Shown in pieces: positions 1 through 64,000 of a stretch of 64,000 nucleotides of DNA (the stretch's first letter is position 1; each line of letters begins with the position of its first letter). Origin of the DNA: Desmodesmus armatus. Its lineage: Eukaryota; Chlorophyta; Chlorophyceae; Sphaeropleales; Scenedesmaceae. The position numbers and the translations under genes were made by a program. The stretch covers positions 466,001-530,000 of the forward strand of contig VIIQ02000028.1 in NCBI GenBank assembly GCA_007449985.2, read 5' to 3'. The notes under the pieces are model-generated. The model was given only the letters and a program-made list of their open reading frames with translations, was not told the origin of the DNA and did no database searches.

Positions 1-2190
1 CTTCGTGCCAGAGTGCAGAGGGAGTGCTGTGAGATCCAGTCAGGGAAGCCACAGCTCTGCTGTGCCTGACAGTGACTCCTTTCAAGCTGGATCATCTGCG
101 GAATCACACGCAACAATGAGATCATCTGTGCAGCTCCTACACTGGACGTATGCCAGTTGGACTGTCCAACACCTGCGCACCACAAGCCTACAGCAGTGAA
201 GGTGAGGTGCTGCTGTGGCATTGCGGACCCAAGATGTCACACTGAGTCAGTGACACATTGCTCAAGCTATGAAGGGGACCTTGCGTTTGCAGCTGGTGAG
301 GCTTTGCTCTCTTAGGCCACTCATTGTTGTTGCGGCAGCATACGGGTGCTGCCAGTGTGCGGCCCTTATCAGCCAGTTAGTGTCACCTGCCTGCAGCTGT
401 AGGACAACTGATAACCGCTATGTGTTTTTTGGACAACACACAGGCTCCAAAGAAGGCATGCATACAACCTGTGCTTGTTCAGGCACCAGAGTGATGCAGT
501 GGACACCCCACAGCCAAGGCAGTTCCAACACGTTTGAAGCTGGGCTGATGGAATTACACAGCATGCCATGCTTTGCGGCGAAGCTGGTCATCGGCAGGTG
601 AGCTTACAGACATGACCAGACAGTTGATAGGACCTGCTGCATGTGCGCTGTTAGCAGTAGGGCATCAGGCTGCTGGGAACAGCAGTAGTTGTGGGCGCAA
701 GCGAGCTCCATGCCGCAGAAGCAGCAGCAGTGTGGTGTTGACCCAAGACCAGAGTGGTCAAACTGCTGCGATGCACACAGCTCCAACCAACTTGTCAGCA
801 GCTGCGTACATTCACCTGCATGACATACATAACCCCACTGCCCGACTGCCTGACGTTGCGCATGTCTGCAGGGTATATGGCGGAAGCATCAGCTGGGACA
901 CTTCTCAACTTGCTTCTAGCACTATGACTGCATCGGAGCTGCACACCTCGCTCCCAGCAACGCTATGGCACAGCATGGCTGGCAGGCAGGTTTGAAAGCA
1001 GCTGCCGGAACCGGCACTGCAAATGAGACAACGGCTGATCTCTGCCTTGTGGTCAGCATTGCTGTGATGTTCACAACATATGAGTGGTTCACCCAAAGTG
1101 CTGCTTGTTGTGCTGCACACAAGCACCAACAGTGTTGTGTCTTTTTTTGCTGTGGAGTGTGTGCTGCTCTGCCACCTTGCACGCATCCAGCTGCGCCCTG
1201 GCGATCCAGCAGCAGAGTCTTGGGTGGGCTGCCCGTCCTGCTGAACTATGCGTGGTGTCTGTTATATCATGCTTGTGCTGTTTGCAATGGGCCTCAGCAA
1301 TTTGCTGCATTATGGAGTGGTTGCTCATGTGACACGGGACAGCCATGCCTCTTTTACACTAGCTGGCCCCTGTCATACTTGCTGGCAACCATTTGCATGT
1401 GTTCTTGCATAACCACCTGTCATGCTCGTGCCCCAGCATGTGCGGTGTCCAGCAGTGAGGAGAGTGAATGGTGTAGAGGGCGGCTACACTGTGATAGTTG
1501 GGTTTTTTGCCCCAACTATGTGCTGTGTGTTGTGTGTTGGACTGTTCTCACTTGTTTCGGAAGTGTGGTGTCACGGCTTGACGACTTCAGGAATGGTCGG
1601 AGGTTTGTAAGGATCCTATGCTCATACCTGTGGCTTTGTTTCCAATACACATTACTTTCAGACCGATCAGGCGCGCAGCAACAACCGGCGCTGAAAAGCC
1701 CGCTTGTTTCAGTGCGGACCGACGAGGCACCTGATTCAGCGCCGTTTCAGCCTTGACTAAACTCTTAGCTGAATCACTAACCCCTTCAGACCCCCATCAG
1801 ACAATTGATTCAGCCTGTGCAAAATTTCCGATGCAGCAGCAACGATGTTTCGTGCTCAACACAGATCCGAACGCCTTTGGGACGTCACAGGCTGCTTATT
1901 TTGGGTGAGGGCGTACAAGTTGATGCGTTCACTGCTGGGCGGTAGCCTTCACACTGGATGACATGGTTACATCAGCAGGAGGGCTGTGCGCATGCAGCAA
2001 CGCATGATCCGGCAGCGGTTTTGGTGTCAGTATCTGGCAGCCATAGGACGGCTGCCATGTACTGACACCACAACCACGAGGCTTGTGCGAAGCAGACGAT
2101 GACAGGCAGTAAACCCACAGGTTGATCGCTGCTGGCCTACACTATGGGCAGGCGGCCGGGGAGGCATGGCACTGTAGGTGCTTGATGATC
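1..2190. other. Intergenic sequence, no gene recognised
   Basis: No open frame here carries a recognisable domain. The longest (965-1756, plus strand) is rich in Cys, Trp and Ala, has no conserved motif and no matching splice pattern, so I do not call it a gene. The only structure I see is an imperfect inverted repeat at 2023-2069. The stretch could be the 3' part of a gene lying to the left of the window, but nothing proves that. Confidence 0.5.
2023..2069. repeat. Imperfect hairpin, 20 bp arms
   Basis: Arms 2023-2042 and 2050-2069 are reverse complements at 18 of 20 positions, with a 7-base loop. It lies in non-coding sequence just before the degenerate repeat array. It may be a small inverted-repeat element or a structured RNA; nothing else supports a function. 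Confidence 0.55.
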
Positions 2191-3504
2191 AGTGTGTGTG
2201 TGTGTTTGGGGGGGGGGGCTTGAAGGTGCAGGGTTCGGTGCAGATTGGTGGCCAACGTGGTCCACGTCCAACAGTAATGCTGTTAACAATGTTGGCCGTG
2301 GACCGGTCAGCATCTACGCCGCACATGTCGTGTTGACAGCTGTAGCTAAATGTTCAATGTGTGTAGGCATGTGCATCGCCAACCCTGATTGAGCAGTTGG
2401 CTGCAGCCGTTGACACAACGGCAGCTGCACCCTTCACGAGGAGTAGGCCTGATGCACGCTGATCAGCACTCACCGGCGTATAGAATTGCAGCTGATGTGG
2501 TGATAGCCATGGCAAACTGCATGGCTCTGAACCCGCCATGGTCACATTGTAACTCTGCTGTTGGCTTCAGCGGTTTAGCACAGCGGCAGCAGTGTCACGT
2601 GCTGAAAAGACCAGCCTGACGCAAGCTTCCAGGGCGACATGGGTCACTTATGGTATCCGCCAGTGTGAGATGGCAGCCTCTTTGGTGATGGCCACAGCCA
2701 ACTGCCGTCTCTGCACCACCTTTCATGTTGGTTGCGAACTTGCAGTTGGTCGTAGCCTTCAGTATTGCGGCAGCCACGTCTTGTGTTGACCTTGAAGGCA
2801 CATTGAGCACATGCACCTCCCGCCCCCCGAGAAGAATTCTCGCCCCAGATGACGATCGCTGTTGGCCTGCTGTTTAGCCTAGCGGAATTGGGACACAGCA
2901 CAGTAGGTGCATGGTGACAGGCGGTGCGTACATGTTGTGTTTTGGGGGGAGTGAGATGTTGTAGAGTTCGTGTAAACTAGTGACTCGGTTTGGTTGTTAG
3001 CATGCCCAGCTGCGGTGCTGGGCATGGGGCACTCACCATCTGGAGTGGCGGCCCCTGTGTTCATGGCCACGGCCAATGTTCATTGAGTGACTACCCATCC
3101 AGGGGCTAGTCTCAACTGGCAGTCAGCTGCGGTCGTTACGCGCAACAACCGTTGGCAGCGGCTGCCTCTTTCATGAGAAGCAGGCACTCCTGACCCCTTA
3201 CTAAGCAGGACCCCCTCTGCCTGGTCAGCTTGTGTGGCAGCTGCTGTGATTGTAGCCACAGCCAATTGTAGTAATTGGGCAGGTCCAGAGGGCCGTCTTG
3301 ATGCTACAGTTGGCTGTGGCAACCTAAGCAGCGGTAGCAGTGTTAGCTGCTGTACAGACGAGCTCGATACAAGCCTTCAAGGAGGTGTGTACCTGCATGA
3401 TGATGGGTGTGAGGGGGGATGTATCAGAATGGACCAGGGATCTATGCAGACGGGTGCTGGTCAGGTTGGTGGCGGCTGAAGGTGGGCTAGCCAGCTTGTA
3501 CACT

Positions 3505-4256
3505 TAGGGACAAAAGTTTTTACGACCGACACAAATTCCGTGTCACCCCAAGACAGCAGCAGTTTCCGTTGATGTTCGGTACTTGAACGTTTCTCAGCTT
3601 TCCCATTGCAATACTGCTGTGCGTTGGCCAAGGTGGTCAGCGCGGTGTTTTGTGGTGCGTGCAGCCGGCGATTGAGACTACCCTCCCCCACCCGGTTGAT
3701 GCCACGCGCGCGCCTAGCCTTAGCCTTAGCCGCACGCCGCACCAGCACCAAGCACCTAGCTCCTCTGCCTACACCTTCCTTATTGATGGGGTAGTGGGAG
3801 CCTTGGGGTGTCTGCTCAGCTTCCACCAGCCTGTGGCCTGTTGTGTGTGTGTTCCAGAGGTGAAATTGCCCTTTGTTTTCAGGGGTGCTGGCTGCCAGGT
3901 TGGCCTTCTCTGTGCTGAAGCTGCACATGGCTTTGGGGGGCAGGGGGATGGGCTGGGGGTGAGGCATACATGCAGCTGGTGGGGCTATCTGCAGCATCCA
4001 TTCCTGTGACTGCAGCCTGGACTGAAGGGTGTGGGGGTCAAAATCACCTTGCAATTTCAGGCACTTTTTGAGGGGGTCACCCCCAGGGTTGCACTTGCAT
4101 GCAGTGATGGTTGCAGTGATTGGCAGAGCCTGTCATGCAACTGCCCTGGTAGTGCACTTCTTCAGCTGTGTGGTGGTGGGTACTGATGACAAAGCTGATC
4201 TTCTAGCTTGTGAGTGCCACTGTGTCAGTCACATTGAGCACAAACTTTTGTCCCTA
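3505..4256. mobile_element. Non-autonomous TIR DNA transposon (hAT-like ends)
   Basis: A 752 bp block interrupts the degenerate array and is bounded by perfect 15 bp terminal inverted repeats: TAGGGACAAAAGTTT at 3505-3519 and its reverse complement at 4242-4256. Comparison with the paralogous array copy near 5470-5490 shows the flanks would be nearly continuous without it. No transposase frame is present, so it would be non-autonomous. The TAGGG start fits the YARNG pattern of hAT ends, but no clean 8 bp target duplication survives (flanks tgtacact and ggtgtatg), so the superfamily is a guess. Confidence 0.7.
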
Positions 4257-5296
4257 GGTGTATGCACCACCGGTTGAGTTGACAGCTACAGCCAAATGCT
4301 CAGATGCAGGTTGTCCATTGCATGGCCAACCTACTTTGAGCAGCTGACTGCAGCCGTCGACACAACCGTTGTGCGGCAACTGTATTATTCAAGTACAAGC
4401 AAAACCTGAAGCAGGTAGGGATGCACCAATATCAACGTGGCAGCTGCTGTGGTACTAGCCTTGGCAAACTGTGGGCGGCTGCATCCGACCGGATGTTGCA
4501 ATCCTGCAGTTGTCTGCGGTAGTCGGCACAGCAGCAGCTGCTGCAGCAGTGTTACTTGGTGAACAGACGAGCTTGGCGCAGGGCTTCATCAGGGATGTGG
4601 GTCGGTTGTTGATAACTGCCTGCATGTGATGTGGCAGCTTCTGTATTGACGGACACAGCAGCCTGCTTACTGCACCCAAACAGGGAGCTGGTTGCAATCT
4701 GCAGTTGGCTTGGGCCGTCAGGGCGGCCGCGTTGTGTGCTGACCCTGAAGCTACATAGGCAGGGTCACCTCGGTAATGTTTGCTGTTGGCCTGCAGTGCA
4801 CTGGCAGTTGTAGTGGTGATGCTACAGCCAACTCCAGGATACCAACAGCCTCAAGGTTCGTTGCGATCCTGCAGTTGTCTGTGGCCGCACGACATGCTCA
4901 GCAGACACAAGTGCCACCAGTCGAGCCCTCAGGGGTTGCAGGGCACGGATTCTTGCCCCACTGATTTCTATGCGGCAACATATGACGTGGCAGCCTCTTG
5001 TGGTGACAACCATAGCCAATTGCGGGTGCCCAGTGGCTCTAGGGCCACTCGAACGCGCAGTTGGCTGGTTGCAATCCTGCAGTTGGCTCCCTCAGTCGAT
5101 AGGGCAGTAGCTGCGTCTCTTGCGTGACGGTTGCCGTCAAAGCGACGCAGCCTGCTTCAACACGCGCCACTTGCACTCTTTCATCCCCGTGTCAGGTGGG
5201 GCGTGTGCTAGTCTAGCATGCGGTAGCAGCGTTACCTTCTGAACAGAAGAGGTTGATGAAAGCCTTCAGGGAGGTGTGTAGCTGCAGGATGTTGCC

Positions 5297-5387
5297 CTAC
5301 ATTGCCCTCACACCCAGTGACAGCACAGCCTCCTACCATTGGGGCAGGCCACTCCCTGTTGCAGCAGCACCCATGAGGGCAATGTAG
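5297..5387. repeat. Inverted repeat, 14 bp perfect arms
   Basis: CTACATTGCCCTCA at 5297-5310 is matched by its exact reverse complement at 5374-5387, separated by 63 bases. It sits inside the degenerate array and is not seen in the parallel unit near 3400, so it may mark a small insertion. Confidence 0.5.
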
Positions 5388-6556
5388 TAGGCAGGTACAG
5401 GGTGTCATGCAGACCGGTGCTGATCAGCTTGATGGATCGCTGCTGGGCGTGGGCCGGCCCGGGCCAGCCAGTTTGTTGCACCAGCTGCTGAGTTGACAGC
5501 TGCAACCAAATGTTTTGAGCTGCATGAGTCCTTCCATGGCTCACCTACTCTGAGCAGTTGGCTGCAGCCATTGGCACAGCAGCAATGTGTTTTTTTAATG
5601 TTTATCATGAGGACAGGCAAACCTGAAGCACACTGATGTGATGTACCAACATGAACGTGGCAGCTGCTGTGGTGATATAGCCTCAGGCAACTGCAGGGAG
5701 GTACTGACCCAAGCGGATGTTGCAATCCTGCAGTTGTCTGCGGTAGTCAGCACATCAGCAGCTGATCAGCAGTGCTACGTAGTGAACATACGAGCTTGAT
5801 GCAAGGCTTCAGGGGATGTGGCCAGCGGTTGTTGACAGCTGCCGGCATGTGATGTGGCAGCCTTTGTGTTGATGGGCACAGCAGACTGTTGACGCACCCA
5901 CCAGTGAGTTGGTTGCAATCAGCAGTTGGCTGCAGCCGTCAGTATAGGGCAGCTGTGTTGTGTGCTGACCCTGAAGCTACCGTAGCTTCTGTGCGACACA
6001 GGCAGTGCCCCACCATATGGTAATGCATTGGAAGTGATGGCTGCTGCTGGCCTGCAGTGTAGGCTGACGGCGGTGGGGCACAGGAGGTGCATGACAATGG
6101 GCAGTCAAGCACAGGGAGGGGGGGCGGCAGCATGCCTTGCGCAAAGCAGGGGGTTTGGTGCAAAGGAATGGTCGTGTACTTGGCTGCTAGCATGGCCCGC
6201 AGCGGTGCTGGGCTTGGGGCACTTGGCACATGGAGTTGCAGCCGCTGTGTTCACGGCCACAGCCCAATGTTCGATGTGGTTGCCTTCGCGCAAGGGTCAC
6301 CACAGTTGAGCAGTTGGCTGTGGCCGCGTCCTCGACAGCAGCTGCGGCTTTCATTCACAGGCAGCATTGAAGGCTTCTGTGTAGCCCCCCACCTCCCTGG
6401 TCAGCATATGTGCTTGCCTTTGCATCGTCCGTGATGTGTGCCTGCAGCTGGCGACTCCTTTCACACAAGTTGTGAATGCACACTGGCACACACCCTTTGC
6501 ACACCCACTTACCCTCACACATGCACTGGCTGCCCTGTCACCCCCCCCCCCAACAG

Positions 6557-7703
6557 GCGTCACCACGGCCCAGCAGAGCTGACCAAAGCTCGTGCCTCAG
6601 CCGTGGCCAACCTCACCATGGCGCGTGCCTCAGTGCTTGCTGGTCTGCACCAGGTGCTGCGCTGCAACAGCTGGAGGCTGCTCTACACCACTCACAGGTT
6701 TGCACAGGAGGTCATTGGCCAGCACGCACAGGCACACCCTCAATGGAAGCCATACACTCCCATTGGGGAGGGAGAGGGTGAGAGGATGATTGTGGACGAG
6801 GTGCAGGGGGAGGGAGGGCAGCAGGGGGGTGCAGCCGCCGGCACCCAGCAGCAGCGGCAAGACGGCCAGCCTGGCAGCAACGGCAGCAGTGAGGATGTGG
6901 AGATGGCAGATGCCAATGGTAGCAGCACCCCAGCAGCCAACGGCACTGCCCCCCTCCTGCCCACACCCTCACCAGCCCCCACTGCTGCTACCACCAAGCA
7001 GCAGCAGCAGCAGCAGCAGCAGGACAAGAAGCAGCCGGCATGGGGCTCCACAGCCGCCGCAGCCGTCATTGCTGCCACAGCCGCCACTGCTGCCGCCGCC
7101 TCGGCCAACTGCAGCCTGGAGCAGCTTGCCCCCCTGGCGCCCCTAGGCCCTGTGGGGGCTGCTGCTGAGCTGCAGGCACGGCTAGCTGCCCCCTCTCCTG
7201 ATGATGCAACCATATGGCTGGCTGTGTGGCTCAGGAAGAAGGAGTTAGCTGCTTTACAGGCTGTAGCAGCTGAGCTCCAAGCTGTGAAGGCCACCAATGG
7301 GGGTGCTGCTACAGCCGCAGCAGGAGAGGGCGAGCAGCAGGAGGGGCAGGCGGGTGGGGATGTGGATGGAAACACGGAGGAGGGAGAGGGCGGGAGCGGC
7401 AGCAGCAGCGGGGCAGGGAAGAAGGCTCCGAAGCAGAAGTGTCCGAAGGTTATGGCGGATTTGGTGGAGAGTTTGGTGGCTGCGGTGTTCATAGACAGCG
7501 GCTGTGATTGGGCTAGTACCTGGGAGGCAGCTGAGTATCTGCTGTGGAGGGAGGGGGTGGTGCAGCTGCCTGCTGTCAACCTGCCGGAGGATCCGGCGGC
7601 TGCTGCTGCTGCCAAGATGGCGGCCGCTCTGGCAGCAGCAGAGAGGGAGGCAGCAGCAGCAGCAGCACCTGCAGCAGCAGCAGTGACTGAGGCAGGGAGG
7701 TGA
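6557..7703 (+). pseudogene. Dicer-like RNase III domain, C-terminal half (partial gene)
   Basis: The exon follows a poly-C tract and an aacag acceptor and encodes about 382 residues. It starts with a segment like the RNase III 'PGELTKLRSALVNN' helix (here PAELTKARASAVANL), then a Gln/Ala/Gly-rich insert of about 230 residues, then KCPKVMADLVESLVAAVFID, the second RNase III block that supplies the Asp and Glu of the catalytic site. Large low-complexity inserts are known in algal Dicers. The first RNase III block (ERLEFLGDAVLD type) should lie 30-40 residues upstream but I could not find it in any frame back to position 1, and no dsRNA-binding domain follows. It is therefore a broken or partial Dicer-like gene, or a gene whose upstream exons were displaced by the repeats. 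If it is active, its role would be small-RNA processing. Confidence 0.65.
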
Positions 7704-8383
7704 AGGAGGGTGAGTAGGGGGGGCTGTTCTTCAGGTATGCGCGTGCTTCCAACTGCCCCCACCAGCAGCAGTGTGGGGTCCCACTGTTCTGCAAGTCAGT
7801 TGCCGTTCAAGTGGTGCAGCTGCCTGCTGTAAACCTGCCGGAGGATCCCGCTGCTGCTGCTGCTGCTGCCAAGATGGCGGCGGCGCTGGCAGCAGCAGAA
7901 AAGGAGGCAGCAGCAACAGCAGCAGCGACTGAGGCACGGGCGTCGAAGGGAGGTTGAGTAGGGGATACTGTGCTGCAGGTGTGCGTGCGCTCCCAGTGCC
8001 CTCCACACCAGCAGCAGTTTGGGGTTCTGCCGCCAGTTGCCATGCAAGGGGTGGTGCAGCAGCTGGCTGTCAACCTGCGGGAGGACCTGGCGGCTGCTTC
8101 TGCTGCCAAGATGGCGGCCGCTCTGGCAGCAGCAGAGCAAGAGGCAGCAGCGGCAGTGACTGAGGCAGGGGAGTTGAAGGAGGTTGAGTAGGGGATACTG
8201 TGCTTCAGGTGTGTCACGGGTTACTGGCCGCCCCCCACACCAGGAGCAGGGTGTGGCCCTGCAGCTTGTTGCCATGCAAGGGGTGGGGCAGGTGCCAGCT
8301 GTGAACCTGTCGGAGGATCCGGCTGCTGCTGCTGCTGCTGCTGCTGCCAAGATGGCGGCCGCTCTGGCAGCAGCAGAGAAGGA

Positions 8384-8422
<39 letters not shown>

Positions 8423-8456
8423 GGTGGCTGGAGTTGTGGAATTGAAGGATGGCTAG
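7560..8456 (+). repeat. Four tandem copies of the RNase III gene's last coding block
   Basis: The block coding VVQLPAVNLPEDP followed by alanines, AAKMAAALAAAE and a Glu/Ala tail occurs four times, with the 'gtcaacctg'-type core at 7575, 7829, 8069 and 8301 (spacing 254, 240 and 232 bp). Copies 2-4 keep open frames of 50-90 residues ending in their own stops, and carry similar upstream linkers. Only copy 1 is attached to the RNase III domain. These are tandem duplications of a terminal exon, perhaps helped by CAG/GCT slippage. Whether copies 2-4 are ever spliced in is unknown. Confidence 0.8.
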
Positions 8457-8460
8457 TAGC

Positions 8461-10351
8461 CATCTCACTGTGGAGGGCCGGACCCCACCCACCCCCGCAG
8501 CATCTTGCTGCTGGGGGTGTTGGTGTGTGGTGATCATCGGAATCTTTCTGCTGCACAAGCAGGAGCTGAGCAGAGAATGCATTTTTTACCCCTTGGCTGG
8601 GGCGGCTGGCTTCTGCTGGTCGGGTGTACGCGGCTGTGTGCTGTAGTGCACCAAGGAGGTGTATGGATTCTACTCCCATGCTTTTTTTGGTCCGGGCGCT
8701 GGGCACCTCCTGGCTTAGGGGTGTTAGGCGTCTCCTATCGGTGTGAGGCTTTGCCTCGGGCTCCCGGCAGCTGGGTTTACTCGGCTGTTGCGTGTGTGGC
8801 CAGCCGGTGGGGGTCCGCCCCCCCTGTACCTAACAAAAAAAAGAATGCATTGCCTTTTGCTTGTACGGTGCTGTTTGCTGGCTGTCTGTGCTAGCCAGTA
8901 CAGTGTAGGGGCAGGACATGTGGTCCAACAAACACTGAGCACTGTCAAACAGCAGCTGCTAGTATCAGAGCCAGTGGGCGTGCATGTGTGCACCCAGCAG
9001 AGCCGTGAGCAGAAAGGCAACAGCAACAGCTGCAGTGAGTGTTGTATGCTTGCTTATGTCCTAGTGTTATGGATTTGTTAGCAGCGGCAGCAGCAGGAGG
9101 AGGCTTAGCAGCAGGAGTCAGCACGGCATACCCTATCAGTCCAGAGGCAGACCATGCCTGTCGCTTTCGCTCATGATTGCAGTTAACGTTGGACAGCCTG
9201 TAGGATGTGTGTAGGGCTACTTGATGCCGTTGGTCCCCTAGCAACGGTAGCACAGGCCCAGTGTTGGATTTTGATATATACTTGTGTATCTGTTGGGTGT
9301 TGCATGGTTTGTTGAGTGTGCAGTCAGGCACCCACACATGCACAGCACACCACAGCAGGTGTGTTGGAATAATGACAGAGCAGTGCTAGGGCTGCAGCAA
9401 CAGCTACAACTGAGGTGTGTTGAGTTGGGTGTGGACCGTCCAGTGGTCCGATTTTCAAGGAAGAAGGTTGGTTGGTTGGTCCTTGCTGCTTTGGTGTTGT
9501 GTTGCGTGCAACCCTGAATATCAACCCGCCCTTGTGGTCTGGTGGTACCCTTGCCGGCGCTCGTGCTGGGTTGTTGCTTTCTGCAAAGTGGCCCGCTGGC
9601 AAGCCGTGCAATATTCATCTGGTGGTCACCAACCAACATGTAAGGTGCCGCTGTTGCCCTCCGATTGCGTGATGGTGGCAGCTGCAGGTAGGGGCCTACC
9701 CAGGCTGTGGCACGATCCCAGCCTTGTGTTGTCCTGCTGCACATTTTTGCAAAGCTGTTGCAAGTTGGGAGTTGTCGATCACCCTTGGAAAGCAGTGTAT
9801 CGTGGCATCGGGGCAACTTTGATCAACACGACACAGGCAGTGCTATAGTGTTCAGCTGTTTTGAGTCAAGAAACATAGGGGCACCTAGCAGCAGACACAG
9901 GCATGCACAGGCACTACACAGGCAGTAGGGACAGCACCTGTTACAAATCACCATACAACCATGATGCTTCACTGCTTGTGCCAGCGCCATCATTGAATGA
10001 TGGCGCTGCACATCATGCATGAGGGAGTCAAAGAGGAATCCAAAAGTACTTGCGGCAGGCGACTTCTGCAGCGTCACAGTCGGGCATGAATGCTGTCTGT
10101 ACAGATGTCAGTTTGCCTACATGTCATCACCAACCTCTAGGCTCATGCAACTTCACAGCTGTATACTTCACAGTACTTGCATGGTGACGTCCTAACACTG
10201 CAGTTCTGTTCGTGCACAAAGGATTGCTTTGACAACCAATCAGTCCAACCAAATGGGCCAGTGGGTCAGATCAAGGATCCAGGCACAACAGAAGGAGTGG
10301 GGCCATGCGGTGGACCATGATACCCACTTTCAAGCACCATGTACTCGGCTT
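8461..10351. other. Intergenic sequence, no gene recognised
   Basis: Reading frames here are short and show no domain. A perfect palindromic hairpin lies at 9982-10008. Otherwise I see nothing beyond ordinary non-coding sequence. Confidence 0.5.
9982..10008. repeat. Perfect 13 bp hairpin
   Basis: CAGCGCCATCATT (9982-9994), one loop base, then its exact reverse complement (9996-10008). It is non-coding with no T-run after it. Function unknown. Confidence 0.6.
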
Positions 10352-12211
10352 TCCTCGGAGAAGGATTCCGAAGGATCCTTCGGAGTGACTGGGGTGGCTG
10401 AAAAGAGTAACAAAAGCAATGACCAGATTTGTCATCAGCCACCGGCCAACGACTGCTGGATCAAAACGTCCTAGGAACGGGTCGAAGTAAGTTCAGGCAT
10501 CCAGTCAACGCCTGGGAACCTGTGGAGACGCAAACGAGGGACGCTACGGGCACAGGGCTGTGTCATGTTCGACCTGTTCAACCCAACGAGGGACGATACG
10601 ACATTTCTGCTATGTCACGAGTGCCTCAGTTATGCTAGAATATCTATTGCTCCGTCAAATACACATGTAATGCCTTTGCCTCGGCTGAACTCAGGGCTGT
10701 AGCTAAGGGAGACGCGGGCCTATACAAAAAGTACTGTACACCAAGCAAGGACAGTAAAACGAATTATCCACAATCCATGATACCGAAGTAATTACTCCAC
10801 AAGTTGCAGTGCCGACTGACGCCAGGAAAGAGTGCACAGGTGCGGCGTATACGGTTTTCTCTTCAACACAGTCACTGTTGTGCCCTGAAGTTTCCAGCAA
10901 CGTGGGACAGCATATACGTGTGCTGTGGTGAGGGTGGGCCACATCAGCATCAACAGAAATTCCCAAGCCTCTTGCATGTGCCCCTTACACCGGTAAGGTG
11001 CAATCGCCCTGCTCGAATCCAAACAAGCAACCCCAGCAGCAATCATCATGGGATCCCCTGTGTGCAGTGCTGACCAATGTTTGCTTGCAAAGCATTCTTA
11101 TGCAGCCTATGAGGTTGCCTGTTCAAACCTCCAACTGGCTGGCACCTGCTTGTGACCTTCCATGTACCTGTTGTGTAAGCGAAGGGTTTTGGCTCAACCC
11201 TACACCCTCCGAACATGTGTGCTGCATGCACATAGCTCCAATATCGACTTGTTACATTGACAGTGCTGCACATCACACTGCACAGCACAGACATTAACAG
11301 CTGCAGACCCAAGTGCTGCTAGTAGCTTGTGGCGAACCCATCAGTTTTGCGCCACTGTGAGGAATCACTTCTGGCACATCCATTGAACACAGCTGCTGCA
11401 CAGCTTGCTTCAGCTGCCCCGCGGGCAATGTCGGATGGCGCGGGCAGTGTCTTACTCTTGATCTGACAGCGGCACAGCGACAATCGCACGTCGAATTTCA
11501 TAATCCAGTTCGCTCAAAAGCAGGCTCGTGGCTCGTGGCCTGGATACCCTACCAGCTAACCTTGGACCCACCACCAAGGTCACTGCCAAGCTCGCCCCAG
11601 CGTTTGTGCTGAGCTTGACGGGGATATCCAGCACTCAGTACCAGAGATGAAGCTGTGTCTTGTTGCTCTGCTAAGATCCGCTTGTTGCCCCCACCCACCT
11701 TCAGTTTGCTTGCACTTGCCCCTGCCAGAGCACCACCCACGCTCCAGCTGCTTGAGGGGGGGGGGGATCACAAAGTCAAATCCTAACCCCTGTCATCACC
11801 TTAGAGAGCCGATGAGCTGCCAATGACCTTTGTGCACATTCCAGCCGAAGGTCCATTGGCATTACTGCTGCAGTTGCTACGTAGCAACTCTAAGCATTAA
11901 TGCTGCAATTGAACTGAACTGATCAGAAACCTCTGGACTCCGAGATACCCATGGGGGGGAGCGTGAGGGGGTTCACCCCCTTACAGTAGCAACAATCCAA
12001 ATAACAGCAGCTGTAAGGGGGTGAACCCCCTCACAGTAGCAACAATCCAAATAATAGCAGCTGCATCGGCATCAAAGCAACGCCAGGGGGAGGGGGACAC
12101 CCCCCTCCCCCCTGCAAGGGGATCCCTCAGGGGAGCAAACACCTCTGCTCGAAGCATTACCTGCACCACTTCGACGGGGTCACCGCGGACGGGCACGGTA
12201 GCGCCGATTTA
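10352..12211. mobile_element. Element A, long copy (1860 bp)
   Basis: Its ends are defined by comparison with a second copy at 58440-59188. Positions 10352-10846 match the left part of that copy and 11899-12211 match its right part, about 99% identical outside small indels. The middle (10847-11898, 1052 bp) is present only here. The left end carries a perfect 18 bp palindrome at 10367-10384 (tccgaaggatccttcgga). The right part contains a roughly 60 bp tandem duplication near 11965-12055 that the short copy lacks, with runs such as gggggttcaccccc. No protein frame of note is present, there are no terminal inverted repeats, and I see no clear target duplication. Class unknown. It ends 172 bp before the start codon of the next gene, so it may affect that promoter. 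Confidence 0.85.
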
Positions 12212-12383
12212 TCCAAGCAAAGGTTGCACATTCTAATTCGGCCATCCTGGTCTGCTTGCACAACGGTTGATACACCCTGGGTTCGCGATCGCGCAAGTTC
12301 AGACACCGTAAGCTGAGCACCGCCTGTCTCTCGTCCCCCCGCGCCCAGTAGAATATATAGAAACAACACGCAAAACAGGCACC

Positions 12384-15300
12384 ATGGCTAAGTCAGTCGC
12401 CCCCCGCAAAGTCATCGAAATGATGAAGGAGGCAACGGGCGCTTCAGATGATGAAGTTTGCCTTATGCTGCAGCTTTGTGATGGTGACCCGAACAAGGCG
12501 ACAGAGGCCCTGCTCTCAAGTGGGTGTTGGGTGCTCATCTTGTCCGTGTGCTGCTGGCTGAGGGCGTCAGCAACAGCAAGTTTGACGCCCTTGCTTTGCT
12601 TTACTTGCAGATCCTTTCCAGGCGGTGGAGAGCAAGAAGGACAAGAGGGCCAAGGTGAGAGCAGCCAGCAATCAATCATACTTTCCTCTGAGTCCTGCCT
12701 GGCCCTGTTCGGCTGCTGAAAGCACGTTCTGCCCCTGCAGATTGAGGAACAGCGAAAGAAGGAGGCAGAGGTGCAGCGCAGGGTCGGCGTGGACACTCGG
12801 CGGGCTGCGGGAGGCTTCCCTGGTGGCAGGGGAGGCAGGGGCGGACGTTTCGAGGGGCGCGGTGGCAGAGGTATGTCGTGATCTGTCACCTGCGTTGCTG
12901 GGGGGCGGCCATGCAGTCTGGCACGGTTGCAGGAACAGCAACAGTAGTGATCTGCTGCTGCTGGTGCTTTGTGTGCATGGTTGGACCTCAGCTGAGGACT
13001 GCTGTGATGTGTTTGCAGGTGCAACTGGCAGAGGTTTCGGCAGGGGTGGCTCAGGCGGCTATGGGGCAGCAAACGGGGGCTTTGGCGCAGAAGGGTGAGT
13101 GCAGCAGCAGCAGCAACAACACCACAGCTGCTGTTTTACGTTTGCGTGTCTCAGTCCGCCCAGGCCTGCATCAGCAAGCAAGCCTGCATGCAGTGCATAC
13201 GGCAGCTCAGGCCCGTGTCCATGCCACCATCGGTCCTCCTCCACTTCACCCCCTGTCCACTGCTGACTGCCCATCTGATCGGGTGTGCCTGCTGTGCTTG
13301 CATGGTTGTGCTTCGTCCTGGTTGCAGTAATGGGTTCAACGAGGGTTTCAACGACACGCCAGCTGCAGCAGCAGACGCAGGCTGGGGCGACAGCGGCGCC
13401 ACCAGCCAGCAGCAGCCAGCACCAGCAGCAGCAGGGGCTGCAGACGGCTGGGGCAGCAGCAGTGCAGCAGCACCTGCAGCATCAGCTGGCGACGGCTGGG
13501 GCAGCAGCAGCGCTGTCAGCAAACCAGCAGCAGCAGAGCCAGCTGTCCCCAAGCCTGCCGCCGCTGCTGCTGACGGCTGGGGAGCTAGTACTGCCAAGCC
13601 TGCGGCCGGTGACGGCTGGGGGGCCAGCAGCGCAGCAGCACCAGCAGCAGCAGCAGCTGAAGCAGGCGGCTGGGGTGCGCCCGCTGCTGCTCCTGCCGCT
13701 GCTGCTCCTGCTGCTGCGTCTCCTGCAAAGGCAGACGGGTTCGGTGCTGCTGCCCCAGCGGCAACAGATGGCTGGGGTGGTGGTAGTGCAGCAGCAGCAG
13801 GGGAGGGTTGGGGTGCGGGACCTGCAGCAGCAGGCCAGCCTGCAGCCACCACCAAGGAGGGTGTTTCATTTGCTGCAGCGCTGAAGCAGAGGCAGCAGGC
13901 GCAGGCCGCAGCACAGGTGCGCGGGTTGGTTAGTTGGATGGGTGTGGTTGGTGGTCAAGTCACATAGGGCAGGTTTGGGCCAGCTGACATGGGGTAGTAT
14001 CCCTGCAACACAGTTTTTGTGCGGGAGTTGGTTGCGGTTGCGCTGGCTGCTGAGGTAATGCAGGTCCCGTCAGGCGCAGCAAGAAGATTGCAAGGGGTGG
14101 GATGGGGGTGCGTATGGGCTGTTTGATCTGTGTGTTTTGGGGGGGGGGGGTGGAGGGGCATGAGCCTGTCATGGACAACAGTTTTGCATCGCGTGCAGGG
14201 CACAGCACTTTCTGTTAGCTGCTACGCCTTTAGGTGTCTGCAGAAGCCTCCTTTAGCCCACCAAGTTATGTTGTTGAGCTTGTCAACTGATAGTATCACT
14301 GTTGCTGCCTCTGCGTACTGCCCTTCCCCCCCCCCCTGCCGCCTGCAGGCAGCAGCAGCAGCCAACGCTGCAGCTGCAGCCGCCCCAGCAGCAGACAGCA
14401 GCAGCGGCCTGACGGGCGGCGTGGCAGTCAGCCCCCCTCCCCGCCAGGCCCCAGGCTTCCCTCAGCCTGCTGCAGCCCCCGGTGCAGCAGCACCAGCAGC
14501 AGCAGCACCCCCAGCAGCAGCACCAGGCGGCTGGGGCTCCCCAGCCCCCGCCCCCGCCGCAGAGCCTGCTGCTGCTGCACCCGCTGCCGCTGCTCCTGCT
14601 GCTGAGGCTCCCGCTGCTGGTGCCGGTATGGGCACAGGGCTCGGCATCTCTGCCCTGGGTGGTACTGCCATGCCTGCACCCGAGCCCGCTGCTCCTGCTG
14701 CCCCAGCAGCAGCAGCACCCGGTAGCTTGTACGGCCAGGCAGCAGATGCAGCAGGTGCAAAGCCCTCCCCGCTGTATGCCAACGCAGCACCTGCTCCCGC
14801 AGCAGCAGCAGCAGCAACCAGCGAGGTCGAGAGCCTGCAGCTGACCTTCGGGAACTTCAACATGAACAGCCCGGGTGACACCTTCGGTGCCGGCTTCGGT
14901 AGCGGGTATGGCGCCGACCAAACCGCTGCTCCTGCTGCTGCCGGTGCTGCAGCACCTGCTGCTGCTGCCCCCGCTGCCGACCCTGCTTACAAGCCCCAGC
15001 CCAGCTATGGTGCATACGCAGCAGCAGACAAGCCAGCTGCACCCTCCGCTGCTGCTGGTGCTGCTCGTGGGGCCGGCGGGTACGGTGGTCTGGGTCAGGG
15101 TGGGTATGGTGGTCTGGGCGATGGCTTCGGAGCAGCAGCAGCAGCTCCAGAGCCCTCACCAGCTGCCCCCGCAGCAACCTACGACACCTTTGTTGGTGGA
15201 TATGGTGCCCAGGACTACAGTAAGCAGGCTGCAGCAGGTGCATACGGAGCAGCGGGAGCATCTAACGCAGCAGCTTCATCCTACCAGCAGGCCGGTTACG

Positions 15301-16637
15301 GTGCTGCCGCTGCTCCTGCCGCCAAGACCTACAGCCCAGCAGCAGCAGCGAGCGGCTACGGAGCAGCACCAGCAGCAGATGCAGGTGCGGCAGCAGCAAC
15401 CAGCAGCGCGCCTGCAGCTGCAGCTGCTCCCACCAGCATGCCCCAGGTGCCCTACGGGAACCAGATGTATGCAGCACAGCATGCGTACGGCATGTATGCG
15501 GGACAGTACCCTGCCCAGTACGGCTACCAGTACAACCCTTATGGAGGCTATGGCAACCCCTATGGAGGTGCATTCCCACAGGTGCGTTGTTTATGGCCTT
15601 GGTATCTATCGCCCGGACGCACGCACTTTCATGCACAGTGAAGGTGTTATCCCGCGGCACATAGACAGCTCTGCAGTAGTGGTCATGCAGTGAGCATGGT
15701 GAGTTGGGTCCTGCCAGCCTCTCTGGCTTCTAGTGGGGTTTAAGGTTGAGGGCTTAGTTGATGCAGCAGTAGTGGGTGGATGCAGCAGTAGTGGGTGGTT
15801 GTGGAGGAGCAGTAGTGTCTGGTGGTGTGGGCTGCCACGAAAAGCACTTCCCACAGCTCTGCGTTAGTGAGCATGGCTGGCTCCCGATAGGCTGTCTGAT
15901 AGGGCATGGCCTTGGTTGATGATGCAGCAGCAGCAGGATGTAGAAATAGTAGATGCAGAAAGAGTAGGTGTAGAAAGAGTGAATGTAGCTGGTGTGGTGG
16001 GTTGGGGTGCCTCCTGCATCAGCCACCGACGGTGCAAAAGAGTGTGTTTGCAAGCTGCTCTGGGTGTGGTTGCCTGACGGGGGCAGTACACGGGAAAGCG
16101 GCTTTTTGGGTGGTTCAGTGGAGGGCATCCTTGCATTGACAACGCACCAGCAGCAGCAGTGGCGATTCAACACATGCTCATGTGTCATACCCGTGTGCTG
16201 ACTGTCCTGGTTGCTCACTGCTGACTGTCAGTACTGGGATTCAACACAGAACATCGCCCGTTTGGGGAGCCAACAAAAGGCTCATTGGGCACTGCTGACT
16301 GTCCACGTTGCTCTGTTCCTATTGCTCACTGCTACAGGGCACCACTGGCTACCCAGCTTCAGGTGCTCAGGCCGCCAGCTCAGGCTACAACACAAGGGGT
16401 CAGTACAACCCCTACGCCAACACAGCAGCAGGCGCACAGCCAGCAGCAGCAGGAGCAGGCGGTGCTGCAGCAGCTACCAGCAGCTACGACGATGCTGCTG
16501 CTGCATACGGGCAGTACAAGGACACGACACAGCAGTACGGCCAGTACAACCAGCAGCAGCAGCAGCAGTACCAGCAATACCAGCAGTACGGGCAGTACCC
16601 TCAGCAGGGATATGGCCAGTACGGCCAGGGCCGGTAA
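12384..16637 (+). CDS. GIP1-type UBA-like domain protein with Gly/Ala/Gln-rich tail (835 aa, 7 exons)
   Basis: Exons: 12384-12519, 12611-12654, 12741-12870, 13019-13094, 13328-13916, 14349-15581 and 16338-16637; all borders are GT-AG and the phases add to 836 codons including the stop. The ATG has a good context (accATGg). Residues 1-60 match the GBF-interacting protein 1 N-terminal domain (DUF1296): APRKVIEMMKEATG, then DDEVCLMLQLC, DPNKATEALL, and NPFQAVESKKDKRAK. Next come an RGG/GRGG segment (about residues 85-125), repeated DGWG motifs in an Ala/Pro-rich region, a YGG/GYGA-rich region, and a C-terminus of QYGQY/QQQQ repeats. Such RGG and prion-like tails are typical of RNA-binding proteins that enter ribonucleoprotein granules, so a role in mRNA control is likely. 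In plants the domain was named for binding bZIP factor GBF3, so a transcription co-regulator is possible. Confidence 0.87.
15582..16337 (+). other. Intron 6 of the GIP1-like gene with small tandem repeats
   Basis: This 756 bp intron holds a doubled unit 'gatgcagcagtagtgggtg' near 15759 and 15779, and short A/G-rich reiterations near 15945-15985. I see no separate gene in it. Confidence 0.6.
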
Positions 16638-17478
16638 GGCGGTACAGCTGTGCAGGCTGTTGGAGGCAGCAGCAGCATGAGGCAGCCTGGCGTTGGGTTG
16701 CTGAGGCTCCTGATACAACACACTGCTGCCTGTCAACCAGGACAGCACAGGCTTTCAGCAGGCGGGGACAGCAGTGAGTGCAGCACATGATCAGCCCTGT
16801 TTGGGGCTGTGAGGATGTGATGGATGCTGGCACATGGGGGAGTGCAACCCGCCAACCGGTGTGTGTGCACTGTCACAGTGGTGGGTCAAGCTGTTGTGTG
16901 CTTTGCTGGCTGTGGTTTATGCTGAATACGGACGGCAGGACCGCTACTCGTGTGCCTGCTGCACTGATGGTCCCGTGTGCTGTTGTGTGTGTTACATTTT
17001 GATGTTTCGCTCGGACAGTGTTGATCGAGACACTCCCTGTGAGTGCAGATGCTGCTTTAGTTTGTGGTGTATTTGTGATGCGCATTGCTCGGGACATGCA
17101 GATACAAGTCAAGGGGTGGGTCAGATATTGTATGGGAGGAGGGAGGGCAACGGGGGGCTGGTGGCCGGGCGATCAAGGGCGGCTGGTAGGGAGGGGACAA
17201 TGGGAGGTATGGCAGGGAGGGAAGGGGGGGGGCGGGGGGGTGCAGTCTGAATGGCTTTCAACACTGCAGCAGGTCGGATTTCGCAGGCTGTTGATTTGTG
17301 GTGGCAGGTTTGTTGCACACTGCCCAGGATTTTCGTGTGCATTTGTGGTGTGCATGTTGCTGAGGTGCATAAAAGCAGTCTGGTGTTCGTGGCTGTCATT
17401 GATACCTGTTCAGTGCTTTTGTTGCTGCAGCTGTTTGTGTATGGGTTGGCCCCTACGGTCATGCGCCCCTCCTCAAAG

Positions 17479-17483
17479 TGTAA
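17479..17483 (+). terminator. TGTAA polyadenylation signal of the GIP1-like gene
   Basis: This is the first TGTAA after the stop at 16637, giving an 840-base 3' UTR, within the normal range for chlorophycean genes. It faces the convergent ISWI 3' end near 18.08 kb. Confidence 0.5.
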
Positions 17484-18078
17484 CACACACAATGTATTCC
17501 CTGTGCCTAACACACTTTCTAGCGGGTGTGGTGCACAAGTGACAGGAACTAGGCCATTGCAGCAGTGGCGATGTATTGACAGTAAGCAGCATCAATCTGT
17601 TCTTGCAAGACCACCCTGACATGGGGTTGCATACAGCAGGTGTGCCAAGCACCATCTGACTTTTGCTGAACTGCTGTCAACACCCCAGTCGTGTATGTAG
17701 ATCAAACGCCAGACGCAGAATATTTCTGCATGACACCTACTGTGGACAATCCCAACATCCAACGCGGAATGCAGTTGTCTGCATGCAGGTTCACACAACT
17801 TCCACAACACATCTTTTCTCACAACTTCCACACGACACTGTTGGAGGCTAGCCCAGAAGGCAGCAGAGCCTGTGTATTACCGTGCCAGTATGATCATGTG
17901 ATACTCCTGTTGCACATGGCACATGCCATCCAACTGCTCGGAGTAAGATCTGGCAAATGTGTGCGGTAAGGCTGCTACATCTTTGATCCCACAGTATGGT
18001 GACAGTGTGGATTGACCTTCTCTCTGTGCCATTTCATATCGGCTAAAACTTGCAGCTGACAGCAGGTCTCCAACTCTT

Positions 18079-18083
18079 TTACA
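18079..18083 (-). terminator. TGTAA polyadenylation signal of the ISWI gene
   Basis: TTACA on the plus strand is TGTAA on the gene strand, about 690 bases after the ISWI stop at 18771-18773. It is the nearest candidate found. Confidence 0.45.
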
Positions 18084-18770
18084 CATTGAGCAGCCCCATC
18101 TGCCCCCAAGCAACAAGGCAGACCTGCATGTAGCAGGGCATTGTGCCTGACTCAAACATGAGACAGCCGCCAGGCAGCCAGCCACAGCCATGATAGGCCG
18201 CAGCAGCAGCTTCTGCAGCTGCAACGTAGCATCATCTAATGTACAACAAGTCGACAAAAAAACACAGCAGCGCCCTCATGACGCTGACTCAAGCAGCCGT
18301 GGGGGCACAGCCCTAGGAACTATCCAGAGGGCATTGACTCTCAAGGGCCAAGACAGCCAGACAAGCGTTGCAAAGCCTCTGTGCACCCCATGCAGGGCCG
18401 GCCAGGCAGCAGAGCAGGACAAAACACGGGCGACCCTCTAGCTTGCCTGTGCCAGGCCCCCTGTAGGGGCAACAAGCGCGATTGCCCGGCCAACGCTACA
18501 GCCAACCTACAGCTGTACACAAGCACACCACATGCAGGCTATGACAGCATGAGCAACACTCTAAACCACACGCATAGCGTAGCAACACTCCACACATGCC
18601 TTGAGCAAAGAAAGCTGTGCACCACCTGACTACAGGGCCGCCATGCCTGGCTAACCCGTGAACAGCAGCACAAGTCCGACAAACAGTCGCTCAGACCGAC
18701 ACTGTCAGTCTCTGTCTCCCAGCAGCAGCCGCAGCAGCAGCAGCAACAGCAGCAACAAGCCAACCCTCAC

Positions 18771-31374
<12,604 letters not shown>

Positions 31375-32185
31375 GGTGACCGCTTTCTAATGTGACTTTC
31401 AGATAGGTGTCTCACGCACAGACAGCACTCGGACGCGGTGCTGGCTTGAAGTTTGCGAGGAGTTTGCTGCTGCCTTGCTGTGCCTGAAACAGAGGCAAGG
31501 AGTGTCCGTGGTTGTTGAGACCGCTTGAGCAGAGACTGTTCGAAAACAACCATCACCAAGTGTTTTGCGCGCTTCAGACTCCCGTGGGGGTTTGAAAATT
31601 TTGAGGGGCGGTTGTGACCTGCCATGTTCCTGAAAGTCTAGAGGTTTTGTTGGTGAAGATGTAAGTTTGTGACCAACCTGGCAAGGAGCTCCTTGCCTCG
31701 AGGCAAATTCGGAATGAAGCAGTCACAGACCTTGAGGGAAGCAAGCTACAAGTACAAGCCATCTGTGTACACCTCTGCCCGCAAGCTTGCCTTGCCTGCA
31801 CAACAATGGCCAGTTTGCTGTGTTGATCCTGGCGTGTTGTCATTGCGCCAGCGCTAGCATGCCCTCAACGCACGGAAGTGTTGATTTGTGTATATTAAGC
31901 TAAAAAAGTCTATTATAAACACATTGCTATGCTTTTACGATTACCGAGAATATACGTCACTCGACCTCATCAGCTGAGTCGACGCTTTGTGATCTGCGGA
32001 CGATACACAGACAGGACGAGTGGTGTCCAATCAGACACTCAATAGCAAATCTTCCCCTGGCGCCTAAACAAAGTTTCGTGCGCGTTCAATCTGCGATTTG
32101 CTGACAGGAAGATAAGTCTGGTCCAAAGTTTCCATCCTGATCGACTGCCACCAGCCCGTCTGTGTGTACCAAAGATCTATTGAAA
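31375..32185. promoter_or_regulatory. Divergent promoter region between ISWI and the 166-aa gene
   Basis: The 811 bp separate two head-to-head start codons. It includes an AT-rich patch (about 31885-31955, with tattataa-like sequences) in an otherwise GC-balanced region, as expected of a nucleosome-depleted shared promoter. No defined factor site is claimed. Confidence 0.55.
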
Positions 32186-33341
32186 ATGTCGGACGGCAAA
32201 GAACTGGCAGGCAGGGCTAGTGAGGAGTCTGGAGAAGGCATGACCGGGGGGCTTCCCTCAGCAGCTGGCATGCTTGGTATGGTGCAGGTGAGTAACCCCG
32301 GCTTGCATGCAGCTGCATGGAACTGCATGGAGCCAGCTGCAACGGGGCTGAAGAGGTGGTTGCTTGGTGCACACCGTGTTCCTGAGGAACAATCGCCCTA
32401 TGATTGCCGCAGCATAAGCCTCCCCCCCCCCCCCCCCCCCCCGCCCCCCTCCCTCCGCCCTCGCTGCAGGGCATGATGGGCGCAATGCAGAACACTGGCC
32501 ATGCAGGGTTCGGCCCCCCCATGATGCCTGCAGCCCCTGGCAACCTCATGCAGAGCTCCACCATGACGTCAGGGGGTGAGGGCACCACCACAGTGGCCGC
32601 AGACCCCAATGCACACACCACCCAGACCTATGACCCCACCACCAACACACTCACCACCACTACAGTGGACCCTGCCACAGGTGCGGTATGGTATGATCAT
32701 AGGCAGGGAGGGCTTGAGTGAGTTGTCCAGGCACGACTGTGCGCCAGTGCAGGTGGCAATGCAGCCTGCAAAGCCACGGCGCTGTCGGGCCGAAACAGTG
32801 TTGTGCAACTTGCCGGGCTCAAATCAAGTGCCCTAGCTGAATTTTGTTTCCTTTACCGTAGTCCGGTCCAAGCATATTGTAGGGGCTGGGCTTTGTGAAA
32901 TGTGGCCATGCAAGTAAGCCTTTGGCCCAGGGGCGACTCGCCACAGATGTGGTTGTACTGGCAGCAGTAACATATCAACACTGCAGTACTGAGTGCAGCC
33001 CTAGAAGGGGCGTCAAAGCAGCAGCTGTGATGCAAAACAGTGTGTCGCATATGGCGGCCCAGTGGCCTGCCCCAAGACCAGTGATGTTCTGCCCGCCTGC
33101 CACACCTCTCTGATCTCCTGTCCCTCAACATGCCCTGCATTTCTTACCCGCAGGTGCCACCACCACCACCATGACGTCCTCTGTCACCACCGGTGGGGGT
33201 GGGGGTGGCTCTGCCATGGCCAGCAGCAGGGCGTTCGGTGGGCCTGGTCCTGCTGCTGTCGACCCCCCTCAGACTGCACGAGTGACAGAGGTGGTTGATG
33301 ACGATGATGACATGGACGAGGAGGATGACCCTGACACATGA
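32186..33341 (+). CDS. Small Thr-rich protein with acidic tail (166 aa, 3 exons), function unknown
   Basis: Exons 32186-32287, 32470-32680 and 33154-33341 join in phase to 167 codons including the stop, with GT-AG borders. The protein starts MSDGKELAGRASEESG, has a Met/Gly/Pro patch (GMMGAMQNTG), then a Thr-rich centre with TTQTYDPTTNTLTTTTVDP, a Gly run, and an acidic end (EVVDDDDDMDEEDDPDT). There is no signal peptide, membrane segment or recognised domain. The TYDPTTN/VDPATG phrasing may be a short internal repeat. It shares a promoter region with ISWI, so co-expression and a nuclear role are possible, but that is inference from position and the acidic tail only. Confidence 0.75.
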
Positions 33342-33368
33342 ACATTCATGTAAACATTAGCAGACTCT

Positions 33369-33421
33369 GTGTGGCTACCCTCTTGTTGTTGACCACAGTG
33401 TGGCTACCCTCTTGTTGTTGA
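33369..33421. repeat. Tandem 24 bp duplication in the 3' UTR
   Basis: An identical 24-base unit (beginning gtgtggctaccctc) occurs at 33369-33392 and 33398-33421, just after the stop of the 166-aa gene. Confidence 0.8.
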
Positions 33422-33749
33422 AATTAGTGTGTGGAGGGGAGGGGAAGCAGGGGGAAGGGGGTTGGGGGGTGCGTGATGCTGACTGCAGTTGTGCATGTTT
33501 GTACAGCAGTTGAATCCAGCAGCAAGTGTGGTCTCAGCAGTTGCTGCATTAGGCGTGAGGGCTGTGGCAGCTGCGATTTTGGGGCAAGCATGTTTGCTGC
33601 TGCACTGCTTCTTTGTTGCACCAAAGCGTTGCACGTCGTGCATCACTGATGATAGATCGGATCTACGATTGTGTGCAGGAGTGCACTTTGTGACCCCCAT
33701 GAGCCGCTGGCTCGCTTGTGGGTTGCTCAGCTCTTGCTAAGCCAATTAC

Positions 33750-33760
33750 TGTAACTGTAA
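33750..33760 (+). terminator. Doubled TGTAA polyadenylation signal
   Basis: TGTAA occurs at 33750-33754 and 33756-33760, about 410 bases past the stop of the 166-aa gene. An earlier TGTAA at 33349-33353 lies only eight bases after the stop and is less likely to be used. Confidence 0.5.
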
Positions 33761-35114
33761 CTGTGACGAACGTACAGGTTGACATCAGCAGATGCCTGCG
33801 ACTACTGTGGAGTCTCAAAACGGGGCAGACTGGGTGGCACCACTGGTGTGATTGACAGTGCTGCACTGTACATGTACCACAAAGCCCATGTGACTGTTGT
33901 GTAGACCTGTTTGAGCTTGCACATCTCGCACTTTCAGTGGTCCTGCCGGTATCCCTTACAACCACTCGGTTGATCTCAAGGTGTAAGCCAATGCAGCCCC
34001 GGCCCGCGGGCACAACAGGGCACACCATACTTGCTGCATGGTCTGCATTCGTTTGCGGCAAAGTTGTGTTTCGCCGGCAGGCGGCATCTAGTGGCTGCAA
34101 ACAGCCGTTCAATGCAGGCACCACTCCTGCTGTATTGCTGGCAATTCGTCCTCGTGCGCTGTTCTCACGCTTGAAGTAACATAAGCCATATGCCTTGTGG
34201 CCAGAGCACATGCGCACAGACACGCAACAGAACCGCAAAAAAAGGGTGGAGCCTTGAGTATGACTGAGGGCTGTTGATAGCCAGCGCTGCGCACTGCCGG
34301 GCAGCTGGCGGTGTCACTGTGGTGATTGTGCTGCAGCAGCAGTACCTGATGTAACCATCGGCCTCAAGCAGCAGGGTGCTTTCAGGACACTGTCCGCATG
34401 CCATGCGTATGCCTCATGTTACAACGGTATGCTATCAGGATGATGCTGTCGACAAGCTGTCAAACATCGCCAGCAGTCCTGGCAGTCGACACATGCCCTG
34501 TGCACGCTCCAGCCACCAGTCAACTTATTCACACACCATACTGCCCTGCAATCCAAGCCTGACCCATTCCATTGTCACCACTGCACCACACAGTAAGCCT
34601 GCTGCTCCTGATGGTGCTGCTGCTGGTGAGCCACGTCACAGTAAACCCAAACACTCCCCTCACTGTGTTGCTGCCACCTCTGCTGCTGTACCTTGCATTC
34701 ACTGTCTACACTGTTTTCATGGCATGAAAAGGCTGGTGACCCATATGCCTTGGTGCAGCACCGCCATCAGAAAATCTAGTCCCGAGAGCAAGCTCACTCA
34801 ACTACACGAAACACCAATCCCAAGAGCATGCTGCACTCATCTACACAAGCAAATCATGCGGCACCATGACAACCAGCTACCACCGTGACAGCTGCCGCAT
34901 GCTTCACTCAAAGCCAGTTGCTTAGATTCCTGTCTTTCTCGACAGTGCACCACACAGTACCCTGTTGCCATTGCTGCTGCTGGTTGATCACACCACCATC
35001 AACCAAACCCCTCCTGTCCCTGTTCCTGCCACTGCTGCTGTCACCTCACTAGTTGAAAGCAAGCACACACCCTCCACAAGGCAGACCCAGAACCCAGCCA
35101 GCCTCACAAAGCTA

Positions 35115-35202
35115 TACCTGGGGCGGTAATCGAACCCGCCACCTCCCTGCACAGGCAAGCAGCCGTGTGCAGGGCGCTCTGAGCCATTTGAGCTACCAGG
35201 TT
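35115..35202 (-). repeat. tRNA-like sequence, probably SINE-derived
   Basis: On the minus strand the sequence has a 6 bp acceptor-like stem (ACCTGG with CCAGGT), a D-arm GCTC/GAGC with box A TAGCTCAAATGG, a variable AGGT, and a T-arm with box B GGTTCGATTAC. The central arm is a 9 bp stem (CCCTGCACA/TGTGCAGGG) with a 12-base loop and does not give a proper 7-base anticodon loop with T33. The conserved G53-C61 pair is broken. It is therefore more likely a tRNA pseudogene or the head of a tRNA-derived SINE than a working tRNA. Confidence 0.55.
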
Positions 35203-35367
35203 GACGTGAGCCTCGGGCACTGCCCTCATTGGCCACGGGTGTACGCCTGAGGCAGCTCCCCCCGGGGCTGCCCTCACAGGCAGAGTTTGATATAGAGATG
35301 GAGCACAGCAAGCATGCATAACAAGCAACCCCAGATGCCCAACACGCTTGACAGGATGTCACCAAGG

Positions 35368-35950
35368 GTAGACCTTTGCCACATGTGGTACACAGGGCGG
35401 GGTCACTGCCCGGAAGCCTGCGAGCAGTGCCCACAGCACCTGGCCTCGCTCACCCCTGCTTACCAAACAGGGAGGACAATGCACGGCAAAAGGCAGCACC
35501 ACTCGAGTCCCACACCAGCAACCGCCGAACAGCTGAACTGAACGGGGGCGCTGGCAGACTGCCGGGCTGCACAAGGCAGTACCCAGACAGCTGGCAATAC
35601 ACGTGCGCAAGCCTGGACGGGTCCGGCTTGTGAAACGCTACGTGCGTGCATGTGGGCACGGGTGCACAGGTCTCGGGTGTGTTGTCAGCTGTCAAGCCGG
35701 TAGACCTTTGCCATATGTGGGCACCAGAGCGGGTGGCCCGGACTTACTTCCGTCGGTCAAGCATCACAGTAGAACACTGTGACACAGGCCAAGGAAACCG
35801 GCTCCACGGACCCCTGGGCTCCCCCCTGCTTACATCAGGGGGGACAATGCACGGCAAAAGGTAGCGCTCTGTAGTCCCACCCAGACACCCTGTGGTGCTG
35901 GCAGACTGCCTCTTGTGCGTAAAGCACGGCAGCTGGCGATACACGCGGCC
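35368..35950. repeat. Degenerate tandem repeat, about 330-370 bp unit
   Basis: Two consecutive units (near 35368-35600 and 35699-35950) share blocks in the same order: 'tagacctttgcca.atgtgg', 'gacaatgcacggcaaaagg', 'gcagactgcc' and 'agctggc.atacacg'. Divergence is moderate and no frame is kept open. It directly follows the tRNA-like sequence, so the two may belong to one retroposon family. Confidence 0.6.
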
Positions 35951-37207
35951 GGGCCTGAACGGATCCAGACCCGAGCCTGCAACAAGTCATAGACGCTGAC
36001 GTCAGACAGGTCGCAAACGTGTGTGCAGTGGGACTGGGCGCACAGCACCACCACAACAGCAGGGCTGTGTGTGGAGGGCAGAACGGCCTGCAGCAAGCAG
36101 CAGCAGCAATACAGTGTGTCAGGAACAGCAGTGGCAGCTGCAAGCAGTCAAAACAAGCTGCCGCTGCAAGCATACAATAGTCTGTACAGTAGTCTACACA
36201 GATGAGGGATATCTCACATACATTTCAGCCGCTTGGGCTGCTTCTGCTGCTAGTGAAGGCTAGGCATGAGCATGGCAGGTGCTGGAGATGGCCACTGTCC
36301 CTGCTGCTGTTGTGGCCTCACACAGTGCAGCTCACCTGCCTGTGGACAAATGCCTTGTTCACTCCAGCTGCATTGGGCTGCGCATCCCACAGCCCCAGAG
36401 CAGCTCAATGGCACTCTGCCCATGAAGGAGGTGGTGTTGACAGGGTGCCCCAACTTGCTTTTTGACAGGGTGCCCCCCCCTTACTACCCCTGCTTGCTCA
36501 TACGAGGAGCTGCGTGAAGAGAACCAAGAACACGAAGCTGGAGAAGCATATTGGCAGCTGCTGAGTCTGTCGCTTGCCTGTGTTGAACACTGTTCTCGGA
36601 AGGGGAAGGGGACCTGAGGCACAATGCACAAAGATATCCCGCAACACTCCAGAGTGAAGAAGCCCTGATGGCACTGAAACGAGCTGACTGTGAGCTGAGC
36701 CCAGGTTAAGTTGGTTGTTAGCTCCGTCCAAAGGCTGTCCACACCGAAAAGGCTGTCGAGACGATATCATGTTAGGTTGCCAATTTGATGTTTTGAAAGA
36801 CTTGTTCCCTGGCAAGAAACATTTTTGGCTGGCGTACAGGGGGCATGTACATAAGGGCCTCAAAGTCGCGCAACAGCCCAAAACCTCAGGGTAACACACC
36901 ACAGGCATTGAGTCGTGCGGCACAATCAAGCTCATGTAGGCTGCCCTTCATCTACTATTGTCAAAGCCTTTGGGTGTCCACTGTCCTCCTTGTATAGGCT
37001 TGACAGCATCTTGCACACCACAGCGATCTAACGCTGGTCCACAAAATTTTGTTCCGGCCGCCAGTACTTGCACCAGCTTGGTCTCACATCCTCAACAACA
37101 GCACTTGCGACGAATGGCTGCTCAAACATAGTGAAGCTGCGTGCAACCGGCCGCCCAGTAGGGTTCCTGTTCTGGCCTCTGCTGTTGTATCTCTACAGAC
37201 TGATCTG

Positions 37208-40200
37208 ATGAAGTCCTGGCATCACACCAGGTATGCCCGCTGCATGTGAATATCAAATTGGTTTCTGTATTGCTGAAGCCGTACTTTCCTCACAGCCGTG
37301 ACAGCACAATGCTTTACCTCAGCCCAGAAACAAGCAACCGGCCCAACCGGCCCACCCTCATGGCACCTGCCCTTCAAGTGCTGCCAACACTGCCTGATCG
37401 TAATGCTGCTCCTGCCCACCATCTACATACTTTTGCAGGATCTGTGCTGCTGGTGGCTGGCTAGCAGTCCTCCTGTGCTTGCTGTGCGTCACCCCTTCAG
37501 CACAGCCACTGGGGAGGCCCTCAGCAGCTGGAGCAGGGGCAGGAGCAGGAGCAGCAGAGTGCAGCCTGTACATTCTTGGTGGTGAGGGCAGCATCCGCCA
37601 TGCTGGCATGAGGTGCACTGGGCCCCAGCCGACCATCGCACTGGCTTTGCCAGACCTGGCAGGCTTCAAAAGCAACTTCACGGGGGTCGCTCTCAATAGC
37701 AGCTGCGGTGGAAGGTCGCCTGCGAACATCTCCTGCCTTGTATCCATCTGCGCCGGGAGGCTTCTGATCAGGAGCAGCAGCGTATCCTTGGTGCGGGGTG
37801 TTTCTGTGAGGACGGCGGTGTGTGTGTTGGGTACCAGCCAGGTTGAGGTGCATAGCAGCAGGTTCACTGAGAACCATGTCAGGCCCATTCTTGTGTTTGG
37901 CCAGGCTCAGGTGCTGCTGAATGCAAGCACCATATCCAGCACCGTTGTCAATGCCTCTGGTGGCGGCATGGGGATTGGCGAAGGTGCTGTTGTCACCATC
38001 ACCGGCAGTAGCAGGGTGCATGGCAACAATGTGACTGGTGATGGTGGGGGGCTGGTTGTTTGGGACAATGCCACATTGTCAATTGAGGGCAATAGCAGTG
38101 TGAGTGGCAACTCAGCCGGGCGGTTTGGTGGTGGGCTGGATGTCTCTGAAAATGCCAATGTCACGATTAGTGGCAGCAGCAGCGTGCACAGCAACAGCGC
38201 ACGCAAGCTGGGTGGGGGCCTCCTTGTGGGCGGCAATGCTGTTGTGGTCCTCACTGGTGGAAGCAGTGTGCACAGCAATACTGCGAATGTTTCTGGTGGT
38301 GGTCTTATTATTTTTAATGGTGCTGTTGTCACCATCACTGGCAGTAGCAGGGTGCATGGCAACAATGTGACTAGCAATGGTGGGGGGCTGAGTCTTTGGG
38401 ACAATGCCACATTGTCAATTGAGGGCAATAGCAGTGTGAGTGGCAACTCAGCCGGGCAGTTTGGCGGTGGGCTGGATGTGCAGGACAACGCCAATGTCAC
38501 GATTAGTGGCAGCAGCAGCGTGCACAGCAACAGCGCACGCAATAGGTCTGGTGGGGGCCTGTTTGTGCTTGACAACGCTGTTGTGGTCCTCGCTGGTGGA
38601 AGTAGTGTGCACAGCAATACTGCGAATTTCTCTGGTGGTGGTCTTTCGTTTTGGGACAATGCTACTGTGATGGTTACTGGTGGCAGCAGCGTGCACAGCA
38701 ACATTGTAGGGTATGGTTTTGGTGGGGGCCTGGCTATGTTGGACACTGCCACCTTGATGATCTCTGGTGCCAGTAGGGTGCACAGCAATATTGCACGCAA
38801 CGGTTTTGGTGGGGGACTGGCAGCTATAGGCAATGGCACTGTGACCATCAGTGGTGGCAGCAGTGTGTATAATAACGCTGCTGGCAGATCTGGTGGGGGT
38901 CTGCGTGTGCACAATGCCAGTCTCATTCTGACTGGCAACAGCAGTGTGCGCAACAACATTGCCACGATGGGGGGTGGGGGACTGACTGCCTCGGCCGGTG
39001 CCGTGGTGAACATCACTGGCGGTACCACTGTGCACAGCAACAAGGCTGTCACGGGTACTGGCGGCGGCTTGCAGTTTCTTTTTGGGGTGCACGCCACCAT
39101 CAGCAATCGAAGCATCATCTTCAACAACACTTGCTCTGGTGTTGTGGGTGGTGGCATATGTGTTGATATCGGAAGTGATGCTGACAAGTTGCAACAAGAC
39201 GCCCGTGGGCGTCTCGTTGATGATGATGGTGCGGTGCAGCAGGCCGCCAATGTCAGTGACATTGACATGGCCTCACATGTCATAATCAGCAACAGCACAG
39301 TCTCACACAACCAGATCATCCGCTCCGCTGGTGGCGGGCTGGCTGTGGGTGGCAACGGCACTGTCCAGCTTGTTGACGGGGCACAGTTGTTGCGTAACTC
39401 GGCTGTCAACAGCTCAGGTGGTGGTGTGGTCTTGCGTGACAGCGGGACACTCATTGCTGATGATAGTGTTGTGTTTTTGGACAACAACGTCAGCAGAGGC
39501 TATATTGGGAGCACAATAGCGGCCTTTGGCAACTCAACACTGCATCTTTCCCCACTTGGCAACTTGACCAAGTGCAGTGTGGGTGTTTATTTGGGGTGGT
39601 CCACTTGTAGGGCAGGGGAATTTGAGCAGCTGGACATGTGTGTGTGCTGCTCACAGCACACATTCAGCTTCACAAATACGTCGGACAGCTGTCAGCAATG
39701 CCCGCCCCATGCCGATTGCCCCGGTGGGAGTGTTGTGCAGCCTGTACCTGGTTACTGGTCTTCAGCCCCCACCTCTTTTCAGATGCACCGCTGCCCGCTG
39801 TCTACGACATCTTGCAAGCACACGGGTCCTGGGCGCGAGTGCGTTGAGGGCTACACTGGCCCCTTGTGTGGCGCCTGCCAGCTTCCTAAGTATGGCTTGT
39901 TGGGCGCTTTCAGGTGTACCAAGTGTATGGAGCCCATTCGGCAGCTTTGCTTTTACCTGTTGGTGAGTTTGGTGTCTGTGTTCTTTATTACGTGCACTGC
40001 GCACTTCACTTGGCGGGATAACTTGACGGGCAACAGGGTCATCCTTGTCTCTGATGTGATCAAGGTATTGGTGCAGTACCTGCAGTACACAGTCATCATC
40101 GGCAGTGTGTCGGTGCCTTGGCCGCTGTTTGACGTGTTGCAGCGCTGGTTCCAGGTGGTCAATGTCGTGTATGCCGTGGGGTCAAGCCAGGGCTTGTCTC

Positions 40201-41264
40201 TCGACTGCTGGCTGTTTCACTACATCCCTCAAGGCAGGCTGCCCCTTGCGATGCAGCGGCAGTTGGTGTATTTCCTTGCTCCGGTGTTGGCTTTCCTAGC
40301 AGTTTTGGTGGTGCAGTGGCTGGCTTGGGCTGTCCGCAGGTGGGTGGTGCCTCTTGTGTGGCGCCCTGTGGAGCACGCAGGTCGGCATCTGCCTGTGTCG
40401 TTGATGCGCAAGCTTCCTGTCACGCTATTGGTGCTGGCTTACTACGCCTACCCAACCCTTACCAGGGCGTCACTCAGTTTCTTCGCCTGCTTGCGCATCG
40501 ATAGGGTGCCACCTGAGATTCTGCTGCCAACCGGTGCTACAGCTGCCCTCAACCACACAGCGGGCTACTGGGTCAGCGACATTCATCAGCAGTGCTTTGC
40601 GGGGTACCACAGGGGCTGGGCGCTCGGCTTGGGTCTGCCCTCTGTCCTGCTGTGGTGCATTGCTGTCCCCTTGGCAATGGGCCTGGGGCTGTACCTTTGC
40701 CGGGCCAAGGCTGATGAGGACAGCTTCCGCGAACACTTCGGGTTCCTGTACCGCAGCTACAGGCCCGAGCGCATGTGGTGGGAGGCTGTCTGGGCTGTGC
40801 GCACTGTGGTGCTTACGCTGGTGTCTGTGTTTGCGTTCCCTATGGAGCGCTATTTCTCTGTGTTAAGTCTGCTTGTGGTGTTCTGGGCCAGTGCAGTCCT
40901 GCAGAGTGTGTTCCAGCCTTACGCCTTTGCCAAGCTGCACCGCATGCACATGGTGTCCACGTCGTGCCTGGCAGCCACCACCCTGGGCGCGTTGGCCATG
41001 TTTGCATATGATGTGCAGGAGTCTACAGCTCTGCGGCTGCGCATGGCTATCGCCCTGCTGGTCATGCTTGTCAATGTGGGTTTTGTGGCGTGGTGTGTGT
41101 GGCAGCTGGTGCCTGTGCTGAAAGACTGGCCTCTGATGGTGGTCACCTTCATGACCACACGAGGCCGGCAGCTGGTGGAAGCCGGCATGGCATGCATAGG
41201 GGTGCGCACAAGGCACGGCACGGCAGGTCGGGGCAAGGGCCGGGCTGGGTGCTTTGGCGTATAG
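37208..41264 (+). CDS. Secreted beta-helix ectodomain with polytopic C-terminal membrane domain (1282 aa)
   Basis: Two exons are proposed: 37208-37230 (MKSWHHT plus two bases) and 37439-41264. The short first exon is inferred because it supplies an ATG in phase, GT-AG borders and a convincing signal peptide (hydrophobic core WLAVLLCLLCV before TPSA-Q); the frame has a TAA just upstream of exon 2. Residues about 188-715 are at least 15 parallel beta-helix coils of the SGGGL...NATVTISGSSSVHSN type, rich in Asn-X-Ser/Thr sequons. A Cys-rich linker (718-841; CQQCPPHADCPGG, GYTGPLCGAC) is like ephrin-receptor/EGF modules. About eight or nine membrane spans follow (838-1241), with a short basic tail. 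A cell-surface sensor, adhesin or transport-linked protein is plausible. The domain pair is known from algal and protist predicted proteins, but no function can be assigned. Confidence 0.82.
37983..38650 (+). repeat. Recent 336 bp internal duplication in the beta-helix gene
   Basis: The stretch from 37983 to 38318 is repeated from 38319 onward with few changes. The period is 336 bp (112 codons), so the frame is kept and about four to five helix coils were added in one step. Confidence 0.8.
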
Positions 41265-44200
41265 GCATGCGTGTGATCTTGGTGTATAGGCGTGCTGGTG
41301 ATCCTGCTGGTCTGCTGTCTTCAGCAACGGTGCTTTGTAGGTATATGGCAGAATCTGTTCATTGGCACCAGCGCTGTGGTCTCGTATGGGGTGTGTATAG
41401 TGCCTGTATGCACTGCAAGCATTCAGTGGAAATTTCAGGATAGATTATCAATATGGCATGTTTGCAGCGCGCTGCTGACGTGTTGACACAGTTTCATGGT
41501 AGCGCCAAGCGTCAAAAAGTTCTGTTGTGCCCCCAATTTGGGTGCTATTGAAAGCCCAAGGGTGCGACTGTGAGCGTGACTGCGCTCGATTATCTTGGTT
41601 GAATGCACTCATCTACTTTGCTCAGGCTGCAGCTGTCATCATCTTAATGTATGCACTGAGGCATGACTTTTGCCTGCCGCAGTGCTGTACACAGCGCATG
41701 CTGGTGCTGAGCGCATATACAACAGACACAGTGGTTGTGATCAGGTTGGTGCTGCCCACAGTGCAAGGCAAATTATATATTGTCGCAGTTGTTATCTCTT
41801 GGCAGCCGTGCAGTGCAGCACATGGCGCAGTTGTTGTCATGAAGATTTTCTCTTGGTGGTGGTTAGGAAGTATCACTTCCTAGTAGGTTGCAGCTCTCAT
41901 CACTTATGTGTCGGATGCTCTCACGCGCTGATCTGTCAGGCATGTGCCGCCTGTTTGCTGCATACATAGCACCTTTGCACAACACAATTGCTCCCTGCTT
42001 GTGCGGCGCCCTGCTTGTGCAGCGATGAGAGCGACACAATGGCCCTGGGATCAGCATGAATTGCAGCTGCTGCTGGTGAACCAGCGTTCCGCAGTTTTGG
42101 CAGGCGTGACAGTGCAGTGTTAGCTGCGCAGCTGAGCTCAGCATTGACTGTTAGTAGGCCAGGTGGCGGGCACCGTGCCCCTGAGTGAGATGGGCGGCAA
42201 ATTGTTGAATGGGAATGCTATTTTGTTTTTGTTCTTGGTCTGGGCCGGTAAGTCCTGCAATGCATTGTTAGTGAGCAACTGCTGCTGTCCTGAAGTGACT
42301 TCAGTGACCTGTTCAGCTGGTGATTGTTTGGGTCGATACCCTGGTGCCGTCGGCTGACTGTGATGATCAGGGGCTGCCAGCCCGGTGTTTCCGATGGAAA
42401 GTGTCTCTGCCTTGGAGCAGCAGCCTGCTGCAGTGTGTTAGCTGTAGCAGTATGGCAAGCAGTGTACTCAGGGTTGTGACCCTGACAGCATGCAGGGAGT
42501 GTTGGGACGCTGCACAGGTGGTGACGGTGCCGATGGAGAGTGTGGCTGATCGAAGGACAGGGGTGCACAGTTGACTAGGTTGACGAGTTTGGGAATGAGG
42601 CGGGGGGTCAGCTCACTGAGCAGTGGCACTGGCCAGCCCGGTGTTCTAACACGAATGTCAGAGTCCTTGTGCTGGTGTCAGAGTCCTGATACTAGGAACT
42701 CCCAGCTACTGACCAAACCAAGCGAGGGGGTCTTGGCCACGAGGAATGGGTGCTCCAGCGGTCCTGCGGGGCCACTGCTTGGCCATTTGTGACACGGCGG
42801 ATGCGTTACGGTGTAATGGTCATTGAGTGATGAGCACAAGTGTGAGTGCAGTGCCCTTAGGCCATGACCTGGTGCACAAGCAGAGAGCCACTTTTCGAGC
42901 TTCTGAGGTGCAGTACAGCATTGTTGGCCATGGTGCCTGTCGCAAATAGCAACAGTGCTTTTGCATTTGTTACAGTTAACGTTCCTGTTTCACTTATTGG
43001 CTCAGCACAAAAGCTGAGCAACCCACAACGGAGCCTGACTCAGGTTGAGTCCCCTGAGCGGCTTACAGGGTACCAAGAAGGACACCATGCACGCCCAAGA
43101 CAGCATCAACAGTGGGAATCGTATAACTCTTTGATCATGGTGGGTTCAACAGCACACAAAAGAAGAACCATGAGAACAACCCCAGCAAGACCGCACATGA
43201 CCGTCATGTGACTTGATGCATGCAGTAGTGACAGCTGCAGGTGCGCTTGGCCACCAGCCAGTGGATGACTGTCGGAAAGCTGTGTCTGTCGACAGTCTAC
43301 AGCACGCCATGTCGCCATGTCGCCATGTATCCACTTTGCACCACCACAGCCTCCAGCACGGTCTCACACAGCAACCAACAATGCTCAGCATCCAAGAATG
43401 CTCAGCATTGAGGCTCAATGCGCTCACCCTGCACTGCACTGAGGCTCACCCCAAAGGTACCCTGTCATGACCGATTACTCATCCAATCAAGGGTAGGATG
43501 CCGAAAGGTCACCAACGTAGGGGCATGTTCAAGCTTCGACACGCTTTCCAAGGAAGGCATTTGGAGGGTCCGACCCAATGAGTCACCATCTTGATGACCA
43601 TCCAAACAGCTTGATCACCAGCCGCAAGTGCACAGGGAGTCAAACCAATGCGCTGAGATGTGCCCGGCAGTGCTTATCATTGATTTTGCGGGAGGAGTTA
43701 TACTAGGACAGGCTGGGAGGCAGTGAGTGCTGCAGTAGCATTGTCGCCCACAAACATGGCCCCCATTGAGATTCGCCTTGCACCCATCTGTGGCTGCCTT
43801 GAGCAGCAGCTGCAGCCACTGCAGTGTGGCGTGCTGCAGCAGTATGGTGTGCCGCTCCGACATGGTGAGATCACAGCTTGTGTGTCTTGTTTTGAAGTGT
43901 CACCCATGATCAAGTCAGTTGGGAAACTAGCCTCCCAGAGTCAGCTGCAAAAAACCAGGAAGGGTCTGCATGCTAACTTCGTACACAGCTGAGGACTTGG
44001 GAACACAGCGCAAACATGGTAGATTGCTGATGGCACTTCTGACCTTTAAATGATGCAAGAGGGCACCCTGTCGGCCATACTATGGCTAGTAGCTTTGATG
44101 TGCCCGTGCAGCGGGTTATTTCCCTGTCTCTAGCTGTGTTGTCAATCGATGGATGGACGGACTGCAGGGTGCCCTGTGCCATTGTACACAGGCAGGTTGT

Positions 44201-45330
44201 GGTTTGTGCCACCGTCTATGCACATGATGTGATTATGCAGTACAGGCTCCGCCTCACTGCATGTCAACTGTTTTTTCCAATGTATGCAGTGATCAACTCC
44301 AACAACAACTATGGGCGGACAGTGCCACGCCACATACTATGCCGCACCATCTGGCCACAATTCCACTGGACTAGCACAACCTCCAGCATCCTTTTCAAGG
44401 GACAAACAACAGCAGCTGCAACCACGCAGACTGGCCAATGCCACATCAAACTGTGTTGAGTGCCTGCACAAGCGCACTTGGTGTACTACCCCTGACATGC
44501 ACCACCTTGCTGTGCTGTGACAACAATTTGAGAGCTGTGGCTAGCGGCAGGAGCCACCTGATGATGCATCACGGCATGACAACTGTGCAGCACCACCAGG
44601 AATCAAATTAAAGTGCAGCACCAAGATCAAACAGGTAGGAAGGTGCAAGATGCATCTCATATGCATCACCCAGTTCTTTGCCATGCCTATGCATACTGCA
44701 GATGCATCTGAAGGTTCTCCGCCACAGCATGACATGATGCCTGTGCACAGCAGCCGGGGTAGTCCACAAGCACCATTGATCCCTCATCAGGTCCGCATGG
44801 TGGTGTGAACTGCAGCAGCAGAGCAGTACAGGGCAGCGCGCAGCAGTGATGAGCAGCAGGCATCGTCCCAAATGCGATAGGGCAACCGCTTGTTTTCACG
44901 CCCATGCAAAAGCGCTCCACCATGACTACCACTGCTAGGACAGATGGTAGGAAGACATGCTGAACACAACCTGTGCATGTGTTTTGAGCCGCTGCTGGTA
45001 TGTCAGATCACACTGTAACTTGCATGATGCCATCCTTTGTGGCACTTGGGACCATATTGCCATGCACCCATAGCTCTGGCCGATGCATTGACGTGTTTTG
45101 ACTGCGCCATGGCCGTGTAGTCCATACCAGCAGCAACTGAAAGCCCTGACGGTGTGTATGTATGGATACAGCAGTGTTGGTGCTGTAGGGTGCAAGGCGG
45201 GCTGAATTGCGTCGAACCCTATCCGTGCAACCAGACCGCGGCAAGCTGGCTATCATAGCCATGATGGCGCATATTTGAAATATGTCAAGTTTCTAACTAA
45301 AACTTCACCCGGTGGCACAGGCCGGCTATC
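41265..45330. other. Intergenic sequence, no gene recognised
   Basis: About 4 kb without a convincing frame or splice chain. A TGTAA at 42812-42816 is the first found after the beta-helix gene but is 1.5 kb away, so that gene's 3' end is not settled. No repeats of note were seen. Confidence 0.5.
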
Positions 45331-46697
45331 TCACCTAGCAGTTTGCCACCACTCAGTGCAGTAGGACTTCTTGGCCCTGACAACGTAGTAGGCCTTGGTA
45401 GGGTGCTTGCAGTCGCACTGCGGAGGAGGGGCAAAAAACCACAAGCACCAGCAGCAAGCAACATGTTCAGTACCAGTACCAGGATGCCATCCACGCCAGG
45501 CCGTGCCTCAAGGCAAGCTGAATCTGCTGCTCACCATATGCATCATACGTACATGACCCCAGGAGGAAGGGTCTGGACTCCACAGCATCCTTGTTGCGCA
45601 ACCGTGCTGAGCATCTGTAATCACTGTGCCAGCTGCGATTGCTGTGTTACAGCATATTGTAAGAACAGCTGCTGCGGCACAGCACCTGCCTGGAGGCTAG
45701 CCGGTGGCACACACAAGCGGTGACCGGCACTGGCCGCGGCCTTTGAGCAAAGCGCGCTTGTGCACATGCACACATCACCCACCTTGGAATCGTCGTCCTT
45801 GTAGTAGCAGGACTTGTAGTACTTCTTGCCGCAGTCATCGTTGTCGTAGTAGTCGCAGTCGTGGCAATCATCGTCATCATCGTCCTCGTGCTTGACGTAC
45901 CTGGCAAGGTACAGTCCCATGTGCAGGAGGTAGGGTGAATATGGAGGTTGAGAAGGGCATTGAAGGTGAGCAAATATTTACTAGAAGGCAACTCCCTGTG
46001 TCTGCTTACGAGCAGCTTCAGAAGGTCTGAGCCCTGGACATGGTCGATGGATACATGATCGCTGCTGTGAATACGGTATGCTCAACTACATAAGACCATG
46101 GTGTGTCTTCAACCCCTGACAAGGTGTTCGCTGCATGTGCAACCTCACTATGCCAATTACATAAGCCCTGCCGACAGCCACTTACTTGGTGGAAATGACG
46201 TACTTCTTGGCATGACCATAACCATGACCATGACGTTTGTAGCCGTACTTGCCAGACACTGCAGGAGGGGTGGGGGGCGGCAGGGGCAGAGGGTGAGCCA
46301 AAGGCTGAGGTTGTCACAGAGGATGGGCTGCTGCCAACCACAATCCAAAATTTCTGCACACTGCCCACACCTGCACCGGAATGGCACACAATGCTGTGCA
46401 AAGTGAACACGAACACCAGAAGAACAACATGTATGTGCACCAAGTGACTCGCAACGCTGCTAATCGCGTGCTGCATTGGTGCTTACGCAGGGCGCGAGAG
46501 CCGGAGGGCGCAACGCCAGCATCGCCAACAGCCACAGACTCGTCGCTGCAAAGCAGCGACAGCGCAGTCAGGACGGCCAGCAGAGCGATGCGTGACAATG
46601 CGCGGCCAGCTGGTTTCGTGCTGGAAAGAATTCACCTGGCGGTTGCAACGGCCATCATTGCCAGCAAACCCAGCAGGAACAGGGCCTTGACTGCCAT
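45331..46697 (-). CDS. Small secreted Cys/Asp/Tyr-rich protein (132 aa, 5 exons), function unknown
   Basis: Exons in gene order: 46697-46636, 46545-46487, 46258-46186, 45900-45783 and 45417-45331; the phases add to 133 codons including the stop (TGA). Residues 1-20 form a clear signal peptide (MAVKALFLLGLLAMMAVATA), followed by SDESVAVGDAG. The mature part has a Gly/His/Tyr stretch (YKRHGHGYGHAKK), an Asp run next to Cys (HEDDDDDDCHDCDYYDNDDC), CGKKYYKSCYYKDDDSK, and a C-terminal CDCKHP segment ending SYCTEWWQTAR. Seven cysteines lie in the last 75 residues. The Asp/His/Cys content suggests metal or Ca2+ binding or a cross-linked extracellular matrix role through Tyr, but I recognise no family. 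A TATA-like box lies upstream. Confidence 0.72.
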
Positions 46698-46770
46698 GGT
46701 GTCGGGCTTGACTTTGATGGAGCTTTGGAAAGGACTGTTGACGTTGCGTGGCAGTGGAAAGGGGCGGGGC

Positions 46771-46779
46771 GTTTATATA
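46771..46779 (-). promoter_or_regulatory. TATA box of the secreted protein gene
   Basis: TATATAAAC on the gene strand, 74-82 bases upstream of the ATG at 46697, followed by a GC-rich stretch. Spacing fits a start site near 46745 and a leader of about 50 bases. Confidence 0.6.
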
Positions 46780-46788
46780 GCAGAGTGC

Positions 46789-46859
46789 AGGGTGAATCAA
46801 CATTGGCTGACACAAGTGAGTAGTGACAAAACCCCTAGTGCCGCCAAGGGTGATTCAAC
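46789..46859. promoter_or_regulatory. Repeated upstream motif AGGGTGAWTCAAC
   Basis: Two copies lie just upstream of the TATA box: agggtgaatcaac (46789-46801) and agggtgattcaac (46847-46859), 58 bp apart in the same orientation. This looks like a duplicated factor-binding site; the factor is unknown. Confidence 0.45.
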
Positions 46860-47793
46860 GTTGTGCAGGGTTTAGTTTTCGGCGCTCCAATGTACGTACA
46901 TGTGCGTACAAGCGAGGGGTTCCTGACGAGGCGTGAGGCCGCAGCACATGCGTATGGATGAACGAGCGGGTTTCACTTTCATCACGATGCGATCGTCATG
47001 TGTCGCGCCAAGCGGGTTGATTGGAGCGTGTGCTTGGGGGACCACCCTTCCACCAACATATTCCCTGAATGCCTTATGTCGCTCGCCGCTGACATGGCTT
47101 CCTGCCAGCAACTGGGGGGCCCACCAAGCCTGCATGCCTTACTGATCAGGACTGTCTGTCCATTGCAACAATCTCGAGTGCACCCCAGGGCTTGGTTTGC
47201 CCAGCTTGACTGTCGGCACCTGTTGTCGCATGCAGCTCAACCTGAGTGCTGCAACAGCTGTTCAATCAGCATTACCAACTAGATGCGCAACACAACCTTG
47301 CTGGCATGGCGGCCAGCTGCCAAGCACTAGGTTGGCACAAAGGCTGGCTCGCACAAAAGACAGTCGCAAGCACAGCCAGCAGCGCACACAACAACCCACT
47401 GTGCGCCTGCAGGGGAAATGCTAGGGCATACAACTACAGCAGCAGCACACCACAAGTTTTGGGGACAACGCCCCATCCTCAACACTAGCAGCGACCCAGC
47501 GGATGTTGAGGGCCTTGCACTTGCACACGCGGTAAAACGGGGTTTGCTGGCCATCCTTATGACGCTTGAGCCAGCCATCAAGTATCTAGAGAACCACTCA
47601 GCGCAACCTCAAACAATTTAGCTCTCCAACAGCGGACCAGGGCATCACACCAGAACCACAGCAAAAAGCCCTCCTAAACCTTGACAGCAGCTGCCACACA
47701 ATGCAGGCGCGGTTTCAGCCTCAGCATCTCACACAATGACAGCCCCCCTGGACCGCAAGCATGCTGCGCACGCCCCAGGCCACACACCATCAT
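46860..47793. other. Intergenic sequence, no gene recognised
   Basis: This lies between the promoter of the secreted protein gene and the stop of the helicase gene, both on the minus strand. It should hold the helicase 3' UTR, but no TGTAA was found on that strand. Confidence 0.5.
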
Positions 47794-50700
47794 TCACCCC
47801 TGCTGCATCTCCTGGTCGACCTGCCCCACAACCAGCTGACCCCACAAGGTTTCCCGGATGCAGTCGTGGCACATGGGGCCTGCATGAGCTGGGCCATCGC
47901 CCAGGTCCTCAACCCTCAGCGGCCTCAGCACCAGGTGCCCTAGCGTGCCTGCCTTGGCTTGAGTCAGGTCAAACCTGATGTAGCACTTGCCACAGACCAC
48001 CTGCTGCTCCTGCGGTTCCTCATCAGCAGGGAGAGCAGGGGGTACCTGCATGGTGGAATCCCCCAAGTTGAAGGGGTGGGAGGTGGCCGTAGCATGTATG
48101 AGCCGACTGACTGTTGTAAGCCGTAGCCAGCCACTGCAGGGAGGTGCTGAAGTTGCTGATGGGTCCCTTCAGCGTTGTCTGAGAGATGTCACAACATGCA
48201 CAAGCACCGACGGTGCAAGCATGTTGCAGGAATTGCAGGGGGTGCAACCGAACACCAAGTGCTGACTTGCTGATGACTGGAGCCGCACCAGCTTGCTTTC
48301 AAGGCTGCCAGCAGCTGAACACCTCACTGACAAGCAACGTAACAAAGTACAGGCACTGTACCACCTCCGAAAACTGGATTGCAGCCAGGCCGTCCGCTTG
48401 TCCACATGCTATCCTGCTCCCTTGACATGCAGTCCTCCCTCACCTCCACCGCAATCTCCTTCCTTGACTGTGCCATCACAAGCTTTGTCAGGTCCCGGTT
48501 GCACACGAGGCCCAGCATTGCACGTGAGAGAGCTACGTACACCAGGTTTGGCTCGTCTGGCTCCCCACGAGCTCCAATGGCCTTCGTCAACTCGGCAAAG
48601 TCGTCAGCCACCTGCAGACAACCGGCGGTAGCAATGCGTGCAACATGAAATCCTGTCAACTCCAGGCAGCGCAAGCATCAGCCCTCAATGTTCAGAGGCC
48701 GGCAAGGCACTTGCTGGTACTCACAGCACCGCTACAACAGCTTTTGTGCCACTCAGCTGACAGCTTCAATACAACATCCAACACAACGGACCTGGCCAGC
48801 TGCGCACGGCTGAAATTGACACATATCACCAGCACTCCAGCCACAGGTTGACCCCTCCCACTCCAGTTGCCCTCCTTCCGCGGCATGCCCACTTGCTGCC
48901 CCGCGCCCACCTGTGCATACATCTCCTCCTGCCCCTTGCCCCTGTGGCAGGTCCCCAGGATGAAATCAGCCTCACTACGCCTGTCGACCTGCATAGTGAG
49001 CAAGTACAGCACAAACCAGGTGAACGCCATTGTTGCAGTCCGTCAGCACCAACGGCACATAATGCACAGCTGAAGCTGTGGTGCCCAACTGCCCAGCAAC
49101 TTCCTCACACTGCCTTATCACAATCAGCCTCGCAGCGCCCCACGTTCTGGTGCTTGTTCGCAGAATCCTACAACTCTGTGGCACCCTCCTCCTTCCCAAA
49201 AGACATAGCAGCTGTAGAACAGCCCTCAACACGCCTCAGTGCCAACCATTGACTGGCATAAACATGGGATCCCAGCTATGCGCCTTTTTGCAACCAACAG
49301 GAGTCCTCACACCCACCTTGGTGGCGTTGATGGCATCCAACATATCCTCCGTTTGCCGGCCGTACATCTCACACAGGGCAATTGGCGCCTTCAGGTCAAC
49401 CTCGTCGCTCTTGGCCAGGATTGTCTGTTTCATCTCGTTGTAGCTGTCGTAACCTGACCGACCGTGCCTCCTCAGGGGGTTTGCAGCATCTTCTGCTCGG
49501 TCCATGTATCTGCCCAGCACAGCACACACGCAGTGCATTGTGTGGGCCTAGCAGGCTATGGGGCTGTGCAGGACAGCACGTATGTCAGGTGACGGACCAG
49601 ACTGCCAAAATCAGGCTTCAGAATCAGGTGCAATGACCCATATGAGTGCTGCCTGCCGTTGATGATGCACAGCAAATAAATTTCGGCAGCCACCCCAGCT
49701 TGATTTGCCTACAAATGATGGGAGCAGCACAGGTCCCAGCCTCTACACTATGCGTGGGGGCATCTACACAATGGTCACAGATAGCGCCTTCTCGCACCTG
49801 AAGTTGGCCACATTACGGACCTTGGTGAGAAACTGAACGGCCATACCCTGCTGCTGACCATTACCGTTAGCCCATCCAGGGTTGGCTGCTGCCATCAAGA
49901 ATAGCCTGGGGGCCCTACCCAAGATTGCCCTGATGGCGGCACCAGCAGGCCGTGTCTCCAATGCCAGCGCTGCAGCAACCTGCAGTGAGGGGCACAGATT
50001 TTGCTGAAATTGTGCAAGGGCAGACAATATCCTGCGCGAGTAGCTGTTGTCAACGCCTAGAAGATTGGGCTATACATGCAGGACGCAGCCCTCCAAGGGA
50101 GTTTGGGAAGTCCGGATTCGGATGTCCTGTTACTTGCAAGACTGAGTGGGCGGAGGCGGAAGGACGCCACTGCCTTGCACAACTGGTATGTAGACGACAA
50201 CTCGTGAGGAGAGCTCCTGCGTCTCACCTGGAACCACACTGCGTTGGTCCTTGACAGGAACATCAGTGGGTAGCGCCTGCCTGACCCAGGCTTCAGAGGC
50301 GGCACCGCTAGGAACAGCGGCGCCTCTGGCTCAACCCGAGGAAGCGCATCCTGATCAATCCCCAGCTGCCCATTAGGGCCAATAGTGACCGGCTTCTTTA
50401 GAGCCATCAGAGGCACGCGGACGGCTGTGAGCTGCGGTGGGGTGTCTGGTGTAGGTGGCACAGGTTCATCAAGCAGCTGCAGCTGCTGGTGGGGCGGGTG
50501 GTCTTGCAGCCACTGCTGGAAGGCGTCTGTGTCATCAGGGTCGTGCGCGTCTGCCTCCCTCGCTGCTGCTGCTGCTGCTGCTGCTGCATTGCCGCCAGCT
50601 GCAACACCTGCCTGTGCTGCGTTGGCATGTGCGCCGTTGCCGTTCGCAGCTGCTGCGCCGTTGCCGTCAGCAGCGGCGACACCATCTGCACCTGCAGCAA

Positions 50701-53700
50701 CCGCTGGTGGTTGTGGGACCACTGGCTCCTCCAGCATAGCGTAGACAGCAGCGCACCCCCTGCCAGCAGCGATCATCGTCTGCCGGTGCTCGCCTAACTG
50801 GTGTAGCACCCTGCAGTCAAAGCAAGCGTGTCAGCACACTGCATGAGCAGTGCAACAGAAGTATATGTGCATGCAGGCCATCTAAAACAAACACCACCAC
50901 CTGACGTATTTCTGACAGCTGCCCCTGAGGACAGAATGCATCTGCTTCCAAGGCCGCACTGCAAGGAATCACAGCATGCAGGCAGGCCCACGTGAGGCAT
51001 ATGCGGCTGCATGTCACATGTGGCTCATTGATAAGTCAGCATGATGAAAGTGGGTAACTGTCCGAGGATCCGCTCACATGTTTGCCACTTCCGCCACCAT
51101 GGGCCCAAGCCTGCAGCCACACCACAACAATTGTGCATGATGTACAGGCACCTCTTGGCAGCAGTTTCCTTGGGTTGTTTTGGGTGCGAGGTGTGCAATC
51201 AGACGGGACTGACATCAGATGGGCGTGCCGTGTGACGTGGCTTCACAGTCCTTGTACTTGCTGCTGCCTGAAAGTGAAGAGGCACTAAAACAGCAGCAGC
51301 GATGCATCCGAGAGGATTCTGTGCTGACCAATTTCTAATCCAGCATGGTGGCAAATGTACGTACTGCTCACCTGAAGCTATGACTCAGCAGGAAGGACCG
51401 CTTGCGTCTGTTAGGCTCGGCTGCTGCAGCTGCCAGTGCATCCGTGGCATAGTTGAAGCTGTAGATGTGCTGATGCTTGTCCCCGACGAGCATGACGGTG
51501 CACCTCTGTGACACCAGCAGCTGGTATGTGACAGGGTTCACATCCTGCATAAGGCAACGCCAGGAGAGCAGGTGTGGCTGCAACTTTCCTGGTGAGGCCA
51601 GGCAGATGCGGTGGTTGAGTCGTTGCAAGCCTCATGTGCTGGCATCGTGTTGAAAGTACTGCCTGAACGAACTCCTTCTCAGCTGCAACCCCTAACTATA
51701 GCCATGTGCACATCTGTGCATATGTTATGTCAGGGTGCTGGACAACAGCAAGACTAGTGAAGTGGGCAGGGCGTAATGCTCGACTTAGCAACAGCGTCAC
51801 AGGCAGGAGCACTGGGCATGCCCGTGCAGACCTGGGCCTCATCTATGAGGATGATGTCATAGGGCCTGCCATTGCCGGCCAGCAGCTGCCTGCCTTCGCG
51901 CACCACCTGTAGCGGTGAAACCACGGCAGCAGTGCACACAATCTCACAGAGCGCATAGCATCAGGCAGTTTGTTTGTTTGCGCACCAGCCAGTGTACCGG
52001 CATTGTCACAAGCCGGCTGCTGGTGCATGCACGCACTGACATAACAAGCAATGGATGATGCCTGCAGCAAGTTTGATCCCAGCTTCCTTAGTACGTCAAA
52101 ACTACCACTGCACCACAAGCCGGCCAACACAAAGCTCTGCGCTGGAACGTGTTGCAGGTTCCATATAGGCAGCATCTTGCTGTGGACTGTGCCTAAAACC
52201 AGCACATAGAGTGACTATGCCGGGGTCAGCACGGCCGACTGTGAGCCGCTCGTTGTCCTGTTGCACACAGCCCGCGCCAACTGCCACACTCCTGCAAACC
52301 AGACATGTTGGACGCCGCACTACTGACCTCCATAACAAACTCCTTCAGGTACCAGTTGTGCTCGAATATACACGGGTAGCCAGGGCGCAAGGACCTGGCT
52401 CTGAAAGCATCCCAGAACTGCTGGCCCATCGTGACCGCCTCAACAGGTGTCAGCCCTTCATACTTGCCGGTCTTTCTGTTGTACCTGCACCCAACAACAT
52501 GCGAATGACAGGTCTCGCTAAAGGATCCTTCAGCTTCAACAAACACACTGCACACACTGATTTCATGCTGCGCAGAATGCCGCTCAGCTTTGCTTGGGCG
52601 TTTGCAGGTGCAATGGACAGACCTGCAGCACGACAGGCGTGCTCATTGTAGTTGAGGGTCCACCACAGTGACTGCCCAATGCTCTGCAGCCCTTCCCATA
52701 CCCACTTTTCTGACTTTTCTGATGGCAGGTGCTTTGGCCTGACGTTGTCATCGTCGCTGGTACAAAAAGCCGCCATCATGTCCTTCAGCAGCCAGCCCAT
52801 GCTCCTGCTTGCACCACCACCTTCGGCCCCTCCATGCTGAGCGGCATACAGCTGCCTCCTCTGCAGGAAGAAGGGTAGCTCGTTGAGCAACTGCCGCAGG
52901 TGCTCACCGCCTGGTGACCCTCTGCGGTTCAAAGCACCCAAGCAGGACAACAACAGGTTGGTGACTCAGTGGCAGCACGAAGCATGATGACTCGTAGGAT
53001 GTGAGGACAAGTGCACACGGAGGCCTGATGCCTGACATGGCAAGGAATGCACCTGTAGAGCGCCATGAGCAATGCCTTGCTGTATGCCTCAAACACACAC
53101 TGGCATAGTCAAACACCGCCAGCCGCACTGCAACAGTCACAAGCACACAATGACTGCACAGACATACTGCAGGCTCCGCTGTTGGCCACCGGTTTCACGT
53201 CTCCTGCGCGTGTGTCTGCGTGTGCTCAAATTCAGAAGTGATCACCACTTACAGCTCCCAGCCCGGGATGTTCCGGTAAACCTGGCGCATTTCACCATAC
53301 GCCAGTTGGTGCGTTGTCCTGCGCAAGCCAGCGTGGGGGCAGCACAACATATGACAACTGCAGGCACGCCAGGGTGGACTGAATGCATGTATGCACAATG
53401 CCCCTCGACATCAAGGCGAGGCAACAGTGACCGAACTGGATCTCAGCCTGCAAAAGGCACGTGTGCTGCTGCCGCAGCTCGGAGGCACGAAAATCTGGCA
53501 GTGATGATCACCACTGACGTTTCTTTGGATCAAGCCTGCTAAGCATCCACGATCCATCGCTTGCGACACATGATCTCACCTGCAGTCTATGTTGATAGGC
53601 TGACCGCCATTTGTGAGGGGCCAGCCCAGGGCAATGTAGGCCTGCTTCAGACTATTTGTCATGTCATCTGCCACAGCTCTGTTGAAAGCCGCATACCTGC

Positions 53701-56567
53701 AACACCAACAAGCAAGGGCAACACAGTTGGTCTGAAAATGCTCAGAGTGTGTTGCAGGCCATGTCCCTGTCAACAAGCAAGCGAGCATGTTGCAAGCTCG
53801 TGCAAGGCATGTCAAGATGCCCTGGACGGGACATGGTGAGGTGCAGCTGCGTCAAACCACTCCGACTGATGGACCTTGCCAGCAGCCGCCTGACTGCTGC
53901 TTCTGGTGCAGCATGCCGTGCAGGAAAGCCTGCAGAGCCTTGGCGTCCAGTACTCACAGGATTGTCTTGTCTGAGTGGATCAGCTGTAGCAGCCTCAAGG
54001 TGAAAGACCTCCCTGAGCCAGCTAGCGCATTGACCCTGTGACACACAGTACATGGGCACCTCTGGTGGCCTCAGGGTGGTGAGCATGCTGAGACCTGCCA
54101 CAGCTCCTTGTGAATTTGACGACACACCACACAACCAGCTGGCATGTGATGTAGGAGCACTTCCTGCATGCGCAGCTGCTGCTTTGGCTGTAGATGTGCA
54201 AACATGTACAGCATGGCAAGCTTGTTAGTGCTTGTGGATGCTGCACAACACTCACATGACCAGTGCCTGCTCCGTCCTGGGTTGGGGCCCAATAGCGCTC
54301 TTGCAGATTCGGAACTGCAAGCAGGATCAAGCACCGTAACAGTCTCAGCTGACGCCAAAACAGGGCAGCACAGCTACAAGTCTGGCAGGCCAGCAGTGAG
54401 GCCCATCATCAACAGGACCTGGCCAGCAAGCAGGGGTTGGGCTGGTGCTGCAATGTTGAGGTGCCACCCCACTGCCACCACAACAAGCTCAATTTGGTCA
54501 CTTGCTCAAGTGTAGCAATGCCTCAAGGTTCTTCCAACAGCTGGCGTCTTAGATAACTTCACATGCCTGCACGTGAGTGCACCACGCGTCAATGGGCATT
54601 CAAGCTCCTGCTGCAACGCACCTGCTCTGAGGTCAGCACAGTGCCCTGTGGCATCCCAGCTGCTGGCAGGAGATTTCCTGGCATGGGCAGCTGCCAGACA
54701 TCCTCGCCAGGGACCCCCTGGGCCACCAGGACAGCTGCCTGCTGCTCGTCGTTGTGCAGCTTGATCAAGATCTGCAGACACACAGGGTTACTTCCTTGGA
54801 ATGGCAGCCACTGCCACCATTGTCCTTCAAGCACCCAGCTAGTCGGGTGCTTGAGGGTGCTTGCCTGCCAGTAACAAGAGGAGGAGGCCCCAATGCTCCT
54901 GCCACGACAATATAAGCATGCCACTGAGACTGCAGCTGCTGGATGCAGGAATCACAACACACAGCATGTGTGCAGGCAGCATCTTTCAATTTGCTGCTAC
55001 CATCCAGGTTCTGTCCTGCTCACCGTCTGGAGATCAAGATGCAGCTGCCTCATGCTTGCTTTGACATCCTCAGAGCCCACATTCTGCTGCACCAAGTACC
55101 GCACCAGCACTACAGCTGCGCTCACGAACTGCTTGGCATGGTATTGCACGTAGTGAGGTAGCGCTGCCTGCTGCCAGAAGCACTCCAGCTGTCCGGGGTC
55201 CTTGGCAGTGCCTGCTGCCGTCAGGGGGCAGATCACTGGGATGGCGCTGGCATCTGGGAAGAGGCTGCCAGGCTGGCCTATGCAGAGCAGGTTGCGCACC
55301 AGCCGGGCGGCTGCCTTGTTGGGCACCTGCCGACATCAACATAAAATGTCTGGTGAGTTTGACGGTTGGCATGCTTGCGGACTCAGGAGGCTTGCAGAAC
55401 ACAAGTGTGCCGCCACGCATTGCATAAAGCGACTGCGGTGCTGCAACGCGCCATTAGTAAGACCTGAGTGAGGGCTGTGGCTCAGCAAAGGCAGGTGAGC
55501 AGCTGCCGTTGCTATCTCTTCACACCCACCTCCACGCAGACAGACATCATGAGGCCCAGGACAATGCAGCCCCAAAAGCCCCTGGCAGCTGCAGGACAAC
55601 GCTCATCCCTGTCATGCGACAGGCAGCACAAGGCAACTTGCTGAGCATGTGTGTGCCGGGCCTGAAGGGAGCTTGTCAACACGTGCCATGACTGCATGCA
55701 GTCATACATGTGAGCGCAGGAACCCATCATCACACAACCAGCATGTCTTGCTGCGCTGCCCTCATGCCCCCCTTGCCGCCCAGTACGTCTGCCCCGTGCT
55801 GCAAGCTTCAATCAGAACTAGCAGTGCCAACATGACACTGTGCTAAGAAGCGGACCTTGCTCACCTAACCAATGCTGCAACAGCATCTGCTGGGCCCTGG
55901 CCAAGACATTGCTGCAGTGCCTGCAACGCCAGCTGCTGTGCTTCACCACCGCCAGGCTGTGCTGTGGGCTGCCACCAGCCACCCAGCAGGGCAGCAGCTG
56001 ACACAACAAGCAGTTGCTGCACTGGGCCTTGTCCTTGCTGCTGCTGGTTGCCCTGCTGTTGGCCTGCCTGCTGCTGCTGCAGGGCCAGTGCTGCTGCTGG
56101 TTGCACCGCATGCTGGAGTCTGAAGCATCCTTGGAAGTAGGGTGCTACCTCTGCCAAAGCCTGCTTGTTGTTGCGTGTCTGCTGATCTTTTATGCCCCAA
56201 AAGTGCAAAGAGTACAGCTTCCTCGTGTTGCCTGCTGCCTCCTGCACACGTCAGCACATGTTGGGCAAGGAACGGGGTTGGGCACAGTGGGTACTTGCAG
56301 CCACCCCTGCCACGGTTTGCTCCCTCTGTTGCAACGTCCTGAGACTCACCAGGACCAACCTTGCGTCCCTGAATGCCTCATAGACGACCCTGCAGGCACG
56401 AAGCTTTCATTGTATCAGAAGGATGGCTCAAGCCGCTTGCTGCTGGTGTTGGGTGTGCTGGCAATGCCCCACAACCTTGACGAGGCTATGAATCGGCAGA
56501 AGTCTGCCCCATTGAGATAGGTTGCCAGTACGGTGAGGCAGTCAGCATCCAAGGACGTCAGCTGCAT
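47794..56567 (-). CDS. FBH1: F-box UvrD/SF1A DNA helicase of the FBH1 family (about 21 exons)
   Basis: Exons in gene order: 56567-56476, 56389-56350, 56241-55865, 55581-55530, 55326-55024, 54771-54622, 54299-54256, 54035-53958, 53696-53580, 53318-53253, 52921-about 52667, 52484-52328, 51906-51832, 51544-51372, 51110-51078, 50810-50228, 49979-49798, 49509-49317, 48988-48911, 48611-48444 and 48045-47794. The N-terminus is an F-box (SLDADCLTVLATYLNGADFC). SF1A motifs follow in order: LTSEQ, ALAGSGRSFT (Walker A, with Arg for Lys), LYAAFNRAVADD, THQLAYG, DIILIDEAQ, MLVGDKHQHIYSF, LSHSFR, GTCHRGKGQE and NLVYVALSRA. A C-terminal CGKC...CHDC pair resembles the FBH1 zinc-binding end. FBH1 strips Rad51 from DNA and, through its F-box, joins an SCF ubiquitin ligase in the nucleus. 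An Ala/Asn-rich insert lies in the 50228-50810 exon. The exon 11/12 junction is unresolved by one base. Confidence 0.85.
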
Positions 56568-57283
56568 AGCTGAGCTATTGTTGATTGTGGCACAGATCAG
56601 CCTTTGGATCTTCGATACAGAACAGAACGAATGAAAATCGTGACGGGTGACAGTAGCGATTGGGGTGACAGCATTCGATGTTATGATGCTTTTTTTCGGT
56701 TTCCAGCTGAGCTCGGTGTGCTGTGTGTGCTGAGGGTTCAAATGCAGCAGCTGGGCACACACTCAGTCTTACTTGACTTCCCTGAAAATTAGGCCTCCAC
56801 CCTACACCCCTTGCCTTCTCGTGGTATGCTGGCACGATAACAGCCTGACGTGACACATGAACAGCACCAACAAGAGTATCTCGTATTACGCAGCTGCTGG
56901 GGCTGCAGCTGCTACTTAACCCCAAGGGCGCAGCGAAGTCGCACATGCACAAGGATGGCTGTTTCAAATCAGTAGACCACACCATTGTTGCTGTGCTGTG
57001 CATTGCACCTGGTAAGTGCTTGGATGGTGACCGGCGCAGAATCAACAGTGGCAGCTCTATGTGCCTACAACAACATGTCCCTCCCAAGTTTCCTCACTCA
57101 ACTGGCTGCATTGTGGAAGGCACTGACACTCTGCATACAACCACGGTGGCCAATTGAGTTGGTTGCCAATCGCCCCACTTGCGCAGTGTGCATTCAACAA
57201 CGCACACAAAAACAGGACAACCAGACGTTACATGCCAGCGCCCACATATAGCCCCACACATGTGCTGGCAGCCACCACCACCC
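56568..57283. other. Upstream region of FBH1 and 3' UTR of the GT32 gene
   Basis: 716 bp between two minus-strand genes. It includes a T-rich/A-rich patch near 56690 close to the helicase start. I see no further gene. Confidence 0.55.
57228..57232 (-). terminator. TGTAA polyadenylation signal of the GT32 gene
   Basis: TTACA on the plus strand, 52 bases past the stop codon at 57284, a typical chlorophycean spacing. Confidence 0.6.
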
Positions 57284-59312
57284 CTATGCAGGCCTGTGCA
57301 GGCTCCTGCGAGCGGTTGCTATCAAGTGCTGCCGCTCTTTGACCCAAGGCGTGTTTGGTGCGCCCTTTGCCCACTGGCTACTGTACAAGTTCTGTGCATT
57401 CTGTGCCGTCGTGTTGTACGGGAAAGGGGCGCCCCAGAATGTGGGTGCCATTATGCACAGCTTCATCTGCCGTGCACGCTGATAGACTGTCGCATTCGTC
57501 CACGCCGCAACCGATATCGCATGCGCTGAGGTGTCACGGTCAAGGCCCAGCACGTCTGCAATGGCCTGCGTCCAAACTGCTGGCCCAGTATGCGCGTGAA
57601 CCATGTGCTCATACGTGCAGTCAAAGCCGTCTTTGACACTCTCAAGCGCTATCTGCATGGCAGACCTCAGCACAGGATGGCCTGCAGCAGCAGCGATGGT
57701 CCACTGGCAGACGTGTGCATCATTCTCAAGGGCAGCCACCAGGCTGCAGTCATCCCATGTCAGATTGAAGTACTGCAGTGGGCCTGCTGCTTGCCAGGTT
57801 GAGGCGTTGATCACAAACCTTGGGTCTTGAGGACTGGTGACTCGCGGTGGGAGCCAGTCTTGCACTGGGGTCAGGCACTTGGTGTCGACGTCTGCGTAAA
57901 TGCCGCCATGCGCGTACAGCACTGCTAGGCGCCAGAAGTCTGCCCGCATCACAGCCAGGGGGTATGCTGCATATGTGGCATACACATGCTGGCCATAGAA
58001 GCTGCTGATGAAGGCTGCTGCTTCTGCATCGTCTGTGATTGTGACGTTCATGCTGGGGTTCAGGTCCGCCCAGGACTTGTGCAGCTCTGCAGCCCGCCTG
58101 CTGAGGTGCTTGGAGCGGCTGGTTTGGTACAGACGAGACAGCGGAATGGACGCTGTCGACGTGTTGAAACCATCGGCAAGCTGGACCCAATCTGCTGCTA
58201 GTGCGGCCCTGCGGTTCACACCCCAAAACGCAAGGCAGGTGACGTGACATGAGGTGTGCAGAAAGCAGGGATCAAAGCTGTCAGTACCATACATCTGCAT
58301 GGGCAGTGCCGAAGCGCCTGTGACAACAGACACAGCTGACTTGACAGGCTGTTGGGCTCCAGTGGTCGACCCACCTGGCATGCGCACCAAGCTCTTGTTG
58401 CATGCGTTCCCGACATTGTGGAAGCGGTCTGTGATGGTGTCCTCGGAGAAGGATTCCGAAGGATCCTTCGGAGTGACTGGGGTGGCTGAAAAGAGTAACA
58501 AAACCAATGACCAGATTTGTCATCAGGCAACGGCCAACAACTGCTGGATCAAAACGTCCTAGGAACGGGTCGAAGTAAGTTCAGGCATCCAGTCAACGCC
58601 TGGGAACCTGTGGAGACGCAAACGAGGGACGCTACGGGCACAGGGCTGTGTCATGTTCGACCCAACGAGGGACGATACGACATTTCTGCTATGTCACGAG
58701 TGCCTCAGTTATGCTAGAATATCTATTGCTCCGTCAAATACACATGTAATGCCTTTGCCTCGGCTGAACTCAGGGCTGTAGCTAAGGGAGACGCGGGCCT
58801 ATACAAAAAGTACTGTACACCAAGCAAGGACAGTAAAACGAATTAACCACAATCCACGATACCGAAGTAATTACTCCACAAGTTGCAGTGCCGACTGACG
58901 CCAGGAAAGAGTGCACAGGTGCGGCAATGCTGCAATTGAACTGAACTGATCAGAAACCCCTGGACTCCAAGATACCCATGGGGGGGAGCGTGAGGGGGTT
59001 CACCCCCTCATAGTAGCAACAATCCAAATAATAGCAGCTGCATCGGCATCAAAGCAACGCCAGGGGGAGGGGGACACCCCCCTCCCCCCTGCAAGGGGAT
59101 CCCTCAGGGGAGCAAACACCTCTGCTCGAAGCATTACCTGCACCACTTCGACGGGGTCACCGCGGACGGGCACGGTAGCGCCGATTTAAAAGAGCGCTGT
59201 GGAAGCTGACAACGCTGGCAACGGCAACAGCAGCAAGCAGAACTACCACCCTCCTGTCCCAACGAGCAGGGGAGAGCCAGGGCTGCGTGGATGCCTTTTT
59301 TCTATACTTCAT
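57284..59312 (-). CDS. Type II membrane glycosyltransferase, GT32 (OCH1-like), split by element A
   Basis: Proposed exons: 59312-59174 and 58485-57284, giving 446 residues. The first exon encodes a short basic cytosolic end (MKYRKKASTQPW) and a signal anchor (VVVLLAAVAVASVVSF). The second exon holds the catalytic domain: IPLSRLYQTSRS, then MRADFWRLAVLYAHGGIYADVDT with the DXD metal/sugar-nucleotide motif (DVD at about 245-247), and VCQWTIAAAAGHPVL. These are GT32 (Gly_transf_sug) hallmarks; OCH1-type enzymes add sugars to glycans in the Golgi. The substrate is unknown. Between anchor and catalytic domain lies element A (58440-59188). Its ends provide the acceptor (ttactcttttcag) and donor (GTGCCC or six bases on, GTCCGC), leaving about 20-22 element-coded residues (PTPVTPKDPSESFSED) in frame. 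Without that splice, the element's stops would separate the two parts and the gene would be broken. Confidence 0.82.
58440..59188. mobile_element. Element A, short copy (749 bp) inside the GT32 gene
   Basis: It matches 10352-10846 and 11899-12211 of the long copy, so it is an internal-deletion derivative lacking 1052 bp. Differences from the long copy are about eight substitutions, a 9 bp gap, and a single instead of doubled ~60 bp block. The 18 bp palindrome is at 58455-58472. The ends are exact to about one base. Removing the element with one base of end ambiguity joins the GT32 anchor and catalytic frames, showing that it landed in, or beside, coding sequence. High identity between copies suggests recent activity. 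Confidence 0.88.
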
Positions 59313-60302
59313 GCCAGCACAGCTTGAGCATCAGCCGCGTGGTGATGGATCATAGATTCACAAGGGCATGTAGCAGGGTCGATGGGTACAGTGCCGACCC
59401 ACATGCAGCGACAGCGCATGCCAAGCCTATGAGAGTAATCCAGACCACCTTGAAACTTATTTTGAGCATGTCTGTAGCGAGCCCCCACCCAGCAGAAGAA
59501 CCCTAACTTGGGGTGCACACGTAGTGGTTTTTTGCGATTCACACTCCTGCGTTTTGCTTCTCAGCGCGTCATCGTCTGCGCAACGTCCTTCTTGTTATCG
59601 TCTCGTAAATCTATTCTTCCTCGGCACCGCTGGTGGCAAACTTGCTTGTTGCTGATCCACCTTGCACTGCATCACCCTCCACCCCGCGGGGGCTATGAAG
59701 CAGCTAAAGGCTCCGGTCCCCCAGTTTGGGCAGTGGGTCGCCTGGTGACGCTTTTGGTGCCATCGACTCTGCTACATGCCCAAGCTGAGATTCAAGCTTG
59801 GAGGGAACGGAGAAAGGGCAGTTCGGCAGATAGACTGATATGCGGCCAACGTTGCAACGGGAATATTTATTGGCAAATTAAAACCTGGCAAAGCCTATGA
59901 TATGATTACTTCAAAAGCATTCAAACCTGTCACGTTCAAGTTTCACTGCACTGAGGGGAAGAGGGGATTTACGGGGACTTGCCATTGCCCTTGTCCAGTT
60001 GAAAGTCCTTCTGATGGTTTCAAAAGGCTACAGCAAAGCTTTGCTTGCTTCCATGCTTGGCATGCCCCCCCCCGTGATCACTGATCCAGTCATGACAATC
60101 CGCTTGTAATTGGTCCTGGTACCCCTTTCTTGACTGTGTATATGTACTGCTCAATCACAAAAACACCCTTCAGCAACGACAAACAGCCATGAACATTCCT
60201 CCAAGAAAACTGGCCTCAGACTCTGCCTCTCCTTGCAGTGTTTACACCCTGGCAGCACAAGCAGAGTGGTGTCAGGCTGCATCGCATTCAATCTAGTCAT
60301 TG
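59313..60302. other. GT32 promoter region and MKS1 3' UTR
   Basis: This lies between the GT32 start and the MKS1-Ig stop, both on the minus strand. Frames here are short and without domains. A polyadenylation signal for the upstream gene lies at its right edge. Confidence 0.55.
60242..60246 (-). terminator. TGTAA polyadenylation signal of the MKS1-Ig gene
   Basis: TTACA on the plus strand, 57 bases beyond the stop at 60303. Confidence 0.6.
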
Positions 60303-63300
60303 TCACTGCTCCTGCTCTGAAACTCTCGTACGCCGCGTGCTGCCCAAGCGTGCCGGCGAGCCTGTGCTGTCGCCAGCTTGGCTGCGCCCACCTGCGGCTG
60401 CAACTGGGTTGCCAGTCGCATCAGCCAGACCTGCTGCTGGACCCGCTGCGGCTGCATCTGGTCCCATGCTGGACCGTGGACTGCTGCTGACTGGCTCCTC
60501 AAACCAGCCGCCTGATACCCGGCGGCTGCTGCTGCCAACACCCTGGCTCGGGCCTGCCACTGCCTCTATACTATCCCTAGCAGCACCCTCAGTCTCTGCT
60601 GCTGCACGGCCACTGGCACCTGCAGCGTCTGCAGCTGGTGCGGTGGACGGCCGACTGCTGGCTGCAAAGCGCCTCAATGGCAGGTTGAGCCCCGTCCTGC
60701 CCGGACTGCCGTCAGCACCACCACCAGTGCTTGCACCTACAGTGCTGCTGGGCCTGGCTGCTGCTGCTGCTGACATGGGCCTGCCTCCTAGGGCCAGTGA
60801 GGTCCTCAGGGGAGACAGGGTCCCACCTCGCCCAGCAGCGCTGCTGGCCTCGACAGTGCCGGTGTCGGTGCCTGCTGTGCTGGCCAACCTGGAGGTGAAC
60901 GGCAGGCTGGGGCTACCGCCAACCGGGATGGTGCGGGGTATGGTAGTGCGCCTGGCCAGTGTGCTGGCCAGCGATGCCTGCAAAGAAGCAGCCACATGCA
61001 GGCCACGGGTAGCAAGCATGAGCAATCGTCATCCTGCCTGGACAACATGTGTAGCCAATGTCCATGTTTGGGCCAAAGCTGCAAGCCAGCTCGAGTGTAA
61101 GCCTTGCCTGTCGTGGAAGGGGTGCTGATGCCTCTGCCAACCTGATGTAATGCATCCTGATATATACACTCTTGTGTTTGGCAGAGCAGATAGCTGGTTG
61201 GCCCAACGATAAGGCTGTGTTGATTCAACGACACGCGCTCTACTCACCCCTTGTGGTAATCCGCTGCTGCTGGGCTCAGGCGATCCGGCAGCGGCAGCCC
61301 CGCCCGCCATGGATGCTGTGACTGCCTGCAGCCGCCCCACCCTGTTGACTGTCAGCAGTGCCTTGCTGCTGCTGACAGACCCGTCCTTGTTTGACACCTG
61401 GCAGTGGTACACTCCGCTGTCTGCTGCTGCCACATCCACCAGCACCAGCAGTGGTGTGTTGCTGGTGGCAACTGTCAGCCGCTTCGCATCACGGAACCAC
61501 TGGTAGCGTATGGGTGCCAACCCCTGTCGGCATCAGTAGGACACAGCATCACGGTAAGCCAGCTGGTAACCTAGTGTTGCAAGTTGCACTGTGCATGGTT
61601 GCGCCCAAACAGTCATGATCTATCTGCCTTTGGGCATCTTGGCCTCATCAATTTTGCCCACTGGACCAGCCCATGCCAGCCAATGCAAAGATGTTGTGCC
61701 CGCCTGCTATGTTGTCAAGCCAGCAGGTGTGCATGCCCTTGTGGCCTCACCACTGCAGTGACCTTGAGCTGCACTGTGGCTCCCTCGGTGATAGTTGCAT
61801 CTGCCGGCTGTGCTGTGATGGTTGGGGGCTGCACCAGCAGGCCCTCGCGCACCACCACCTCGCCACCACGTGCCTCCTGTGAAGCAGCAGTCAGAGCGCC
61901 CAGAGTGGCTTCACAGCGTGAGAGGTGTCAGGTATGCAGGCTAGTCCGTGCATGTGACGCACATGTTTGATCAACCACAGCTTGTGCGCTCGGCCGGTCC
62001 TGCGCGCAGTCCTTAACAGCGCTGCTGCGCTGTGCGATGAAGCAGCACGTGGCGGTGCGGTGTAATCACCTGTTGTGATACGCCGCTCAGATCGCACAAG
62101 CTTTTTGAAACCCAACAGCACAGGTTGCTGACGCATCCAGCACCTCTCAAACCTCATCATGACTGCACTGTCCAGCCTCACCTGCAGGCGGGAGCGTGCT
62201 CGCTCCAGCACAACTGCCAGGCTGAGCGAGCGCCGCTGACGTGCTGCTGCAGCTGCAGCAGCCGCCTGCTTGCTTGCTGCTTTGCTGGGAGAGCTGCCGC
62301 CTGCTGCGCCTGACTGCAGCACCATGTGGGCACGCACCTGCGAGGCACAGGCAGCAGCACAGGTCAAAACAAGCCAGCACAGTCAAAAGCATATGCATGT
62401 CATAGATTAAATGCTTCACTGAAGTGCATGCTGCTGGGGTGGTTTGATAAGCTGCAGTCTCCACGTGCCGCAGCTTAGGCCTGCCACCCCTGTCAGCCTG
62501 CTGTGACTGAAGTGTTAAAACAGCAAGGTCGCGGCAGTGTGTCAGACTGGAAAGAGCAGCGCTCAGGCGCCCTGGGCAACTCCTGCAGGGTATGCCCCGC
62601 ACCTTGACGTTGCCGGATATTTGTGTCTTGTAGCCGTACTTGTTGAGGACGCTGCCCTTGTGGCCGCTGGGGACAGCCATGTAGGCCATGTCCTGCAGCT
62701 CCTCACTGCCGCCTATGAAGTACGCCTGCTGCTGGTCACGCCGGCTGCCTGCAGGGACACCACCAGCAGGGGTCTTGTCAGCCCATATCAGTCCAACAGG
62801 CCCTACACAGATCACAGGACACAGCCTGGCAGCAACTGCGTTCATTCCGGCATCCATAGCGACATGCATGTGCACAGGACACTGCACAGTAAGCCCTGGC
62901 CCTCACCCAGTGGCTTCCAGGTGTCCACATAGTGTGTGCAGCTGCCTGAGCTGCTGGCTGGCCCCAGCTGCAGCCAGCCATAGCCCTCAGTCGTCATGCG
63001 GTCCCACAAGTCATACGTGGACACCTGCAGCTCATGTACCACGGCAACATATCAATCTCACAGGCAGCAGGCACAAGGCGGGGGCCAGGAAGATAGCCAT
63101 GTCATACACAGCTGCCCCAGCATGCTTCTGGCCGCAGGTTGAGGTGTCGGACACCGCAGCTGTGCTGACAACACTCAGGTACATTGACTGACTGCCTCCT
63201 GCTGTGAGCGTCAGTTGGAAAATGAGAGCAAAGCATGCTGTGTGGCTGCCTCACCTGCAGCAGCAGCCGTGGCCAGTCCTTGGGTGCAGGTGCAGCCCGC

Positions 63301-64000
63301 GCCACCCACTCCACCTCTATGGGGTGGGCAAAGTGCGCCACCCAGACAGGCGGTGTGTCTATAGAGGGGTCTGGAGGGTACTGCACCATCTGTGAGACAT
63401 GGGTGACGCCCTGCATGGCCATACGGACAAATTGTCTGCCACCCTATGCCACCACATTATTGCTGCTGTTTGTTGTTGGTTCGCGGAGTTTGTTATTGGC
63501 TCCAGGTGACAGCAGTACGCCCGTGAACAACAAATTGTCACCAAGCATGATGTTTGCAAGCTGCGCACTGGTTGCTTTGTTGATGCGTCATACATATTGA
63601 CAATGGTCAGCATGCATACAGCAGCCCTTCCTGCATAAATATGCTGCCAGCTCACCTGGATGAGTCCTGGCTGCACCACCTCCTGCTCACTATGCTGCAG
63701 GATCCACTGCTCCGGGTCAAAGTGCAGCTGCCACTCGATGTACAGCCTGTCCCGCTCAAACCCTGCTGCTGACACCAGCTCAGCCAGCAACAGCAGTCGC
63801 AGGGCGTTGGCATCCGGGCCTGCAGGTAAGCACACCAATGCACTTGTACCACATGATTTCTAGCACTCTGTTGATGTGCTGACGGGCAAGTGTTGTCGAT
63901 AAAATTGTATCAGTACCTGGAAGTGGCAGCCTGTCCTTGTTATGCTGCCGCCGCAGCTCCTCTGCCTGCGCTGCCACTACACCCGCAAGCTTGGCAGTGT
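60303..64000 (-). CDS. MKS1: MKS1-type B9-domain protein fused to an Ig-like domain (5' end outside window)
   Basis: Exons in gene order: (64000)-63917, 63819-63656, 63410-63255, 63024-62907, 62748-62603, 62337-62182, 61876-61751, 61523-61248 and 60977-60303. The first five carry a B9 domain: GFERDRLYIEWQLHF, WVAHFAHPIEVEW, DWPRLLLQVSTYDLW, TEGYGWLQL, then the MKS1-like tail YFIGGSEELQDMAYMAVPS and KYGYKTQISGNVK. MKS1 acts in the transition zone at the base of cilia, in the gate complex with other B9 proteins. After a coil-like stretch (SLAVVLERARSRLQ) the frame continues, phase 0, into an I-set Ig-like domain (TITEGATVQLKV, IRYQWFRDAKRL, DSGVYHCQVSNKDGS) lacking the first Ig cysteine. A Ser/Ala/Pro-rich tail of about 225 residues ends at TGA 60303. 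That the Ig part belongs to the same transcript rests on phase and splice sites only. Confidence 0.84.

Follow-up and report, generated by a model that had tools for sequence, protein, structure and literature searches.

Structure of the GT32 gene and site of insertion

The stretch of DNA analysed here (hereafter the window, 64,000 nucleotides of a contig of Desmodesmus armatus) contains a glycosyltransferase (GT32) gene on the reverse strand, the first exon of which is divided by a repeat. The parts of the gene, and the point at which its translation would end if the repeat were left unspliced, are as follows.

59188..59312, (-) strand: first part of GT32 exon 1, with the ATG, a short N-terminus and a membrane anchor (open frame; the first exon of the paralogue L055 also bears an anchor)
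58375..58440, (-) strand: second part of GT32 exon 1, past the element, 58440 being the target A (the joined flanks give an open frame to the donor at 58374)
58209..58374, (-) strand: conserved phase-2 intron of 166 bp, CAG|GTGGGT ... CAG|G (position and phase as in L055; homologous ORFs)
57284..58208, (-) strand: GT32 catalytic exon through the stop codon (PF04488 on the protein joined without the element)
59157..59159, (-) strand: in-frame TGA reached when the element is unspliced, giving a 51-aa product (translation of the real frame)

When the element is omitted, exon 1 (from the ATG at 59312 to the donor at 58374) and the catalytic exon together encode an open protein of 371 aa, which matches PF04488 with 58 bits (cut-off 23) and has the GT32 DXD motif in the sequence YADVDTKC. 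The paralogue L055 is 51% identical over the catalytic part, and its phase-2 intron ends CAG|G-GCT-GCC ahead of RAALAARW. Of the GT32 homologues bearing an organism name, the closest belongs to Scenedesmus sp. NREL 46B-D3 (58% identity, 65% query coverage). Among the 11 homologues fetched of 88 matches, six have ORFs that extend upstream of the intron point, and these read C-R-A-A-L (P0001, P0002, P0005, P0007 and P0011) or S-R-A-A-V (P0008), as expected for a TGCAG|G acceptor that is read through; three others start downstream of that point, and P0006 and P0017 are without the pattern. Exon 1 itself aligns weakly with exon 1 of L055 (a score reached by 11 of 1000 shuffles), and its post-anchor part taken alone does not align significantly (81 of 1000 shuffles).

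Since there is one open frame without the element, and since the next intron is common to the paralogue and homologues, the element interrupts coding exon 1. As read from this gene model, the insertion site is the stem-coding part of the exon, between the anchor and the catalytic domain. A previous reading of this DNA from its sequence only had likewise placed a repeat copy there, and our analysis bears this out with a length of 747 bp instead of 749 bp. An empty allele is absent from this assembly, in which the only matches are the two flanks themselves.

The inserted element and its family

Two copies of the element lie in the window, and the one in the GT32 gene has a palindrome close to one end.

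58441..59187, (-) strand as the gene-sense reading: non-autonomous Helitron copy of subfamily A (termini in common with 14 5' ends of A type and 54 3' ends; Rep and helicase-like ORFs in a relative of 8,196 bp)
58455..58472, (-) strand: palindrome TCCGAAGGATCCTTCGGA near the terminus (hairpin set 14 bases in from the element end)
10352..12211, (-) strand: long copy of this element, which has some 1.1 kb of additional internal sequence (sequence comparison)

The GT32 copy has its AAATCGG end at 59187 and its CCGAGG end at 58441, and its termini run from AAATCGGCGCTACC... to ...TTCTCCGAGG; at least one terminal A of the 747 bp could belong to the host. That it is a true repeat is clear from at least 93 matching pieces in the genome of 115.8 Mb and 831 contigs. 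The counts of A-type 5' ends and of 3' ends in the genome allow up to 3 mismatches, and a further A-type 5' end, on C47, has a short 5' deletion; reversed control patterns of the ends gave no matches in the genome search. A second subfamily, B, starts with AAACGGCGCTCCTGCG and has 24 5' ends among the fetched loci. These loci hold 38 5' ends in all, of which 32 were paired with a 3' end, the pairing being approximate in arrays.

Of 52 3' ends examined (54 exist), 49 are followed by A, a second base, never G, and another A, and no flank duplication longer than a single A was seen in the element ends compared. The flanks of the copy at L019 match an unoccupied repeat stretch next to L011. Subfamily-B copies form head-to-tail arrays at L024, L034, L039 and L072, where they abut directly or are separated by short spacers. 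The hairpin at the A-type end has a 7-bp stem, and equally good folding was obtained in 21 of 200 shuffles; the other three terminal pieces of the element fold no better than shuffles.

Relationship to Helitrons

A relative of 8,196 bp on C153 (L063) has the same ends as the GT32 copy and matches the profiles Helitron_like_N with 36.7 bits (cut-off 28.9) and AAA_19 with 26.1 (cut-off 25.1), as well as AAA_30 with 24.6, which is below the cut-off of 27. Its Rep and helicase-like domains lie in separate ORFs, which run against the gene-sense direction of the element. Judged by these ends, shared with a relative that bears Rep and helicase, together with the head-to-tail copies, the repeat in the GT32 gene is a non-autonomous Helitron.

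The assignment to a described Helitron type is less straightforward. Helitron1 is defined by 5'-TC and CTRR-3' ends and by insertion between A and T (PMC3627910, PMC5148889). In our element the RepHel strand reads T-CCTCGG... and ...CCGATTT, and a CTRR end occurs on neither strand. Helitron2 is defined by an asymmetric terminal inverted repeat, and some of its members have RepHel in opposite orientation (PMC3627910). Such a repeat was not found when the first 60 bases of the element were compared with the last 80 (ungapped, up to 1 mismatch); the best match lay 36 bases inside and was 8 bases long with a single mismatch. Short non-autonomous Helitrons are also described from another green alga, Chlamydomonas reinhardtii, as Helitron-1N1_CRe (657 bp) and 1N2_CRe (673 bp) (PMC3627910). 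The present element resembles C. reinhardtii Helitron2 in having no target duplication and in its relation to a Rep-helicase element, but it differs in its termini and in the asymmetric inverted repeat, which we did not find, and the target in C. reinhardtii comes after TTTT (PMC3627910).

Other Helitron Rep open frames are present at L065 on C135 (1104 codons) and L066 on C189 (1692 codons), in fetched stretches from which the ends of this family are absent. Of the three Rep-bearing places found besides L063, none had the ends, in stretches of 8-9 kb and with up to 7 mismatches allowed.

Age of the insertion

The closest sibling of the GT32 copy is that on C135, from which it differs by 1 substitution and 3 indel events (10 columns) across about 737 bp. 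At each of these differences it is the GT32 copy that carries the base or bases of the next or other copies, and thus it has no private change. The lack of any private change against its closest sibling shows that the insertion is very young. Because it is so recent, the intact GT32 frame downstream is uninformative about function since the insertion, and we dropped that frame as evidence.

Candidate splice sites in the element

The element brings with it several sequences that could act as splice sites.

59159..59160, (-) strand: candidate donor GT, GCG|GTGACC, without G at +5 (in the real frame when paired with acceptor 58486 or 58477)
59172..59173, (-) strand: donor GT proposed previously, ACC|GTGCCC (out of the real frame with the acceptor at 58486)
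58486..58498, (-) strand: TTACTCTTTTCAG, a strong candidate acceptor (found in the three closest copies)
58477..58484, (-) strand: second candidate acceptor CACCCCAG (CCCAG or CCCCAG in nearly every 3' end compared)

Three GTs precede the in-frame TGA, namely ACC|GTGCCC at 59173, CCC|GTCCGC at 59167 and GCG|GTGACC at 59160. Twelve pairs of sites within the element keep the real frame, and with the acceptors at 58486 or 58477 only the donor at 59160 does so; it would leave a remnant of 72 or 63 bases respectively, stop-free in all frames. CAG|GTAATG at 59137 was rejected as a donor, being past the in-frame TGA and not of the form GTRNG.

The sequence-only reading had located correctly the GTs at 59173-59172 and 59167-59166, the strong acceptor ending at 58486, the 61 element bases that would be retained, and the same terminal splice sites in the long copy at 10352-12211. 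Its proposal that 59173/58486 and 59167/58486 keep the frame does not hold in the real frame, and we rejected both junctions, which fit solely if the conserved 166-bp intron (58374-58209) were retained and translated. They had seemed to be in frame because the anchor was joined to another frame, one that continues open out of the element and across that intron. The suggestion that the element adds coding residues survives to the extent that a frame-keeping pair does exist and would supply 24 or 21 codons, by junctions other than those proposed. Similarly, the idea that the element carries its own splice sites is upheld for the strong acceptor, which is older than the insertion as it is found in the three closest copies, but not for the donor, there being none of the GTRNG type.

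For comparison we collected 12 predicted native donors from the chaperonin gene L085 (8 donors), the GT32 gene of the window, its paralogue L055, a SIR2 gene and a PITH gene. All 12 are GTRNG and each scores at least 6 of 9, whereas the three reachable donors in the element score 5 each and none is GTRNG; the native set is small (n=12) and was placed by eye at fitting GTs. The exon boundaries in L085 were set by eye by reference to CCT proteins, and one of its donors (AGT|GTAGGT) has another GT nearby. Donors were scored on a 9-position consensus, which like the acceptor score is a rule of thumb. Hexamer enrichment was uninformative for learning native donors.

GTRNG makes up 1,259 of the 7,963 GTs in the window (15.8%) and none of the 60 on the gene-sense strand of the element, and the same is true of the near-identical sibling (L002). 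Shuffles led us to expect about 7 in the element, and none of 300 was equally low. Of other A copies, five are similarly poor in such sites (P 0.02 or less) and three are not, while 2 of 20 B copies fall below 0.05. This scarcity, which was spotted after the fact, may reflect shared ancestry of the copies.

Frame-keeping splice sites and chance

The candidate pairs were set against 2000 dinucleotide shuffles of the element and 2000 random segments of the window. Any frame-keeping pair was found in 53% of the shuffles and 69% of the random segments, a chance rate so high that the mere existence of such pairs was dropped as evidence. The score of the best pair was equalled in 3.9% of shuffles and 4.9% of random segments, and frame-compatible pairs whose acceptor was as strong occurred in 1.5% and 0.9%, respectively. 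From these rates the acceptor is good but the keeping of the frame is unremarkable. A remnant that is frame-neutral and open in all frames arose in 44% of shuffled A ends and 26% of shuffled B ends, and both subfamilies were frame-neutral and open with one shared acceptor in 21% of shuffled ends. Since shuffled ends so often have them, a remnant length divisible by three and open remnant frames were likewise dropped as evidence. When the paired copies were placed at the GT32 site, a frame-compatible pair was available in 32 of 32 in sense and 31 of 32 in reverse, these copies being related and not independent.

Other copies and their neighbouring genes

The flanks of other copies were scanned with Pfam at E up to 0.01, using 91 ORFs of at least 110 aa out of 161 eligible (N-runs and simple repeats dropped), and 10 Pfam families were matched. 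The copy on C7 (L008) has SIR2 on one side and biotin_lipoyl on the other, belonging to divergent genes, and that on C545 (L006) has a PITH match downstream. The start codons of the SIR2-family and PITH-domain genes lie 51 bp and 120 bp, respectively, downstream of these sense A copies, which are therefore upstream of the start codon and outside the coding sequence. Further flank matches were to Syndetin_C, WD40 and pullulanase, and those to DUF2807 and Ku_PK_bind were below their cut-offs. Among the 32 copies with both flanks, and for Pfam-detectable ORFs of at least 110 aa, interruption of coding sequence by another copy was not shown. Several other joins, among them those at L016, L017, L022, L071 and L074, are spanned by frames of at least 100 codons in either orientation; those of the join-crossing frames that were scanned had no Pfam match, and they could still be coding.

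Disruption or splicing

We lean towards the view that this is a young and mainly disruptive Helitron insertion from which splicing might rescue a minority of transcripts. The Rep-helicase of a larger relative presumably mobilised the non-autonomous Helitron, which inserted very recently into the stem region of GT32 exon 1 with a target duplication of at most one A. Translation would run into the element and end at the TGA at 59159, giving the 51-aa product. In a minority of transcripts, splicing from GCG|GTGACC (59160) to CAG|C (58486) or CAG|T (58477) may rescue the gene, and the GT32 so made would have 24 or 21 additional stem codons. The stop at 59159, and reachable donors that are off-consensus for this genome, are what suggest that the effect is mainly disruptive. 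Counting against this are the good score of the best pair and the strength of its acceptor relative to both null sets, and also the frame-compatible pairs offered by all the related copies in sense and by all but one in reverse. Off-consensus donors can, moreover, be used in nature.

It is conceivable, though rather unlikely, that the element is already a new intron, efficiently spliced from 59160 to 58486 or 58477 with the frame kept and the stem extended by 24 or 21 residues. The frame-compatible pair, the strong acceptor and a remnant that is stop-free in three frames are consistent with this, and in the stem the extra residues may be tolerated. However, the donor GTGACC is without a G at +5, GTRNG donors are entirely absent from the element, and a frame-neutral, all-open remnant is as common in shuffled A ends as noted above. 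Very unlikely, in our view, is an altered 5' part of the transcript, which would start within the element or join an upstream donor to an element acceptor, and so give an anchorless enzyme from the internal ATG of MQQELGAHAR. Such a donor would be CAT|GTGGGT (59402), which is GTRNG, scores 7 of 9 and has no other GTRNG following it down to 58387, and the two sense subfamily-A copies just upstream of the SIR2 and PITH start codons fit with this; but an earlier, out-of-frame ATG lies ahead of the internal start, and three genes are too few for a bias.

An introner family, with termini selected to serve as splice sites and with many of its copies being introns, we regard as highly improbable. In its favour, GCGGTG close to the 5' end and CAG|T close to the 3' end recur in A and B, where the remnants would be 63 and 75 bases, each a multiple of three. 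Against it, both ends must in any case be conserved for transposition, about a fifth of shuffled ends have the same property, and GT32 is the sole interrupted gene shown for the 32 copies with both flanks, the SIR2 and PITH copies being upstream of start codons. The intron-forming role for the family put forward previously, for which other copies in coding exons were sought in this limited test, thus finds no further case. There is only a slim chance that the termini of this green-algal Helitron family serve also as a frame-neutral pair of splice sites, leaving 63 or 75 bases open in all three frames, so that a new exon insertion can be spliced immediately; the GT32 copy would then be an introner of rolling-circle type, seen while still free of private mutations.

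Comparison with known systems

Maize Ds insertions in exons reportedly become introns by means of splice sites near the Ds ends, as described by Giroux et al. in 1994. The Helitron in the GT32 gene is similar to Ds as a transposon in an exon that supplies splice sites near its ends, here candidate ones; it differs in that Ds moves by cut-and-paste and that splicing is reported for Ds, while here it is proposed from sequence. Intron gain through transposon insertion is already known in general (reviewed in PMC3443670). Introners are mobile elements carrying splice sites and are defined by many similar annotated introns, and one family in Aureococcus adds 12 bp to the transcript, providing a precedent for the gain of coding residues (PMC9860276). 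The present element is like introners in being mobile and carrying splice sites, and unlike them in being a single exon insertion with weak donors, for which splicing is a candidate only. In the titles and abstract openings of the literature on introners, Helitrons and intron gain we found no Helitron acting as an introner, and the word 'helitron' does not occur in the main text of the introner paper (PMC9860276).

What is new here is a concrete and very recent Helitron insertion in a green alga, for which the gene model has been corrected. Should the element be left unspliced, the case is one of ordinary, recent gene disruption by a Helitron, and a caution that frame-keeping splice sites easily arise by chance. 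If it is spliced, it would be a very young transposon-born intron and its gain could be tested almost as it happens, with a near-identical sibling on C135 and an empty site that the joined flanks predict as CTCTTTTACACCATC.
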